Source of the DNA: Bacteroidales bacterium
Lineage (GTDB): Bacteria > Bacteroidota > Bacteroidia > Bacteroidales > UBA3824
Direction of reading: 5' to 3'
DNA: 64,000 bases
Assembly (NCBI GenBank): GCA_016286055.1
Contig: JAEERW010000001.1
Span: 1 to 64,000 of the forward strand
A program made the translations under genes and the position numbers. Positions 1-64,000 of the stretch are shown here, piece after piece. The first letter of the stretch is position 1; each line of letters begins with the position of its first letter. The notes under the pieces were generated by a model. It made no database searches. It worked only from the letters and a program-made list of their open reading frames with translations, and was not told the DNA's origin.

Positions 1-213
1 ACTCTAATTGCCACATCAATTTTTGGCGGAGGTAATGCTCTGATTAACAAAACAAGCGTACCAAAATCATTAGCTAAATATGCTGCAATTGGTACAACGG
101 CAAGATTGATGCTGAATATACCAGAGGTATTATCGAAGATAAACCCTGATTATGAAACAAATAAATGGAAAGTTAGGTTCATTTACAAACTACCAAATGT
201 ATCATCAAAATGA
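1..213 (+). CDS. Unrecognised protein, 5' end outside window
   Basis: An open frame runs from base 1 to a TGA at 211-213, so only the last 70 residues are seen. The visible part has a glycine-rich, weakly hydrophobic start (IFGGGNALINKTS) and a charged end; I recognise no family. The next frame starts inside it at 152, an overlap of 62 bases. That is long for ordinary coupling and could mean the two were one gene before a frameshift, or that the downstream gene begins later. The DNA is clearly more AT-rich than the core genes further right. Confidence 0.4.
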   Translation, partial: TLIATSIFGGGNALINKTSVPKSLAKYAAIGTTARLMLNIPEVLSKINPDYETNKWKVRFIYKLPNVSSK

Positions 214-670
214 TCCAAGTATAGTTTGTACACAGGAAACTATTAAATCTATCGGTGATTATTTAGGAGTACCAATACCGTTTTTAGATTACCAAAACTC
301 CATAATTAAGCCAGGATATCAACATGGCGCAGATTTTGAATTGTTGGCACAAGCAAATGGGTTATATACTGAAATGATTCCAAAATTACAACAAGACAAA
401 GAAAAACTACATAATGACTTAGGATATGTAGGCAACCGTTTGTTATGGAACTTGCCCATGGCAATAACCTATGAACGTCAAGGAGATTTGCCTCATACTG
501 TTGGCATAAACCGTATCATTCAGTTAAAAAATATTGATAACCCTAAAAAGGCTGACAAATACGTTGTTGAAGTAATGGATCCGTTATTAGTCAATAAGTA
601 CACCACATTACCATTAGATTATTTTTATTATGGCAAAATTGTATTAGTAAAACCCAAACAATATGCTTAG
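152..670 (+). CDS. Hypothetical protein of unknown family
   Basis: 172 residues, with no signal peptide or membrane segment visible and no motif I can name. The middle is rich in charged and amide residues. The C-terminal half has alternating hydrophobic stretches (KYVVEVMDPLLVNKY), as in a beta-rich domain. It overlaps the preceding open frame by 62 bases and the next gene by 8 bases (ATG at 663, TAG at 668-670), so the three are probably one transcript. An ATG further inside is possible as the true start. AT-rich codon use sets it apart from core genes in the window. Confidence 0.5.
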   Translation: MKQINGKLGSFTNYQMYHQNDPSIVCTQETIKSIGDYLGVPIPFLDYQNSIIKPGYQHGADFELLAQANGLYTEMIPKLQQDKEKLHNDLGYVGNRLLWNLPMAITYERQGDLPHTVGINRIIQLKNIDNPKKADKYVVEVMDPLLVNKYTTLPLDYFYYGKIVLVKPKQYA

Positions 671-1289
671 ATATCTTATTACAATGGTTTTAGTCGTTTT
701 AGCTACGGCTAAAACCTTTTCACAAATTTATAATTCTCAAGATGGTTTAAAATATCGATTCTTTGAGAATGAATGTGTAGTATTAACCGAAAATGTTGAT
801 TCCATATTATTGGAACAGCAGACAGCCGAAATAGTAACCAAATTAAAAAAAAGTTTTGCAAAAGATCACAGACAATTATCAAAAGATTCTGTTGCTCAAT
901 TATTAGAAGACACCTATTATTATAGAGTATTTTATTACGAAATAGTTTCCGAAACTAAAGATACTATTTATCTTAAACCTAGGAAAGAAAAATTAGTTCA
1001 AGTGTTAATATTATTACATGATGACTTAGAAATTGGAAGATGGGGTAACATTGGCAGTTTGGAACAACGTCTAAGACGTGGGAATCCTATTAGAAGTTTA
1101 TTCATTAAGAGAACCACTTTTGATGTGAGGATGAGTCCGAATAATAAAAACTATTACGAGCAATTATTATCTAAACATATTTTTGCTATTAAAGGTTATG
1201 TGGAAGATAATATTGGATTCGACCATTATTGGTTCTCTATTAATACAGATAGTCGATTGGAAAAATACCTTAATTTAGACATATTGTAG
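663..1289 (+). CDS. Exported hypothetical protein
   Basis: 208 residues opening with a good Sec signal peptide: MLRYLITMVLVVLATAKTFS followed by Q, so it is probably periplasmic or outer-membrane attached. No lipobox cysteine is present. The mature part is rich in tyrosine and charged residues, and I recognise no family. Its start overlaps the stop of the preceding gene by 8 bases, which suggests translational coupling. The gene is followed by about 110 bases with no visible feature and then by the operator array of the next transcription unit. Confidence 0.55.
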   Translation: MLRYLITMVLVVLATAKTFSQIYNSQDGLKYRFFENECVVLTENVDSILLEQQTAEIVTKLKKSFAKDHRQLSKDSVAQLLEDTYYYRVFYYEIVSETKDTIYLKPRKEKLVQVLILLHDDLEIGRWGNIGSLEQRLRRGNPIRSLFIKRTTFDVRMSPNNKNYYEQLLSKHIFAIKGYVEDNIGFDHYWFSINTDSRLEKYLNLDIL

Positions 1290-1402
1290 TACCGCAACTG
1301 TGTTTTCTTAATACCGCTAAAATTTCTTAGTAAAATTACCAATAAAATTCCTATCACTAATCCATTTTCTATCACCCAATTATATCAAAATTCCAAATCT
1401 CT

Positions 1403-1518
1403 AACTTAAAAATCAGTTTAAAAACTGAAAAATAAGTTGTATAATTGAAACATAAGTTTTATCTTTGCGTTATAAATATCATAACTGATTTATCAGTTAT
1501 AAAACTTAAAAATAAATT
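1403..1518. promoter_or_regulatory. Phased operator array AACT-N8-AGTT
   Basis: Three perfect copies of AACT-N8-AGTT lie at 1403-1418, 1423-1438 and 1483-1498. One-mismatch copies lie at 1443-1458 (AATT-N8-AGTT) and 1503-1518 (AACT-N8-AATT). Start points fall on a strict 20-bp ladder (1403, 1423, 1443, 1483, 1503); the missing rung at 1463 holds the -7 element. The copy at 1483 is nearly a full palindrome (ATAACTGA...TCAGTTAT). The same arrangement precedes the BlaI-type gene, so that repressor is the probable ligand. The sites are seen; the binding protein is inferred. Confidence 0.7.
1437..1467 (+). promoter_or_regulatory. Bacteroidetes-type promoter of the first TonB gene
   Basis: TTG at 1437-1439 is followed after 20 bp by TATCTTTG at 1460-1467, the spacing expected for the Bacteroidetes primary sigma factor. 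The -33 element lies inside the operator copy at 1423-1438, and the -7 element directly abuts the copy ending at 1458. Bound repressor would therefore occlude polymerase. The transcript would have a leader of roughly 75 nt. Confidence 0.7.
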
Positions 1519-1548
1519 ATAGTATCAACAATTAAAAAACGCAAAGCC

Positions 1549-2232
1549 ATGGAACAGAAAAAATCAGAGAAAGCCAATCTCCAGAGCAAGAAGTTCATCT
1601 TCTTAGAAATCGGTCTCATATTCACCCTGTTGGCTATTTGGGGGGTGTTTGAGTGCAGTACCAAAGCCGAAACTGCTAACGGATTCAACAAATCGGCTAT
1701 CATCAACGAAGACGATTTGATAGAAATTCCCATCACCCGACCCGAACCGCCGCAACCTCCTGCGCCGCCAGCTCGCAGAATTGCCGATATTATTGAAATA
1801 TTACAAGACCCTGAAGCAATTTGTTCTGATCCAATAGACACTGAAATAGACATTGATGCTGCCGTGTTAGTTGAAGAACTGCCCGTGGTCTCTTGTGAGG
1901 ACGATATAATAAGCGAGGAAGAACCTCCGTTCGTTGTTTGTGAAGATATGCCCGAATTTAGAGGAAACCTATTAAAATATGTTGCCGAGCACGTTGTTTA
2001 TCCCGAAATATGTAAAGATAACGACATTCAGGGCACTGTTTACGTAGGATTCGTTATCAACGAGAAGGGCAAAGTATCCGATGTGACCATACTCCGCGGC
2101 ATCGACCCACTCTTAGACAAAGAGGCTCTCAAGGTGGTGCAAAACCTTCCCGATTGGAAACCCGGCAAACAATCTGGCAGAAACGTGAAGGTGCGGATGA
2201 ATATGCCAATAAAATTTCAGCTTGCCCGCTAA
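1549..2232 (+). CDS. TonB-family energy transducer protein
   Basis: 227 residues. A cytoplasmic KKSEKANLQSKK-type N-terminus and one membrane helix (about residues 20-40) are followed by a proline-rich linker (EIPITRPEPPQPPAPP, about 62-77) and a C-terminal TonB domain. The latter holds YPEICKDNDIQGTVYVGFVI and ends near residue 227. Such proteins couple the inner-membrane proton motive force to outer-membrane receptors. No ExbB/ExbD genes are nearby. Its promoter carries the same operator array as the BlaI/M56 operon downstream, so it is probably part of that regulon. The product is clearly related to the one at 4339-5031, with a shorter acidic linker. Confidence 0.88.
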   Translation: MEQKKSEKANLQSKKFIFLEIGLIFTLLAIWGVFECSTKAETANGFNKSAIINEDDLIEIPITRPEPPQPPAPPARRIADIIEILQDPEAICSDPIDTEIDIDAAVLVEELPVVSCEDDIISEEEPPFVVCEDMPEFRGNLLKYVAEHVVYPEICKDNDIQGTVYVGFVINEKGKVSDVTILRGIDPLLDKEALKVVQNLPDWKPGKQSGRNVKVRMNMPIKFQLAR

Positions 2233-2235
2233 AAA

Positions 2236-2311
2236 AACTTAAAAATCCGTTTGATAATTGAAAAATAAGTTTTATATTTGCAAAATCAATTACAGAACTA
2301 ATTCATCAATT
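2236..2311. promoter_or_regulatory. Second operator array, before the BlaI-type gene
   Basis: Near-copies of the AACT-N8-AGTT element lie at 2236-2251 (AACT...CGTT), 2256-2271 (AATT...AGTT) and 2296-2311 (AACT...AATT). They are again 20 and 40 bp apart, with the -7 element in the skipped rung. Relative to the -7 element, the sites lie at the same distances as at the first TonB promoter (one ending 1-2 bp upstream, one starting 23 bp downstream). This is the expected layout for an autoregulated repressor and its coregulated target. Confidence 0.65.
2251..2280 (+). promoter_or_regulatory. Promoter of the BlaI/M56 operon
   Basis: TTG at 2251-2253, 19 bp spacing, then TATATTTG at 2273-2280. The promoter is embedded in the operator array described at 2236-2311. 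It starts transcription just after the first TonB gene ends at 2232. Confidence 0.65.
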
Positions 2312-2337
2312 ACAAAACGTAAAAACAAATAATAACA

Positions 2338-2700
2338 ATGGAACAGTTGACAAAAGCCGAGGAAAAGGTGATGCAGATTCTCTGGAAACTCAAATCTGCA
2401 TTCGTAAAGGACATCATCGACCAGATGCCCGACCCCAAGCCACCCTACAACACTATATCATCGGTGGTGCGCATACTCCGCGAAAAAGGATTCGTAGATT
2501 TCAAGGCCTACGGCAAAACGTATGAATACTTTCCCGCCGTTAGCAAACTTGCCTACAAGAAATACACATTCGGACAAATGCTCCGCAACTATTTCGACGG
2601 CAGCTACGAAACCATGGTATCGTACATGGTGGACGAAGAGCCTGTTTCCGACCGCGAAATCAGCGAAATTAAGCAGATTATCGACAAAAGATCTAAGTAA
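2338..2700 (+). CDS. BlaI/MecI/CopY-family transcriptional repressor
   Basis: 120 residues, the usual length of the family. The N-terminal winged helix is plain: LTKAEEKVMQILWKL, then helix-turn-helix with NTISSVVRILREKGFV and the wing KAYGKTYEYFPA. The C-terminal 45 residues form the dimerisation helices. In known systems the dimer sits on operators until a partner M56 membrane peptidase causes its cleavage. That partner is the next gene, starting 2 bases after this stop codon. The shared operators suggest it controls its own operon and the TonB-type gene at 1549. Whether it has anything to do with beta-lactams cannot be told; many Bacteroidetes copies do not. Confidence 0.92.
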   Translation: MEQLTKAEEKVMQILWKLKSAFVKDIIDQMPDPKPPYNTISSVVRILREKGFVDFKAYGKTYEYFPAVSKLAYKKYTFGQMLRNYFDGSYETMVSYMVDEEPVSDREISEIKQIIDKRSK

Positions 2701-2702
2701 CA

Positions 2703-3995
2703 ATGCATTCAGCGGTAGCATATATAGCAGAAACGGCTGTAATATTTGCCATACTTGTAAACTTTTACAAGTACGCGTGCTACCGGCAATCCTACTACAA
2801 GTGGGATAGGTTCTTTCTCATAGCGTGCATAGCAGTTTGCTACGTGCTGCCATTTTGCAAGGTGAGCCAGTATAGCAAACCTCTCGAGACACACAAAAGC
2901 GTCATCATTAAAAGCATCGGTATTGGTGAAAAGTCGCACACCTTGACTCTTCAGCGCGAGGTAACTTTCTCCGACAGGGTAAAAAAGGTTGTTAATCATC
3001 CTATGTTCTACACCATATTGAATATAATAATACTCATATATGTAATTGGGGCTATTGTAAAAGCCATTTCGGTGATAGCGGCATTGATAAAAATTGCCCT
3101 GATGAAACGAGGAAAGCCCGAAACCACCCCCGATGGCTACAAGATATACACCGCCAACAGCCGCACTCCGGCATTCTCGTTCTTTAACAACATATTTGTT
3201 GGCAAGGAGTTTCACAATCTCGACGCTCATTCGCAGGAGATAATTCTCAATCACGAGCGACAGCACATACGCGGACACCACAGCTTGGATGTGATAATTT
3301 TTTCGCTACTCTCAATAGCGCAGTGGTTTAATCCAGCAGTGAAGAAGGCCGCCGATCTATCGCGACAGATTTGTGAAAACATAGCCGACAGCCACGTAAC
3401 CGCCGATGCCAAAGCCGAATACGCCATGCTGCTGCTAAAACTCGGCAAACACAACTCCGCCCCGTCGCCAGTTTCTGGTAACGATACTTGCAACCTCAAA
3501 GAGCGTGTGCTCAGCATATACTCTTACGATCGTGCGGTAAATCGCAAACTACGTTTCGCCTGCTCACTGCCCATCTTGTTGCTGCTCATAGGCGCATATA
3601 TTATAATAGGTGGCAAACTCAAGACAATGCCCAAAAGCGCCTGCACTTTCCCCATTGCCGATGGATACATAGTGGCGGCAGAGTATTTCGACAGCCAGGT
3701 GTGCACAGGTACCAACTCTAAGCGCTATCAGGTGGCTCATCTCGAAACTATGTTCAAAGCTGCACACAACGCCAAAATCATCGCGCCAATCAGTGGACCA
3801 ATATCAAGCAACGGCACCGAAATAGCAATCACCACGGGCGACACCACTGTTACTATCAAAAACATTTCGTTGTTGAAAACAGGTGTCACAGTATGTCAAG
3901 GAGAGCCGATAGGTGTTGCCATGTCAGAGCCTCTCGCCATCAAAGTGGAAATCAACAATCGGGCTGTAAACCCGTCCATATTGTTCAACTATTAA
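2703..3995 (+). CDS. BlaR1-type M56 membrane metallopeptidase with degenerate M23-like tail
   Basis: 430 residues. Membrane helices lie near residues 4-25, 35-52, 100-130 and 283-302. The zinc site HERQH of the M56 family sits in NHERQHIRGHH on a cytoplasmic loop before the last helix. By family knowledge, a signal on the outer domain activates the inner protease, which inactivates the BlaI partner encoded just upstream. The periplasmic end is not a penicillin-binding domain. Its last 75 or so residues (from AKIIAPISGPISS to KVEINNRAVNPSILF) follow the pattern of an M23/LytM peptidase fold. The HxH zinc ligands of M23 are replaced, so it would bind rather than cut. Low sequence complexity of the match makes the M23 reading an inference. 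Confidence 0.85.
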   Translation: MHSAVAYIAETAVIFAILVNFYKYACYRQSYYKWDRFFLIACIAVCYVLPFCKVSQYSKPLETHKSVIIKSIGIGEKSHTLTLQREVTFSDRVKKVVNHPMFYTILNIIILIYVIGAIVKAISVIAALIKIALMKRGKPETTPDGYKIYTANSRTPAFSFFNNIFVGKEFHNLDAHSQEIILNHERQHIRGHHSLDVIIFSLLSIAQWFNPAVKKAADLSRQICENIADSHVTADAKAEYAMLLLKLGKHNSAPSPVSGNDTCNLKERVLSIYSYDRAVNRKLRFACSLPILLLLIGAYIIIGGKLKTMPKSACTFPIADGYIVAAEYFDSQVCTGTNSKRYQVAHLETMFKAAHNAKIIAPISGPISSNGTEIAITTGDTTVTIKNISLLKTGVTVCQGEPIGVAMSEPLAIKVEINNRAVNPSILFNY

Positions 3996-4033
3996 TTTAT
4001 ATAATATTGTTAAACTAACTAAAACTTAATAAT

Positions 4034-4222
4034 ATGCAAAGCAAAAAAACACCCAACGCCGACCTTGAAAGCAAACGAGGGATAATGTTTCTCATAGGGT
4101 TGCTTGTGGCGCTTGCCATGACCTACCTCATTGTTAACTACGAAACACCTACCCAAACTTTCGAGCAGGTTACAATAGATATCCCAGCACAATCTCTGGA
4201 TATTTCAGAGATGGATTTTTAG
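4034..4222 (+). CDS. 62-residue TonB-anchor-like small membrane protein
   Basis: The N-terminus (KKTPNADLESKRGIMFLIGL) matches the first 40 residues of the TonB-type proteins at 1549 and 4339: a charged segment, the ADLxSKR motif and one membrane helix (about 18-37). After the helix there are only about 25 residues (PTQTFEQVTIDIPAQSLDIS) and then a stop. No proline linker or TonB domain follows, and no remnant is seen in the 116 bases before the next gene. It may be a decayed TonB gene or a functional microprotein competing for TonB partners such as ExbB/ExbD. It starts 39 bases after the M56 gene, probably on the same transcript. Confidence 0.65.
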   Translation: MQSKKTPNADLESKRGIMFLIGLLVALAMTYLIVNYETPTQTFEQVTIDIPAQSLDISEMDF

Positions 4223-4338
4223 CCTTAGGTTAAATAAATATTAAAAAAAATTTGCTTATAAAAAATAAACGCAATAATTTTACACGCTCGAAAATATAGC
4301 AGATTAATATAATTATAAACACACAAAACATAATAAAA

Positions 4339-5031
4339 ATGGAACAAAAAAAATCAGTACGTGCTGATCTCCAAAACAAAAGGTTTCTTTTTGGAGAAAT
4401 CGGTCTCGTGGTTACCCTTTTAATCGTTTGGTTAACCTTCGAGTGGAGCACTAAGTCAGTAAAAGCCGAAGAATTTGGCCCAAGGGAAGCTGAGGAAGAA
4501 TTGGTTGAGGAAATTCCTGTAACACGTCAGCCAGAAATCGAACTCCCTCCTCCACCTCCTCCACAACAAACTGTAGCAGAAGTGCTTGATATTGTCGAAG
4601 ACGACGTAAAAGTTGAAGACAATTTTGCAGACCAAGAAGTAAATGAGAACGATTCATTCGAACAGCAAGAAATCGTTCCGGTAGATCAACCCGAAGAACA
4701 AGAAGAAGAATCTACTCCCTTCGTTATTGTTGAGGATATGCCCGAATTCAAGGGTGGCGACAAAGCTCTTCTCAAATACATTGGTGAGCATGTTGTTTAC
4801 CCCGAAATGGCTAAGGAAAACGATATTCAGGGTACTGTTTACGTAGGCTTCGTTGTAAACGAGAAAGGCAAAGTTACTAACGTTACCGTTCTCCGTGGCG
4901 TTGACCCGCTACTCGACAAGGAGGCTATCAAGGTGATCCAAGGTCTTCCCGATTGGAAACCTGGTAAACAATCTGGTAAAAACGTGAAAGTAAGAATGCA
5001 GGTGCCGATCAAATTCCAGCTTGCAAACTAA
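4339..5031 (+). CDS. TonB-family energy transducer protein (second copy)
   Basis: 230 residues. The N-terminal anchor is KKSVRADLQNKRFLFGEIGL with a helix to about residue 38. An acidic and proline-rich linker follows (ELPPPPPPQ, then a stretch rich in E, D and Q). The TonB C-terminal domain begins near VVEDMPEFKGGDKALLKY. The last 90 residues are nearly identical to those of the gene at 1549, so the pair arose by duplication, and the anchor part resembles the microprotein at 4034. It closes the cluster and is followed by a strong terminator. No AACT-N8-AGTT operator was found directly in front of it, so it probably depends on read-through from the upstream genes. Confidence 0.88.
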   Translation: MEQKKSVRADLQNKRFLFGEIGLVVTLLIVWLTFEWSTKSVKAEEFGPREAEEELVEEIPVTRQPEIELPPPPPPQQTVAEVLDIVEDDVKVEDNFADQEVNENDSFEQQEIVPVDQPEEQEEESTPFVIVEDMPEFKGGDKALLKYIGEHVVYPEMAKENDIQGTVYVGFVVNEKGKVTNVTVLRGVDPLLDKEAIKVIQGLPDWKPGKQSGKNVKVRMQVPIKFQLAN

Positions 5032-5052
5032 AATCGTAAAAAATCTCTTAAA

Positions 5053-5090
5053 AAAATCTGTTCCGCTTGATACGGAGCAGATTTTTTTTT
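5053..5090 (+). terminator. Rho-independent terminator of the TonB/BlaI cluster
   Basis: AAAATCTGTTCCG (5053-5065) pairs with CGGAGCAGATTTT (5073-5085) through one G-U wobble, with a 7-nt loop and a run of T up to 5090. The -33 element of the next promoter lies in its loop. Confidence 0.88.
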
Positions 5091-5097
5091 ATATTTG
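5067..5097 (+). promoter_or_regulatory. Promoter of the UspA gene
   Basis: TTG at 5067-5069, exactly 20 bp, then TATATTTG at 5090-5097. The terminator and promoter are interleaved in the same 45 bases. Because the TTG inside the -7 element (5095-5097) opens the reading frame, a start called there would be wrong; the ATG at 5131 is used. Confidence 0.75.
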
Positions 5098-5130
5098 CAA
5101 AAAAAGCCGCCTACACTCAAAACAACAATT

Positions 5131-5940
5131 ATGACTACTGCTAAACCGATAATAGTTCCGTGGGACTACAGCGAAAAGGCTGAATTTGCACTCCTTCACG
5201 CATTAAATATTTCTAAAAGCACACTTTGCCCTATTTTGCTTGTGCATATTACCAAGCGCGAATCCGACAACAAAGAAAACACCAACAAACTTTCGTTAAT
5301 TGCCAAAGATATAGCCGATAAAAACGGTGTTGAAATTTCGTGCATGGTGCGAACTGGCAATATTTTTACCGAAATATCCAAGATTGTGGATGAAACCGAT
5401 GCTATGATAGCTATCATGGGCACTCACGGCATGAAAGGCCTTCAAAAACTCACTGGAAGCTGGGCTCTTAAGGTTATCTCTGGATCCAAAGTTCCGTTTA
5501 TTGTGGTACAAGATAGGCCTCAAACCGATGCCGACATTACAAAAATTGTGCTCCCTATGGATTTTAAGCTCGAAGAACGCGAAAAACTTGTTTGGACCCA
5601 CTTTATCGCATCTATCTACAAGTGCAAGTTTTATATCTGCTATGCCGAAACAGGCGACGAGATTATTCAAAAACGCACCATCGGAAACATTAAAGCTGCT
5701 TGTGCATACTTAGAAAGCAAGGGTATCAATTACGAGCTCCATCAGCTTTCGGGCGATGACGGAATTGCCAAAGAGACTATCAAATTTGCCCAAAGTATCA
5801 ACAGCAGCATGATTATTATTATGACCACCAAGAACATCAAATTCCAAGACTATGTGCTCGGGGCTGCCGAACAGCATATCATTGCCAACAGCAGCAAGAT
5901 TCCTGTTATGTGCGTAAACCCTAAGACTACCTCAAAATAA
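5131..5940 (+). CDS. Tandem universal stress protein (UspA family)
   Basis: 269 residues made of two Usp domains. The first (about 1-130) starts PIIVPWDYSEKAEFAL and carries the nucleotide-binding loop MGTHGMKGLQKLTGS. The second (about 138-265) starts DITKIVLPMDF and has a weaker loop (MTTKNIKFQDYVLG), so it may not bind ATP. Two-domain Usp proteins are common in Bacteroidetes and help cells survive stress; the biochemical role here is unknown. The ATG at 5131 was chosen because the frame upstream lies in the promoter. The gene stands alone between a terminator and the promoter of pdxA. Confidence 0.9.
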   Translation: MTTAKPIIVPWDYSEKAEFALLHALNISKSTLCPILLVHITKRESDNKENTNKLSLIAKDIADKNGVEISCMVRTGNIFTEISKIVDETDAMIAIMGTHGMKGLQKLTGSWALKVISGSKVPFIVVQDRPQTDADITKIVLPMDFKLEEREKLVWTHFIASIYKCKFYICYAETGDEIIQKRTIGNIKAACAYLESKGINYELHQLSGDDGIAKETIKFAQSINSSMIIIMTTKNIKFQDYVLGAAEQHIIANSSKIPVMCVNPKTTSK

Positions 5941-5942
5941 AT

Positions 5943-5973
5943 TTGTTTTTTTATAAATAAGTATCTACCTTTG
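5943..5973 (+). promoter_or_regulatory. Promoter of pdxA-deoC
   Basis: TTG at 5943-5945, 20 bp, then TACCTTTG at 5966-5973, beginning 2 bases after the UspA stop codon. Confidence 0.75.
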
Positions 5974-5999
5974 TATTTGGTTATAACAAATTTTGAAAA

Positions 6000-7070
6000 A
6001 TGGATAAAACTGAAAACAACAAATATGTTATCGGCATCACTCATGGCGACATCAACGGTGTCAACTACGAGATAATTATCAAAGCCCTTGCCGACCCCGA
6101 ATTATACAACAACTGCACTATTGTTATTTACGGCTCTGCTAAGGCTATCGGTTTCCACCGCAAAAACCTCAACTTGCCACAAATCAATTTCAACGCCACC
6201 AAAAGCGCTGCCGAACTTGCACCCAACAAAATCAACCTTATAAATATAGGTGACGAAAACCTCCGTCTCGAACTCGGTACCTCTTCTGTATCGGCTGGTG
6301 AGTGCGCTGCCGAAGCCCTCCGCCTTGCCGTACAAGACTTGAAACAAGGATACATCGACATTCTTGTAACAGCTCCTATCAACAAAAACAATGTAAACGA
6401 GGCTGGATTAAAAATTCCTGGCCACACAGAGTTCCTCGCCGACAATTTCAACACTTCCGACTACCTTATGTTTATGACCTCCGACGAGTTGAAAATAGGC
6501 GTGGTAACTGGTCATATTCCTCTCAAAGACGTGGCTCACACCATTACTCCCCAAAAAATTTTGCAAAAACTGCGTATAATAAACCGCTCGCTCAAAGAGG
6601 ACTTTACCATCCGCCGACCCAAAATCGCTGTATTAGGCATCAATCCTCACTCTGGCGACAACGGAGTAATTGGCAACGAAGAGAGCGATATTATTCTCCC
6701 TGCGCTCAAGCAGGCCGAGGAAGAGGGCATTGTATGTTTCGGACCATACCCTTCCGATGGATTTTTTGCCGCCGAACTCTACAAAAAATTCGACGCCGTG
6801 CTTGCCATGTATCACGATCAAGGTCTTATTCCTTTCAAGATTATCGCCGGCAACAAAGGCGTTAACTACACCGCCGGTCTCCCCATTGTGCGCACTTCGC
6901 CCGACCATGGCACTGCCTACGATATTGCAGGCAAAGGCATCGCCGACGAAACTTCGCTCAAAGAGGCTATTTACACTGGCATTAAGATTTGGCAAAACCG
7001 CCAACTGCTCAAAGGTATCACTCCTTTGAAAAAAATGACTGTGACAGAGTCCGATAAAAAAATCTGTTAA
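6000..7070 (+). CDS. pdxA: 4-hydroxythreonine-4-phosphate dehydrogenase
   Basis: 356 residues, normal for the family. PdxA oxidises 4-phosphohydroxy-L-threonine with NAD(P); the product goes into pyridoxine 5'-phosphate (vitamin B6) synthesis. The start ITHGDINGVNYEII matches the family's GDPxGVGPEI segment, with divergence at the proline and glycine positions. The three metal-ligand histidines are present in IPGHTEFLA, INPHSGDNG and MYHDQGLIP. The C-terminal signature RTSPDHGTAYDIAGK is intact. It shares a promoter with deoC, 36 bases downstream. Confidence 0.95.
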   Translation: MDKTENNKYVIGITHGDINGVNYEIIIKALADPELYNNCTIVIYGSAKAIGFHRKNLNLPQINFNATKSAAELAPNKINLINIGDENLRLELGTSSVSAGECAAEALRLAVQDLKQGYIDILVTAPINKNNVNEAGLKIPGHTEFLADNFNTSDYLMFMTSDELKIGVVTGHIPLKDVAHTITPQKILQKLRIINRSLKEDFTIRRPKIAVLGINPHSGDNGVIGNEESDIILPALKQAEEEGIVCFGPYPSDGFFAAELYKKFDAVLAMYHDQGLIPFKIIAGNKGVNYTAGLPIVRTSPDHGTAYDIAGKGIADETSLKEAIYTGIKIWQNRQLLKGITPLKKMTVTESDKKIC

Positions 7071-7106
7071 CACAAGGATACTCACCCACTATAAAACTAC
7101 ATCAAA

Positions 7107-7952
7107 ATGAAAGACTTCTCATACGAACGCCATGGCTACGACCTTATCAACTCGCGCCTCTGCGTTATCGAAAACCGCACTCTGAAAAACAAATCGTTAG
7201 AAAACCTCAAGACACTCCACTCGTGTATCGACCTTACGAGCCTGAGCAACGCCGACAACGAAAACTCTATCGCCGACTTTGTGATGGGTGTCAACACTTT
7301 TAAAGATGCCCATCCCGACATTCCAAATGTGGCGGGTATATGCGTATATCCATGCTTTGTGCCAGTGGTGAAAAAAATTCTCGCAGTGCCAAATGTTAAG
7401 ATAGTTTCGGTGGCGGGTGCATTTCCCCACGCTCAAACTTTCGACGAGATTAAAATACGCGAGGTGGAACTTGCCGCTGAGGCAGGTGCCGACGAAATCG
7501 ACGTGGTAATCAACGCCGGACAGATTATCGATGGCAACACTTCTAAGGCCGCAGCCTCGATCCGTGATATGAAAAAAGCATGCGGAAACGCTCACCTTAA
7601 AGTGATACTTGAAACCGGTGCATATCCCTACGATGCCGACATATACGACGCATCCATAATTGCAATGAAATCAGGCGCCGACTTTATCAAAACCTCCACT
7701 GGCAAGATGAGTCCCGCTGCCACTCCTAAGGCTGCTCTTATTATGGCTATTGCCATCAAAGACTTTGAGCGTGCCACCGGCAAAATCATTGGACTTAAAC
7801 CCGCAGGAGGCATACGCACTGCGGCCGATGCTCTTATGTACTATACTATTGTAAAAGAGATTCTTGGTGAAGACCGTATCACTCCCGAATATTTCAGACT
7901 TGGTGCCACAAGCCTCTCTGGTGCTTTAATCAAGGAGATTAAGAAATTTTAA
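7107..7952 (+). CDS. deoC: Deoxyribose-phosphate aldolase
   Basis: 281 residues. Class I aldolase of nucleoside catabolism: splits 2-deoxyribose 5-phosphate into glyceraldehyde 3-phosphate and acetaldehyde. The Schiff-base lysine is in GADFIKTSTGK; the proton-relay aspartate is in ADEIDVVIN; the phosphate-binding segment is GLKPAGGIRTAADAL. It follows pdxA by 36 bases and ends in a strong hairpin terminator. The pairing with pdxA has no obvious metabolic reason beyond phosphate-sugar handling. Confidence 0.95.
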   Translation: MKDFSYERHGYDLINSRLCVIENRTLKNKSLENLKTLHSCIDLTSLSNADNENSIADFVMGVNTFKDAHPDIPNVAGICVYPCFVPVVKKILAVPNVKIVSVAGAFPHAQTFDEIKIREVELAAEAGADEIDVVINAGQIIDGNTSKAAASIRDMKKACGNAHLKVILETGAYPYDADIYDASIIAMKSGADFIKTSTGKMSPAATPKAALIMAIAIKDFERATGKIIGLKPAGGIRTAADALMYYTIVKEILGEDRITPEYFRLGATSLSGALIKEIKKF

Positions 7953-7968
7953 TTTTTTTTGTTTTGTG

Positions 7969-7995
7969 AGGCGGGCATTTAGCCCGCCTTTTTTT
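7969..7995 (+). terminator. Terminator after deoC
   Basis: AGGCGGGC (7969-7976), loop ATTTA, GCCCGCCT (7982-7989), then seven T. A perfect 8-bp GC-rich stem. Confidence 0.92.
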
Positions 7996-8025
7996 GTTTT
8001 ATTTTTCTCAATTGTAATATTTTTA

Positions 8026-8069
8026 TACCTTTGCATTACATAATCTGCCCGAAGATACATTGGCAGATT
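8026..8069 (+). promoter_or_regulatory. Promoter -7 element and leader hairpin of the BspA-like gene
   Basis: TACCTTTG lies at 8026-8033; no TTG is found at the usual distance upstream, so the promoter may be weak or need an activator. Just downstream, in the expected leader, AATCTGCC (8042-8049) and GGCAGATT (8062-8069) form a perfect 8-bp stem with a 12-nt loop. There is no T run, so it is not a terminator. It may affect mRNA stability or translation. Confidence 0.5.
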
Positions 8070-8103
8070 CACCTTGAATTATTAACTGTAAATTTTTAAA
8101 AAA

Positions 8104-11100
8104 ATGAATAAATCTTCTTTGTTTGATCAAATTTCTGAGGAAAAAGTAAAATGTAAATGGATATTTACATTGTTTGCTGTTTTGTGCTTTGTGGCAGCAT
8201 TTTCTGGAAAGTCGATGGCAGCAGACTCAAACGTGCCGTATGTCGAGGTTTGGAAAAGTAATACATATGAATCAGCCGACCTCTATTTTCGTTATGATAA
8301 TCTTTTAGGAACTGATAGAAGTGCTCGTGTTTCTGGTTCATTAAAAAACACGTATATGCTTGACGACTTAGATGCTGAAGGATACCCAAATTGGATTCAT
8401 GATGCCTTGGTATCAAAAATCCAAACAGTACATTTCACAGATTTTACCTATAAACCTACTTCATGCAAAGGGTGGTTTAAAGGAATGACCACATTACGGT
8501 GGGTGATGGATTTTCAATTTTTGAATACCGAAGATGTAACCGATATGAGTGAAATGTTTTCGGGTTGTTCGCAAATTGATTTTGAAGTTAGTGGATTTAG
8601 ACATTGGGATCTTTCTAAGCTGAAGACACAGAATGTTACCGATATGCACGATATGTTTAAGAACTGTTCTGGTACTGACTTTACTTCTTTATCTGGTGGA
8701 ACAAATTGGAATACATCGAATGTAACCGATATGAGTGGAATGTTTTATGGATGTAGTAGTTTGACATCCATAGATTTTGATAAATTCACTACAAATAAAG
8801 TTACCGATATGCATGATATGTTTAATGGCTGCAATAATATCGGTAATTTTGTATTTCCTGCCACCTTTAAAACTGATAACGTTACTGATATGAGTGGAAT
8901 GTTTGCCAATTGTACTAACGTTACTAATATCGACATATCTAACTTCAATACTTCCAAGGTTGAAAATATGAAAAAGATGTTTTATAAATTTAAAGGAGTA
9001 TCAACTATTAGCATTTCTAACAACACTTCAAAGGTAAAAAGCATGGAAAGTATGTTTGAAGGTAGTGGTTTTACCTCCATAAGTTTTAATGGTTCGTTTA
9101 GTACAGAATCTGTCGAGAATATGAAAAACATGTTTGCTTGGTGCAAATTTGAATCTATTGATGTATCTTCGTTCAATACAGGCAAAGTTAAGGATATGTC
9201 TTATATGTTTTATTATTGTAAGCAATTGGCAAGTCTTGATTTATCATCATTCAATACTTCAAATGTTGAGAATATGGATAATATGTTTCAAACTTGCGTA
9301 AAGTTAGCCTCTATTGACGTTTCGAGTTTTAATACGAAGAAAGTGGAAAGCATGAAAACTATGTTTTATGAATGTTATGAGTTGACGAGTTTGGATTTGT
9401 CTTCGTTTGAAACTGACAATGTTGAGAATATGTCTTATCTTTTTGGTGAGTGTTTTGAACTTGAAACTCTTGTTTTTGATCCTAAAAAGTTTAAAACCGA
9501 TAATGTTCAAGATATGAGTTATATGTTTCATTATTGTACAAAACTTAAAAGCCTTGATGTATCGAAGTTTAATACTGCTAATGTTACGAATATGGCTTGT
9601 ATGTTCGATGATTGCAAGCTGCTTGAAGTTATTGATGTGTCGGGGTTTAATACAGCAAAAGTTACGAATATGTATTCAATGTTTACTGATTGCCAAGCGG
9701 TAAAAAAACTTGAATTTAATCCCACATATTTTAATACTTCCAATGTAACTAATATGGCAGGTATGTTTCATAACTGCGCTGCACTGAAATATCTTGATCT
9801 AAGTATGTTCAATACAGAAAAAGTAACTGACATGATGATGATGTTCAGCTGTATGGCTTCTGTTGAATGGCTCGATTTGAGTAACTTTGATACAAAAAAT
9901 GTAACTAATATGAACCAAATGTTCGAAATGAATGAAAAGCTTAATACTATATTAGTTTCTCCTGACGATTGGACGTTATTAAGTACATTGACCGCAAATC
10001 ATATGTTTGGCTTTATTAATACACAAGAACTTATCGGTAATAAAGGTACAATTTTCAAATCTGCAAATTCAACGGACCAAAAGCATGCTCATATTGATGA
10101 GGGAACTTCTAATCCTGGATATTTTACAACAGGTAGGTTCAAAATTTTTTATAATGGTATCGATAACGATGATGAAACATTGGATATATACACTGATGCC
10201 ATTACCGAAATACCCGATGGAGAAGTCACTTTGATTGAACCTTCTAAAGAGGGATTCGCATTTGATGGTTGGACAGGTTCTTCTGCAACGGGTCTTTCTT
10301 CTAAAGTTGCTTCTGTTACCATACCTTCAGGTAGTAAAGGTAATCGTATTTATACCGCCCATTGGAAAATCAACCAATACACCATTACCTTCGATACTGA
10401 TGGCGGTTCTAAAGTGGCTGCAATCACACAAGATTATAATTCTGCCATTACCGCTCCTGCCGACCCAACACGCAAAGGTTTTACATTTCTTGGGTGGCAA
10501 CCTGCTTTACCTACCACAATGCCGGCAGAAGATATTACAGTTAAGGCTCAATGGCGTGATGACCGCATCCTCATAACCGCTAATCTCAACGGCGAGGTTT
10601 CGTTCCCCGCCAATGTAGAAAATTATTGCAGCGGCAGCGAAAAAACTGTAACTATAGATTTTAAAATTACCCAAGGCGAGTCTTCTAAATTTGAACTTAC
10701 ATTCCCTGGCGATGTTATTCCTTCAGTGAGCGGCGATATCACCAACGGCCAAGGCTCAATTGTTATAACAATTCCTGATAATATCGAGAGTGGAGTTTAC
10801 ACTGGTAAGTTAGTGTTCGAGAGTGCCGACCCAGATTTGTATCGCGAAATGGAGTCTCCCGTAACCATCACCGCCAATATTCCCAAAAATGCGGCTTTGC
10901 AGATATATTCCGATGTGTTGCTTGTGGATAATCACGACAACAACTATTCGGCTTATCAGTGGTATAAGGATGGCAACGCTATTTCGGGCGCAACTCTTCA
11001 GTTTTATTCCGAACCTTCGTTCAGTGGCCGCTACGCTGTAAAAATCACCGACAAAGACGGTAAAGAATTTATGTCGTGTCCTATTAAAACTGGCGTTTCG

Positions 11101-11352
11101 GTAAAGAATACCAAAAGCAGCGTAAAGGTTTATCCCAATCCTGCCACTTCGGGCGAGCAGTTTACTTTGGAAATTGAGGAATACGACCCCGCTAAGGATT
11201 ATACCATAATGATTTTTACCGCTAATGGCACTTTGGTGAAGAAACTCACAGGTCTTGAAAAAATCAACACCACCACTCTACCTATGGGTATTTATTCAGG
11301 CTCGTTGATTAGCAACGGTGAAAAATCTGGCTTTAAAGTAATTGTTAAATAA
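8104..11352 (+). CDS. BspA-like (DUF285) surface protein with InlB-type repeats and T9SS sorting domain
   Basis: 1082 residues. The signal peptide (hydrophobic stretch about 19-38, ending SMAA) is preceded by a long charged N-terminus. From about residue 140 to 610 there are about 18 DUF285 units with period near 25, each of the type NTSNVTDMSGMFYGCSSL. Two Listeria/Bacteroides (InlB-type) repeats follow, each closing with an AHW or AQW triplet: FKIFYNG to TAHW, and TITFDTDGGSK to VKAQW. After a beta-sandwich region, a T9SS type A sorting domain begins at VKVYPNPATSGEQF and ends GFKVIVK. By family knowledge such proteins are exported by T9SS and attached to the cell surface; related BspA proteins bind host proteins. 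It is transcribed with the OmpA-type gene 17 bases downstream. Confidence 0.9.
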   Translation: MNKSSLFDQISEEKVKCKWIFTLFAVLCFVAAFSGKSMAADSNVPYVEVWKSNTYESADLYFRYDNLLGTDRSARVSGSLKNTYMLDDLDAEGYPNWIHDALVSKIQTVHFTDFTYKPTSCKGWFKGMTTLRWVMDFQFLNTEDVTDMSEMFSGCSQIDFEVSGFRHWDLSKLKTQNVTDMHDMFKNCSGTDFTSLSGGTNWNTSNVTDMSGMFYGCSSLTSIDFDKFTTNKVTDMHDMFNGCNNIGNFVFPATFKTDNVTDMSGMFANCTNVTNIDISNFNTSKVENMKKMFYKFKGVSTISISNNTSKVKSMESMFEGSGFTSISFNGSFSTESVENMKNMFAWCKFESIDVSSFNTGKVKDMSYMFYYCKQLASLDLSSFNTSNVENMDNMFQTCVKLASIDVSSFNTKKVESMKTMFYECYELTSLDLSSFETDNVENMSYLFGECFELETLVFDPKKFKTDNVQDMSYMFHYCTKLKSLDVSKFNTANVTNMACMFDDCKLLEVIDVSGFNTAKVTNMYSMFTDCQAVKKLEFNPTYFNTSNVTNMAGMFHNCAALKYLDLSMFNTEKVTDMMMMFSCMASVEWLDLSNFDTKNVTNMNQMFEMNEKLNTILVSPDDWTLLSTLTANHMFGFINTQELIGNKGTIFKSANSTDQKHAHIDEGTSNPGYFTTGRFKIFYNGIDNDDETLDIYTDAITEIPDGEVTLIEPSKEGFAFDGWTGSSATGLSSKVASVTIPSGSKGNRIYTAHWKINQYTITFDTDGGSKVAAITQDYNSAITAPADPTRKGFTFLGWQPALPTTMPAEDITVKAQWRDDRILITANLNGEVSFPANVENYCSGSEKTVTIDFKITQGESSKFELTFPGDVIPSVSGDITNGQGSIVITIPDNIESGVYTGKLVFESADPDLYREMESPVTITANIPKNAALQIYSDVLLVDNHDNNYSAYQWYKDGNAISGATLQFYSEPSFSGRYAVKITDKDGKEFMSCPIKTGVSVKNTKSSVKVYPNPATSGEQFTLEIEEYDPAKDYTIMIFTANGTLVKKLTGLEKINTTTLPMGIYSGSLISNGEKSGFKVIVK

Positions 11353-11369
11353 AAACCTTGTAAATTATT

Positions 11370-12815
11370 ATGATTAAGAAGATAACAAATGCGGCATTGT
11401 CGATAGTATGCGCCTTGACTATGAGCGCACAAGATGCCGCCGCACAAACATCCAATAAAGATTCGCTTCCCGTAAACGCAAGCCGTGCGGGTCATTACCT
11501 TACATTCGACCTTGGCGGTGGTCTCCATAATATCGCTTTCAAAACCGACGGCTATGGCGACAAGAATCCCGGCTTTGGCTTTGGCGTAGTTGCAGGATAC
11601 AGATATTTTTTCAACCCAAATTGGGGCGTGGGCATCGGCGTTAATTTCAATACTTTTGCCGCAAAAGCCAAACTCAACTACAACCAAGAAGAGCAAAACG
11701 ACACCGACCCCACACTTATGGGCGAACACAAAGAACGCAATTATCTTACAGCGTTCAACGATTTGGAAGAAAAGGTTTCGCTTTCGGCAATCGACATTCC
11801 TATTGGTGCATATTATCAGCACTCACTTGGCGCAAAATGGCGCATAGGTGCAGGTGCACACTTGATTGTTACCACCATTGCGGGCAGCAAATACAGCAAC
11901 AACAAGGGCGATATCAGCGTGGAGGCTATTTTGCCGTACTACAACGCTCAACTTCACGATTTGCCTGAGCACGGACTCACCAAATTTTCGGATTTTAGTG
12001 GAACTCCTGACTTTAAGAAAATCTCTATCGGCTTTGGCGCTGAATGTAAGGCCTATTACGCAATCAACAAGCAGTTAGATTTAAGTATGGGCATTAGCGG
12101 CGCATACCGTTTTTCTGACATCAAAAATCAGAATCTCCCTAAACTCTACAATGAGGATGCTCGCGAATATGTGGGCATTACACAGTCTAACATCTGCGAC
12201 GGTGTAAAACTTGCCAACCTCTCCGCCACTATCGGTATCCGCTACCGCCTTGTGCGCAAGCCCAAACCTGTGCCTGCTCCTGATTTTATCAATGTTGACC
12301 TTGGTAATGCTAATATTCCTTATACCGAAGAGGAACTCGCCATAGTGGAAGTACCCGAAGAAGAACCCAAAAACGAAGGCTACGCTATTGATATTATGCC
12401 TCAGGATTACGCCTTTGCCAACAACGCCCTTGATATGTCGAAACAACTAAAACGCAAAAAGGTTGGCGACCCGATTGGCGCACCTATATTGTTTGAAACC
12501 AACAGCGACCGCCTCAAAAGTGATGTCAACACTATTATGGACACCGTCGTGGTGTTTATGTTAGAGAATCCCGACGTTACCAAACTCGAAGTTTCGGCAC
12601 ATACCGACAATGTGGGCTCTGATGCTTACAACCTGCAACTCTCCAAACGTCGCGCCAATACTGTGGTAAACTATCTTGTGAATCACGGTGTAGAGCGCAA
12701 ACGCCTTGTTCCCGTAGGCTATGGCGAAAGTCGCCCCCTCAACAAAAACGCCACACCTCAGCAGCGCGAGGTTAACCGAAGGGTTGAATTTATGATATTA
12801 GAATTGGCAGAATAA
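11370..12815 (+). CDS. Outer-membrane barrel protein with OmpA-like peptidoglycan-binding domain
   Basis: 481 residues: signal peptide (1-25, ending AAAQ), an N-terminal barrel-like region with aromatic beta strands (YLTFDLGGGLHN, GFGVVAGYRYFF, ISIGFGAECKAYY), and a hinge rich in proline and glutamate. The C-terminal OmpA domain (from about residue 365) contains ILFETNSDRL, VSAHTDNVGSDAYNLQLSKR and the final NRRVEFMI. The OmpA domain should grip peptidoglycan while the barrel sits in the outer membrane. Its gene lies 17 bases after the BspA-like surface protein, so the two may act together, for example as an anchor or display partner. Confidence 0.88.
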   Translation: MIKKITNAALSIVCALTMSAQDAAAQTSNKDSLPVNASRAGHYLTFDLGGGLHNIAFKTDGYGDKNPGFGFGVVAGYRYFFNPNWGVGIGVNFNTFAAKAKLNYNQEEQNDTDPTLMGEHKERNYLTAFNDLEEKVSLSAIDIPIGAYYQHSLGAKWRIGAGAHLIVTTIAGSKYSNNKGDISVEAILPYYNAQLHDLPEHGLTKFSDFSGTPDFKKISIGFGAECKAYYAINKQLDLSMGISGAYRFSDIKNQNLPKLYNEDAREYVGITQSNICDGVKLANLSATIGIRYRLVRKPKPVPAPDFINVDLGNANIPYTEEELAIVEVPEEEPKNEGYAIDIMPQDYAFANNALDMSKQLKRKKVGDPIGAPILFETNSDRLKSDVNTIMDTVVVFMLENPDVTKLEVSAHTDNVGSDAYNLQLSKRRANTVVNYLVNHGVERKRLVPVGYGESRPLNKNATPQQREVNRRVEFMILELAE

Positions 12816-12850
12816 AAAAAGGGAGGCGCAAGTAATCGCCTCCCTTTTTT
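12816..12850. terminator. Bidirectional terminator between the OmpA gene and trpS
   Basis: GGGAGGCG (12821-12828) and CGCCTCCC (12837-12844) form a perfect stem with an 8-nt loop. It is flanked by A7 on the left and T6 on the right, so it works for both converging genes. Confidence 0.92.
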
Positions 12851-12865
12851 CGTATTAACATAATC

Positions 12866-13849
12866 CTATTTAAATCCAATAATCTGTCTAACTTCTTTAA
12901 CTGTTTTTGCGGCTTGGACGCGGGCTTTTTCGGCACCTTCGCGGGCAACGCGTTCAAGGTAGGCGTCGTCGTTGTAGATATCTTTGATGTGCTCGCGGAT
13001 GGGGGCAACGGTGCGGATAATGTCTTCGGCAAGTTGCTTTTTGAGGTCGCCGTAGCGGATGGAGCAATCGTTCCAAGCGTTTTCAAAATGTTCGATTGTG
13101 CTGCGGTCTGATACCAAATCCATAAGGGTGAAAAGGTTTTGAATTACCTCTGGTTTGGCTTGGTTTGGCTCGGTGGGACCACTGTCGGTAACGGCTTTCA
13201 TCACTTTTTTGCGGATGTCCTTGTCTTCGTCGATAAGGTAAATGCCGTTGTTGGTGCTTTTGCCCATCTTGCCTGTGCCGTCGAGACCGGGCACTTTTAT
13301 CAAGTCTTTGCTAAACGAGAACGCCTTAGGCTCTTTGAAGTATTCCACACCATAGATATTATTGAAACGGCGGGCAAAACGGCAAGTCATTTCGAGGTGC
13401 TGCTCTTGGTCTTTGCCAACGGGCACTTTGTCAGCCTTTTGAATAAGAATATCGCAAGCCATAAGCACAGCGTAGGTCAAAAGTCCGGCGTTTACGTTGT
13501 CGGGGTTTTGACGTGCTTTTTCTTTAAACGAAGCGGTGCGTTCCAATTCGCCGATGTAAGCATTCATATTCATAAGCATATAGAGTTCGCACACTTCGGG
13601 AACGTCGCTCTGAACGTATATTGTGCTTTTTTCGGGGTCGAGACCGCTTGCAATATATTGGCTGAGAATTTTTTTAACGTTGATACGCAAATCCTCGGGA
13701 TGAGGGTGCGTGGTAAGCGAATGATAGTCGGCTACAAAAAAATTGCATTTGTAGTCGTCCTGCATTTTTACAAAATTGCGGAGCGCACCAAAATAATTAC
13801 CGAGGTGCAGGTCTCCTGTGGGGCGTATGCCGCTTAATACTATTTCCAT
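12866..13849 (-). CDS. trpS: Tryptophanyl-tRNA synthetase
   Basis: 327 residues, the usual size for bacterial TrpRS. The class I HIGH-type motif is HLGN (residues 15-18), after SGIRPTGD. The KMSKS loop appears as GKMGKS in DGTGKMGKSTNNGIYL. It loads tRNA-Trp with tryptophan. It is convergent with the OmpA-type gene and divergent from the PIN pair; a TATTTTTG element for it lies at 13885-13878 on the minus strand. Confidence 0.96.
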   Translation of the reverse strand: MEIVLSGIRPTGDLHLGNYFGALRNFVKMQDDYKCNFFVADYHSLTTHPHPEDLRINVKKILSQYIASGLDPEKSTIYVQSDVPEVCELYMLMNMNAYIGELERTASFKEKARQNPDNVNAGLLTYAVLMACDILIQKADKVPVGKDQEQHLEMTCRFARRFNNIYGVEYFKEPKAFSFSKDLIKVPGLDGTGKMGKSTNNGIYLIDEDKDIRKKVMKAVTDSGPTEPNQAKPEVIQNLFTLMDLVSDRSTIEHFENAWNDCSIRYGDLKKQLAEDIIRTVAPIREHIKDIYNDDAYLERVAREGAEKARVQAAKTVKEVRQIIGFK

Positions 13850-13877
13850 TTTGATGTTTACTATTTTTTATAATCGG

Positions 13878-13885
13878 CAAAAATA
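13878..13885 (-). promoter_or_regulatory. -7 element of trpS
   Basis: CAAAAATA on the plus strand reads TATTTTTG on the minus strand, 29 bases before the trpS start. No clear -33 TTG is seen. Confidence 0.5.
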
Positions 13886-13915
13886 ATATATTTTTTGATT
13901 TCCACTGAAATATAA

Positions 13916-13946
13916 TTGCTTTTTTAATTTATTTGAACTATTTTTG
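13916..13946 (+). promoter_or_regulatory. Promoter of the PIN toxin pair
   Basis: TTG at 13916-13918, exactly 20 bp, then TATTTTTG at 13939-13946, 33 bases before the first ATG. Confidence 0.7.
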
Positions 13947-13979
13947 CATTAAACGATAAATATTAACACTTTAATAATT

Positions 13980-14219
13980 ATGGCAACTACAATAGCACAG
14001 AATGAACCCCAGTTGAGCGGAAAACTCACCAATGCCCAATTGGAACTGATGAAACTTTTTTCTTTAAAACTTACATCCTCAGAGATGGCCCGTTTGAAAG
14101 ATACAATGGTTTCGTTTCTCAATAGTACTATGCAAGAGCGAATTAAGAAGAAAATTGCTTCTGGTGAAGTGTCGTTGCGCGAGATTGACCGCGACAGACA
14201 TCTAAGGATTAAAAAGTAA
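13980..14219 (+). CDS. Probable antitoxin of a PIN toxin-antitoxin pair
   Basis: 79 residues, with no fold I can name with certainty. Predicted mostly helical: LTNAQLELMKLFSLKL, then EMARLKDTMVSFLNSTM, then a basic end (IRDRHLRIKK-like). Its stop TAA overlaps the ATG of the PIN gene by one base (TAATG), the usual antitoxin-toxin arrangement. The C-terminus would wrap the toxin by analogy with known pairs. I call it an antitoxin from position and size. Confidence 0.65.
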   Translation: MATTIAQNEPQLSGKLTNAQLELMKLFSLKLTSSEMARLKDTMVSFLNSTMQERIKKKIASGEVSLREIDRDRHLRIKK

Positions 14220-14635
14220 TGGAAAAAATCGTCTTAGATACCAATTGCCTGATAAGGATTGTTCCTGAACAAGCCAAGTATCATTTGCTTTGGGATAAAA
14301 TTATTAGTGGCAATGTTCATTTATATCTTACGCATAAGATTTTGTTGGAATATGAGGAGATTCTTACCCAAGAATATGGTGAGGATGTCGCTGATTTTGT
14401 TGTTCTTACTTTTTCTTCCTTAAAAAACATACATTATGTTGATGTGTATTATCATTTCAACCTTATAAAATCCGACCCTGACGATAATGAGTTTGTAGAT
14501 TGTGCCATTGCCGCCGATGCTAAATGTATAGTAACCAACGACAAACATTTTTCTGTTTTAAAGAACAAAGAGGTCTGGCCTCAAATCGAAATTAAAAAAT
14601 TGTGGGAGTACTGCAATTATTTAAAAAAGCATTAG
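14219..14635 (+). CDS. PIN-domain toxin, putative ribonuclease
   Basis: 138 residues. PIN fold with the acidic metal-binding residues D7 (VLDTNCLIR), E44/E46 (LLEYEEIL), D94 (NEFVDCAIAADA) and D108 (IVTNDKHF). This matches the COG1569-type 'putative toxin component, PIN family'. PIN toxins cut RNA with Mg or Mn and are blocked by the partner made from the gene just upstream. It is convergent with porZ, with 15 bases between the stops. Confidence 0.85.
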   Translation: MEKIVLDTNCLIRIVPEQAKYHLLWDKIISGNVHLYLTHKILLEYEEILTQEYGEDVADFVVLTFSSLKNIHYVDVYYHFNLIKSDPDDNEFVDCAIAADAKCIVTNDKHFSVLKNKEVWPQIEIKKLWEYCNYLKKH

Positions 14636-14650
14636 TTTTTTTATACCCAC

Positions 14651-16837
14651 TTAGTTTACTATTAGAAGTTTCTTTACTATTGTATCGTGAGTTTCGGGAT
14701 TTACGCAAAAGATTAGGTAAACACCTGTGCGGCAACGGTTCCCTCGGAGATTTTTGCCGTCCCACGATATTTTGCCGCCTGCCGAAACTGTATGGAAAAC
14801 GAGTGCGCCGGTGATGTCGGTGATGCGAACATCAGTTTCGTCTTCAAGTCCCGAAACGTAGATCATTCCATCATAGTCGGGACGCACGGGATTGGGGTAA
14901 ACTTTCACTGATTCAAGGTCTTGCCAAGCGTCTTCTACATCGCCGGCGTAACTGCATAATCCTGATGCTGTGGCAAAAAACAATTCGCCGGTGAGACCCA
15001 TAAAACTTACGCTGAAAACCGTGTCGCTTGGCAGTGGAGAATTCTTGGTGTTGAAACAGAAAATCTCGCCTGTGCCGTCGTTGCTAACGGCAAAAACGCC
15101 TGCGTTGGTGGCTATCCACTTGCGGTCGGCAGCGTCGGCGCAAATATCGTTGATGTTGGCATAGCGTAGAAGGTATTGCGAATAGTCGCCGTCGGTTTTG
15201 CTACTTTGCGTTACAATGGGACGCATACACCGCGCCTCGCCCGAAAATACGTCTTCTGCGTTTTGAATGTAGCCTATTCCGCTGTTAGAACCTATCCAAA
15301 TGTGGTTTTCAAGGTCGCGTGCAATGGCTGTAATGGTGTTGCCCACGCGCTCGCCTGTGGTAAAGAGCGGATAAAAAAGTTTTGTGCGGTCGTCGGACGG
15401 GTCGGTGGGTGTGCCGCTTAGGTCGATGGCAAAAACGCCGTTGTTGCCAAGGTTTAGCAAAAATCCATAATCAGAAACTTGTGTAATGGAGTTAACTGCG
15501 TAATTTTTAAGCGTTTCAGACGAATTGAGATAATGCCACGACCCATCGGGAGCAAGTATATAGATTCCACCTTTGTCTACCACTGTGATGAGGTTTCCGT
15601 CGGGAGTGGCAGCCATAGCCGAAATGCGGTTTTTGGGTGCAGATTCCACGCTCAGAACAGATTTTTGGTTGGCATCCTCGTATTGATAGAGAACCGCTTT
15701 TTCAGCACCTACAAACACGTGACGATAGTTAAACGGATTAAAAAACAGCGAATAAATGGTTTCGCCGCCTGAGGGAAAACTATTTGACCAAGCATTGTTT
15801 TCTAAAATTGATAAACCCGAATTGCCTGCCACAAGACGGTTTTTAAAGGTTTCTATTGCGTTGAAATTATCGGTTAAAGGTCCGTTAGGTAGATAGTTTT
15901 TTAATGCTGATTCGCTACCGAAATATAGTCCCGAATTATTTGTGGCAATGGCTATCATTCCGTTTCCTAAAACGGTAGACGAGTTTATGTAAATGCCTTC
16001 TTTAATATTGGCGGCGGCAATCTGCTTTATTAGCAATGCGGTGGAGTTATACACATTTACATTGCTGCTTGTGCTTACAATTAAATTGCTGCCGTTTGAT
16101 TTTAAGGATATTTCTCCGTCAAATTCGTCGATTTGCACATTGCCGTTTAAGGTGTAAATCTCGCTCTTATTTTGCGAAGATGAATACAAGTCAACATACA
16201 AACTGCCATTCGCATTTGCAATGCCGCTGATAGCGTATCCTGAGGGTATTGAAAAATCGTATTTGGTATAAATGTCGGGCGATTGCAGGTTGACGTTTGC
16301 AAGGTTGGTGGATAAAATTTCGTCTTCGGAAACTGCCCAAAGCGTGTTGCCATTAACTGCGCACATTATTACAGGCTTATCTGTGTGGCAAACTCCATAC
16401 ACGCTCGAAAAATCTTTCTTTACGAACGAAATGCCAAATTCTCCCGAAAAGATATAGTAATCGTTGCTTGAAGTAATGTGGGTTATGCGTCTATTGTATA
16501 AGTAATTGCCTGCCGAAATATCTTGAATTGTGGCTGTGCTGTTGCCCGAAACCATATCGGCGCTTCCGTTGGCATATCCTACAATAAAGCATTTCCCGCC
16601 TTTGTCGGCGTATCCTGCTGTAATGTCAGCACCGTTGAGCCTCGACGATTTTGTGTAGATGTCCACATCGCCGCTGTAATCTGCCACAAACACTGCGTGA
16701 GGACAGAATGTTACCACCTTTTCGCCATATTCGCACACATCGGCAACGTTGTAAAACGACGGACGCATTGTCCACTGTGCCAAACAGTTGCAGCACGCAA
16801 GAACAATGGACGCCGTTGTTATCAAAAGCCTCAGCAT
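14651..16837 (-). CDS. porZ: PorZ-like type IX secretion protein with beta-propellers
   Basis: 728 residues from the chosen ATG at 16837, which gives a clean signal peptide (MLRLLITTASIVLACCNCLA, then Q). The frame stays open 40 codons further upstream but would bury that signal. The body has many propeller blades: AQWTMRPSFYNVADV, IWIGSNSGIGYIQN, KWIATNAGVFAVSND. It ends in a T9SS type A domain (VKVYPNPVRPDYDG to KKLLIVN). In Porphyromonas PorZ is part of the surface attachment complex and keeps its C-terminal domain. The ATG overlaps the ruvC stop by 7 bases. Assignment rests on overall architecture; a ligand-sensing propeller protein is the alternative. Confidence 0.78.
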   Translation of the reverse strand: MLRLLITTASIVLACCNCLAQWTMRPSFYNVADVCEYGEKVVTFCPHAVFVADYSGDVDIYTKSSRLNGADITAGYADKGGKCFIVGYANGSADMVSGNSTATIQDISAGNYLYNRRITHITSSNDYYIFSGEFGISFVKKDFSSVYGVCHTDKPVIMCAVNGNTLWAVSEDEILSTNLANVNLQSPDIYTKYDFSIPSGYAISGIANANGSLYVDLYSSSQNKSEIYTLNGNVQIDEFDGEISLKSNGSNLIVSTSSNVNVYNSTALLIKQIAAANIKEGIYINSSTVLGNGMIAIATNNSGLYFGSESALKNYLPNGPLTDNFNAIETFKNRLVAGNSGLSILENNAWSNSFPSGGETIYSLFFNPFNYRHVFVGAEKAVLYQYEDANQKSVLSVESAPKNRISAMAATPDGNLITVVDKGGIYILAPDGSWHYLNSSETLKNYAVNSITQVSDYGFLLNLGNNGVFAIDLSGTPTDPSDDRTKLFYPLFTTGERVGNTITAIARDLENHIWIGSNSGIGYIQNAEDVFSGEARCMRPIVTQSSKTDGDYSQYLLRYANINDICADAADRKWIATNAGVFAVSNDGTGEIFCFNTKNSPLPSDTVFSVSFMGLTGELFFATASGLCSYAGDVEDAWQDLESVKVYPNPVRPDYDGMIYVSGLEDETDVRITDITGALVFHTVSAGGKISWDGKNLRGNRCRTGVYLIFCVNPETHDTIVKKLLIVN

Positions 16838-17406
16838 ACACGGTCGGGATTTTGCGATATAAATGCCTCCCACGACGACGATCCGCCTTTTTTTGCCCTT
16901 GGTTTTTTGGCTGTTGTGGATGCTACTGTGGGGAATTTCATTTGAAAATGATGACAAACAGCGGCGGCAAGTGCGTCGGTGGCGTCGTACTTGTCGGGCA
17001 GTTCGGTGAGGTTTAACATTCTGGCAAGCATTTCAGCCACTTGCTCTTTGGTGGCGTTGCCGTAGCCTGTTACCGACTGTTTAATTTTACGGGGTTCGTA
17101 TTCGTGAATTTCCACTCCGCACGATACGGCGGCGGCTATGGCAACGCCCTGAGCGCGACCGAGTTTGAGCATCGATTGTGCATTTTTTTCGTAAAACTGC
17201 GCCTCAATCGACAGACACTCAGGGTGGTAACTATTGATTAATCCTGTGGTGCGGCTAAATATGGTTTTGAGTTTCAGGTAAGGGTCGTCCATCTTGTGCA
17301 TATCCACAATGCCCACAGCAAGGCATTTAATGGCATTTCCGAGCGACTCTATAATGCCGTAGCCCATAAAGTTTGTACCCGGGTCGATGCCCAAAACCAC
17401 TGCCAT
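16831..17406 (-). CDS. ruvC: Holliday-junction endonuclease RuvC
   Basis: 191 residues. Resolves Holliday junctions as a dimer with RuvAB. The four acidic residues are visible: D8 (GIDPGTNFMGYG), E68 (LSIEAQFY), D141 and D144 (KYDATDALAAAVCHH). A basic, disordered tail of about 30 residues (KKPRAKKGGSSS) extends beyond the usual end. It starts 6 bases after the prenyl synthase stop and overlaps porZ, so it is the fourth gene of the leftward operon. Confidence 0.95.
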   Translation of the reverse strand: MAVVLGIDPGTNFMGYGIIESLGNAIKCLAVGIVDMHKMDDPYLKLKTIFSRTTGLINSYHPECLSIEAQFYEKNAQSMLKLGRAQGVAIAAAVSCGVEIHEYEPRKIKQSVTGYGNATKEQVAEMLARMLNLTELPDKYDATDALAAAVCHHFQMKFPTVASTTAKKPRAKKGGSSSWEAFISQNPDRVC

Positions 17407-17412
17407 AATGTA

Positions 17413-18387
17413 TTATTTTTTGCGGTTGGCAATCTTATCCATAAAAGCGCGAAGCATTTCTAAACGACTGTTGTCCACGTCGATAGCAGAGAGTTCGTTG
17501 TAGGCGGCTGCAAAATATTTTTCAATTTTTTTGCGGCAATCGTCGGCTACTTTCATTCTTGTATAAATGTCGGTAACGTACGATACTTTTTCGTAACGCT
17601 CTACTGTCTTGTCGGCCAAGTATTTAAGTAGGTCGTTGCGCTGAATAACGTCTAATTTGCCGAGGGTTTTTATTAAGAGGAATGTCTTTTTGTTTTCCAC
17701 AATGTCGCCGCCGATGGGTTTGCCAAGCACGTCGGGAGTAGAAAATACATCCAAATAATCGTCTTGCAATTGGAATGCGAGACCAATATTAATGCCCAGA
17801 TTATAAAGATGTTGCGCCTGTTCTTCGTTTGCTCCGCCAATCAACGCTCCTATTTTGAGGCAGGCAGCGGGCAAAACGGCTGTTTTCAAGCGTATCATAT
17901 TGATATAATCTTTTTCGTGAACGTTGTTGGATGTTTCAAAATCCATATCAAACTGCTGACCTTCACATACTTCGAGCGCGGTGCGGTTAAAAATATCGCA
18001 CACCTGCTGAGCCACGTTTTGCGGAGCGGCTGCCACGTATTGCATTGCTACAAACGCCATTGCGTCGCCGGCGAGTATTGCAATATTGTTGTTCCACTTA
18101 GAGTGTACTGTGGGATGTCCGCGGCGAAGGTCGCTGCAATCCATTATGTCGTCGTGCAGAAGGGTGAAATTGTGAAAAATCTCCAATCCTAATGCGGGTT
18201 TGATGGCAGGTTCGATATTGTCGCTGAATATATTGCACGCCATAAGCGTGAGAACGGGACGCATACGCTTGCCTCCCTGTGTAAGTGCGTATTTTATAGG
18301 TGCATAGAGGTTGTTAGGTTGTTTTGGCAGATCAAGGTTGTTAAATTCGTCTTCTACCAAATGCCTTAAATCTTCAAATGTTTTCAT
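17413..18387 (-). CDS. Polyprenyl (geranylgeranyl/farnesyl-type) diphosphate synthase
   Basis: 324 residues from the ATG at 18387; a TTG two codons upstream is less likely. Trans-prenyltransferase of isoprenoid synthesis: the first aspartate-rich motif is LLHDDIMD, the second is FQLQDDYLD, and GGKRMRP binds the diphosphate. The exact chain length cannot be read reliably. Cell use would be quinone or carotenoid precursors. It lies 15 bases after the RND gene and 6 bases before ruvC in the same operon. Confidence 0.93.
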   Translation of the reverse strand: MKTFEDLRHLVEDEFNNLDLPKQPNNLYAPIKYALTQGGKRMRPVLTLMACNIFSDNIEPAIKPALGLEIFHNFTLLHDDIMDCSDLRRGHPTVHSKWNNNIAILAGDAMAFVAMQYVAAAPQNVAQQVCDIFNRTALEVCEGQQFDMDFETSNNVHEKDYINMIRLKTAVLPAACLKIGALIGGANEEQAQHLYNLGINIGLAFQLQDDYLDVFSTPDVLGKPIGGDIVENKKTFLLIKTLGKLDVIQRNDLLKYLADKTVERYEKVSYVTDIYTRMKVADDCRKKIEKYFAAAYNELSAIDVDNSRLEMLRAFMDKIANRKK

Positions 18388-18401
18388 TATCAATGTGTTG
18401 T

Positions 18402-20750
18402 TTAATCAGAGCAGCCGCAGTTGCAGGCTTTTTCTTTTTTAGGTGCAAAATTAAAACGGTTTTTGAAACTCATTAGCATCGAGGGCAGGAGAATCAAGTT
18501 GGTAAACATTGCTACAAAGAGAGTTAAGCCTACCAAAAGTCCCAATGCCTGTGTGCCGCCAAACTGCGATGCAAAAAACATCATAAATCCGCAGAAAAGT
18601 ATCAGGTCGGAATAGATAATGCTTACGCCGGTTTCGCGCATTGAGCCGATTATCGATTTGTGCATATCGCCGCCGGTGGTGCCGAGGTCGTGTTTCAACT
18701 TGGTGAAGAAGTGGATAGCATTGTCCACAGATATTCCAAATGCAATGTTGAATACAAGTATGGTTGATGATTTTAGTCGAATGTCGAAGAATCCCATCAG
18801 CGCAGCCGTTACCAAAAGCGGTATAAAGTTGGGAATGATAGAGATAAACACCATTTTCCACGAGGTAAAGAGCCAAACCATACAGAGCGAAATCAGCAGA
18901 ATTGCCAATGCAAGGCTCTGCACAAGGTTGTCAACGAGTTTGAGCGAACCTTTGGTAAATATCAGGCTCGAACCTGTGAGGTTGGTTTTGTATTTTTCTT
19001 GTGGGAAATAATAGTCAACAATTTTTTGAATACTGTCAGCCACAATCATCATACGAGAGGTGCCTACGTCGCTGATACGCATTTGTATACGTGCTGCTGA
19101 GTAAAGGCTGTCGGTCATTTTGCCCATTGCGCTAATTGCCGAAGCGTCGCTCATATTGCCTTTTAGGTAGTCGGCTATGAATGCGAGTTCGGTTTTTGAA
19201 GGAATAGAGTAAAAATCGTTGTTGCCGTTGTAATATGCTCGTTTGATGATTTTTAGAGCGTCTGCCATCGACATTGCCTTAGATACGCAGTTGAAATAGC
19301 GGCACGAATCTTCAATCTTTTCAATTTTTTTCATAACGTCCATATTGAAAAGACCTTTCTTCTTTTTGGTGTCGATGCTGATTTCAAAGGGCATTATGCC
19401 GCCGATTTCTCTTTCAAAATATTTGAGGTCGGCGTAGATTCGGTTTTCCTGTGGAAGGTCGTCTACTATGTAACTCTCGTTCTTTAAGAGACTTAATCCC
19501 CAAGCGGCAAGACCTATTACTATTAATGTGCCCAAGTATACTGCCTTGCGATGGTTTTCTACAATGTTTACAAATTTATCAATAATCTTGTTAACTACTT
19601 TACCATCAACGTGTTTGGTTTGACGTTCGTCTGGCGGTGCAAGGTAACTGAATATTGTGGGAACCATACATACCGACAGACAGAACATTATGATAATGCC
19701 AATCGTTGCCACAAGTCCAAACTCCATAAGCATATTGTTGCCCGTAAAGAGGAATGTGCAGAAACCAATTGCTGTGGTGAGGTTGGTGAGGAATGTAGCC
19801 TTGCCCACGTGGGCAATTACGCGGTGGAGGGCAAGTTCGCGGTCTTGATGGTCGCGGTATTCCACGTGATATTTGTTGAGCAGGTATATCGTGTTTGGAA
19901 TGCCTATCACTATCAGCAGCGGCGGCAACATACCCGAAAGCATTGTGAGTTCGTAGCCTATCATAGCCATTGTTGCCAATGTCCACACTACGCCTGTACC
20001 CACAATCAAGATGGCAAACAGTGTGGTTTTTACCGTGCGGAAAAATACCATAAAGATGATTGCCACAATAATGAGCGACAGAATGGCGAAAATTATCAAC
20101 TCGTCGCGCACCATTGTCATCATTCGCTCGCGGGTGTAGGGCAAGCCAGAATAACGCACCTTTATATTATACTTGGCAGAATATGCGTCAACATATTTTT
20201 CGATGCCTGTGATAAGTTCGGCGCGTTGCTTGGTGTTTACGATTTCGGGGTCGCAGGTGATGGCAAGCACGTAGCACGAATCGCCGTTGTAGAGCATCTG
20301 TTCGTAAAAACCAAAACGCTTTACTTCGGCAAACATACTGTCTAACTGCTGTTGTGTTTGTGGTTCTTCGGCAAAAATCTTGCGTATCTTAAACTTCTTT
20401 TCGGCGGTGTCTTTTTCCACGGTAACGGCATTGTTGTAGGCAAGCACACCGTCAACACCTGTAACAGTTTTGAGGCTGTCGCAAAGTGTGATTAGTCCGC
20501 GATACTTGTCTAATTGCACAAAATCGGGGTCTTCAAAGGCTACCACCGAAAGGGTGGCGTCTTCGCCAAACATCTCCTTAAATTCCAAATAGTTAAGATA
20601 AACACTGTCTCTCTCGCTCATAAGGGGCGTGTAGGCGTATTTCATTCGAAGTCCCTTCATTTGAAATGCCATAAACACGGTAACTATTCCTATTACCGTT
20701 AGCACCCATACTTTGTTTTTGAGAATAAATTTTGCTATCGAATCCCACAT
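18402..20750 (-). CDS. RND-superfamily (MMPL/HpnN-like) exporter
   Basis: 782 residues in the classical two-half layout. There is one N-terminal helix, a periplasmic domain, then five or six helices (about 220-375), repeated from about 410. The two membrane blocks share SxxIVAIIFMVFFRTVKTT and FGISVDNAIHFFTKLKHD-type signatures. Members move lipids or other hydrophobic compounds. The very end is a cysteine-rich tail (KEKACNCGCSD), not usual for the family; it might bind metal or be lipid modified. It is the second gene of the operon; linkage with a prenyl synthase suggests, but does not prove, an isoprenoid lipid as cargo. Confidence 0.85.
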   Translation of the reverse strand: MWDSIAKFILKNKVWVLTVIGIVTVFMAFQMKGLRMKYAYTPLMSERDSVYLNYLEFKEMFGEDATLSVVAFEDPDFVQLDKYRGLITLCDSLKTVTGVDGVLAYNNAVTVEKDTAEKKFKIRKIFAEEPQTQQQLDSMFAEVKRFGFYEQMLYNGDSCYVLAITCDPEIVNTKQRAELITGIEKYVDAYSAKYNIKVRYSGLPYTRERMMTMVRDELIIFAILSLIIVAIIFMVFFRTVKTTLFAILIVGTGVVWTLATMAMIGYELTMLSGMLPPLLIVIGIPNTIYLLNKYHVEYRDHQDRELALHRVIAHVGKATFLTNLTTAIGFCTFLFTGNNMLMEFGLVATIGIIIMFCLSVCMVPTIFSYLAPPDERQTKHVDGKVVNKIIDKFVNIVENHRKAVYLGTLIVIGLAAWGLSLLKNESYIVDDLPQENRIYADLKYFEREIGGIMPFEISIDTKKKKGLFNMDVMKKIEKIEDSCRYFNCVSKAMSMADALKIIKRAYYNGNNDFYSIPSKTELAFIADYLKGNMSDASAISAMGKMTDSLYSAARIQMRISDVGTSRMMIVADSIQKIVDYYFPQEKYKTNLTGSSLIFTKGSLKLVDNLVQSLALAILLISLCMVWLFTSWKMVFISIIPNFIPLLVTAALMGFFDIRLKSSTILVFNIAFGISVDNAIHFFTKLKHDLGTTGGDMHKSIIGSMRETGVSIIYSDLILFCGFMMFFASQFGGTQALGLLVGLTLFVAMFTNLILLPSMLMSFKNRFNFAPKKEKACNCGCSD

Positions 20751-20774
20751 ATCAGTTGTTATTATTAAATAATG

Positions 20775-21680
20775 TTAGTCGAGGTTTGAGATACCTGTGC
20801 CAATTTTTCTGCCGTCCATAAAAATATCGGCTGAGTATTCGCCCGGGTTGAGTACCTCGCGCGAAATTACGTAAACTGTGGCAGACTGTGCCTTGCCGTC
20901 GTAGTTAACCGATTTTTTGGCAGAATATGCAATCTCTTTGCCTTGATAGTTGAAGAAACTCGACGACTCGTTCATCAAAATGTCGCCGTTGGGTTTGGCA
21001 AGGCGGATGTAGATGTCGCGGCTGCCCTTGGCTGTCATCTCGTTTTCGGCTATGGTAAAGTTGATTACAAATTTTTGCGCTTTGAGCACACGGTTGGTCT
21101 CCTTGTCGCGGTCGTTGAGGGCGGTGAGTTTTATGCCCACGGCTTTGAGGGTTTCTGCCTGTTTTACACGACCTTGCAGAGAGTCTTTTTCGCCAGTGAG
21201 TTTGCGGTTTTCGCGAGTGGCGTTGTCGAGTTTGCCTGTTAAGCGGTCGTTTTCGGCAATAAGTTCTTGATTTTTAGTGTTAAGACTGTCGATTTGAACC
21301 ACAAAACTACGCATAATAGAGCGCATTGTTTCAATCTGAGCCTTGTACTTTTTAAGACTGTCGCGGTTGGCGGCTTTGGTCTTTTTCAACTGTTCCATCA
21401 ACTGAACCACTTCGGCGCGGTTTTGTTCAAGTTGTGCGCTGAGAGTGTCGTTGTTGATTTTCAGTTCGTCGTAACTCTTAACGATGAGTTCCATCTCGTG
21501 GTTGAGAGAGTCTTTTTCTACCACACCAGCCTCTATCTGATTGATGAGTTCGTTGGTGTGCTGTTTGGTGCTGTACATATTGATTAACAGAGCGATAATC
21601 ACAACCGCTTCTGCAATTGCCACCCACATCATTACCTTGTTAGATGAGGTGTTTCCTGAGGTAATATTGTTCTCTTGCAT
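20775..21680 (-). CDS. Membrane-anchored coiled-coil protein
   Basis: 301 residues. One membrane helix (about residues 17-35, VMMWVAIAEAVVIIALLINM) is followed by a long coiled coil (about 40-185, rich in E, K, L and N heptads). The compact C-terminal beta domain of about 100 residues contains FVINFTIAENEMTAKGSRD and GEYSADIFMDGRKIGTG. The family occurs in many Bacteroidetes without a known role. It is the first gene of the leftward operon that runs to porZ and may link the inner membrane to a periplasmic structure. Confidence 0.75.
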   Translation of the reverse strand: MQENNITSGNTSSNKVMMWVAIAEAVVIIALLINMYSTKQHTNELINQIEAGVVEKDSLNHEMELIVKSYDELKINNDTLSAQLEQNRAEVVQLMEQLKKTKAANRDSLKKYKAQIETMRSIMRSFVVQIDSLNTKNQELIAENDRLTGKLDNATRENRKLTGEKDSLQGRVKQAETLKAVGIKLTALNDRDKETNRVLKAQKFVINFTIAENEMTAKGSRDIYIRLAKPNGDILMNESSSFFNYQGKEIAYSAKKSVNYDGKAQSATVYVISREVLNPGEYSADIFMDGRKIGTGISNLD

Positions 21681-21710
21681 AATTAATAGTTAATATATAA
21701 AAAGTTGCGG

Positions 21711-21718
21711 CAAAAATA
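21711..21718 (-). promoter_or_regulatory. -7 element of the coiled-coil/RND/ispA/ruvC/porZ operon
   Basis: CAAAAATA on the plus strand (TATTTTTG on the minus) lies 31 bases before the first ATG of the operon; a CAA at 21735-21737 is a possible -33 at a short 16-bp spacing. Confidence 0.5.
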
Positions 21719-21751
21719 CATTTAATTTGCTATTCAAAAAAATTAATTTTT

Positions 21752-22858
21752 CTAAACAAAATCATCGCCCAACGAGATTTTTACCTCGTTTACCACCTGT
21801 TTGATGTTTTGTTCGTCTTTGAGGGGCATTATGAGTATCATTCCGTCGCTCTCTGCCACGATATAATCTTTTAGACCGTCGATAACCATAATTTTGGCGT
21901 CGCTGCTGCTAACGATACATCCCGACGAGTTGCGCACAAAGATGTTTTTGCCCACCGACACATTGCCGTCGCGGTCGCGTTTTGAGTTTTCGTAGAGCGA
22001 GCCCCAAGTGCCGAGGTCGCTCCAAAGAAACTTGGCAGGGATAACATATACGTTGGGGTAATTTTCCATAATGCCGTAATCAATTGATATTGACGTACAT
22101 TCGGGATATATTCGGTTGATAAAGTCGCGTTCTTGCGGTGTGTTGTAGATGCCGAATCCGCTGTTGAACATTGTGTCGATTTCGGGCAAAAGTTGCTGAA
22201 ATGCAAGCACTATGCTCTTTACGTTCCAAATAAAGATACCTGAGTTCCAATAAAACTCTCTGCTCTCCAAAAACACCTTAGCCATCTCTAATTCAGGCTT
22301 TTCGGTAAAGGTTTTTACTTTGAGAACCTCTTTTTGGGTAGAAAGCGCCTCGTCGGCAGCCACATCTATTTGAATATATCCGTAGCCTGTTTCGGGACGT
22401 GTGGGCATTATGCCGAGGGTAAGCAGGCAGTCGGATTTTTTGGTAAAATTCAATCCTATATTAATAGTGTCTACAAATTGGGTTTGGTCGCCGATAAAAT
22501 GGTCGCTTGGCGAAACCACAATGTTGGCATCGGGGTTGATGTCCATAATTTTGTAGCACGCGTAGGCAATGCAGGGCGCGGTGTTGCGGCGGAGCGGTTC
22601 AAGAAGAATGTTCTCCTTACGAATGTCGGGAAGTTGCTCTTTTACAAGGTCTTCGTAAATTTCGCCTGTTACTACAAAAATATTTTCGGGACGGCAGATT
22701 TTTAAAAATCTGTCCCAAGTTTGCTGTATAAGCGTGCGGCCTGTGCCGAGTATGTCTAAAAACTGTTTGGGATAATTGGTGCGGCTGCGGGGCCAAAAAC
22801 GGCTTCCGATTCCGCCTGCCATTATCACACAATAATTGTTGGAGTCAAGATTGTCCAT
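21752..22858 (-). CDS. manC: Mannose-1-phosphate guanylyltransferase
   Basis: 368 residues. Makes GDP-mannose from GTP and mannose 1-phosphate for surface polysaccharides. The nucleotidyltransferase signature is MAGGIGSRFWPRSR with the lysine in NYPKQFLDI. The sugar-binding segments are EPLRRNTAPCIAYA, VVSPSDHFI and TFTEKPE. It lacks the C-terminal phosphomannose-isomerase half found in the two-domain enzymes, so it is the short form. It is divergent from metG. Confidence 0.93.
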   Translation of the reverse strand: MDNLDSNNYCVIMAGGIGSRFWPRSRTNYPKQFLDILGTGRTLIQQTWDRFLKICRPENIFVVTGEIYEDLVKEQLPDIRKENILLEPLRRNTAPCIAYACYKIMDINPDANIVVSPSDHFIGDQTQFVDTINIGLNFTKKSDCLLTLGIMPTRPETGYGYIQIDVAADEALSTQKEVLKVKTFTEKPELEMAKVFLESREFYWNSGIFIWNVKSIVLAFQQLLPEIDTMFNSGFGIYNTPQERDFINRIYPECTSISIDYGIMENYPNVYVIPAKFLWSDLGTWGSLYENSKRDRDGNVSVGKNIFVRNSSGCIVSSSDAKIMVIDGLKDYIVAESDGMILIMPLKDEQNIKQVVNEVKISLGDDFV

Positions 22859-22880
22859 TTTTTTTCTGTTTTATTTTTTG

Positions 22881-22910
22881 CAAAAGTAAGTCAAATAAAT
22901 ATTATTGCAA
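22881..22910 (-). promoter_or_regulatory. Promoter of manC
   Basis: On the plus strand CAAAAGTA (22881-22888) and CAA (22908-22910) lie 19 bp apart, reading TACTTTTG and TTG on the minus strand. Confidence 0.65.
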
Positions 22911-22935
22911 ACAATTTTTTAATCTAAAAAAAATG

Positions 22936-22943
22936 TATCTTTG
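22936..22943 (+). promoter_or_regulatory. -7 element of metG
   Basis: TATCTTTG at 22936-22943. The reading frame can be opened from the TTG at 22941 inside this element, but the ATG at 22980 is the better start. Confidence 0.6.
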
Positions 22944-22979
22944 CGGCTCAAACAGAATTACGATAAAATACAATTCAAT

Positions 22980-25025
22980 ATGGCAGAAAACAAAGAATAT
23001 AAAAGGATACTCGTTACATCGGCGTTGCCATACGCCAACGGTCCTATACACATTGGACATATGGCGGGAGTTTACATTCCCTCAGATATTTACGTAAGAT
23101 ACCAACGTCAGCGTGGACGCGATGTTATTCACGTTTGCGGAAGCGACGAACACGGTGTGGCTATCACTATGCGCGCCCGTAAAGAGGGTACTACTCCCAA
23201 GGCAATTATCGACAAATATCACGAACTCAATAAAAAGGCTTTCGAGGATTTTGGAATAAGTTTCGACATATATTCGCGCACAAGTTGCGACGTGCACACC
23301 GAAACCTCACAAGAAATTTTCAAAACCCTCTACAACAAAGGCATTTTTGTAGAAAAAACCACCAAGCAATATTACGACGAGGAGGCTCATCAGTTTCTTG
23401 CCGACCGCTATATTATGGGCACCTGTCCACACTGCGGCAATCCCGACGCTTATGGCGACCAATGCGAAAAATGCGGCACATCGCTCGACCCTACCGACCT
23501 TGTGAACCCCCGCAGCACTATCTCGGGCAGCCAACCTGTGCTCAAAGAGACAAAGCATTGGTATATGCCTCTCGACAAATATCAGCAGTTTCTTGAAAAA
23601 TGGATTCTCCAAGACCATAAGAATTGGAAAGTAAACGTGTACGGACAGTGCAAGAGTTGGCTCGACCAAGGTCTTCAACCCCGTGCCGTAAGCCGCGACC
23701 TCGATTGGGGTATTCCCGTTCCCGTAGAAGGCGGCGAGGGTAAGGTGCTATACGTTTGGTTTGATGCGCCTATCGGCTATATCTCTTTTACAAAGCAACT
23801 TACCAAAGATTGGGAAAAATATTGGAAATCGCCCGATACCAAACTCGTTCACTTTATCGGCAAGGACAATATTGTTTTCCACTGCATTGTGTTCCCCGCA
23901 ATTCTCAATGCCGAAGGTACTTACATTCTCCCCGACAATGTTCCTGCCAACGAGTTTCTCAATCTCGAAAACGACAAGATTTCCACTTCGCGAAATTGGG
24001 CTGTTTGGCTTCACGAATACAACGAGGATTTCCCTGGCAAACAAGACGTACTCCGCTATGTGTTAACGGCTAACGCTCCCGAAACCAAGGACAACGATTT
24101 TACTTGGAAAGATTTTCAACAGCGCAACAATAGCGAACTTGTGGCTGTGCTTGGCAACTTTGTTAACCGTTCTTTGGTGCTCACTGCCAAATATTTCGAC
24201 AACATTGTTCCTCAACCGGGCGAACTTACCGAAAACGACAAAAACACCCTCGCTCAGATTGCCACAATCAAAGCCGACACCGAAAACAGTATCGAGGCTT
24301 ACCGCTTCCGCGAGGCTTTGAACAACGCTATGGGTCTCGGTCGCCTTGGCAATAAATACATCACCGAGCAAGAGCCGTGGAAGGTAGCAAAAACCGATAT
24401 GGAACGCGTAAAGACCATCCTTTACGTAAACCTTCAAATCACCACCGCTATTGCCACTGTGTTAGAACCATTTCTTCCTCACACAAGTTCTAAGTTGATT
24501 GAGTTCCTCAACCTCGACAAAATTGTGGCTTGGGACGAAATCGGCAAGGGCGAACTTATTGCTCCGGGTCACAAACTCAACAAGAGCGCGCTCCTTTTTG
24601 AACCTATCACCGACGAGGTTGTGCAGGCTCAGGTAGACAAACTCAACGCCACAAAGTTGGCAAACCAAAAATCTGCCTTCAAGCCCGCTCCGCAAAAACC
24701 GAATATCTCTTTCGACGACTTTACCAAGGCTGACATCCGCACCGCCACCATCATTGCCGCCGAAAAGGTAGCCAAAACCACCAAGTTGCTCAAACTCACT
24801 GTCGACACCGGTATCGACACCCGCACTTTGGTTTCGGGCATAGCCGAGCATTACGACCCTGAAAAAATCATCGGCACTAAGATACTGATGATAGTAAACC
24901 TTGAACCCCGCAAAATCAAAGGCATTGAAAGTCAAGGAATGATTCTCTGCGCCGTTGCTGCCGACGGAGGCTACCACCTTTGCGCCCCCGACGCCGAAAT
25001 CGAAAATGGCTGCGAAGTGAAGTAG
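22980..25025 (+). CDS. metG: Methionyl-tRNA synthetase with C-terminal tRNA-binding domain
   Basis: 681 residues. Class I synthetase: HIGH motif [10 protein letters not shown] near the start, KMSKS as KISTSRNW. The zinc knuckle holds CPHCGN and CEKCG. The anticodon-binding helical domain follows. The last 110 residues form an EMAP/Trbp111-type tRNA-binding domain ([15 protein letters not shown] to GCEVK) that also supports dimerisation. It loads initiator and elongator tRNA-Met. A strong hairpin terminator follows the stop. Confidence 0.96.
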
Positions 25026-25060
25026 CATATTTTTGATAAAATTTATCTGCAATATAAAAA

Positions 25061-25101
25061 TGGGTTAATTGAATTTAAATCAATCAATTAACCCATTTTT
25101 T
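25061..25101 (+). terminator. Terminator after metG
   Basis: TGGGTTAATTGA (25061-25072) and TCAATTAACCCA (25084-25095) form a perfect 12-bp stem with an 11-nt loop, followed by T6. Confidence 0.9.
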
Positions 25102-25105
25102 GTGT

Positions 25106-25159
25106 ATTTATATATCGCCAAAACAGGGTAATTTGATGCTGTTTTGGCGGAATATAATT
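25106..25159 (+). repeat. Left 54-bp repeat with palindrome
   Basis: It holds CGCCAAAACAG (25116-25126), a 12-nt spacer GGTAATTTGATG, and CTGTTTTGGCG (25139-25149), a perfect 11-bp stem. It differs from the right copy at three positions. Its outer part, 25106-25126, is also a perfect 21-bp inverted copy of 25192-25212, so the whole block before the gene can fold on itself. Confidence 0.85.
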
Positions 25160-25212
25160 TTTTTATTCCGCCAAAACTGTATATATTTGCACTGTTTTGG
25201 CGATATATAAAT
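25141..25212 (+). promoter_or_regulatory. Promoter of the ATPase gene nested in inverted repeats
   Basis: The palindrome half-sites CGCCAAAACTG (25169-25179) and CTGTTTTGGCG (25192-25202) enclose a 12-nt spacer that is the promoter itself, TATATTTG at 25182-25189. In addition GTTTTGGCGGAATA (25141-25154) and TATTCCGCCAAAAC (25164-25177) form a perfect 14-bp inverted repeat. A protein bound to the half-sites would cover the -7 element; no clear -33 TTG is present. Confidence 0.75.
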
Positions 25213-25221
25213 TTTAATATT

Positions 25222-26637
25222 ATGATACAACTAATTGGAAGACAGAGAGAAATGTCAGAACTTGAACGTTGCCAACTTAGCAATCGTAGCGAATTTGTTG
25301 TTGTTTATGGACGTAGACGAATTGGTAAAACTTTCTTAATCCGCAGTTTTTTTCACGACAAATTCGACTTCTTTTTTACAGGTTTGCACAATTATAAACG
25401 ACAGCCTCAGTTGGACGACTTTGCCGTAGCCCTTCAAAAATATGGCGGAAGCAAGTTTAAAATTAAACTTGATTCGTGGAACGAGGCTTTTAATCAGTTG
25501 CAAGTGCTTTTGAGTAAAAAGCGGAGCAAGTCTAAGAAAATTGTATTTATCGACGAAATGCCGTGGATTGATACACGTCGTTCAGATTTTGTACCTGCGT
25601 TAGAAAAATTTTGGAACTCGTGGGCATCGCTCCGTGATGACATAATGCTCATAGTGTGTGGTTCGTCTACTTCGTGGATTATTGATAACATTATCAAAAA
25701 TCAAGGCGGACTTTACAACCGAGTTACTATGCAAATTTATCTTCGTCCCTTTACCTTGGCAGAATCGCGCCAATATCTCATTGCCAACGGCTGCAAATGG
25801 GATATTTATCAAGTGGCTCAGTGTTATATGGTTATGGGTGGAGTTCCGTTTTATTATAGCCTTTTGGATAATAGCCAAAGTCTCGCCCAAAATATTGACA
25901 GGCTATTTTTCTCCTCTAAAAATGCTGTTCTCCGCACCGAATTTGAACAACTTTTTGCCACCCTTTTTAATAAGTACGACCGCTATATCAATGTTATTAA
26001 GGTTCTGATTCAAAGGCAGGAAGGCTTTACTCGAAGTGAATTAGCCGAATTGGCAGGTTTTGGCGGCTCAGAATTGACAAAAATTCTTGAAAACCTCGAA
26101 CGTTGCGACTTTATTCAGGGGTTCGACAAGTTTAACGGTGGATTTAAAAATCGTATTTACAAAGTGTGCGACTTGTACACGCTTTTTTATTTCAAATTTA
26201 TTTATAACAAGTCTGCCCAACCATCTAACTATTGGCAAAAAATTTTTGATAAGCCTTCTATTGCCGCTTGGCAGGGATTTACGTTTGAAACTATCTGCCT
26301 GATGCATACCGAACAAATTAAACGTGCTTTGGGAATAGAAGGTATTCTTACATCCACAGGCACTTGGCGTAGCAAAAACCGTGATGCTCAAATCGACCTT
26401 GTGATTGAACGTTCCGATCGTACTATCAATCTTTGCGAAATAAAATTCTCTAAAAATAAGTATGTAATAACCAGTGATTATGAAAATCATCTTCGCGACC
26501 GAGAATCTTTGTTTATCGAAGAAACTAAAACAAAATACGCCGTAAACACAGTTTTTATCACTACCTATGGTGTTCGCAATCCTCAAAATTTTTCGATAGT
26601 TTGTGGTGATTTGAAATTAGATGATTTGTTCTTATAA
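25222..26637 (+). CDS. AAA ATPase (ATPase_2/DUF234 type) with winged helix and PD-(D/E)XK-like tail
   Basis: 471 residues from the ATG at 25222; the open frame further upstream crosses the promoter. The P-loop is GRRRIGKT (30-37) and Walker B is VFIDE (108-112). A winged helix follows at about 265-300 (GFTRSELAELAGFGGSELTK). The C-terminal domain has the spacing of a PD-(D/E)XK nuclease: D392 in AQIDLVIE and E406-x-K408 in LCEIKFSK. This matches the 'archaeal ATPase' COG1672 group, whose members are abundant in Bacteroidetes and of unknown role. The winged helix could bind the palindromes around the gene. Nuclease activity is inferred from motif only. Confidence 0.88.
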   Translation: MIQLIGRQREMSELERCQLSNRSEFVVVYGRRRIGKTFLIRSFFHDKFDFFFTGLHNYKRQPQLDDFAVALQKYGGSKFKIKLDSWNEAFNQLQVLLSKKRSKSKKIVFIDEMPWIDTRRSDFVPALEKFWNSWASLRDDIMLIVCGSSTSWIIDNIIKNQGGLYNRVTMQIYLRPFTLAESRQYLIANGCKWDIYQVAQCYMVMGGVPFYYSLLDNSQSLAQNIDRLFFSSKNAVLRTEFEQLFATLFNKYDRYINVIKVLIQRQEGFTRSELAELAGFGGSELTKILENLERCDFIQGFDKFNGGFKNRIYKVCDLYTLFYFKFIYNKSAQPSNYWQKIFDKPSIAAWQGFTFETICLMHTEQIKRALGIEGILTSTGTWRSKNRDAQIDLVIERSDRTINLCEIKFSKNKYVITSDYENHLRDRESLFIEETKTKYAVNTVFITTYGVRNPQNFSIVCGDLKLDDLFL

Positions 26638-26662
26638 TCAGGTATTTAGTTTATTTTTCTAA

Positions 26663-26716
26663 ATTTATATCCCGCCAAAACAGGGTAATTTGATGCTGTT
26701 TTGGCGGGATATAATT
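26663..26716 (+). repeat. Right 54-bp repeat with palindrome
   Basis: Same orientation as the left copy. Here ATATCCCGCCAAAACAG (26667-26683) pairs perfectly with CTGTTTTGGCGGGATAT (26696-26712), a 17-bp stem with the same 12-nt spacer. Changes relative to the left copy lie on both sides of the stem and keep the pairing, which argues for selection on the palindrome. It is not followed by a T run. Confidence 0.85.
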
Positions 26717-26722
26717 AAAATC

Positions 26723-27346
26723 CTACAACAACTGATCCATTCCAAAAAATATCATAGCCCCATAGAGGTAAAATCTTATGTACCTCGATAAGCCGAAGAT
26801 AAGTGTTTGTTTTAGAGGATATTTTACCATTCCGGCGGCTAAGGTGGTGGTGGCAAAGGGCAACGGAAAGAGTGCGGCAAGGATTATTATTATGCCGCCC
26901 CATTTGCGTATGCGCTCAAAAAACACTGCATTGCGGTTTTCGAGCCAACGGCGAAAGCGTGGAAACTTTAATGCTATCTTGCCGATAAAATAGGCGTTCA
27001 TTCCACCTACATACGATATTGTGCCAAGAATTGTGAGCCATAGAAGCGGCGCGTTAAACTTGTCGCTCCACATAATAAATAGGTCGGGCGGAATCCATCC
27101 AAGCACCGTTTCTGAAATAAGAAATAGCGTGAGTACGCCTGGCGTATCGTGACTAAAAATATAGTCTTCGATAATTTGTGACAGATTGAAGAAATGATTG
27201 AGCAATAATACAATACCTACTATTATTGCAATTATTACTAAAAGTTTAATTACGATTTGCCCCATAAACTTATAGAGCCCTGTGCGCTTGTTGTAGGCGT
27301 GGCGGATGCGGAGTTTTTCTGCAAACGATTTCTCTATTTTTGACAT
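26723..27346 (-). CDS. VTT-domain (DedA/SNARE-associated-like) inner membrane protein
   Basis: 207 residues, about five membrane segments: 30-50, 66-85 (re-entrant), 95-115, 148-168 and 180-198. The family motifs are ETVLGWIPPDLFIMW and the glycine-rich GTISYVGGMNAYFIGKIA. FPLPFATTTLAAGMVKY resembles the F/YxPxxR region, with the arginine missing. Such proteins are lipid scramblases or flippases in better known cases. A TAATTTTG element lies on the minus strand at 27377-27370. Monocistronic, ending against the palindromic repeat. Confidence 0.82.
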   Translation of the reverse strand: MSKIEKSFAEKLRIRHAYNKRTGLYKFMGQIVIKLLVIIAIIVGIVLLLNHFFNLSQIIEDYIFSHDTPGVLTLFLISETVLGWIPPDLFIMWSDKFNAPLLWLTILGTISYVGGMNAYFIGKIALKFPRFRRWLENRNAVFFERIRKWGGIIIILAALFPLPFATTTLAAGMVKYPLKQTLIFGLSRYIRFYLYGAMIFFGMDQLL

Positions 27347-27388
27347 TTCGGTTACCTATTTATTTGCCGCAAAATTACTCAAAAATTC

Positions 27389-28483
27389 TTATCTAACATA
27401 AAAAACTTTGCCGTCTACCTTGGTGGGAATTTTGTAGTTGGCGCTTTCAACGTTGATTTTATCGGTGTAGACGGTTTCGTTACCGCCCTGATTTACTTTG
27501 ATTTGCGAGGTAACGGCTTTGAGCGATGTGTAATTGTTATTTTTTTGATACTCAACGGTTGCGGTGATTTCGGCATTGTTTGGCTCGGCAGATTCCATCG
27601 ACAATGAGTGTGGTGTAAAGTTGCTAACTATTAAGGTGTAAGAGCAAGATTTTACGTCGAATGTGGTTTTGTCTACGAGTATTGTGCCTGTATATTTTTT
27701 CGGGTTTAATGCGCCTGTACTCAGAAGGTTAAGATTGTTGCAGGTGAACTCAATTAATGCTGTGTTGGCATCGCCGCCGTCTTGCTTTATGCGGTAGTCG
27801 AAATCTGAAAAATGCTCTTCGTTGATAAAATTTAGTTTGTAACGCATTACGTCAAAGCCATTTGCAATGTCGAAACGGATAGTGCCGCCGTCGTAATCGT
27901 TTACTTTAAAATTGCGGTCGCATTGTGTAATCTTGTAATTTAGAGCCTGATACGCAGTTTGCACGGGATTGTTGACGTATCCCTCGCTGTCGTATGCTGT
28001 AAAACGCATTGTGGTAACGTTTTCTTTTGAACCTTTTTTTACTGTGCTGGTGTAAGTGCCTAAGTAACTGTATGGTTGATGAATAAAGTTGGTTTCTAAC
28101 TTTTGTAATGCGCTGCGGAGAAGTTTTTTGCCAGCCTCGCTTTTGTCGGTTACAACCACTTCTTCGATTTTGATGTCGGCGGGGTCGAGAGATATTTCGT
28201 TTCGTTGGTTAACTAAGTCGCTAATCTTTAATGTTTTGGCTGTGTACCCAACCGACGAAAATGCAAGATTTTTGCTAAGTGCGGTGTTTGCAATCGAGAG
28301 TTTAAACTCGCCGTTTTCGTCGCTGATGGTGCCGATGGTTTCGCCCACGAGAGCGATATTTACAAAGGGAATTGCCTCGCCCGATTTTGCGTCTTTTACT
28401 AAGCCTTCTATTATGGTTTGTGGCAACGCATTGATACTTAATAGCATCAGTGCGGCGCAAAGGATTAATCTGATTTTTTTCAT
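27389..28483 (-). CDS. Exported protein with carboxypeptidase-regulatory-like domain
   Basis: 364 residues: signal peptide (1-21), then an Ig-like CarboxypepD_reg domain (about 24-100) with VKDAKSGEAIPFVNIALVGE, GTISDENGEFKLSI and FSSVGYTAKT. The remaining 250 residues are beta-rich and unlike a TonB receptor barrel. By analogy the N-terminal domain helps assembly or interaction at the outer membrane. No receptor plug or SusD gene is adjacent. A TAATTTTG element for the minus strand lies at 28515-28508. Confidence 0.82.
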   Translation of the reverse strand: MKKIRLILCAALMLLSINALPQTIIEGLVKDAKSGEAIPFVNIALVGETIGTISDENGEFKLSIANTALSKNLAFSSVGYTAKTLKISDLVNQRNEISLDPADIKIEEVVVTDKSEAGKKLLRSALQKLETNFIHQPYSYLGTYTSTVKKGSKENVTTMRFTAYDSEGYVNNPVQTAYQALNYKITQCDRNFKVNDYDGGTIRFDIANGFDVMRYKLNFINEEHFSDFDYRIKQDGGDANTALIEFTCNNLNLLSTGALNPKKYTGTILVDKTTFDVKSCSYTLIVSNFTPHSLSMESAEPNNAEITATVEYQKNNNYTSLKAVTSQIKVNQGGNETVYTDKINVESANYKIPTKVDGKVFYVR

Positions 28484-28591
28484 CTTTTCACTTTTTTAAT
28501 TATACCCCAAAATTAACTATTTGCGACGTATTACCGAAGAAATATTTTGTTAAAAAATGTTTACAGTGTATGTTTTGTCGTGCAAAATGCG

Positions 28592-28599
28592 TAATTTTG
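28592..28599 (+). promoter_or_regulatory. -7 element of the OmpA-lipoprotein operon
   Basis: TAATTTTG at 28592-28599, 26 bases before the ATG at 28626; no convincing -33. Confidence 0.45.
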
Positions 28600-28625
28600 A
28601 GAATTAAAACATAATTATAAAATTG

Positions 28626-29480
28626 ATGAAACGTATATTAATATCTTCATTTATAGCACTTTCGGCGGCGTTGATGATTATGCCGTCGTGTGTAAGCAAG
28701 AAAAAATACCAAGAGGCGGTTGCTCGTGGCAAACATTCGCTCGATTCGCTCAACAAGGTTTTTGATAAAACTGTTGCCGGATTTAATTCTAATACTAACT
28801 ATCTGAAAAACAGTAATTCTGCCAAAGATTTGCGGTTAGATAGTCTTAATCGTGCCAATAATCAGTTGACCGCTGATAAAGTCTCTTTAAATCAGAACCT
28901 TGTGCAAACTATCAACGATTACAAGGCGGAACGCGACAAACTTGCAACCAAAAGCCGCGCAGTAGATAGTCTTATGAATATTCTTAATATTCAAGCCGTT
29001 AGTCAAGATAGCGCACGCAATATTTCCGACACTCGGATGCGCAAGTTGGATAATTACCTTACCACTTCAAAACGTGCTCTCGAAGGTCTTAACCAATCGG
29101 AGGCATACGCCGAAATTAAGGCTGGCGTTATTCTTATTACTTTTAGTAATGATTTTTTGTTTAAATCGGGCACTAACGAACTTTCTACCAAAGGTTTAGC
29201 GGTAATTAAGAAACTTTCGATATTGCTTTCGTCTACCGAAAACTGCACTGTTACTGTGGTTTCGCATACCGACAGTAACGGTCAGGCTAAGAGCCTATTA
29301 GACCAAAGTGCACGCAAAGCCGCCGCCACTGTTACCGCTTTTGCCGAAAACAGCACACTCCCCGGCTCGGCTTACACCGCCTCAGGCAAAGGAATGTACA
29401 GTCCGCTTGCTACTAACACCAACGACGCCAACAAAAAGAAAAACCGCAGAACCGAAGTTTTTATTAATCCGGGATACTAA
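28626..29480 (+). CDS. OmpA/MotB-domain lipoprotein
   Basis: 284 residues from the ATG at 28626 (a TTG one codon upstream is less likely). The lipoprotein signal ends in a lipobox, IMPSC at about residue 22. A coiled-coil region (about 28-150) follows. The OmpA-like domain is FKSGTNELSTKGLAVI, VVSHTDSNGQAKSLLDQSAR and KKNRRTEVFI. Peptidoglycan binding from the outer membrane is expected. It is first in a run of closely packed genes: dCMP deaminase follows 4 bases later, then S41 protease and hflX. Confidence 0.9.
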   Translation: MKRILISSFIALSAALMIMPSCVSKKKYQEAVARGKHSLDSLNKVFDKTVAGFNSNTNYLKNSNSAKDLRLDSLNRANNQLTADKVSLNQNLVQTINDYKAERDKLATKSRAVDSLMNILNIQAVSQDSARNISDTRMRKLDNYLTTSKRALEGLNQSEAYAEIKAGVILITFSNDFLFKSGTNELSTKGLAVIKKLSILLSSTENCTVTVVSHTDSNGQAKSLLDQSARKAAATVTAFAENSTLPGSAYTASGKGMYSPLATNTNDANKKKNRRTEVFINPGY

Positions 29481-29484
29481 CATT

Positions 29485-29931
29485 ATGGAAATCAATCATA
29501 AACAGTATGCGCTCGATTGCCGTTATTTGCGAATGGCTCGTATTTGGGCAGAAAACTCGTATTGTGAGCGTCGCAAAGTGGGCGCGTTAATTGTAAAAGA
29601 CAAAATGATAATTTCCGACGGCTACAATGGCACTCCTTCGGGATTTGAGAATGTATGCGAACTCGACGACGGTACAACCAAGCCGTATGTGCTTCACGCT
29701 GAGGCTAATGCCATTACCAAGGTGGCAAAAAGCAACAACAACAGTCTCAACGCCACGCTCTACGTTACCGCCTCGCCGTGTTTGGAATGTGCCAAACTCA
29801 TTATCCAAAGCGGCATTAAGCGAGTGGTTTACAGCGAGAAATACCGTCTTGAAGACGGACTAAAACTTTTGGAACGCGCCGGAATCGAAACCGTTTTTAT
29901 TGACCCCGATCACCCTGAATATGAACAATAA
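29485..29931 (+). CDS. dCMP deaminase family protein
   Basis: 148 residues. Zinc-dependent cytidine/deoxycytidylate deaminase fold: HAEANAI supplies the histidine and glutamate, ASPCLECAK the two cysteines. The expected reaction is dCMP to dUMP, feeding thymidylate synthesis; ComEB of competence loci is in the same family. A longer reading frame upstream overlaps the OmpA gene and is not used. Its last 11 bases overlap the start of the S41 peptidase. Confidence 0.93.
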   Translation: MEINHKQYALDCRYLRMARIWAENSYCERRKVGALIVKDKMIISDGYNGTPSGFENVCELDDGTTKPYVLHAEANAITKVAKSNNNSLNATLYVTASPCLECAKLIIQSGIKRVVYSEKYRLEDGLKLLERAGIETVFIDPDHPEYEQ

Positions 29932-31513
29932 CAAATATACTCCTTTTATTGTTTTCGCCATTTTTTTAACTGGCTTGCTCGCAGGACGTTATCTTTTTCG
30001 TTCGGAAGGAAGTGATTTTAGTTTCTCGTTTTTCAACGGAAGGGTTAGCAAAATTCAGTCGGTGGTTAATCTCGTTGACAAAAAATATGTTGACGAGGTG
30101 AATATCGATTATATTTCAGAAAAGATTATTCCACAGATACTCAGTTTGTTAGACCCCCATAGCACTTATGTTCCTGCTAATAAACGCACCGAAAGTGAAC
30201 AACATCTTGTAGGGCATTTTTGCGGCGTGGGCATTGAATACGCTGTTTTTAATGATACAGCAATTGTTACCAACGTGGTTTATGGTGGTCCTGCGCAAAC
30301 TGCTGGCGTGATTCCGGGCGACAAACTTATTTCGGTAAACGATTCTTTATACGCCGGAGTTACCGATGTTAAAAACTTGATTTCCAATAATCTAAAAGGC
30401 GAAAAAGGAACAAGCGTAAAGATTGGCGTTTTGCGTAGTACTGTGGATTCGTTGTTGTATTTTGATGTAACGCGCAATGATATACCGCTTTACAGTGTTC
30501 ACGGAGGATATATGGCAGATTCGGCTACGGCTTACGTGGCTATTTCGTCGTTTGCTGCCAATACTTACGATGAACTAATGGTTAAAATAGATTCGCTTAA
30601 ACTTTTAGGTATGAAGAATTTAGTTATTGACCTAAGAAGTAATTCTGGCGGCTATATCCGCACCGCTGTAAAGATTGCTAACGAGTTTTTAAAAGATGGC
30701 GAAAAGATTGTGTACACTCAAAATCACAACGGAATTCTCAACGAATACAACGCCGACGGTTCTGGAACTATGCAAGATATTAATTTAGTGATAGTTGTGG
30801 ATTCATATTCTGCCTCTGCTTCCGAAATTCTTTCTGGTGCTTTTCAGGATAACGACCGCGCTGCTGTGGTAGGTCGCCGAACCTACGGCAAGGGTCTTGT
30901 ACAAGAGCCTGTGGAACTTTCCGATGGTTCTGTAATTCGCATTACCATTGCGCGTTATTATACTCCCACTGGTCGCTGTATTCAAAAACCTTACGACGAT
31001 TATAAAAACGATATGAAAAATCGTGCAAAAAATGGCGAACTCGACAGTGCCGATGCTATTACCTTTGCTGACAGTCTTAAATTCACAACTCCCGGTGGCA
31101 AAACGGTTTATGGTGGTGGCGGAATTATGCCCGATGTGTTTGTGCCAATTAATCCCGATAATGTTTCTGGTGTGGTGTATAATATTGAATCTGAGAATAT
31201 TACAGGTAGATTTGCCGCCTCACAATTCAATCGTTTTTACAACGATACCATCACTTGCGAAACTATGTTGGATGCAATTTTTGCTCAACCTGATTTGCTT
31301 AATAAGTTTGCCGCTTACGCCCAGTATTGTGGTATAACACAGACGGTTAAGGATTTTCAGCCTTATTCCGACAAAATTGAAAATTCTATTCGCGCCTACA
31401 TTTACTCTATGTGGAATCGCGAATGTGATATGTATATAACTAAAAATGTGTACGATACGGATATTTCCGCCGCACTTAAATATTTTTCACCCGACACACT
31501 TCAAATACAATGA
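29921..31513 (+). CDS. S41-family C-terminal processing peptidase with PDZ domain
   Basis: 530 residues from ATG 29921. One N-terminal membrane anchor (about 6-25) is followed by a PDZ domain (about 100-180, FCGVGIEYAVF to KIGVLRS). The S41 catalytic core has the serine in SYSASASEIL and the lysine in RRTYGKGLVQEP. The C-terminal 130 residues are a helical extension seen in Bacteroidetes CtpA-like proteases. It would trim or degrade periplasmic proteins. The ATG overlaps the deaminase stop; its own stop overlaps the hflX start by 4 bases (ATGA). Confidence 0.93.
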   Translation: MNNNKYTPFIVFAIFLTGLLAGRYLFRSEGSDFSFSFFNGRVSKIQSVVNLVDKKYVDEVNIDYISEKIIPQILSLLDPHSTYVPANKRTESEQHLVGHFCGVGIEYAVFNDTAIVTNVVYGGPAQTAGVIPGDKLISVNDSLYAGVTDVKNLISNNLKGEKGTSVKIGVLRSTVDSLLYFDVTRNDIPLYSVHGGYMADSATAYVAISSFAANTYDELMVKIDSLKLLGMKNLVIDLRSNSGGYIRTAVKIANEFLKDGEKIVYTQNHNGILNEYNADGSGTMQDINLVIVVDSYSASASEILSGAFQDNDRAAVVGRRTYGKGLVQEPVELSDGSVIRITIARYYTPTGRCIQKPYDDYKNDMKNRAKNGELDSADAITFADSLKFTTPGGKTVYGGGGIMPDVFVPINPDNVSGVVYNIESENITGRFAASQFNRFYNDTITCETMLDAIFAQPDLLNKFAAYAQYCGITQTVKDFQPYSDKIENSIRAYIYSMWNRECDMYITKNVYDTDISAALKYFSPDTLQIQ

Positions 31514-32733
31514 GTAACCACGAATATATTACCGAAAAACCGCAAGAGCGTGCTGTGATGATTGGCGTTATCACTCAGAAGATTACGCCCCAAAAATCCG
31601 CAGAATATTTAGACGAACTTGAATTTCTTGCCAAAACTGCCGAGGTGGTTTGCGTTCGCCGTTTTACCCAGTCGGTTGAATACCCTAATCCGCGTATCTA
31701 CTTGGGTGAAGGCAAGATGAAAGAGATTGCCGACTATATTGAGACCAACGAGATTGATGCCGCTATTTTCGACGATGAACTTTCGCCAGCGCAGTACAAA
31801 AACATTTCACAGATACTTAAATGCAAGATTATCGACCGTGCCAACCTTATTCTCGATATTTTTGCCAAACACGCCAAAACTGCTCATTCAAAAACTCAGG
31901 TAGAACTTGCTCAATATCAATATCTTTTGCCGCGTCTTGCAGGTATGTGGACCCACCTCGAACGTCAGAAAGGCGGTATCGGAATGCGTGGTCCGGGCGA
32001 AAAGGAGATTGAAACTGACCGCCGTATTGTCCGCGATCGCATAACTCGTCTCAAAGAGGAACTCCGCAAAATCGACAACCAAAAGAATGTTCAGCGTCAA
32101 AACCGTGGAAAACTTGTCCGTGTGGCTCTTGTGGGCTATACCAACGTGGGCAAATCTACTCTTATGAACCTTTGGGCTAAGAGCGATGTGCTTGCCGAAA
32201 ACAAACTTTTTGCCACCTTAGACACCACTGTGCGCAAGGTTGTGGTAAAAAATCTGCCATTTCTACTTGGCGACACCGTTGGCTTTATACGTAAACTTCC
32301 CAAAAACCTTTTAGAATCGTTTAAGAGCACTTTGGACGAGGTTCGTGAGGCTGATATTCTATTGATTGTCTGCGATATATCGCATCCTAATTTTGAGGAG
32401 CAGTTGCAAACCGTTAACGAAACACTCGACCAAATTTGCAATGATAAAAAATTCAAGTTCTTGGTTTTCAATAAGTGCGACAATTACAACTACATAGCCA
32501 AAGATGCCGACGACCTCACCGAAAAAACTTTGGCGAACTATCCTCTTGCCGAAATGCAGGATTATATCCGTATGAAATATTCCAAAGAAGCCGAATGTAT
32601 CTTTGTATCAGCTAAAACCAAGGATAATTTTGAATTACTGAAAGAGCGTGTTTACGTAGAAGCCCGCCGCATTCACACCGAGCGTTATCCCTACGATGAT
32701 TTGCTCTATGGTGATTACGAAACCGAAGAATGA
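31510..32733 (+). CDS. hflX: Ribosome-associated GTPase HflX
   Basis: 407 residues. The N-terminal HflX domain ends in the glycine-rich GGIGMRGPGEKEIETDRR; the G domain has GYTNVGKST (G1), TLDTT (G2), DTVGFI (G3), NKCD (G4) and SAK (G5). HflX splits stalled or hibernating ribosomes after stress. Start overlaps the preceding stop by 4 bases, so it is translationally coupled with the S41 protease gene. Confidence 0.95.
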   Translation: MSNHEYITEKPQERAVMIGVITQKITPQKSAEYLDELEFLAKTAEVVCVRRFTQSVEYPNPRIYLGEGKMKEIADYIETNEIDAAIFDDELSPAQYKNISQILKCKIIDRANLILDIFAKHAKTAHSKTQVELAQYQYLLPRLAGMWTHLERQKGGIGMRGPGEKEIETDRRIVRDRITRLKEELRKIDNQKNVQRQNRGKLVRVALVGYTNVGKSTLMNLWAKSDVLAENKLFATLDTTVRKVVVKNLPFLLGDTVGFIRKLPKNLLESFKSTLDEVREADILLIVCDISHPNFEEQLQTVNETLDQICNDKKFKFLVFNKCDNYNYIAKDADDLTEKTLANYPLAEMQDYIRMKYSKEAECIFVSAKTKDNFELLKERVYVEARRIHTERYPYDDLLYGDYETEE

Positions 32734-32740
32734 CCAAAAT

Positions 32741-33451
32741 ATGAAACGTGCTATTCTGATATTATATTCTGTGTTTCTGTTGGTTAGCAATAGTTTTGCT
32801 CAGGCGTTTCATTTTACATCTGTGATTGCTACCACAAATTCGCCTATTGGAATGGTTGCTGCACCTATTTCTGGATATTTGGAATTTTATAATTTTATGC
32901 TCATAATACCTAAATTTAACGTTATTCAAGAAATCAACACACCAGATGGTGCTGCGGATATAAAATTTTGGGATTGGAAGATGAGAAATTTTTCTGCTGG
33001 TTTTATTATTTATTATACCACAGCCCCTTTTACCGTGGCTTTTGCGCTTAATTACGAAAAGCAAGGCTGGTATGCGCTTCTTCCCCAAAATAGTTCATAT
33101 ATAAACTTTAAACGTCATTCGTTTTCGCCTGAGGTTTGTATGTCGTTTTATTTTGGCAGATCGCTACCTTTGGTTCTTGAAATTGGCGCAAGGAGGAATT
33201 TTACCTTTGCTGGCAATGGTGAATATCGAGACCGAAAATGTTACAACAATGGTTTTACGGGTATTTATGGCATAGGAGTCTCTGCCGGTCGCTATATTGA
33301 TTTTACGATACGTTACGAGCACGATTACTTCAATTATTTTAATCAGGACTTCACCGCCCCCAACGGCACCAAACCCTACCACGGCTTCACCACAAAACAC
33401 GGAATGCTCACTCTTAATTATGCCATTCCGTTTAATTGGAGTTCGATTTAA
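32741..33451 (+). CDS. Outer-membrane beta-barrel protein
   Basis: 236 residues from ATG 32741, which places a proper signal peptide at the start (MKRAILILYSVFLLVSNSFA, then Q). The rest is a run of alternating, aromatic beta strands (FTVAFALNYEKQGWYALL, GIYGIGVSAGRYIDFTIRY) ending in a strand with aromatic residues, typical of small barrels. Function not known. It starts 7 bases after the hflX stop and overlaps the end of the convergent histidine kinase gene by 4 bases. Confidence 0.7.
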   Translation: MKRAILILYSVFLLVSNSFAQAFHFTSVIATTNSPIGMVAAPISGYLEFYNFMLIIPKFNVIQEINTPDGAADIKFWDWKMRNFSAGFIIYYTTAPFTVAFALNYEKQGWYALLPQNSSYINFKRHSFSPEVCMSFYFGRSLPLVLEIGARRNFTFAGNGEYRDRKCYNNGFTGIYGIGVSAGRYIDFTIRYEHDYFNYFNQDFTAPNGTKPYHGFTTKHGMLTLNYAIPFNWSSI

Positions 33452-34296
33452 TTAAACTTCATCATAAACGTAGTTCTCTGATTGTCGCTTTGCAAGAGGT
33501 CTAATGTGCCATTGTGGAGTCGCATTATTTGTCGCGAGAGACTCAAACCAATGCCCGAACCGCCTGCTTTGGTGGTGTAAAAGGGTATAAAGATTTGTTC
33601 TTTGCTCTCGTGACTGATGGGTACACCGTCGTCGGATATTTTTATTAGAATTTCTTCTTTTGGAGAAATTTCGGCGGTAATTTCTATCAATGTGGATTCG
33701 GCTTGGAAAGCGTTTTTAATCAGGTTGATAAGTATCTGCGAAATCTGTCCCTCGTCGGCATAAAGAAGAATGTCGGGCGAAAGTGCGCGGTAGGTGCAGC
33801 GTGCGCCGTGCTGTTCGGTTTCGGTTGATGTTAGTTCTATCACCTTGGCTATCAGTTCGTCTACCATTATGGGACGCTTTACTGGCTTTGCAATTTTTGA
33901 TAGACTTCGATACGAATTTACAAAGTTTATCAAATCGCGCGACGATTGAGCAATGGTTTCCAAACCTGCCTTGGTGTCGAGAGTGTCGTCTTGTGCAAGA
34001 CTTTCGCTGAGGGCGGCAATAGGCGTAACGGTGTTCATAATCTCGTGAGTGAGCACGCGGATAAGTTTCGACCACGATTCTGCCTCGTTTTCCTGACGGT
34101 GCTTTTCAAGGATAGTTTTCTGACGGTTGAGGGCTTTGTTGAGGCGGTTTGTCTCCTTAAAACGGAAATTCATCTCGCCGTCTTCCATCGCATCCATCAG
34201 AAAATTAACCTTGGTAGCAGCCCTGCGGAAGGTTATAAATCCTCCTATGCCCGCTCCAACTATTAAAGCAATTACTATGTAAATAATTAATTCCAA
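33448..34296 (-). CDS. Sensor histidine kinase without a large sensor domain
   Basis: 282 residues, starting at a TTG (34296) because the frame upstream meets a stop before any ATG. The N-terminal membrane helix (about 2-22) is followed by a short linker, HisKA with phosphorylatable H84 in RVLTHEIMNTVTPI, and the HATPase domain with NLIKNAFQA (N box), SDDGVPI (G1) and GSGIGLSLS (G2). There is almost no periplasmic part, so the signal is probably cytoplasmic, membrane-derived or from a partner. The cognate regulator is the NtrC-type gene 74 bases upstream on the same strand. Confidence 0.9.
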   Translation of the reverse strand: MELIIYIVIALIVGAGIGGFITFRRAATKVNFLMDAMEDGEMNFRFKETNRLNKALNRQKTILEKHRQENEAESWSKLIRVLTHEIMNTVTPIAALSESLAQDDTLDTKAGLETIAQSSRDLINFVNSYRSLSKIAKPVKRPIMVDELIAKVIELTSTETEQHGARCTYRALSPDILLYADEGQISQILINLIKNAFQAESTLIEITAEISPKEEILIKISDDGVPISHESKEQIFIPFYTTKAGGSGIGLSLSRQIMRLHNGTLDLLQSDNQRTTFMMKFN

Positions 34297-34320
34297 ATCA
34301 ATTACGAATTAGTCTCTCTA

Positions 34321-34373
34321 ATTATGAATTATGCATTATGAATTATGCATTATGAATTATGCATTATGCATTA
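34321..34373. repeat. Short tandem repeat, 14-bp unit ATTATGAATTATGC
   Basis: Three full units (34321-34362) and a shorter ATTATGC unit lie in tandem between the response-regulator stop and the kinase start. The unit is rich in ATTAT/ATAAT and partly self-complementary. It separates the two genes of one operon, so changes in copy number could alter their coupling. Confidence 0.85.
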
Positions 34374-35732
34374 AATACCATATTTTTTAAGTTTACTATA
34401 AAGCGTTGGGCGACTGATATTCAGCGATTTGGCAACCATCGAAAGATTGCCGCCAAATTTTGTCATAGCGTTTTGTATAACCTGTTTTTCGGCAGATTCC
34501 AAATTTTCGGGAGCGGGAGCAGATGTAGCGGCGTCTTGCATTGCCGCACGATTTAACTGAAAATCAGCGGTTTTGAGCGTGTCGCCATCGGAAAGGATAA
34601 CAGCCTTTTCTATCACATTTTGCAATTCGCGTATATTGCCCTGCCAAGGATATTTGCGCAATGTAAGTACGGCGTCGGGAGCAATGCCTTTTACGTGACG
34701 GTGATATTTGGTGTTGAAACTTGCAATAAACCGTTCAGAAAGCGGCAGAATATCATCTGGACGTTCTCTCAGTGGGGGTAATTGTAAGTGTACCGTGTTG
34801 ATGCGGTAATAAAGGTCTTCGCGGAAAGTGCCGTCTGAAACAAGTTTTTCTAAATTCATATTTGTGGCGCAAATCAGACGTATATCTACTGGAATCTCCT
34901 TAGAATCACCCACTTTGGTAATTTTGCGGTTTTGAATTGCACGCAAAAGTTTGGCTTGAAGATGCAGCGGAATGTTACCTATTTCGTCTAAAAACAGCGT
35001 TGAACCCGAAGCAAGTTCAAATTTGCCTTCGTGATCGGCCTTTGCGTCTGTAAATGCGCCTTTAACGTGACCGAAAAGTTCTGATTCAAAAAGAGTTTCG
35101 GTGAGAGCGCCGGCGTCAACGGCTATCATTTTTTTACCGTTGCGAGCCGAAAGTTTATGTATCTCGTTGGCTAATACGTCTTTACCTGTACCATTTTCGC
35201 CTGTGATAAGCACTGTGGCATCGGTGGGCGCAATTTTTTCGATATTTCGGCGGATGTTTTCCATTTGAGGAGACGTTCCCCAAAACATTCCCGATGATTT
35301 TTCGGATTTGGTTGATGTTGAGATAGTTGGATTCTCTTGGTCTAACGCTTTGTCGCGTGCTGCCGATAGTGTTGCAATAAATTTAGCGTTTTCCCAAGGT
35401 TTTACCACAAAGTCGAATGCGCCTTTTTTCATTCCTTCCACTGCCAATTGCACGTCAGCGTAGGCTGTAAACAGCACTACCTCGGTTTTTGGAGCGGCTT
35501 TTTTGATTTCGCCAATCCAAAACAGACCTTCGTTTCCGGTGTTGATGTTGGTATTGAAATTCATATCCAACAGCACCACGTGAGGCTTGAATTTTTCTAA
35601 CTGCGAAATGAGCGTGGCAGGGGAGGGGATAGCCTCCACCTTCTCAAAATGCGCTGGGAGCAATATTTTTAGCGTGGAACGTATGCCTGCGTTGTCGTCA
35701 ACTACGAGAATTCGACCTTTTTTTGTGTTCAT
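34371..35732 (-). CDS. Sigma-54-dependent NtrC-family response regulator
   Basis: 453 residues in three domains. Receiver (about 6-125) with phosphoacceptor D56 in VVLLDMNFN. AAA+ domain (about 145-385): Walker A GENGTGKD, the sigma-54 contact loop as GAFTDA (GAFTGA is usual), and Walker B STLFLDEIG. C-terminal Fis-type helix-turn-helix ending LNISRPTLYSKLKKYG. It would activate promoters read by RpoN. It is followed by the sensor kinase; a minus-strand TATATTTG lies at 35763-35756. Confidence 0.93.
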   Translation of the reverse strand: MNTKKGRILVVDDNAGIRSTLKILLPAHFEKVEAIPSPATLISQLEKFKPHVVLLDMNFNTNINTGNEGLFWIGEIKKAAPKTEVVLFTAYADVQLAVEGMKKGAFDFVVKPWENAKFIATLSAARDKALDQENPTISTSTKSEKSSGMFWGTSPQMENIRRNIEKIAPTDATVLITGENGTGKDVLANEIHKLSARNGKKMIAVDAGALTETLFESELFGHVKGAFTDAKADHEGKFELASGSTLFLDEIGNIPLHLQAKLLRAIQNRKITKVGDSKEIPVDIRLICATNMNLEKLVSDGTFREDLYYRINTVHLQLPPLRERPDDILPLSERFIASFNTKYHRHVKGIAPDAVLTLRKYPWQGNIRELQNVIEKAVILSDGDTLKTADFQLNRAAMQDAATSAPAPENLESAEKQVIQNAMTKFGGNLSMVAKSLNISRPTLYSKLKKYGI

Positions 35733-35808
35733 AATACTTGCTTTTTTCTTTTCGGCAAATATAATGATTTTTTTATTGCAAAAAATGTTTTTCCTCGCAA
35801 ATTACTAT

Positions 35809-37122
35809 TTAAAAAAGGTAGTTCATCAGCACATAAAAACCTGATGTGCCGTCGTTTTTGCTCAACGCCTTGCCCCAATCGGCAGAGAGCACGAAATTGG
35901 AGTTCATCGCAATTTTGAGTCCTATGCCTACGCTTGTGTGGAGTGTCTCTTTATCGTTGGTGAAATAGAGGTCGTGTTCTGCGCTCGGTACCAACGATTT
36001 ATCTACATCGTGCAATTGCGTTACCATTCCCATATCGGTAAAAAGGTTTGTGCCGATAGAGAAATTCTGTCCCGCGAGCATAAAACTGTAAATAATTTGG
36101 CGTAACTCTATGTTAGCCATTACACTACCGTCGCCAACGATACGGTTTCTAACCACTCCGCGCATAGTTTTGCCGCCGCCTATGCCTTGCGATGTAGCCG
36201 CGCCGAGAACGCCTGTGTTCCAATGGGGTAGGAGGTAGAAGGGAATATCGCCCCAAATCTTGTGCTGCCATCCTAAGCGGTATGCTAAAACGGTGCGACG
36301 GTTGTGAAGGTTGAAATACTGACGGTGGTATACTGTGAAGCGTCCCCAATTGTTGTCGTCGGATGATAGGAACGAAGGAGCGGCTGCCAAAAGAACCTCT
36401 GTCCAAACTCCCTGAGTAGCAAAGGCTTCGTTGTCGCGAGTGTCGATGCCTCCGCCCAAACGCAGATATGTGTCCACGCCGCCGTCGGCTTCTTTTTCGC
36501 CAATGATGTTCCACTCCACATATTTGTCGTAAACTGTGGGAATATCAGGTACTTCGTGACGGAGTTTGTCTTTTTGAACCTTGCCTATGCGCATATCAAA
36601 AAGGGTGAATCCCGCCTGCCAAAACCATTTGCCGAACTGTTCGCTGCGGATGTTGAGCATAGCACGGCGCATATCGCGCTTGTGTGCGTAGAAAATGGTT
36701 GATAGATAATCGTCTGAATCTTCATCGGTTAGCGAGCGGCGGTAATAAGTTTCCGCGCCGTTGAATCCGCTGAAATCGCAAGCGATGTCGTTGAAACGGG
36801 TGAGGTCGGCTGTGGTGCGGAATCCCGGAATGAGTTTGTGGGTGTCGTAATATGCCCTAAGTAGCGACGTACCTGCCACATAGCGGCTACATTCGATGTA
36901 GAGCGAATGGTTGTAGCGGGGATATGTGCTACCGTCGCCGTACCAATAGAGGTTGGTGAGCACGCCGTACTCAAATCCGAGGTCGTTGTCGTAAGCAATG
37001 GCGGGCAATGCGCCGAATGTGAATCCCGTTTTGCGGAATGTGGTGTCGGTTTGCGCAGAGGCTACCGCTATGTTGATCAATAAGATAACTAATGTCAGTG
37101 CTTTTTTCTTAAATGCCATCAT
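35809..37122 (-). CDS. Omp85-like (BamA/TamA-type) outer-membrane barrel protein
   Basis: 437 residues: signal peptide (1-23) then a barrel of the surface antigen family. GGGKTMRGVVRNRIVGDG holds the conserved RG loop motif, and the protein ends in a barrel strand (GFYVLMNYLF, terminal phenylalanine). No POTRA domains, so it is not BamA itself; a small TamA/ShlB or patatin-free homologue is more likely. Function unknown. It is transcribed just ahead of the two-component pair, which might regulate or respond to envelope state. Confidence 0.8.
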   Translation of the reverse strand: MMAFKKKALTLVILLINIAVASAQTDTTFRKTGFTFGALPAIAYDNDLGFEYGVLTNLYWYGDGSTYPRYNHSLYIECSRYVAGTSLLRAYYDTHKLIPGFRTTADLTRFNDIACDFSGFNGAETYYRRSLTDEDSDDYLSTIFYAHKRDMRRAMLNIRSEQFGKWFWQAGFTLFDMRIGKVQKDKLRHEVPDIPTVYDKYVEWNIIGEKEADGGVDTYLRLGGGIDTRDNEAFATQGVWTEVLLAAAPSFLSSDDNNWGRFTVYHRQYFNLHNRRTVLAYRLGWQHKIWGDIPFYLLPHWNTGVLGAATSQGIGGGKTMRGVVRNRIVGDGSVMANIELRQIIYSFMLAGQNFSIGTNLFTDMGMVTQLHDVDKSLVPSAEHDLYFTNDKETLHTSVGIGLKIAMNSNFVLSADWGKALSKNDGTSGFYVLMNYLF

Positions 37123-37203
37123 TATTCAAAATCTTTGGTTATTACAACGCGCAAAATTAACTATTCAATTGTAGTTTAGGGTTTATTTAATCTTATTATT
37201 GGA

Positions 37204-38187
37204 CTAATTCTGCGATACTGCATTTTTTTCGATTTCCACCTCTTCTCTCGGGGCAAAATGCTTGGGCTCAGTGCCGTAACCAATTCTGATAACTACTGAG
37301 GGATAGTTAGTTAGACTAAGTTCTTCGCGGAGTTTTAATGATAACGGCTCCACTTCGCACGGTTGGTTAGAAAAACTATAAGCAAGGTTTAACTCGGTGA
37401 TTTTCAGTAATACTCGTTCTAATGTTTTGCCCACTGCGATGTAATCTGCCTCTGATTTTGCAGCGGTTGAGAATAGACAGAATGCTGATGCTGAATTATT
37501 TACGCCATTGTCGGTTTTGTTTTGAGCCTTAGGCGATAGAAACATTCTTACCATCTTTTTACCAACGAATTTTGGAGTTGCCGGAAATCCCAATACATTG
37601 TAACACAGTCCGTTTTGATTCTCTTTTATATCCTTTTTGTTGAATCTCATCCACTCCACGAGTTCGTTTTTAAAGGCTGTGTCGCTCATCTGAATATCGT
37701 TGCCGAGATAGATTTTTTCTTTGATTAATTTGGCTTCGTTGGTTTCACCGTCGAAAATTGCAAAATCTGTATTTTGTTCTTTTTCAACTGATTGTAGTAT
37801 AGAAATTAAATCTGACGGAATTTTTTTACCTGTAAATTCTCCCCTGTGAGTGTGACGTTTTTTTATTTGGTCAAAAAGCGGGTCGGGGGTTACTGTTTCT
37901 GATTGGCGGAATGTTACTACAATTTTGCCATCAATGTATTCATAATCAGATTCGTAGCCGTATTGAGTGGCGGCAATCTGCATATTTTCTACTGCACAGC
38001 CGAGACTTATAAAAAGTTCGCGGTTTTCGCCGTCTACCACTTTGAGAGTCTTGCTCATATCGGGCATTACAATTATCTGATTTTCTGTGGTTTGAAATTT
38101 CCACGGCTGCGAATTATGTCCCGAAGGAGCGCAAATTGCAAACGAAATTAATATTTTGGCTAATTCTATAAATGTCAATGTGTTCAT
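37204..38187 (-). CDS. Acg-like nitroreductase-family flavoprotein
   Basis: 327 residues. The N-terminal APSGHNSQPWKF is the FMN-binding signature of the nitroreductase/Acg fold; the core repeats twice in one chain, as in Acg and its relatives. RHTHRGEFTGKKI and SFSNQPCEVEPLS are further family-like segments. Substrate unknown; many such proteins act in detoxification or flavin storage. The TetR-type gene ends 5 bases upstream in the same operon and is the likely regulator. Confidence 0.83.
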   Translation of the reverse strand: MNTLTFIELAKILISFAICAPSGHNSQPWKFQTTENQIIVMPDMSKTLKVVDGENRELFISLGCAVENMQIAATQYGYESDYEYIDGKIVVTFRQSETVTPDPLFDQIKKRHTHRGEFTGKKIPSDLISILQSVEKEQNTDFAIFDGETNEAKLIKEKIYLGNDIQMSDTAFKNELVEWMRFNKKDIKENQNGLCYNVLGFPATPKFVGKKMVRMFLSPKAQNKTDNGVNNSASAFCLFSTAAKSEADYIAVGKTLERVLLKITELNLAYSFSNQPCEVEPLSLKLREELSLTNYPSVVIRIGYGTEPKHFAPREEVEIEKNAVSQN

Positions 38188-38192
38188 AATTA

Positions 38193-38777
38193 TTACGCGA
38201 ATATTTTGTTAAACATAAAGTCGATTCCTTCTTTTAAAGTGTTCCATCCCGAATCCTCGTTGATGAGTAGCGAATTGTATACGTCGCAGTTTTCGCTGAG
38301 CATATAAAGGTATGAAACCGAGCCTGTTATGAGCGAAGAGATTGCCGCTACAAGTTTTTTGTCCTGTCCCGACATTTCGCTCACTGCCTCAATTATTTGC
38401 AAACCGATTTCCTCGCGCTGTTTGCGGATGTTTTCGATTACAGGATTGTTGGTGGTGAGTTCCCAACGGTAAAGTTTCCTGAGTATGGGAGATGATTTTA
38501 ACATATTGATATACTGATGAAAAATCTCTTTGGCGAAATCCTTTACACCGTTTTCGGGGATGACTGTGAAATCGTTGACAAGCCAAAAGTCTTTTTGCTC
38601 GATGTATTTTGCTAATAGATTGTCTATTGAGCCAAAATACCTGTAAATCAATACTTTGTTAACGCCAGACACTGCTGTTACGGCGTTTACTCCCACAGCC
38701 TCGAAACCATCTTTTTCGATGATTTGCTCCACGGCTGCGAGAATTTTCTGTTCTGTAAGTTCTCTGTTTTTAACCAT
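38193..38777 (-). CDS. TetR/AcrR-family transcriptional regulator
   Basis: 194 residues. Helix-turn-helix in the first 50 (TEQKILAAVEQIIEKDGF, then GVNKVLIYRYFGSIDNLLAKY), then a helical ligand domain of unknown specificity. It probably represses its own operon, because a palindrome encloses its -7 element, and the flavoprotein gene 5 bases downstream is the obvious target. Confidence 0.93.
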   Translation of the reverse strand: MVKNRELTEQKILAAVEQIIEKDGFEAVGVNAVTAVSGVNKVLIYRYFGSIDNLLAKYIEQKDFWLVNDFTVIPENGVKDFAKEIFHQYINMLKSSPILRKLYRWELTTNNPVIENIRKQREEIGLQIIEAVSEMSGQDKKLVAAISSLITGSVSYLYMLSENCDVYNSLLINEDSGWNTLKEGIDFMFNKIFA

Positions 38778-38807
38778 TTTTTTTACGATAAAATTTATGT
38801 TACTTTG

Positions 38808-38844
38808 TGGTTACAAAAGTATGTAACCAAAAGGTAACAACCAA
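38808..38844 (-). promoter_or_regulatory. Promoter and operator of the TetR operon
   Basis: On the minus strand the -7 element TACTTTTG (38821-38814) and TTG (38844-38842) are 20 bp apart. TGGTTAC (38808-38814) and GTAACCA (38823-38829) form a 7-bp inverted repeat whose 8-nt spacer overlaps the -7 element. Additional GTTAC and GGTAAC half-sites lie at 38799-38803 and 38833-38838. This layout predicts autorepression. Confidence 0.75.
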
Positions 38845-38908
38845 ATTTTTTCGCAAAAATTTTTCTATTTTTTTTAATGATTAAATAAATAGATTGATTA
38901 TTAATAAA

Positions 38909-40936
38909 TTACACCTCTAAACCAACAACAATAATATCGTCGGTTTGTTTGTAGTGTCCGCGCCATTCGTCGAAACGTTGCTCTATTATTTGGCGTTGTT
39001 CTGCCATAGGCAGGTTGTGGATGTCGGAGAGTATGCGGCGATAGCCTGATGTTTTGAGCACGTGGTTTTTAGGTCCGCCAAACTGTGATTGATAGCCGTC
39101 GCTTGCAAGGTAGATTTTGTCGCCTTTCATTAGTTGAAAATCTTTCGATTCAAACTGTTTTTCGTTGACATACAGTCCGATAGGATTTCTAACAGGCTTT
39201 ATGATTATTTGTTCGTCGCCACGGAAAAGTATAAAAGGAATGTTGGCTCCGGCATATTGCAGAGCGTTTGTTTTTTTGTCGATTATCAGCAGTGCGGCAT
39301 CCATCCCGTCGCGCATATTTGAGTTAACTGCCTTGTTGAGAGTATGTTTGATGGTATCGCGCATACCGTTAAGTACATCGTCGGCTTTGCGGAGGCCTTC
39401 GCGACCCACAATTTCGTTGAGAGCCGAAAATCCGAGCATACTCATAAACGCTCCCGGAACGCCGTGTCCTGTGCAGTCGGCTACCATAAATATAAAGTAG
39501 TCAGCATCTTTGAATGCCCAATAAAAGTCGCCACTTACCACATTGCGCGGACGGTAGAATACAAAACTATCGGCAAAAAACTCATTTAAATCGTTGTTTT
39601 GCGGCAGCATCGAAAACTGGATATGCTGCGCGTAAAGTATTGAGTCGTTGATTTCTCTACGCTGTTCTTCAAGCAGTTTGTTCTTTTCTGCAAGAGTGTT
39701 TCGCTGTGTAGATATTTCGAGGTTCTGCGCCTCAATTTCGTTTTTCTGACTTGTGAGAATCTTGTTTGTAATGCGTTTCTGACGGTTTTTTAATGCAAAA
39801 AATACTGCTCCGCCTAATGCCATTACTATAATGAGCACAAGAATCAACCTATGTGCCGAGTCGAGTTCCTGCTCTTTGTGGAGCATTGCAATTTCGTTCT
39901 CTTTTTTTACTTTATCTATCTGGTATTCAATATTTTCCATACCGTATGTCTTGCGAGCGTTCCAAAACGTATCGGCGTATGCCATCACCACAGTGTAGTT
40001 ATCAATAGCCTTTTGCAGGTCGCCGCGTTTCACATACACGTCGCCAAGGTATTTGTGGGCGTTTTTTATACGGAAATCGATGCCGCGCATTTGCGACACT
40101 TCGAGACATTTTTCGGCGTAATAGAGCGCGCTGTCGTTTTTGTTGGTATTTATGTAAGCCTCGGCAATTCGTCCGTAAAGGTCGCTCAAAAGGTCGTAAT
40201 CTTTGATGTCGTAATTTCCCGAAATTGCTGGTATATAAAATTGTAATGCTTCGGCAAATTTATTGTCGGCGGATAGAGCATCGCCAAGGTATTTTTTAAC
40301 GGTGGCTATCTTGTCCCATTCGTCATCTGTTTTTTCTCTGATTACGAGACAGTTTTGCAAATATTCAAACGCCTTTTGATTTTGGTTAAGCGAAAGGTTT
40401 ATACGTCCAAGGTTGAGGTACGAGTAGGCAAGAATTGAAGAATCTTTGATTTCGAGACCAATTTCAAGGGCTTTGAGCAATTGTTCCTGAGCGTTGTCCC
40501 ACTCGTCGTGATAAAGGTAGATGTTGCCGATGTTGATGTGTCCGTAGGCAATTTGGTCTTTAACATTGTATTGCTGAGCAAGTTCGAGTCCTTTGGTGTA
40601 ATTTTCTACTGCCTCTTGATAATTGCCGATGTTGCGATGACAAACGCCTATGTTGCTGAGTGCTCGCATTTCCATCTTTAAGTCGTTGCACTTTTGGGCG
40701 TAAGAGTATGACTTTTCGCCAAATTCGAGGGCTTTTTGCGGGTCGTAGTTGCGAAGTTTCCAACAAATTTCGCCGTAAAGTTTGGCTTTGAGCGTGTCGG
40801 GTGCGTTGTCGGCAATTTTCGTAAGAGAATCTATTTCGGGAAGGTTGGATTGCGAAATTGCGGCAAAAGGCATTACGGCAAGCACAACAGCGGTTGCTGC
40901 GCACGCCAACGCCTTAATTATCAATTTATTCGCCAT
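38909..40936 (-). CDS. TPR and SpoIIE-type (PP2C) serine phosphatase, membrane anchored
   Basis: 675 residues. Signal peptide (1-28), then about seven TPR repeats (about 50-330, including NIGNYQEAVENYTKGLELAQ). A membrane helix (about 365-382), a coiled coil (about 390-430) and a C-terminal SpoIIE phosphatase domain follow. The phosphatase metal aspartates are in VSGDFYWAF, VADCTGHGVPGA, ASDGYQSQF and QTDDIIV. The TPR part faces the periplasm and the phosphatase the cytoplasm. It is the likely input to an anti-sigma-antagonist or SiaC-type partner switch; a SiaC-like protein is encoded at 61683. Its promoter is at 40974-41003. Confidence 0.9.
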   Translation of the reverse strand: MANKLIIKALACAATAVVLAVMPFAAISQSNLPEIDSLTKIADNAPDTLKAKLYGEICWKLRNYDPQKALEFGEKSYSYAQKCNDLKMEMRALSNIGVCHRNIGNYQEAVENYTKGLELAQQYNVKDQIAYGHINIGNIYLYHDEWDNAQEQLLKALEIGLEIKDSSILAYSYLNLGRINLSLNQNQKAFEYLQNCLVIREKTDDEWDKIATVKKYLGDALSADNKFAEALQFYIPAISGNYDIKDYDLLSDLYGRIAEAYINTNKNDSALYYAEKCLEVSQMRGIDFRIKNAHKYLGDVYVKRGDLQKAIDNYTVVMAYADTFWNARKTYGMENIEYQIDKVKKENEIAMLHKEQELDSAHRLILVLIIVMALGGAVFFALKNRQKRITNKILTSQKNEIEAQNLEISTQRNTLAEKNKLLEEQRREINDSILYAQHIQFSMLPQNNDLNEFFADSFVFYRPRNVVSGDFYWAFKDADYFIFMVADCTGHGVPGAFMSMLGFSALNEIVGREGLRKADDVLNGMRDTIKHTLNKAVNSNMRDGMDAALLIIDKKTNALQYAGANIPFILFRGDEQIIIKPVRNPIGLYVNEKQFESKDFQLMKGDKIYLASDGYQSQFGGPKNHVLKTSGYRRILSDIHNLPMAEQRQIIEQRFDEWRGHYKQTDDIIVVGLEV

Positions 40937-40973
40937 AGGTTATAATCTCGTTAAAAGTATCAGTTATCTGCAA

Positions 40974-41003
40974 CAAAGATAATGCCTTTTTTGCTAATGT
41001 CAA
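40974..41003 (-). promoter_or_regulatory. Promoter of the TPR-SpoIIE gene
   Basis: Plus-strand CAAAGATA (40974-40981) and CAA (41001-41003), 19 bp apart, read TATCTTTG and TTG on the minus strand. Confidence 0.68.
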
Positions 41004-41008
41004 ATTTT

Positions 41009-42040
41009 TTATTGAGGCATACCGTATTTTGCTTTTATAACTTTGAGAGCCAATTGGTTAACCTGCTTGTTAAACGATTTCTGTTCGTTTTTGTCGAGAT
41101 TGTAAAAATCTGTGGCGTTCTCTTTGAGAAAATCGTCGATAATATCCTTGCAATACATTCCGAGCAGTTTGCCGAGGTCTTTGGGTATGTGCACCTCGCC
41201 GATATGGCTTATAACGTTGTCTAAACGGTTTTCGGTAACAAAAAGGTCGGCTTTGTCGATTAGTTTGTGAAAATTGTCGGTAAACACCACCGGCGGTTTT
41301 TGGTCTTTGGGACGGCGTTTTTCTGATTTCTTTTCGGCAAACTTTGCGTTTTTGTTCTTGATCATCACGCGGATACCACCCGGAATGTAGGTGGGCACTT
41401 CGGGACGAATCACCACGCCTTCGCAGATGTTGCCCTCGATTTTTGGATAGCCAAACTCCTTATATATAGTGCTTTCAAAATCGTTGGGATATTTGAGGCA
41501 CTCGTCCAAAGTGCCGCGGAAAAGGGTGCGGGCATAATAAAATCCGCCTTGCTCAAAATATGCGTTGCATTTTTCTACGCCGAGGTATTGGTGAATATCG
41601 TTTTTTTCGGACACAAGGAAAATGTCGAACCCATAAAATTCGTGCATTGGGCAGTAGCAAACGCCTTTTTGAATAGCCGAGAGACGTGTATCTTTTTTAA
41701 CTTCTTTGTGCGGGTAGTATCCGCCAAAAAATTCGCCAAAGATAATTATGTAGTCAATTTCGGGGTAATCTTTCTTAATCAATTGGTATAAGTTCTTGGC
41801 TCTATCTGCGTAACGGTCAAGTAATTCTTCATAATCAAAAAACTTTTCGTTATCGCCGATAAGCGCGGTACGTTTTGCAAATTTTATAGTCTTGCCGTCG
41901 GTGATAAAACTTGTGTTAGAGCCGTGAACCTTCTCTTGCACCACATAAATCAATTTCGGGTCGGTATACTGCCTAACCTTGTCGATATACTCATTATCGA
42001 AAGAGTTTTCGATAGAACTATACTTCTTAAAATCTAACAT
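41009..42040 (-). CDS. T4 Rnl2-type RNA ligase
   Basis: 343 residues. Nucleotidyltransferase motifs of the Rnl2 branch: motif I EKVHGSN with the AMP-accepting lysine K37, motif III FGEFFGG (E103), motif IV EGVVIRP (E207), motif V VMIKNKNAKF (K228/K230). The C-terminal 90 residues (from FTDNFHKLIDK) look like the all-helical Rnl2 tail. The enzyme would seal 3'-OH/5'-phosphate breaks in duplex RNA using ATP. No polynucleotide kinase or phosphatase is encoded next to it. It is divergent from a region with a 244-nt imperfect palindrome. Rnl2 proteins are known from phages and some bacteria; here nothing else looks like phage. Confidence 0.88.
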   Translation of the reverse strand: MLDFKKYSSIENSFDNEYIDKVRQYTDPKLIYVVQEKVHGSNTSFITDGKTIKFAKRTALIGDNEKFFDYEELLDRYADRAKNLYQLIKKDYPEIDYIIIFGEFFGGYYPHKEVKKDTRLSAIQKGVCYCPMHEFYGFDIFLVSEKNDIHQYLGVEKCNAYFEQGGFYYARTLFRGTLDECLKYPNDFESTIYKEFGYPKIEGNICEGVVIRPEVPTYIPGGIRVMIKNKNAKFAEKKSEKRRPKDQKPPVVFTDNFHKLIDKADLFVTENRLDNVISHIGEVHIPKDLGKLLGMYCKDIIDDFLKENATDFYNLDKNEQKSFNKQVNQLALKVIKAKYGMPQ

Positions 42041-42068
42041 TTTTTTGCCTCCGTATTTAATATTTTGC

Positions 42069-42099
42069 CAAAGTTACGAAGGAATTATAAGAAAAGCAA
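42069..42099 (-). promoter_or_regulatory. Promoter of the RNA ligase gene
   Basis: Plus-strand CAAAGTTA (42069-42076) and CAA (42097-42099), exactly 20 bp apart, read TAACTTTG and TTG on the minus strand. Confidence 0.72.
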
Positions 42100-42124
42100 A
42101 TTTTTTTGTTTAAGATTATTTTTT

Positions 42125-42132
42125 TATCTTTG
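42125..42132 (+). promoter_or_regulatory. -7 element upstream of the long palindrome
   Basis: TATCTTTG at 42125-42132, about 45 bases before the palindrome. A TTG at 42106-42108 gives only 16 bp spacing. If used, the palindrome would be the leader of the HTH transcript or a separate RNA. Confidence 0.5.
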
Positions 42133-42176
42133 TATCGCTGACTTTACCGAAGCCTTTGGGCGGGCGGGGCAGCGGA

Positions 42177-42420
42177 CATATAAAATAAGGCGTTACTTTA
42201 CGCTTTGTTCTTGACTAATTGGAATTTGGTCGTTTCATTAAAGTTGTCAAAAGCAAAGCAACGGTGATACCTACGGTTTATGTATTTAATGCATAACGTG
42301 TTTATGCATATACATATACGTGGGCTTTCGGCGTTGCTCGTTTCTGACAACTGGGCACGACCAAAGCCTCAATTAGTGGAACGGGCAATAAAGTGAGTTC
42401 CCACGTTTTTGTTTTATATG
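42177..42420. repeat. 244-nt imperfect palindrome, possible structured RNA
   Basis: Paired blocks in order, outside to inside: CATATAAAA 42177-42185 with 42412-42420; ACTTTA 42195-42200 with 42389-42394; GTTC 42207-42210 with 42379-42382; ACTAATTG 42214-42221 with 42370-42377; TTTGGTCGT 42225-42233 with 42357-42365; AGTTGTCA 42242-42249 with 42345-42352; GCAACG 42258-42263 with 42332-42337; CTACG 42271-42275 with CGTGG 42319-42323 (one wobble); ATGTAT 42280-42285 with 42310-42315; GCATAA 42291-42296 with 42302-42307. The apical loop is CGTGT. There are no large gaps and no coding frame. It is the main content of the 438-base gene-free stretch 42041-42478. Confidence 0.8.
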
Positions 42421-42478
42421 GTGTTATTGAATAATGGTTTTCTGTTTTGGGAATTGACAGAGCAAATGGGCAGAAACG

Positions 42479-42706
42479 ATGTCGATACACATAGGAGAAC
42501 GCATAAAAGCCGAGTTGGAACGGCAAGGACGGTCGAAAGTATGGCTTGCAAAAACCATCAACCGTTCCGAATCCACTTGTTATAACATCTTCAACAGCGA
42601 CACCATCAATACCGAACTCCTTATGTCTATCAGCAAAGCCCTCAACTACAACTTTTTCAAAATCTACTCCGACGAATTAGACCGCCAATCCTCCAAAATA
42701 TTGTAG
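42479..42706 (+). CDS. Small helix-turn-helix DNA-binding protein
   Basis: 75 residues. HTH of the XRE/Cro type with AELERQGRSKVWLAKTINRS then ESTCYNIFNSDTI as recognition helix. The remainder is a short helix (LLMSISKALNYNFFKIY), so it is little more than the DNA-binding unit. It lies 58 bases after the long palindrome and may bind or regulate that region. A weak hairpin (42719-42734) follows. No Shine-Dalgarno sequence is seen. Confidence 0.75.
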   Translation: MSIHIGERIKAELERQGRSKVWLAKTINRSESTCYNIFNSDTINTELLMSISKALNYNFFKIYSDELDRQSSKIL

Positions 42707-42761
42707 GATTTCATACAGTTTTTCCGAGGAAAAATCCACCACCCCCTACACCCACATTCCG

Positions 42762-42769
42762 TAAATTTG
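42762..42769 (+). promoter_or_regulatory. -7 element of the unknown-gene block
   Basis: TAAATTTG at 42762-42769, 72 bases before the ATG at 42842; no clear -33. Confidence 0.4.
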
Positions 42770-42841
42770 TAAGAAACGAAACGGAAAAAATCGAGCCGCC
42801 GATGAAAAGGGTGTAGAGTAAATTGTACACATTAATATAAT

Positions 42842-43063
42842 ATGGCAAAAAGATTTCATATAAGGATTAATCGCACCTGCAATAAAAACGGAGTTCAATT
42901 GGGTGACGATATGTTTGTGGAAATGCAGTCAGAAAACTATCCGCTATCCACACAGCAAAGCCGCGACCAAATTCGAGAACTGTTTTTAATCAAATACAGT
43001 GTTGATTTACAAAAAGCCAACGCCTTGGGCGGTGGATTGTTAGAAGTAAAAAGAATTAATTAA
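42842..43063 (+). CDS. Small hypothetical protein (DUF6140-like)
   Basis: 73 residues with the pattern F-x-I-x-I-N-x-x-x-x-K-N-G-V-Q-L-x-x-x-M-x-V and a conserved-looking end (LIKYSVDLQKANALGGGLLEV). This resembles a small family common in accessory regions of Bacteroides genomes (I recall it as DUF6140); function unknown. It lies 19 bases before the next gene, so the two are one transcript. Confidence 0.6.
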   Translation: MAKRFHIRINRTCNKNGVQLGDDMFVEMQSENYPLSTQQSRDQIRELFLIKYSVDLQKANALGGGLLEVKRIN

Positions 43064-43082
43064 CTAATTAAGTATAAAGAAA

Positions 43083-44243
43083 ATGGTTAAATTTCTGATA
43101 ATATGTATAGTTTTATTTGGTGCCTTTTTCCTCATTCGCTATATAATCAGAGATATGCAAGCGAAAAAGGCGAATGAACTAAAATTAAAACTTTTGGAAG
43201 AAGGAAAAATGTATTATAGTGTCGTAACAAAACGCGGTTATGATGCAATGCTTGACCCATTTCCGAATATAACTTACAATGTCAAAGATATTGATTTATT
43301 TAGATATTATAGGTGTTACGAAGATATTAGATATAAATGGATGCTTCCTCAACTATACTACGATTTCTTAACCCAAGAATATGATATGACAACTGATAAG
43401 TATTTAAAAGATTGCGTTAAAAGGGTTTCCAAATATCAGTCAGGGGCATTCAGAGAATATGATTTGAATAAATTCATTAGTGGAATTAAAAAAAATATAC
43501 TCCCTATATTACAAGACCTCTTTGGAAAAAGGATTGATGCTATTGACCCTCAACGGGCTTATCTATATACAGTAAATAAATATACCCCCGATAGTGATAT
43601 TGAAGAATTGGAATTGAAAATATTTATTACGCACAATGAAGAGGGGGTTAAACAAGGCGAAAAAAGTCTGTATGCAAATGATGATATGAACCGCATTAAG
43701 CAACTTATGGATTCTATTCCACCCAAAATAGAGAACTTAGATGCGTTTAATAATCAATTGCAGAAAGTTATTGAAGAATATGAACAAAAGGCCGTAAAGT
43801 CTATTGATGTATCGTATGGAAGTGTGCTACAAAATACAAACATCAATAGTAGTATGTACTACAAATCATTTAACACAATTTCGGCAAAGTATTCCTCAAA
43901 AATTACTCCCGCTGTGGCAATGGCTTGTGATGCCGCGGTTAAAAAGGTTTCTGATTTGATAAAGCAAAAAAAGGAAATAATCAGTCGTAATAATGCGGAC
44001 ATAGATAAATTTAACCAAGTTATCCAAAAACTTCAACAGCAATACGACGATGAGTTTGCTCTTCAAAAACTAAAAGAACTGAATCGAGATGTAAACTCTC
44101 AGATGAATAATACTGATGATATTGCACACAAAGAAGAAAATAATATCAAGATAAACAATATTTTAGATGATATTGCGCAGTTGGATAACGAAGTTAACGA
44201 ACGCCGTAATATCGAAATATCACAAGGCCTAATAGAAATATAG
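43083..44243 (+). CDS. Membrane-anchored coiled-coil protein, unknown function
   Basis: 386 residues. One N-terminal membrane helix (about 3-22, FLIICIVLFGAFFLIRYII) then a cytoplasmic or periplasmic body. From about 275 to the end it is predicted coiled coil (SDLIKQKKEIISRNNADI, then repeated heptads). I recognise no family. AT-rich codons like those of its neighbours and unlike the core genes. It is followed at 25 bases by the next gene. Confidence 0.6.
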   Translation: MVKFLIICIVLFGAFFLIRYIIRDMQAKKANELKLKLLEEGKMYYSVVTKRGYDAMLDPFPNITYNVKDIDLFRYYRCYEDIRYKWMLPQLYYDFLTQEYDMTTDKYLKDCVKRVSKYQSGAFREYDLNKFISGIKKNILPILQDLFGKRIDAIDPQRAYLYTVNKYTPDSDIEELELKIFITHNEEGVKQGEKSLYANDDMNRIKQLMDSIPPKIENLDAFNNQLQKVIEEYEQKAVKSIDVSYGSVLQNTNINSSMYYKSFNTISAKYSSKITPAVAMACDAAVKKVSDLIKQKKEIISRNNADIDKFNQVIQKLQQQYDDEFALQKLKELNRDVNSQMNNTDDIAHKEENNIKINNILDDIAQLDNEVNERRNIEISQGLIEI

Positions 44244-44268
44244 TGTTAATTATTAAATAGATACGATT

Positions 44269-45171
44269 ATGCAAAAATACAAATCATTGTCGGATATAGG
44301 AAATGAATTGTTGGAGTTTATAATGAATGTAATTGCTCCTGATTTATACAAATCGTGGTTAACTAATACTAAATACAAGTTTCCTGTTGATTTTTATGAT
44401 GAATATTTATGTGAGTTTGCCGAATCAAAAGGTCATAAATCAACTGGTTATATAGATGAATATAAACATGACATAAAATATGATGAATTATTTGTTAGTC
44501 AATCTCCTTGGGACGAAGGCAAACATATTAATAAGTTAACTTACCATAGTAGTTCAGATCTTTATTTTGATGGTACAAGTTATGATGAATTGGAAAAATA
44601 TTTGAAACGAGAAATTTCTGAATATCTTCAACAATGTCCAGCAATATATCAAAATAGAGTATCGCAATATGGTCGCAACTTTAAGCCGTCGAACGAAATT
44701 GAAGAACTTGAATATCAAAAATTAATAAAAGAATCTGGTCAGAAAAATAATAATACGAAACAACAACAGTCCGCTGTTAACAAGTTTTCGAGCACCGACG
44801 ATTTGATGATTGATTTTCTTAAAAGAAACGGTATTACAGCACACAAAGGAGAAGAAAATATAATCTACTTTGATTATGAAGGCAGACATTTTCTTAATAT
44901 GAATTATGATACTGAAAATGGCTTCTCGTATATGACCATACGTTTAGACAGTATTTATCCAGTATCTGATGATGATATGAATCATTGTTTGCAAGTGGTA
45001 AATAATCTTAATCGCGATTCTTTTGGAAAGTATTTCATTGAAGATTATTCTGTTAATATAGATGTTACTATCTTAATTGACTCCACACCAGAAATGGATG
45101 AATTAGTACCACCATTGATTAAACACGCATTAGTATGCTATGATGAGTTTAATAAGGCGATACAAGAATAA
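44269..45171 (+). CDS. Hypothetical protein with YbjN-like C-terminal region
   Basis: 300 residues, no signal peptide. The first 170 residues are helical and charged. The last 125 (from STDDLMIDFLKRNGI, then HFLNMNYDTENGFSYM, to IKHALVCYDEFNKAI) have the alternating pattern of a type III secretion chaperone or YbjN-like fold: an alpha-beta-beta-beta-alpha layout. That similarity is by eye and weak. It ends with a strong terminator and belongs to the AT-rich block 42842-46224. Confidence 0.55.
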   Translation: MQKYKSLSDIGNELLEFIMNVIAPDLYKSWLTNTKYKFPVDFYDEYLCEFAESKGHKSTGYIDEYKHDIKYDELFVSQSPWDEGKHINKLTYHSSSDLYFDGTSYDELEKYLKREISEYLQQCPAIYQNRVSQYGRNFKPSNEIEELEYQKLIKESGQKNNNTKQQQSAVNKFSSTDDLMIDFLKRNGITAHKGEENIIYFDYEGRHFLNMNYDTENGFSYMTIRLDSIYPVSDDDMNHCLQVVNNLNRDSFGKYFIEDYSVNIDVTILIDSTPEMDELVPPLIKHALVCYDEFNKAIQE

Positions 45172-45217
45172 TAATTATGGGCGTTTACAAGGTGGATTGT
45201 AAACGCCTTATTATTTT
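45172..45217 (+). terminator. Terminator after the 44269 gene
   Basis: GGCGTTTACAA (45180-45190) and TTGTAAACGCC (45197-45207) form a perfect 11-bp stem with a 6-nt loop, followed by TTATTATTTT. Confidence 0.85.
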
Positions 45218-45225
45218 AACTTACA

Positions 45226-46224
45226 ATGAATACAAAAATGCAACAAATCGAAATCAGTGAAAGTGATGAACCTTCCAAAGAACGAATTTGGGACAAAATG
45301 TACCAATGCAGGGATTTTGAATTGTCAAACTTTTGGCAAAAGTCGGTTTTCCTATTTGGTTTTATGGCTTTGTGTTTCGGTGGTTATGGTGCATTGGTAT
45401 TGAAAGTTATTGATGCTCCTTCTATTTCTCCGTCATTGCCTTATATATATCAATATATGTGTGGTATTTCTTTACTTGGTATCATCTTGTCAATTCTTTG
45501 GGTTTATATGGCCAAGGGATCAAAAGCGTGGTATGAAGTTTATGAAAAATCAATTTATGCTATTGAGAAGGACATTTTTAAATATGGCAATAGTAAGTAT
45601 GTAATGGGAGAATGGGCAAAAAAAATGAAAAAGGATGTTGGACTTACTTTTTTGGATAACAGACCCGGTGCATTTTCTCCATCTAAAATTAATATGGTTA
45701 TCGGAAGAATAATGCTTGGAGTGTGGTCGGTGTGTCTTTTTTTTAGTTTTTATAATCTTAAAATTTGCGAATTACTAAATTCTTTTGTATGGGGAAATTT
45801 CTTTTCCAGTGGCCTGGTCGTTTTAATTGTTTGTGTATTGTTGCCTCAGTTAATTCGTACATTTGTTAAAAGTAACCCATTTTTACCAAAGGTACTTCAA
45901 GAATCCGGGTTTAATAAACTGAGCGCCGAGTGTAAATACAAAGCGTTTTTTCCAACAATTAGAAAAAAATTAGATGATTGGGTTGAAGATGAATTAGAAA
46001 AATATCGAAAAGATAAAAAACACAATCTTGAATTCTCTGAGGATATGAAAAATGAACTTATGAATTTGATCTCAAAAGAAATTGAATTAGAAACTATTGA
46101 TAATCTTTATGCTACATATGAATCCGAAAGAACATCTTTCCTTAATAGGATTATTAATGCCTTCGTTAGAGATAAGTTATGTGGAAGCAATATAGCAGAC
46201 GGAAAAAGTGATGAGTCTCGATAA
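45226..46224 (+). CDS. Membrane protein, possibly RipA-like octameric family
   Basis: 332 residues with about four membrane helices (about 40-60, 75-95, 160-180 and 190-210) and a charged cytoplasmic C-terminus of about 110 residues. The segment ELSNFWQKSVFLFGFMALCF resembles proteins I recall as 'RipA family octameric membrane protein', several of which lie in defence-type islands. This is recollection, not a computed match. The gene is separated from the previous one by a terminator, so it needs its own promoter, and none was recognised. Confidence 0.6.
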   Translation: MNTKMQQIEISESDEPSKERIWDKMYQCRDFELSNFWQKSVFLFGFMALCFGGYGALVLKVIDAPSISPSLPYIYQYMCGISLLGIILSILWVYMAKGSKAWYEVYEKSIYAIEKDIFKYGNSKYVMGEWAKKMKKDVGLTFLDNRPGAFSPSKINMVIGRIMLGVWSVCLFFSFYNLKICELLNSFVWGNFFSSGLVVLIVCVLLPQLIRTFVKSNPFLPKVLQESGFNKLSAECKYKAFFPTIRKKLDDWVEDELEKYRKDKKHNLEFSEDMKNELMNLISKEIELETIDNLYATYESERTSFLNRIINAFVRDKLCGSNIADGKSDESR

Positions 46225-46313
46225 CTGTATTTCGTTTATGAATGCGGTTATTGCTCAATCAATCTTATATTTTGGCATTTTTTCCCTATCTTTATCCTTT
46301 GATATTCTATATA

Positions 46314-46524
46314 CTGCGGAAATCTCACTTTTTTATATGAGATTTCCGCAGAGAATCGGTGATTTTTTGCCGATTTGCTGCGGAAATGTCGGTTTTTTAT
46401 GTGAGATTTCCGCAGAGAATGGGTGCGGGGAGAGTAAAAATTGCAAGTTTTTGCTTGATATAGTTTTTTAATTTGACTTTTCAAAAAGCCAATTCTCTAT
46501 CAAAAATGACTTTTCCAAAAGTCA
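46314..46524. repeat. Cluster of short palindromes
   Basis: Main content of the gene-free stretch 46225-46578. CTGCGGAAATCTCA (46314-46327) pairs with TGAGATTTCCGCAG (46338-46351), 14 bp. AATCGG (46354-46359) pairs with CCGATT (46370-46375). CTGCGGAAAT (46378-46387) pairs with ATTTCCGCAG (46406-46415). TGAGATTTCCGCAGAGAAT is repeated at 46338-46356 and 46402-46420. A separate palindrome, TGACTTTT-CC-AAAAGTCA, is at 46507-46524 with a T run after it; it may terminate transcription from the left. REP-like in character. Confidence 0.75.
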
Positions 46525-46578
46525 ATTTTTTAAATATTTGCCATTTGGGAAAGTCAATTTTTTGTTAATGTATTAACC

Positions 46579-48954
46579 TCACTCCGTTTTTAGCGTGTTG
46601 CTTGGATTTTCGGTGGCGGCGCGGAAGGCGGCGAGGGTTACTGTGAGGGAGGTGATTATTAGCGCGGATAGTATGCAGATGGCTACCACGTACCAATGTA
46701 TGGGTATGTGATAAGCAAAACCGCTGAAATACTTGTTGAGGGCTACTAATGCCACGGGTACTGCCACGGCTGCGCAGATGCCTACCAAGATGAAGAATTT
46801 CTTGTTGAACATCAGGAGTATCTCTGTGATGGTGGCTCCGTTAACGCGACGTATGCCAATCTCTTTGCGGCGGCGTTGGGTGTCGAACAATACTATGCCG
46901 AATATGCCTATCACTGAGACAATTATGGTGATTACGGTGAATATGGTTATGAATGCCGACACTTGCTTTTCGGCTCCGTAGAGTTGCTCTTGCTGTTGGG
47001 TAAACGACTGTACTTCTAATTCGCTGATGGATGTGTATACCGGGTCGTAATCGTTGAGGGTGGTTTCCACAAACTTTTTGGTGGCGGCCACGTCGGCATC
47101 GGGGGCAAACCTGAGGTATATAAAGAAATAGTTTGTTTTGTTTACTATCAGTCCTATTGGCTGAATGCCGTATTGCAGTGGCAGAAAGTTGAAGTCTTTA
47201 ACAAAGCCCTTGATGGGGCGTTTACCGTTTTGATTGTCGTTGAGACTCATCTCGGTTGTGAGGTTGTAGCGGTTGCGGGCGTTAACATTGAAATATGCTG
47301 CGCCAATGTTGCTTTCGCCGTCGGTTTTTGTAGGATAATCGCCTTCTACCAACTCTAAGCCCATAAACTCGAAAAAGTTTGGCGAAACATTTAGCACATT
47401 GTATTCAAACCTTTCGTTTTCGTTTACAGGATGGTTTACGGTACGCATATCGCTGCTGATGTTCACAATAGGACTTGATGCCCAAGTGATGTCGGTGATA
47501 GCGGCGTTTTGGCGCAGAAGGCTTTCTATATCTTCTGGATTTTTGCTTATCTTTTGGGTAACAGGGGTGACATAGAGGTTGTTGCGGTTGAATCCCATAT
47601 CACGGGTAATGAGGAAGTTGTTGTTGAGGCTTATAAACGTGGTGCCGATGATGGTGGCGAGCGATGCCGCAATCTGACAGCCTATGAGTATGTAACGCAA
47701 GGCGTTGTCGTGGTTGGAGGTGATGCGTCCGCGAATTGCCAATGCAGGTGATATCGATGTAATGTGCAGTGCGGGGTAGAGCGTGGCTATTATGGCGGCA
47801 ATGCACGCTAAGCCAACTGTCAAAATGCCAATGAGATAATTGCCGTTGAGAACTGCATCGGCATCTACCATATTGTACTGTGAGAGCAATGTCCCTGCAT
47901 ATTTTTGGATAAAGTAAGCCAACATCGCACCCAAAAGTGTGTAAATGAGCGATTCGGCTATCAACGACCATACAAGCGAGGCACGGCTGCTGCCGAGTAT
48001 CTTGCGGGTGTTGATGCTCCTGATGCGGTCGGGGATACGAGCCACAAAAAAGTTGAAATAATTTATGTAGGCTATCAGTATTATTACCACAGCCAAAATG
48101 AGCATAGTGTAGGTAAATTTTGGGTCGATGAAAATGTGGTGTCCAAGAATCCTTTTTTGAAAATGTAAATCGTTGAGCGATATTAGTTTTACGTCTCCAC
48201 GTTCAATTTCTTTGTCAAGTTCTGCGATGGTCTCGAAAGTGTCTTCTTCGGTTAAAAAGGCTTCCTTGGCTATTTGGTTAAACTCTTTGTTAAACTCGTT
48301 GAGGTCAGCGTTGTCGTGAAGCATTAAGAAGTAAGAGTAAGACCATTGGTTACGGTTGTCGATATTCTCATCGCCCAATCCTACAAAGGCATCGGTTCTG
48401 CCCAAATGCGTGTTTTTGGCAAAATCCTTAAAAATTGCCACAATCTCGGTTTTTTCTCCATTGTTCATTTCGAGAAAGTCGCCAATGTGGAGATTAAATT
48501 TTTGCGCCGCCTTGTGGTTGATAACCATAGTGTTTTTGCCAAAAAATTTGGATGTGTCGCCTTCGATAAACTCAAAACTGAATACATCAAACAGCCCCTT
48601 AGAACACGGCAGAGATGAAATCTTTATCCTTTTCATTTCTCCGTTTTCTTCGCGGAGATATGTATTGTCGTCCCAAAACTTAACGCATCCTGAATGTATC
48701 ACAGATGGTATCCGTTGTTTAATCTGTTCGCCGATAGCACGGTTCATAAGTCCCAAACGGTCGTAACTGCCCGATTGCATCAGTCGGTTGCTGAGCAGGT
48801 AGACGTTTTTGTAGTTTTTTATGCTGTGGTCGAAAGTCAGGTCGGTTGCAACTATCGACATAATTATGTAGAATGCTGCTATTGCCACTGCTATGCCTGT
48901 GATGTTTAGCAAGGCTGCGGGCGAAATCAGTGATCTGAAACGTATGAGGTGCAT
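46579..48954 (-). CDS. MacB/FtsX-type ABC transporter permease (copy 1)
   Basis: 791 residues. An N-terminal helix and a MacB-like periplasmic core are followed by three helices, then a second helix and periplasmic core, then the FtsX core with DTQRRRKEIGIRRVNGATIT. The layout is two MacB_PCD-FtsX halves in one chain. It is a paralogue of the gene 21 bases upstream on the same strand. Such permeases normally pair with a MacB-type ATPase; none is encoded here. Members may work as mechanotransmitters that move lipoproteins, antibiotics or peptides, or act in signalling. Confidence 0.87.
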   Translation of the reverse strand: MHLIRFRSLISPAALLNITGIAVAIAAFYIIMSIVATDLTFDHSIKNYKNVYLLSNRLMQSGSYDRLGLMNRAIGEQIKQRIPSVIHSGCVKFWDDNTYLREENGEMKRIKISSLPCSKGLFDVFSFEFIEGDTSKFFGKNTMVINHKAAQKFNLHIGDFLEMNNGEKTEIVAIFKDFAKNTHLGRTDAFVGLGDENIDNRNQWSYSYFLMLHDNADLNEFNKEFNQIAKEAFLTEEDTFETIAELDKEIERGDVKLISLNDLHFQKRILGHHIFIDPKFTYTMLILAVVIILIAYINYFNFFVARIPDRIRSINTRKILGSSRASLVWSLIAESLIYTLLGAMLAYFIQKYAGTLLSQYNMVDADAVLNGNYLIGILTVGLACIAAIIATLYPALHITSISPALAIRGRITSNHDNALRYILIGCQIAASLATIIGTTFISLNNNFLITRDMGFNRNNLYVTPVTQKISKNPEDIESLLRQNAAITDITWASSPIVNISSDMRTVNHPVNENERFEYNVLNVSPNFFEFMGLELVEGDYPTKTDGESNIGAAYFNVNARNRYNLTTEMSLNDNQNGKRPIKGFVKDFNFLPLQYGIQPIGLIVNKTNYFFIYLRFAPDADVAATKKFVETTLNDYDPVYTSISELEVQSFTQQQEQLYGAEKQVSAFITIFTVITIIVSVIGIFGIVLFDTQRRRKEIGIRRVNGATITEILLMFNKKFFILVGICAAVAVPVALVALNKYFSGFAYHIPIHWYVVAICILSALIITSLTVTLAAFRAATENPSNTLKTE

Positions 48955-48975
48955 AATATGGTCTGTGTTAGAATG

Positions 48976-51348
48976 TTATTCAGTTTTTAATGTGTTAACG
49001 GGGTTTTCGTTGGCGGCACGGAGGCTTGCTGCCGACACTACTAATGTGGTTACTATCAGTGTGGTAATCAACGCTATGGCAAATACCCACCAATAAATGG
49101 GGCAGTGGTAGGTGAATGTGCTGAAATACCCTTGTATAAATATGTAGGATAATGGTGTGGCTATGGCAAAACAAGCGCCTACAAGGATAACGAACTTTCG
49201 GTTAAACATTCCGAGAATCTCCATAATGGTGGCTCCGTTTACCTTGCGTATGCCAATCTCCTTGCGGCGGTATTTGGTTTCAAACAACACTATGCCGAAA
49301 ATACCCATTATAGCAATGATTATCAACATTATAGTAAAGAGCGTAATTTCTTTCGATAGTCTGAGTTCTTCGGTGTAGTTTCTTGCGATTTCGGTGTTGA
49401 ACGTTATGATGTTCTGTCCCAAAATGTCGTAGTTGGGGTCTATCTCGTGAAGTTGTTCTCCAATAAACTTGCAAATGTCTGTCATTTTGGCGTTTGGAGC
49501 AATCTTTACGTAGAGATGGTTTGGCGCATTCCACTGATGTTTGCCGAATACATAGAATGCAAACGGATCGATACCGTATTGCAAGGGCTTGAAGTTGAAA
49601 TCCTCGCAAAAACCTGCTATTTCGGCGGGGTCGTCTGAATGACCAATGATTTTATCGCTCAGGAGGAGGTCGTATTCTCTTTTGGCTGCTTGGTTGAAGA
49701 TGAATACACCGTTTTCTGATTCTTCGTCGGAGGGATTAAAATCTCGTCCTTCCTCAATTTTGAGACCGATAAATTGTAGAAAATTCCACGATACGGGCGT
49801 ACAGTTTAAATAAATATCTTCGTCGGGATTTCGTGGATGCTTGCGTCCCCAACCCATACGTCCTCTGCTTACCAAGTCACCTGCTGCCCACGCTATATCC
49901 AAAATGTCAGGATTTTTGAGAAGACGGTCTCTCACTGTTTCTGATTTTGCGGCAATGGTGTAAGGGGTGTATGTTGATAGTATAGATTCGGTTTTGAATC
50001 CGAGGTCGTGGTTGAGTATGTAATCGTTGTTGTATCTGATAAACAACGTTCCAATTATCAGTGCGATAGATGCTGTAATTTGAAATCCTATAAGAGCATA
50101 GCGCAGAACATTGTTGTTGCGGTGACTAATTGTTCCCTTGATTGCGAGCGCAGGCGGCACCGAAGTGATGAATATTGCGGGATAAATGCTTGATACCACT
50201 GCTGCTACAAGTGCTATGCCTATTGTCAAGATTACGCTTTTGGGGTTGGCTGCGTATGTAAGCAACGTAACGTCGGTAATGCTGTTGAGAACAAACACGC
50301 TTAAAGCACCTATTATGATGTATGCCGCCACGATAGCCACCACAGTGTGAATCAGCGACTCGGCTATCAGCGACCATATCAAACTACCCCGGCTGCAACC
50401 CAATATCTTGCGGGTGTTTACCGACCTTAAACGCTCGGGAACGCGGGCAAGGAAAAAGTTGAAATAGTTGATGTAGGCAATGACCACTACCACAATGGCA
50501 AGCAAGAGCAAAGTGTAAACCATATTTTTGTCGGTGCTTGTGGTGAATCCGTAGATATCTTTACCTAAGTGGATGTCATCGAGCGCCATAACTGAGAATC
50601 CAAATTCCTCTACGTCAGACTCAGAGTCATATCCTTCGTCTTCGCCTCTTGCAAAATATTCACGTAATGTTGGTTTCGCACCTTCTTCCATAATTGATTT
50701 GCAGTTTTCTGTGCCTTCTTTCACCTTGATGAAGTATGCTTCGTTGAAGTTCCGGTATGAGTCTATGTCTCTATCGCCTATGCCAACAAATCCTAAATAG
50801 TAGCCAAATTGGTAATTGCGTGGAAGATCGTCGTATATCGCCACAATTTCCAAAGTGTTTTTGCCTTCAACGTCTTGGCTAACAATATCGCCAACGTTTA
50901 ACTCGAATGTTTTGGCTGCGGTGCGGCTGATAATTAAGTGGTTTGGGTTGATAAAGTTAGCAATGTTGCCTTCGATAATGTTGAATCCAAATGTTTCCAC
51001 AAAACCGTTAGAGCATAATACCGTAGGTAACAGAATAGGAGACCATTCGCCGTTGACCTTTTTGTAGTAAGAATCCCGATTTATTGCGTGGATACATCCG
51101 TAGGTTTCTATAATCGGTATTTCGGAGACAATTTTTTCGGCCACCGGACGGCAAATTGTACCTGACGGCGATTCCTTGTCGTGCGTCATCATATAAATGC
51201 GGTCGTGGTCTTTGATGCCTTGGTCGAAGTTGATATGGTAATTAGCAAGTGTAAACATTATATAAAACGCTGCAATAGCGATTCCGATACCGCAAATATT
51301 GAGCAACGCCGGCAGTGTGAGCAAGTTTTTGAATTTAAAGTTTTTCAT
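48976..51348 (-). CDS. MacB/FtsX-type ABC transporter permease (copy 2)
   Basis: 790 residues, same layout as the copy at 46579: an N-terminal anchor (about 17-37), two MacB-like periplasmic cores and two FtsX blocks, with the motif ETKYRRKEIGIRKVNGATIM. The two proteins are alignable over their whole length but clearly diverged, so the duplication is old. It is first in the two-gene unit and no ATPase or membrane-fusion gene is adjacent. A minus-strand TATTTTTG at 51498-51491 could be its promoter, 140 bases upstream. Confidence 0.87.
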   Translation of the reverse strand: MKNFKFKNLLTLPALLNICGIGIAIAAFYIMFTLANYHINFDQGIKDHDRIYMMTHDKESPSGTICRPVAEKIVSEIPIIETYGCIHAINRDSYYKKVNGEWSPILLPTVLCSNGFVETFGFNIIEGNIANFINPNHLIISRTAAKTFELNVGDIVSQDVEGKNTLEIVAIYDDLPRNYQFGYYLGFVGIGDRDIDSYRNFNEAYFIKVKEGTENCKSIMEEGAKPTLREYFARGEDEGYDSESDVEEFGFSVMALDDIHLGKDIYGFTTSTDKNMVYTLLLLAIVVVVIAYINYFNFFLARVPERLRSVNTRKILGCSRGSLIWSLIAESLIHTVVAIVAAYIIIGALSVFVLNSITDVTLLTYAANPKSVILTIGIALVAAVVSSIYPAIFITSVPPALAIKGTISHRNNNVLRYALIGFQITASIALIIGTLFIRYNNDYILNHDLGFKTESILSTYTPYTIAAKSETVRDRLLKNPDILDIAWAAGDLVSRGRMGWGRKHPRNPDEDIYLNCTPVSWNFLQFIGLKIEEGRDFNPSDEESENGVFIFNQAAKREYDLLLSDKIIGHSDDPAEIAGFCEDFNFKPLQYGIDPFAFYVFGKHQWNAPNHLYVKIAPNAKMTDICKFIGEQLHEIDPNYDILGQNIITFNTEIARNYTEELRLSKEITLFTIMLIIIAIMGIFGIVLFETKYRRKEIGIRKVNGATIMEILGMFNRKFVILVGACFAIATPLSYIFIQGYFSTFTYHCPIYWWVFAIALITTLIVTTLVVSAASLRAANENPVNTLKTE

Positions 51349-51541
51349 CCTTTTGTCTATTTTTATTGTCCGTTCATAAAGATAACATTCCCCGTGCCAA
51401 AGTGGTTATATGGTTGAATTGTAGATTGTTAAAGATAAGATAAGGGTGTAAAAGTGTAAAATTTTTTTACAGTGGTGTAAAGGAATTTTACAAAAATAGA
51501 AAAAAAATGTATAAATCTACGGATAATTCAAAAGTTTACCG

Positions 51542-51555
51542 TATTTTTGTACAAA
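51542..51555 (+). promoter_or_regulatory. Promoter -7 element and palindrome before the AbiE pair
   Basis: TATTTTTG at 51542-51549 overlaps the perfect 10-bp palindrome TTTGTACAAA (51546-51555). This is a possible binding site for the AbiEi protein, which represses its own operon in known cases. No -33 is visible. Confidence 0.45.
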
Positions 51556-51565
51556 TATTAAACCT

Positions 51566-52144
51566 ATGGATTTGCTGACTTTTATACAGAATCACGGTGG
51601 TTATATCCGCACGAGAGATATTAAATCAAACCGCTCATTGTACGAAAAACTTCGTTCGGAAGTTGACAAGGGTAATGTTGTGCGTATACGAAACGGCATT
51701 TATGCGTTGCCTAACCAAATGGCGAAAACGATGATTGATGTGGAAACCGTTGTGCCAAATGGTATTGTGTGTATGTACTCCGCGTGGGCATATTATTCGC
51801 TAACAACCAAAATACCACCTACTATTTGTGTTGCAATTTCGCAAAAACGCAAATTAGTATTACCAAACTATCCGCCTATAATGCTTTATTATTGTTCGCC
51901 CGATATATTGGAAATTGGTGTAACTTCGCAAGTTATTGATGGCTTTAATGTTAGAATCTACGATTTGGAGAGGTCGGTTTGCGACGCTATAAAGTTTCGT
52001 AATCGTATTGGCATCGACATAGCGTCAGAAATACTCAAAAATTATCTTCGGCGTTCTGATAGAAATCTTACAATACTAAATAGATACGCTTTGAGTCTTA
52101 AAGTTATAAAAACGCTTAACAACCTTATAGATTATATGTTATGA
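51566..52144 (+). CDS. AbiEi-type antitoxin/repressor of a type IV toxin-antitoxin system
   Basis: 192 residues. The N-terminal winged-helix (about 1-50) contains HGGYIRTRDIKSNRSLYEKL and VRIRNGIYALP. The C-terminal AbiEi domain contains YSAWAYYSLTT and the RIYDLERSVCDAIKFRNRIG segment typical of the family. In known AbiE pairs the antitoxin represses the operon and neutralises the nucleotidyltransferase without binding it. Its stop overlaps the toxin start by 4 bases (ATGA). Confidence 0.88.
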   Translation: MDLLTFIQNHGGYIRTRDIKSNRSLYEKLRSEVDKGNVVRIRNGIYALPNQMAKTMIDVETVVPNGIVCMYSAWAYYSLTTKIPPTICVAISQKRKLVLPNYPPIMLYYCSPDILEIGVTSQVIDGFNVRIYDLERSVCDAIKFRNRIGIDIASEILKNYLRRSDRNLTILNRYALSLKVIKTLNNLIDYML

Positions 52145-53007
52145 AAAAAGAAATCAAAGATTACGGTCAATCTGTACGTAACCGTTTGCTTACTATTTCT
52201 CGCCAATCTGGGATTCCTTATATGACCATTTTGATAAGGTATATACAAGAACGACTTCTTTATAGATTGTCGCAGAGCAATTTTCGTGATAACTTTTTCT
52301 TGAAAGGTGGCGCCTTGCTGTATGCTTATAATCAAGAGAAGTCCCGTCCTACGATGGACATAGATTTTTTGGGCTCGCGTATCAACAATGACATTGATTA
52401 TATTAAATCTGTTTTTGTTATCATTACATCAATACCTTGTGTGGAGGATGGTGTTTCGTTTAATGCTGAGACGATTGATATTGAGGAAATAACCAAAGAT
52501 AATGAATATCACGGTATTAGATTATCTATTGTGTCTTCGTTAGATTCAATAAGGCAACGAGTGTCGATGGATATAGGTTTCGGTGATATTGTAACACCTG
52601 GACCGCAATCATTGGATTATCCGTTGCTTTTAGAGTCAGTTCCTAAGGTGAATATTCTTGCCTATTCTTTGGAAACTGTTGTGGCCGAGAAATTCGAGGC
52701 GATGGTTTCCCTTTCGGTCAACAATAGCAGAATGAAAGATTTTTTTGATGTTTATTTTATTCTCAACAGTGGTAATGTTGATTTTGATGTATTGTCAGAG
52801 GCTATTATTCATACATTTAAAAACCGTAATACCCAATATGTTGTCAATCATCCTCTTTTTTCTAATGATTTTTATTCCGACCCAAACAGAATGATGCGTT
52901 GGAAATCTTTTTTGAGAAGCATTAAAAAGGATAATGATATTTCTTTTGAAACCGTTGGAGAGGTTATAAGAAATCAACTTAGCCGCTATTGGATAGGGTT
53001 AGGTTAA
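52141..53007 (+). CDS. AbiEii-type nucleotidyltransferase toxin
   Basis: 288 residues. Family motifs visible: FLKGGALLYAY (glycine loop), RPTMDIDFLG (metal aspartates), SMDIGFGD, and VVAEKFEAMVSL with RMKDFFDVYF. The known AbiEii enzymes add nucleotides to tRNA ends or bind GTP and stop growth until neutralised. The pair gives phage resistance in some hosts. It ends 38 bases before the convergent polA stop. Confidence 0.9.
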   Translation: MKKEIKDYGQSVRNRLLTISRQSGIPYMTILIRYIQERLLYRLSQSNFRDNFFLKGGALLYAYNQEKSRPTMDIDFLGSRINNDIDYIKSVFVIITSIPCVEDGVSFNAETIDIEEITKDNEYHGIRLSIVSSLDSIRQRVSMDIGFGDIVTPGPQSLDYPLLLESVPKVNILAYSLETVVAEKFEAMVSLSVNNSRMKDFFDVYFILNSGNVDFDVLSEAIIHTFKNRNTQYVVNHPLFSNDFYSDPNRMMRWKSFLRSIKKDNDISFETVGEVIRNQLSRYWIGLG

Positions 53008-53045
53008 ACATTTTGACACTAAAATATTTATCAAATCCCACCCCT

Positions 53046-55817
53046 CTAATGTGCCTCCAACCAGTTTTTGCCAAAATTACCTTCGGCTTTGAGGGAGACT
53101 TTGAGGGAGACGGCGTGTTCCATTGCGTTGGTAACTATCTGCTGCACACGGTCTTTTTCGTCGGGGAAAACGTCGAACACAAGTTCGTCGTGCACTTGAA
53201 TTATCAGTTTTGATTTGAGGTTTTCGGCTTTGAATCGCTTGTGCACCTCAATCATCGCAATCTTGATAATGTCGGCGGCAGTGCCTTGTACGGTGGTGTT
53301 AACGGCGTTTCGTTCGGCTTGTGCACGTACCACGGGATTGCGCGAATTGAGGTCGGGAAGATAACGGCGACGGTGAAACATAGTGGACACGTAGCCGTTT
53401 TTGCGGGCTTGGGCAATGGTGGTTTCGATGTAATTCTTTATGCTGGGATATTGTACAAAATAGTTGTCGATTAGGGTTTTAGCATCGGTTCGCGAAAGAC
53501 CTGTGTTGGCAGAGAGTCCAAATGCAGAAATGCCGTAAATGATGCCGAAGTTTGCCGATTTGGCATTGCTACGCTGTTCTTTTGATACTTCATCGATATT
53601 GATGCCGTAGATTTTGGCGGCGGTGCTTCTGTGAATGTCCTCGCCGTGGGCAAATGCGTTAATCATATTTTCGTCGCCGCTAACGTGCGCCATTACACGG
53701 AGTTCCACCTGCGAATAGTCGGCAGAGTAGATTTCGTTGCCCTCTGAGGCTATAAACGCCTCGCGGATACGGCGGCCTTCGGGTGTGCGGATGGGAATGT
53801 TTTGGATATTTGGATTGGTGCTGCTGAGGCGACCTGTGGCTGTAACTGTTTGGTTAAATGATGTATGTATCTTGCCTGTGGCGGGGTTGATAAGTTCGGG
53901 CAGCGCCTCGGTGTAGGTGCTTACAAGTTTTTTGAGACCGCGATAATCAAGTATAGCGTTGATAATCGGGTGCTTATCTTTGAGTTTTTGAAGTTCTTCC
54001 TCACCTGTGGCATACTGACCTGTTTTGGTCTTTTTGTGGTCGGGGTCTATTTTTAGTTCTTCAAACAGTACCACACCAAGTTGACGCGGAGAACCTATAT
54101 TAAAGTTATGCTTTGCATAATCGTAGATTTCTTTCTCTTTGTCAATAATTTCGTTATTGAGAGTTTTTGTGTATTCCTTTAAAAAATCCGTATTAATGCA
54201 AACACCGGCGTACTCCATTTCGGCAAGCACGTAGATGAGCGGCATCTCAATTTCTAATGTGGCTTTTAGCACGCCTGTTTTTTCTAATTCGGCATAAAGG
54301 GCGTTTTTGAGCATATAGGTTACGTCGGCATCTTCGGCGGCGTATTCTTTAATGAGTTCTATGTCAACATCTTGCATAGATTTTTGATTCTTGCCTTTTT
54401 CGCCGATGAGTTCCTCGATATGTATCGGAGTGTATTTTAGGTAAACCTCTGACAGATAGTCCATATTGTGACGCTGTTCGGGCTGAATCATATAGTGCGC
54501 CACCATAGTGTCGAACAGATTGCCGCAAACTTCTATGCCATAGTTTCTTAGCACAAGAATGTCGAATTTTATATTCTGACCAATTTTAAGAATATCGGGC
54601 GAAGTGAGGGCAGGTTTGAGGATTTCGAGATACTCTTTTGACTGCGCCTCGTTTTTGGGGTCGAAGGGTATGTAATATGCAACGTGAGGCTCCCACGCAA
54701 ACGACATTCCCACAAGACGGTTTTGATGAATGGTGAGCGAATCGGTTTCGGTGTCGAAACAGAACTCTTTTTGTTTCAACAAGTTGTCGGCAAGTTCTTT
54801 TATTTTTTCAACGGTGTTGACAAGGTGATAAGTGTGGGCAGTGGTTTTTGCCGTTTCGTAGTGGATAGGCTCAGGAGGTGCAACGGTTTCTATTCCGCCG
54901 TCGAAAAATAGCGTACCTTGTTCAAACTGAGGTTGTTGTGGTGCGGCAGTTTTACCAAAAAGTCGCTCGGCAAGGTTTTTAAATTCAAGTTCTTGAAAAA
55001 CAGCCTTTAAAGCCTCCTCGTTGGGCTCGTGCTTGGCAAATTCGTCAGCAGAAAAATCTATCGGTGCATCGGTAACTATGGTTACAAGGGTTCGGGCAAG
55101 TTTTACAACCTCGCGGTCGTTGATAAAGTTTTCTTTTTGTTTACCCTTCAACTTGCTGATATTCTCGTAGATATTGTCGATAGAGCCGTAATCTTGAATC
55201 AGTTTGTAAGCGGTTTTTTCGCCTATGCCTGTTACGCCTTTAACATTGTCAGACGCATCACCCCAAAGTGCAAGAATATCAATAAATTGCAGCGGGTCTT
55301 TAAGTCCTGTTTGCTTGCGAAATTCGTTGGCGTCGATAATTTCTATATCGGCGTTGTTTTTTTTGGGTTTGTAAATCTTGATATTGTCAGATACAAGTTG
55401 GTTGTAATCTTTGTCGGGCGTTACCATAAACACCTCAAAACCATCTTTTTCGGCTTTTTTGGCAAGTGTGCCAATAATGTCGTCTGCCTCGTATTTTTCT
55501 ACCATAACTTGCTTTATACCAAGCAAGTCGATGATTTTTTTGATCCACGGCAGGGCAAACTTGATGCCTTCGGGCGTGGGCGGACGCTGCGCCTTGTAAC
55601 TCGGGCAGAGGTCGTTGCGGAATGTAAGGCTTGGCGGGTCGAACACCACGGCAATGTGCGACGGGTTCTCTTTTTTTAGTATGTCGTTGATACTGTTGAC
55701 AAAACCGAGTATCGCGGACGTGTTTTCGCCACGGCTGTTGGTCATAGGACGGTTGATAAACGAATAGTAAGCGCGATAAATCATCGCGTATGCGTCGATA
55801 AGGAAAAGTCGTGGCAT
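53046..55817 (-). CDS. polA: DNA polymerase I
   Basis: 923 residues, full length. The 5'-nuclease domain (about 1-290) contains MPRLFLIDAYAMIYRAYYSF. The 3'-5' exonuclease domain appears active: the DxE of CFDTETDSL, IGQNIKFDIL and YAAEDADVTYML. The polymerase domain has the palm aspartates in YSADYSQVELR and IQVHDELVFD, and the O-helix RSNAKSANFGIIYG. It acts in repair and Okazaki-fragment processing. It is last in the leftward operon, 26 bases after queD. Confidence 0.96.
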   Translation of the reverse strand: MPRLFLIDAYAMIYRAYYSFINRPMTNSRGENTSAILGFVNSINDILKKENPSHIAVVFDPPSLTFRNDLCPSYKAQRPPTPEGIKFALPWIKKIIDLLGIKQVMVEKYEADDIIGTLAKKAEKDGFEVFMVTPDKDYNQLVSDNIKIYKPKKNNADIEIIDANEFRKQTGLKDPLQFIDILALWGDASDNVKGVTGIGEKTAYKLIQDYGSIDNIYENISKLKGKQKENFINDREVVKLARTLVTIVTDAPIDFSADEFAKHEPNEEALKAVFQELEFKNLAERLFGKTAAPQQPQFEQGTLFFDGGIETVAPPEPIHYETAKTTAHTYHLVNTVEKIKELADNLLKQKEFCFDTETDSLTIHQNRLVGMSFAWEPHVAYYIPFDPKNEAQSKEYLEILKPALTSPDILKIGQNIKFDILVLRNYGIEVCGNLFDTMVAHYMIQPEQRHNMDYLSEVYLKYTPIHIEELIGEKGKNQKSMQDVDIELIKEYAAEDADVTYMLKNALYAELEKTGVLKATLEIEMPLIYVLAEMEYAGVCINTDFLKEYTKTLNNEIIDKEKEIYDYAKHNFNIGSPRQLGVVLFEELKIDPDHKKTKTGQYATGEEELQKLKDKHPIINAILDYRGLKKLVSTYTEALPELINPATGKIHTSFNQTVTATGRLSSTNPNIQNIPIRTPEGRRIREAFIASEGNEIYSADYSQVELRVMAHVSGDENMINAFAHGEDIHRSTAAKIYGINIDEVSKEQRSNAKSANFGIIYGISAFGLSANTGLSRTDAKTLIDNYFVQYPSIKNYIETTIAQARKNGYVSTMFHRRRYLPDLNSRNPVVRAQAERNAVNTTVQGTAADIIKIAMIEVHKRFKAENLKSKLIIQVHDELVFDVFPDEKDRVQQIVTNAMEHAVSLKVSLKAEGNFGKNWLEAH

Positions 55818-55843
55818 AGTGCGTTAAATTTATTGATTATTAA

Positions 55844-56290
55844 TTAATTATCGTCGGCGTTGAGTTCTGCGTACGAGTCGCTGGTTTCGTAGAGTTTGAG
55901 GTTTTGCAACTTTACTCCTTCGGGCAGGCGTGCCGAGATTTTTTCGGCAAAAAGAATGAGCATATTTTCGCAAGTGGGCTGATTTTCAAAGCGTACCACA
56001 TTGCTAAATAGCACGTCGGATTCGTCGATTTGAGCCTTGGTGCGGCGGTTGAGCATTACCGAATGGTCAAATTTGCTGATAATCTCCTCGTCTACAATCT
56101 TTTTTAAGAGTCCAAAATCCATCACCATACCATATTCAGGCGAATTTTCGTCGGTGTTTGGCGTGCCGATAACGGTTACAAAAAGTTTGTAACTGTGTCC
56201 GTGCAGACGGCAGCATTTACCGTTGTAGTTATATAGTGCGTGGGCTGCCTCAAAGCCGAATTGTTTGGTAAGTCTAATCTTTTTTTGCAT
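55844..56290 (-). CDS. queD: 6-carboxytetrahydropterin synthase (QueD-like)
   Basis: 148 residues. Zinc histidines are in FGFEAAHAL and RLHGHSYKL; the catalytic cysteine is in NGKCCRLHG; FDHSVML and YETSDSYAEL complete the active site. QueD makes 6-carboxytetrahydropterin for queuosine. The eukaryotic-type relative PTPS is the alternative, but the CxxxHGH spacing and the bacterial setting favour QueD. No other queuosine gene is nearby. Overlaps the DUF4837 gene by 17 bases. Confidence 0.88.
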   Translation of the reverse strand: MQKKIRLTKQFGFEAAHALYNYNGKCCRLHGHSYKLFVTVIGTPNTDENSPEYGMVMDFGLLKKIVDEEIISKFDHSVMLNRRTKAQIDESDVLFSNVVRFENQPTCENMLILFAEKISARLPEGVKLQNLKLYETSDSYAELNADDN

Positions 56291-57293
56291 TTTCTATTGT
56301 TTTGTTTTTTATTTCAAAAGTACTCATAATCGACTCCAACTGCCAAACGAGCAGTTTTTTGTCTTTCTTGCCGCCGTAAGCGTAGGCAAACACATTAATC
56401 ATCTGAGCGTTAACGGTGTCTACGAGCGATTGGCACACAAATGGTCCGCCCATAAAATCGCCTTTGGTTTCCCACAGTCCGCGCATCTCCGAAACGTAGT
56501 TTCCTCGGCGCATATACGCCTCTTGGATAGGCTCAAAATATTTTGAGATAGCCATATAACTGCCATCGGCGGGACCGGGAACGTTAAGCATCAGCACGCT
56601 GTCGATTTTTGCCAAAAGGCTCTGTTTTTCAAACGACTTGGGACCTTCGTATGGGACACTGAAAATCAGTAATCCCTGGCTGCTGGTACTGGTTTCTTTA
56701 CTAATCCACACAAAATCAGGCTGGTTTACATCCAAGGTGTAATCACTGGGAATAATTATAGAATAAGGGTGGAGCTGTTGCAACTTGCTTTCATAATTAA
56801 CCTCGCGATATTTGTTGAAGAAAATAAGATACCGTTGTTTCTCTGCGTAGGAGAGTGTGTCGTAGATAAATTTCTCCACTTTGAGCCACGTGTTGTAAAA
56901 TGCACTGTCGTCTTTGGCTTTTATTGTTATCAATAACTGCGGCGATGCGTAACGGTCGCCCTCAACCTTGAATGTGGACTTTACATTGTTGGGGTTGATG
57001 TCACAATAGATAATGTTACGTGTTTTTTTAAGTAAATCGGAGTAACCTGTTGGTTTTATATGGATTACCTTAAATGTAGCTTCGTCTTGCGGAAGCACTA
57101 ACACTGGTTGGGAAAGCCAATTAAACACAGTGTCGCCCACATATCCTTTGTAAGAGTCGTCGTTCATCACAACCAAAACGTCGCCAGTCTTGCCTGCGCA
57201 TCCTGGCATAAGGTTATCCATTGAGGAACTTGCAAAATTACACGAAATAACCATCGCCGAAAGGCATAGTAATAATATGTTCGCTATCTTCAT
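56274..57293 (-). CDS. DUF4837-type lipoprotein
   Basis: 339 residues with a lipobox at about residue 18 (AMVISC). The body is beta-rich with segments VLVVMNDDSYKGYVGDTVF and VWISKETSTSSQGLLIFS, consistent with the Bacteroidetes lipoprotein family DUF4837. Function not known. It lies between rseP and queD and overlaps the latter by 17 bases, so it is cotranslated; conserved linkage with rseP points to an envelope role. Confidence 0.82.
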   Translation of the reverse strand: MKIANILLLCLSAMVISCNFASSSMDNLMPGCAGKTGDVLVVMNDDSYKGYVGDTVFNWLSQPVLVLPQDEATFKVIHIKPTGYSDLLKKTRNIIYCDINPNNVKSTFKVEGDRYASPQLLITIKAKDDSAFYNTWLKVEKFIYDTLSYAEKQRYLIFFNKYREVNYESKLQQLHPYSIIIPSDYTLDVNQPDFVWISKETSTSSQGLLIFSVPYEGPKSFEKQSLLAKIDSVLMLNVPGPADGSYMAISKYFEPIQEAYMRRGNYVSEMRGLWETKGDFMGGPFVCQSLVDTVNAQMINVFAYAYGGKKDKKLLVWQLESIMSTFEIKNKTIENAKKD

Positions 57294-57310
57294 ATTTTTA
57301 TATTGTTTAG

Positions 57311-58633
57311 TTAGAAAATCGACCTGATAATGTCGTTGCCAAGGGCGTAAACCATCAATAAAATCAAGAGAATCATACCTATGGTTTGAGCCACTTCTAA
57401 GAACTTGTCGCTCGGTTTGCGTCCTGTAATCATCTCAATGATAGTGAAAAACGCGTGTCCGCCGTCTAATCCGGGAATGGGAATAATGTTTAATACTGCC
57501 AACATTATCGAGAATAGCGCGGTGAGGTTCCAGAATGCGTACCAGTCCCACGTGCCGGGGAAAATCTTGGTCATTGTGATAAAACTGCCCACCTGTTTGT
57601 AAGCCTTGGTTTCGGGGTTGAAGATGAGTTTCCACTGACGGCAGTACTCTTTTATTTTGTCAACGCCCTTGCTTATACCTGCGGGAAACGACTCAAAAAA
57701 TCCGTAGTCAATGTGCTTATATTCAAGAAAATCGGCAAATCCGTAGGTGTAAACGCCCATCTTGCCCGTTTCGGGAATAGCAAACTCTATATTTAAGGTG
57801 TCGTTGTTTTCGCGAACAACTGTGAATACTGATATCTTGCCTTTGTTTTCTTGCAATTTGTCGCGCACTTGATCGTAAAATCTGCAATCTGCGCTGTCGA
57901 TAGCAATCACAAGGTCGTTCTTTTGAAAACCTGCTTCGTCGGCTGTGCTTTCTTCGGCAAATTCGCCAATCTTAAACGGCATACGGGGCGAAATGCAGGG
58001 TGTTTCAAGACTTAGCATCTTGGCTATGGTGCTGTCGGTGAGGGTAAAAGTCTTGCGTTCGCCGTCGCGCTCCACGGTAATAGTGCGTGGGTCTTTGAGA
58101 AGTAGGTCGATAAATACGCTGTTGAAACTGTCGGCGGGTTTCTCGTTAACTTCCAATATCTTATCGCCGTTGCGGAGACCAAATTCGTATGCAACTGAGT
58201 CTACCATTATGCCGTATTTGAGGTTTTGCACGGGGAGATAGTCGCTGCCCCAATGAAAAGCCATCATAGCGTATATCAGCATAGCCATCAGCACGTTAAC
58301 CACCACGCCTGCCACCATAATAATAAGGCGTTGCCAAGCGGGTTTGGAGCGAAACTCCCACGGCTGCGGGTCTTTTTTCATCTGTTCGAGATCCATACTC
58401 TCGTCAATCATTCCGGCAATTTTTACGTATCCGCCAAGCGGAAGCCATCCTATGCCGTATTCTGTTTCGCCGCGCTGTATCTTAAAAAGGCTGAACCAAG
58501 GGTTGAAAAAGAGGTAGAACTTCTCCACCCTGCATTTGAAAATCTTTGCTGTGATAAAGTGTCCGAACTCGTGGCAGATTACCAAGAGGCTGAGGCTCAG
58601 GATCAACTGCCCTATTCTTACTGCAATTTCCAT
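57311..58633 (-). CDS. rseP: RseP-type site-2 intramembrane metalloprotease
   Basis: 440 residues. Zinc motif HEFGH (21-25) in the first helix; the third ligand in PIPGLDGGHAFF near the C-terminus; two PDZ-like stretches between (about 125-190 and 205-270). Membrane helices at about 10-30, 100-125, 370-395 and 415-435. It cuts transmembrane substrates such as anti-sigma factors or remnant signal peptides. It heads the operon rseP-DUF4837-queD-polA; its promoter is at 58674-58704. Confidence 0.94.
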   Translation of the reverse strand: MEIAVRIGQLILSLSLLVICHEFGHFITAKIFKCRVEKFYLFFNPWFSLFKIQRGETEYGIGWLPLGGYVKIAGMIDESMDLEQMKKDPQPWEFRSKPAWQRLIIMVAGVVVNVLMAMLIYAMMAFHWGSDYLPVQNLKYGIMVDSVAYEFGLRNGDKILEVNEKPADSFNSVFIDLLLKDPRTITVERDGERKTFTLTDSTIAKMLSLETPCISPRMPFKIGEFAEESTADEAGFQKNDLVIAIDSADCRFYDQVRDKLQENKGKISVFTVVRENNDTLNIEFAIPETGKMGVYTYGFADFLEYKHIDYGFFESFPAGISKGVDKIKEYCRQWKLIFNPETKAYKQVGSFITMTKIFPGTWDWYAFWNLTALFSIMLAVLNIIPIPGLDGGHAFFTIIEMITGRKPSDKFLEVAQTIGMILLILLMVYALGNDIIRSIF

Positions 58634-58668
58634 TGTTGTGTCTGTTTCGTTTTTGTCTATTATTTTGA

Positions 58669-58704
58669 GTTTACAAAATTAGTAAACCTTACGGCTTAAA
58701 ACAA
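58669..58704 (-). promoter_or_regulatory. Promoter of rseP operon with palindrome
   Basis: Plus-strand CAAAATTA (58674-58681) and CAA (58702-58704), 20 bp apart, read TAATTTTG and TTG on the minus strand. GTTTAC (58669-58674) and GTAAAC (58682-58687) flank the -7 element as a 6-bp inverted repeat. Confidence 0.65.
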
Positions 58705-58744
58705 ATTTTTTTTAAAATTCGCTTTAATTATTGTTTTATTATCA

Positions 58745-58752
58745 TATCTTTG
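58745..58752 (+). promoter_or_regulatory. -7 element of the YgjP-like gene
   Basis: TATCTTTG at 58745-58752, 22 bases before the ATG at 58774. The TTG at its end opens the reading frame but is promoter, not start. Confidence 0.55.
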
Positions 58753-58773
58753 CATTTTGAAAACATCAATGCA

Positions 58774-59370
58774 ATGTTCAGGCTACGAAGGAAAAACTAC
58801 AAGATGGACATCGACGGCGTGGGCGAAGTTACTGTAAAGGAGTTTGCCACATCAAAAGGAATGCGCATAATAGTGCACCGCGACACATCTGTAACAGTAA
58901 CACTCCGTCCCGGCATTGCTAAAAACAAGGTGGAATGTTTTGTACGTCAGCACTCTGCGTGGATTGAAAACGCCAAAAAACGTTGCGCCCGACGAGCCGA
59001 AAACTCGCCCGTGCCTACCTCAAAACGCACTGTTGACCCCGCAGAACTGCTACGCCTGCGCACATCAGCCAAACAGTATCTGCCTGAGAGGGTTAGGTTT
59101 ATTGCCGAGAGGTTTGGTTTTAGGTACAACACCTTGAAAATCAACCGTGCGCGTACACGTTGGGGCAGTTGCACGTCGCGAAAGAATATCAATCTTTCGT
59201 GTTTTTTAATGCGGTTGCCGATGCACCTTGTTGATTTTGTGATACTTCACGAACTTTGCCACACGGTTGAGATGAACCACGGCACTCAGTTTCACGCCCT
59301 GCTAAACAGGGCTTGCGGCGGACACGAAAAAGAGTTGAACCGCCAACTTAGAACGTTTAGAATTGACTGA
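58774..59370 (+). CDS. YgjP-like (DUF45) zinc metalloprotease
   Basis: 198 residues from ATG 58774. HELCH zinc motif in VDFVILHELCHTVEMNHG, followed by the distal ligand region (NHGTQFHALL). The WGSC segment (RTRWGSCTSRKNINLS) is the family signature. In better known cases this WLM/YgjP group cleaves or binds ubiquitin-like or SprT-type targets, but the bacterial role is not known. It starts a short rightward set with acylphosphatase (25 bases downstream). Confidence 0.87.
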   Translation: MFRLRRKNYKMDIDGVGEVTVKEFATSKGMRIIVHRDTSVTVTLRPGIAKNKVECFVRQHSAWIENAKKRCARRAENSPVPTSKRTVDPAELLRLRTSAKQYLPERVRFIAERFGFRYNTLKINRARTRWGSCTSRKNINLSCFLMRLPMHLVDFVILHELCHTVEMNHGTQFHALLNRACGGHEKELNRQLRTFRID

Positions 59371-59394
59371 AACAATATATTTTGACGATAAAAA

Positions 59395-59664
59395 ATGGAA
59401 AAAGCAGTTAGCATAACAGTATCAGGAAGGGTTCAGCAGGTAGGATACCGCCACTACACCCGCCTTGCCGCCCAAGATTACGACATCAAGGGCAAGATTG
59501 AAAACAAAGCCGATGGCTCTGTATACATCGAGGCTCAGGGCGAGGAAAAAAACTTGCAAGAGTTTATTGATTTTTGCAAGAAGGGTCCAGTGTGGGCGCG
59601 TGTCGACAATATCGACATTCAACCTATCGATGTAAACGAACAATACACAACTTTTGAATCGTAG
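59395..59664 (+). CDS. Acylphosphatase
   Basis: 89 residues, the normal length. Phosphate-binding loop VSGRVQQVGYRHYT with the catalytic arginine in GYRH; the catalytic asparagine in IKGKIENKADGSV. Hydrolyses acyl phosphates such as acetyl or carbamoyl phosphate. The family's usual glycine at 'GxVxN' is kept (GKIEN). It lies 25 bases after the YgjP-like gene and 22 bases before the acyl-CoA synthetase. Confidence 0.93.
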   Translation: MEKAVSITVSGRVQQVGYRHYTRLAAQDYDIKGKIENKADGSVYIEAQGEEKNLQEFIDFCKKGPVWARVDNIDIQPIDVNEQYTTFES

Positions 59665-59685
59665 AACTTAAATCTATATAAGAAG

Positions 59686-61605
59686 ATGAAACGCACAGTG
59701 CTTGAAATGCTTAACTCGGCGTCGCAGAATGATGAATTCAAAGACGTTGATTATGTTTCAGATAAAACCGACAAGGGATGGAAGAGCCTCACATTCAAAC
59801 AAGTGGCAGAACATTCCGATTGCCTTGCCATCAGCCTTTTGAAACTCGGACTTCAAAAAAACGAGACAGTGGCTATTATTTCCGAAGGCCGCTCGTCGTG
59901 GATAGTGTCGGAATATGCCGTGCTCAAAGCCGGTGGTATTTCGGTGCCGCTATCGGTTAAATTGCAGCCCGACGAACTGATGTACCGTATCAAGCACGCT
60001 GAAACCAAGTTTGTTGTAATCTCTAAAAACTGCGTTAGCAAGACATTCTCGCTTGCCGAAGAGATGGCTCACCTTGGCATTGGCATCATCTACTTAGACA
60101 ACGATACCGACACTTACGAATCGTTGAAGCATATCAACAACCGCGTTTACCTCTACGACAACCTTATGGAAGACGGTCGCAAAAACCGCGAAAAATATGC
60201 CGAACAACTTGCCAAGAGCATTGCCGCCGTTGAGGAAAACGACGTTGTAACAATTAGTTACACATCGGGCACTACCGGCAATCCCAAGGGCATTATGCTT
60301 ACCCAACTAAACTATTGGGCAAATGCTCACGACGCTCTAAGATATTTTAAATTAAAGTTTAAAAGCAAAATGTTTGTGGTGCTTCCGCTCGACCACTCGT
60401 TTGCCCACACGGTAGGTTTCTACGTGGCTACCCTCTGCGGCATTCATATCTCATTTGTAGACAGTCGCGGCGGAGCAATCAACCAACTCAAAAATATTCC
60501 TATTAATATAAAGGAGACCAACCCCGACTTTATGCTCTCTGTGCCCGCCCTCACAGGCAACTTTATGCGCAAGATTCAAGACGGCATCAATTCCAAAGGC
60601 GGAATTGCTAAGTTCCTCTTTAACAAGGGTATAAAGGCAGGAGAAAAATTCTACGGCAACGGCTACAACAAGCCCAACATATTTTTACGTATTTGGAAAT
60701 ATCCTATCTACAAACTTGCCGACGCCATTGTGTTTAAGAAAATCCGCAAGATATTCGGCAACAATTTTCAATTCTTTGTGGGAGGCGGCGCTCAGTTGGA
60801 TATCAAGCAGCAATTTTTCTTCAACGCTCTCGGAGTGCCTGTATATCAGGGTTATGGACTTAGCGAGGCTTCGCCGATTATCTCTGTTAACACCTCTTAC
60901 GCACATAAATTCGGTTCGTCGGGTGGCGTACTCACAGGTATAAAAGCAAAGATTGTAGACCCCGACGGCAACGAACTTCCCGCAGGTCAAAAGGGTATCC
61001 TTTGCATTGAGGGATTGAACGTTATGAAAGGTTACTTTAAAAATCCCGAAGCCACAGCCGAAGTTATCAACGGCACTTGGCTCAATACCGGCGATATGGG
61101 CTATATCGACAAAGATAACTTCCTTTATGTAACAGGTCGCGAAAAAGCGCTCCTGATTTCGAGCGACGGTGAAAAATATTCGCCCGAGGCAATGGAAGAC
61201 GCTATTGTTAACAGCGGAGACCTTATCTATCAGGCAGTTCTCTACAACGACCACTGCAAATACACATCTGCGCTCGTTACCTTAGACGCTCACCGTATTA
61301 AGGATTACGCCAAACGCAACAACATCACCGACCCGCAAAAAATGCTCGAAGCGGTGAAGAAATCGTTCTTCTCGTTTACCACCGATGGAGCGTACAAAAA
61401 TAAATTTCCCCGTCAGTGGATACCCTCGGTTTTCCGCATTATACTCGAACCATTTACCGAGCAAAATCAAATGATGAACTCCACAATGAAACTCGTAAGG
61501 TTCAAAATATTACAGAATTACGCCGACGTGCTTAAATCAATGTACACCGCCGACGGCAAAACCGATTGCAAAGAAAATCTCGATGCAATTAAAAAGTTGA
61601 TGTAA
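59686..61605 (+). CDS. Long-chain fatty acid-CoA ligase (AMP-binding)
   Basis: 639 residues. ANL-superfamily adenylate-forming enzyme: A3 motif YTSGTTGNPKGIML, A5 YQGYGLSEASPIIS, A8 GYIDKDNFLYVTGREKALLI. The TGEIC-type A7 segment is LNTGDMGYID, and the lysine for adenylation lies in the C-terminal subdomain (KFPRQWIPS region). Activates fatty acids for lipid synthesis or breakdown; substrate length not readable. It follows acylphosphatase by 22 bases. A long gap of AT-rich sequence then precedes the SiaC-like gene. Confidence 0.92.
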   Translation: MKRTVLEMLNSASQNDEFKDVDYVSDKTDKGWKSLTFKQVAEHSDCLAISLLKLGLQKNETVAIISEGRSSWIVSEYAVLKAGGISVPLSVKLQPDELMYRIKHAETKFVVISKNCVSKTFSLAEEMAHLGIGIIYLDNDTDTYESLKHINNRVYLYDNLMEDGRKNREKYAEQLAKSIAAVEENDVVTISYTSGTTGNPKGIMLTQLNYWANAHDALRYFKLKFKSKMFVVLPLDHSFAHTVGFYVATLCGIHISFVDSRGGAINQLKNIPINIKETNPDFMLSVPALTGNFMRKIQDGINSKGGIAKFLFNKGIKAGEKFYGNGYNKPNIFLRIWKYPIYKLADAIVFKKIRKIFGNNFQFFVGGGAQLDIKQQFFFNALGVPVYQGYGLSEASPIISVNTSYAHKFGSSGGVLTGIKAKIVDPDGNELPAGQKGILCIEGLNVMKGYFKNPEATAEVINGTWLNTGDMGYIDKDNFLYVTGREKALLISSDGEKYSPEAMEDAIVNSGDLIYQAVLYNDHCKYTSALVTLDAHRIKDYAKRNNITDPQKMLEAVKKSFFSFTTDGAYKNKFPRQWIPSVFRIILEPFTEQNQMMNSTMKLVRFKILQNYADVLKSMYTADGKTDCKENLDAIKKLM

Positions 61606-61682
61606 AAAATTGAAAATTTTGTTTGCTTTTAAAAAAATAATATCTATCTTTACCCGAAGAAAAAATCTATAAGTTAGGAACA

Positions 61683-62069
61683 ATGGAAACCATAAAAATA
61701 ACCGGCAATATGAAGACCCCCTCGGTGCTGTTAGACCCCGAGACGGGCGTGTTGGAACTCGCCGGACGCTCTATTCCTGAGAACACCGAAAGCCTTTACA
61801 AGCCGCTTTTGGAGTGGGTGGAGGAGTATGTAAAAGATCCTAAACCTACTACCACCGTAAATATTAAATTTGAATATTTCAACTCATCGTCTGCCAAATA
61901 TCTCATCAGATTTTTGGAATTTGTTACTCAGTTGAAAAAACAAGGTAAAAACCTTATTATCAATTGGTATTACGACGACGACGAACTTTTTGAGTACGGT
62001 CAGGACTACCAAGATGTGTTGGAGATGAAATTTAATTTTATTGCCACGCAAGAGTTCCAAAATAAGTAA
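61683..62069 (+). CDS. siaC: SiaC-like (DUF1987) regulatory phosphoprotein
   Basis: 128 residues. The SiaC-type fold: MKTPSVLLDPETGVLELAG at the start and NIKFEYFNSSSAKYLI in the middle. In the Pseudomonas SiaABCD system SiaC is phosphorylated on Thr68 by SiaB and dephosphorylated by the SpoIIE-type SiaA; unphosphorylated SiaC activates a diguanylate cyclase. Here residue 68 is serine (FNSSS, S68). A SpoIIE-type phosphatase is encoded at 38909-40936, 20 kb away. The gene is followed 19 bases later by the large unknown gene that leaves the window. Confidence 0.85.
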   Translation: METIKITGNMKTPSVLLDPETGVLELAGRSIPENTESLYKPLLEWVEEYVKDPKPTTTVNIKFEYFNSSSAKYLIRFLEFVTQLKKQGKNLIINWYYDDDELFEYGQDYQDVLEMKFNFIATQEFQNK

Positions 62070-62088
62070 ACGCTAATTTTAGGGCGGT

Positions 62089-64000
62089 ATGAAACAGATT
62101 GAAATTTCACCGGCTTACAAAGAGACGCTTCTCGGCAGCCTTATCAATGCTCCTGCCGAACTGCAAAAAATCAACAACATCAAAATTAGCCTTATCAACA
62201 ACGGTAAGGTGCTGGCTGTGCCGCCTTCGTTTGATGTTAACACCTTTACAGTGGCGCTATCTAAGTATGTTACCGATACTCTGAAACTTAAATCGCAGCA
62301 ATCTACCGACCACGACCTTAATATTGTTACATTTCACCGCTCGTTTCCCCCGGGATTAAAAAAGGCTGTGGTTTATTTTGTCAACGGTAAGTATCTTTAT
62401 ATCAACGTTGTTCCATACAAATTTATCGAAGACGCAAATTATTCCGAGGGTAAAATTTCGGAACTTTTAACTTCGGGAAGCACCGAGCAACTTTTTCAGT
62501 TTGCCGACGACTATATCTTTTCGCTTTATCCTGAGTCTGTGCAGAAATCTGTTGGCACTCAGGGACGTTATTTTGAAAAAATGGGCTTTGGCATTCGTCC
62601 GCTTATCGCTTTCCATTTAGACGACGACGAGGGTCTGCTTGCCAAACTTAATATTTATAAGGTGGAACAGAGCAAGGTGAATGCCCTTACATCTGTGGCT
62701 GCCAAATCGTTTTACGTGCTCACTACCAACGGCGCGTATATTTTTTGTCTCGACCAAAATCTCAATATCAAATATGCCGAAGACCTCAGCGGTGTGGAGA
62801 TGCAGGTAAAATCGCGTATCGGTCGCGACACCGTGGTTTGCGGCTCTACTTCGTGGATTACCAACCGCGATAATGATTTTCTTTACGATGAAATCTGCAA
62901 ACTCAACAATGCCGATAAAGCCGAGAAAATGAAGCACTTGGCAATTCTCAATTTTAATTTTGCCAAGACCAACGAAGAAACTCTGCTTGCATCGCAATTC
63001 TTATTGCAGTATGCCGAGGAGTCGAAAGATGGATTTTTTACCTTCGCCGCTCAGTTTTTGGTGATGAAGGCTACAAACCACAGTTTCGACGATGTAGACG
63101 ATGAGGTAACGCTTAAACTAATTTCGCTTGCCTCTGCCGCCGTTGCCGATGCCGATTTGTACAAAAAAGCGTTGACCCTTACCACCGATTTTAAATTAGA
63201 AAAACAGGATATTGCGGTGCTGATGCACATTTTTAACCGCACCAAAATGCCGCAAGAGCAATACGAGCAATACAACAAGACTCTTGTAATGCTCAAAGAC
63301 CGCTATCTGAAACTCGAATCCGACACTATTAATATTATATTAGCCGAAATAGAGACATCAAAAAAACTTCTCACCACCGGCGACCGCAAATCGGCAGAAC
63401 AAATTGCAGAATCGGCTCTCAACCGCATTGCCGATGAAAGTGCTTTGTCTCTTGCTCCTGATGCTCAGCACACTCCCGACGAAAAATTTTCGGGTGCGTT
63501 TATTTCGCCCCTTGCTTACGAGGTAATGTTTAATGCCTCTGGTGATCCTAAACAGTCGGAAAAATATTGTGCGCTCCGGGCTTGCGTTAAGCCATTGAGC
63601 GAGAATAATATATCTAAACTATCGGCAATTTCTGCCTCGGCTCTTAAAGACCGTGCCAATGAGGTGCTGCTGCTTTCCGACCACGAAAAATTTGCCGCTC
63701 AGAATATCCGTGTGGATAAACGCAAAATTAAAGGTACATTTGCAAAAACCACCGAAAGCCTTCTTAATCATCCTGCTATGAATAAGAAGATGCTCTTTGC
63801 CGACTTGAAATCTTGGCTCGACAAAACTACTCCCGAACTTTTTGACTCTATTGCCAATTTCGGCGAAAAGGCTACTTCTGCCAATTATCCCGCTCTTGCC
63901 GAGGCTGCCGAATATGTGGCAAAGTTTTTCGAGATTGAAACTCCCGACGTTTACGTGTTTAAAGGTGAAAAATCGGTTGGCGTAACATCTTACAACGCTG
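62089..64000 (+). CDS. Large unrecognised protein, 3' end outside window
   Basis: Open from ATG 62089 to the last base without a stop, at least 637 residues. The start is MKQIEISPAYKETLLGSL. The region to residue 290 looks beta-rich, perhaps with a PH-like fold. From about 300 it is mostly helical with many charged residues. The last visible stretch (IETPDVYVFKGEKSVGV) recalls the substrate strand of M48 peptidases, which the missing part could settle. No signal peptide or membrane segment is seen. It is translated 19 bases after siaC. Confidence 0.75.
   Translation, partial: MKQIEISPAYKETLLGSLINAPAELQKINNIKISLINNGKVLAVPPSFDVNTFTVALSKYVTDTLKLKSQQSTDHDLNIVTFHRSFPPGLKKAVVYFVNGKYLYINVVPYKFIEDANYSEGKISELLTSGSTEQLFQFADDYIFSLYPESVQKSVGTQGRYFEKMGFGIRPLIAFHLDDDEGLLAKLNIYKVEQSKVNALTSVAAKSFYVLTTNGAYIFCLDQNLNIKYAEDLSGVEMQVKSRIGRDTVVCGSTSWITNRDNDFLYDEICKLNNADKAEKMKHLAILNFNFAKTNEETLLASQFLLQYAEESKDGFFTFAAQFLVMKATNHSFDDVDDEVTLKLISLASAAVADADLYKKALTLTTDFKLEKQDIAVLMHIFNRTKMPQEQYEQYNKTLVMLKDRYLKLESDTINIILAEIETSKKLLTTGDRKSAEQIAESALNRIADESALSLAPDAQHTPDEKFSGAFISPLAYEVMFNASGDPKQSEKYCALRACVKPLSENNISKLSAISASALKDRANEVLLLSDHEKFAAQNIRVDKRKIKGTFAKTTESLLNHPAMNKKMLFADLKSWLDKTTPELFDSIANFGEKATSANYPALAEAAEYVAKFFEIETPDVYVFKGEKSVGVTSYNA

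Follow-up and report, generated by a model that had tools for sequence, protein, structure and literature searches.

The palindromes that surround a single ATPase gene between metG and a VTT-domain gene, in the 64,000-nt stretch of Bacteroidales DNA analyzed here (the window), are best explained as a private operator array that the gene's own product reads, with autoregulation as its most likely role, and we give this explanation a probability of about 0.8. The reading draws on sequence, namely on the architecture of the locus, protein-site covariation, helical phasing, conservation of catalytic residues and presence or absence among genomes. The features of the locus and of two related sites in the window are listed in Table 1. 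The three 34-bp palindromes were found where the preliminary description of this DNA had placed them; they fit its pattern with 0 mismatches, and the pattern occurred 0 times in 100 dinucleotide shuffles. They are far beyond chance, and such palindromes recur throughout the family with different sequences. As had also been claimed, near-identical 54-bp direct repeats bracket the gene (25106-25159 and 26663-26716; 3 differing positions), the differences in the right repeat extend its stem (perfect over 19 bp, vs. 89% in the left repeat), and one palindrome encloses the promoter, with the -7 box sitting in its spacer. A single half-site match, GGTTTTGGCGGC, lies within the gene (26056-26067) in the codons directly before the recognition helix and is possibly there by chance. 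The region 25120-25298 weakly resembles the Bacteroides sRNA BTnc060 (32 bits vs. a cut-off of 229), a match that is probably due to chance.

Table 1. Coordinates in the window of the ATPase locus, its neighbors and two related sites.
Feature	Position	Strand	Details
metG (methionyl-tRNA synthetase)	22980..25025	+	Left neighbor; Pfam PF09334, E 1.5e-161
metG terminator-like hairpin	25056..25100		17-bp stem; outside the array
Palindrome 1	25116..25149		Half-sites ATCGCCAAAAC / TCCGCCAAAAC, spacer 16 nt
Palindrome 2	25169..25202		53 bp past palindrome 1; promoter -7 box inside the spacer
Bacteroidota -7 box	25182..25189	+	TATATTTG; ATG 40 nt downstream
ATPase - winged helix - PD-(D/E)XK protein	25222..26637	+	471 aa; PADLOC PDC-S27, Pfam ATPase_2 and DUF234
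ATPase module	25222..25971	+	Residues 1-250; Walker A G30RRRxGKT37, Walker B D111-E112
Winged helix	25975..26166	+	Residues 252-315; recognition helix 282-294, wing 302-311
C-terminal PD-(D/E)XK-like nuclease (predicted)	26254..26634	+	Residues 345-471; E356, D392, E406-x-K408
Palindrome 3	26673..26706		CCCGCCAAAAC twice; 34-nt core equals that of palindrome 1, spacer included
VTT-domain membrane protein	26723..27346	-	Right neighbor
Empty site	35757..35806		Occupied in relatives G004 and G017 by a sister unit (GTTGCCATAAC palindromes and ATPase, arrays on both sides)
Orphan array	46314..46415		Pair of palindromes of a different type, ACTGCGGAAAT, 63 bp apart and without an ATPase; spacing as in unit L068 of genome G008

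The protein had been described as a P-loop ATPase with a winged helix and a PD-(D/E)XK-like tail, and this architecture was recovered. Pfam cut-offs were exceeded for both ATPase_2 and DUF234 (59.4 vs. 33.2 bits and 24.6 vs. 22.5 bits, respectively), and the PADLOC model PDLC04984 (PDC-S27) matched over its full length (E 2.9e-188; residues 1-470 on 1-473/474). D392, E406 and K408, together with the Walker A and B motifs, are invariant in 79 of 79 aligned members, a conservation which suggests that both activities are probably kept. An AlphaFold model (mean pLDDT 94.4) placed residues 282-294 on the recognition helix and residue 309 in the wing. The top structural matches of the protein were two archaeal AAA+/Walker ATPases, SSO1545 (2fna) and PABY2304 (2qen), whose ATPase and winged helix align with Z 20 over ~300 residues; the match stops near residue 326 of the window protein, and the C-terminal nuclease lies outside it. 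Next came the STAND ATPases (CED-4, plant NLRs and MalT) and ORC/Cdc6, where the likeness is that of the ATPase-winged-helix core (Z 13-17), CED-4 and NLRs reaching 14-17 and ORC/Cdc6 also 13-14. Unlike in the STAND and ORC proteins, the winged helix here would recognize a specific operator, and a nuclease is predicted at the C-terminus.

The preliminary description held that COG1672/DUF234 ATPases are of unknown role. This is not wholly so, since the family corresponds to the PADLOC defence candidate PDC-S27, although that is only a candidate label taken from the database. PDC-S27 is defined as an ATPase domain fused to a member of the PD-(D/E)XK superfamily, with 3503 in Archaea and 4562 in Bacteria (PMC12988326), and it is common in rumen genomes (PMC13356809). 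The surveys count thousands of instances, and one says that most such candidates await validation (PMC12988326; PMC13356809). The window protein matches PDC-S27 over its full length with the ATPase and PD-(D/E)XK motifs intact. The open-licence literature that we searched yielded no published description of private palindromic arrays, nor of a winged-helix code or promoter phasing for PDC-S27.

The genome that carries the window holds 13 full-length copies including the window gene, the other twelve being 41-52% identical to the window protein. One shortened copy (L029) and two distant matches come on top of these, and among relatives within the genus the number of copies goes up to 27. An upstream inverted repeat with a score of at least 13 was present in 82 of the 95 copies with flanks and in 0 shuffled controls. 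A common plan was found in 91 of the 95, in which an 11-nt half-site (NNNN-C-xyz-A-W-C) and its inverted counterpart are separated by an A/T-rich spacer of 15-17 nt. Spacers of this length were seen in 207 of 220 cases. The period between successive palindromes is mostly 51-55 bp (59 of 82 intervals), and a second class of intervals measures 72-75 bp. The palindrome sequence differs paralog by paralog and is kept among close orthologs. About a fifth of the copies have a matching downstream palindrome and most are without one. In an independent set of named genomes, 46 of 76 loci scored above 8 (shuffles, 0.3%), while the other 30 had no site of the common plan at score 8, some of them possibly following another plan. 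Relatives are also plasmid-borne in Phocaeicola, Segatella, Butyrivibrio, Emticicia and Malaciobacter, and Wolbachia phage WO contains them as well. Upstream palindromes accompany the gene in Butyrivibrio, Emticicia and Segatella as well as in some viral contigs; in phage WO, a motif of the type ACCGCGG/CCGCGGT occurs as two direct copies.

Two further observations concern neighboring gene families. The palindrome type GTGCCAAAAATGTG occurs at three sites (L006, L007 and L008), of which two share a contig, where one precedes a RhuM-like gene and the other a DUF4143-type ATPase, and the third is on another contig. The same genome as the window has ~34 DUF4143 ATPases above the cut-off (loci L298-L327); an upstream inverted repeat was seen in 11 of the 29 checked, several with private palindromes near the start (L298, L300, L304 and L305), so that the principle may extend to PDC-S01-like genes.

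Covariation between the winged helix and the half-site was analyzed in 62 proteins of <85% identity. The strongest links were those of base 7 to residue 309 in the wing and of base 2 to residue 284 in the recognition helix, followed by those of residues 281, 287 and 293 to half-site bases. Where residue 309 is Arg, base 7 is T or C, and otherwise it is A. Columns outside the winged helix (e.g., 92 and 438) also covary, as shared ancestry alone can produce. Two checks were aimed at such ancestry effects. In loci of held-out genomes residue 309 gave base 7 correctly in 37 of 40 cases, a modest gain over a constant guess, which scored 33 of 40 (label shuffle p < 2e-4); base 6 was predicted from residue 281 in 30 of 40 (constant guess, 22). 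Residue 284 was dropped as a code element for base 2, with 11/40 correct in this set vs. 18/40 by a constant guess. When the winged helix was masked for tree building, 11 of the 12 base-7 changes fell on the same branch as a change of residue 309 (p about 1e-15), with control columns reaching 4 at most. The covariation of half-site bases with the winged helix of the same protein argues that the protein very probably reads its own array.

The arrays are also placed in a regular manner at the promoter. A -7 box TAnnTTTG follows the palindromes in 116 of 126 cases, mostly 25-40 nt before the ATG, and the distance from the last palindrome to this box has a period of 10.5 bp (R 0.73 vs. a null 99.9% value of 0.34, related copies being counted separately). 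Since this period is that of the DNA helical repeat, it argues for protein-DNA contacts acting on transcription. By covariation and helical phasing, then, the DNA-binding domain of the protein corresponds to sites at the promoter of its own gene, as expected of an autoregulated operator. Two earlier suggestions, that the winged helix could bind the palindrome and that the gene is autoregulated, are thereby strongly supported from the sequence comparisons, and the role of the array is most simply, and most likely, autoregulation.

The metG-VTT junction was compared in relatives without the gene, as the preliminary description had proposed, and three near-identical genomes were seen to retain palindromes there: a single one in G017, and a pair in each of G004 and G015, where the ATPase is missing and another gene is present. 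At a second site (L017), genome G012 retains one palindrome along with a promoter remnant, and in G004 and G017 the palindromic promoter precedes a lipoprotein-like gene; at a third (L025), G015 and G017 still have the array together with 69 bp from one end of the gene. As read from these remnants, the direction at the L017 and L025 sites is loss by deletion. Across five near-identical genomes, 77 members fell into 51 clusters, of which 34 were in one genome only and 0 were common to all five; the five are drafts of 84-99% completeness, so that some absences are missing data, whereas the named sites were read directly. Judged by these comparisons, the unit of array plus gene is gained and lost rapidly. 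Few palindrome copies occur elsewhere in 1.13 Mb of the genome, and its orphan arrays fit this picture of unit loss; the ACTGCGGAAAT pair is probably the scar of a lost unit. Repeats lacking an ATPase, which had been named as evidence against a cassette, do exist, but they are few and several resemble remnants. Solo palindromes were also considered as dispersed MITEs, and this was rejected given their few copies and the tie of each type to an ATPase here or in a relative. An extra secreted-protein gene between ATPase and closing palindrome is present in one and missing in the other of two near-identical units, L019 (contig C27 of the same genome as the window) and L046 (G012).

The alternative that we weighed most closely is that the unit is a palindrome-bounded mobile cassette, in which the nuclease uses palindromes as ends, or solo palindromes as targets, for transposition or homing, promoter control being secondary. 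The matching palindromes at both ends in about a fifth of the copies, the whole-unit differences among near-identical genomes, the solo palindromes at former or potential sites, the members on plasmids and phages, and the identity of palindromes 1 and 3 down to the spacer are all in its favor. Against it, the 35.76-kb site showed neither a target-site duplication nor a clean junction, no excision product was found, the remnants at two sites indicate loss, and most copies have no downstream palindrome. The Pfam scan returned no transposase-type domain, only ATPase, DUF234 and DUF4143-type matches and weak noise. Synteny is lost among more distant orthologs of the ATPase, but the control gene VTT loses it just as readily; ortholog non-synteny is therefore no evidence of transposition and was dropped as such. 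The window palindrome was also rejected as a viral target, there being no exact arm match in viral contigs. RAYT/REP and IS200/IS605 elements likewise place a single gene between palindromes and have solo palindromes elsewhere; unlike in those elements, the Pfam scan found no HUH transposase here, and the palindromes have the spacing of protein operators at a promoter. On balance we consider the mobile cassette unlikely. What stands of the cassette first proposed is a discrete unit that is gained and lost (the gene is absent in three near-identical genomes, and two relatives carry a sister unit); excision or insertion at the repeats was not upheld, as the absences of clear direction are ordinary deletions. 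Somewhat more doubtful yet is a dual role, with the palindrome serving both as operator and as DNA end or target for spread, which would make the unit a selfish or defence cassette guided by its palindrome, each genus holding dozens of orthogonal specificities.

Two other readings appear very improbable. The palindromes might be sites of an unrelated host regulator, or generic REP/MITE repeats adjoining the gene by chance, and a few of them do adjoin other genes; their sequence, however, is private to each paralog and changes with its own winged helix, and copies elsewhere in the genome are few. Still less probable is that they are transcriptional terminators or RNA hairpins. Their stems are perfect and the downstream copy has a terminator-like position, but most upstream arrays precede the -7 box, where transcription is not expected, palindrome 3 is not followed by a T-run, and the spacing tracks the DNA helical phase and covaries with a protein residue. 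Rfam gave no family near its cut-off, only matches far below, and an RNA role was rejected on this ground and on the position of the arrays.

Under the preferred reading of a self-read operator array, the protein would combine a STAND/ORC-like ATPase with a winged helix that reads DNA and, at the C-terminus, a PD-(D/E)XK nuclease. We infer that it may form oligomers that bind inverted half-sites about every 26 bp, and that an array so bound, lying over its own promoter or in helical register with it, would control the gene, with repression, here assumed rather than activation, the most likely mode. A trigger such as phage infection might then release the gene, and the nuclease would act on foreign or cellular DNA. 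The unit would consist of array and gene, sometimes with a downstream array or an extra gene, and deletions would leave solo palindromes. The downstream palindromes of about a fifth of the copies are not needed by simple promoter control. The winged helix and array of each paralog would have diverged together, and through this co-divergence dozens of copies per genus would stay insulated from one another.

Taken as a whole, the family appears to be a large, fast-turnover set of candidate anti-phage ATPase-nucleases, each of which appears to read its own private array via one winged-helix code. Among uncharacterised defence candidates PDC-S27 is one of the most frequent, and its function now becomes approachable, as the sequence gives a predicted DNA target for each member together with a residue-to-base rule. 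The dozens of insulated specificities in close genomes would form a natural set of orthogonal DNA-binding regulators, and they would explain how so many copies can coexist.
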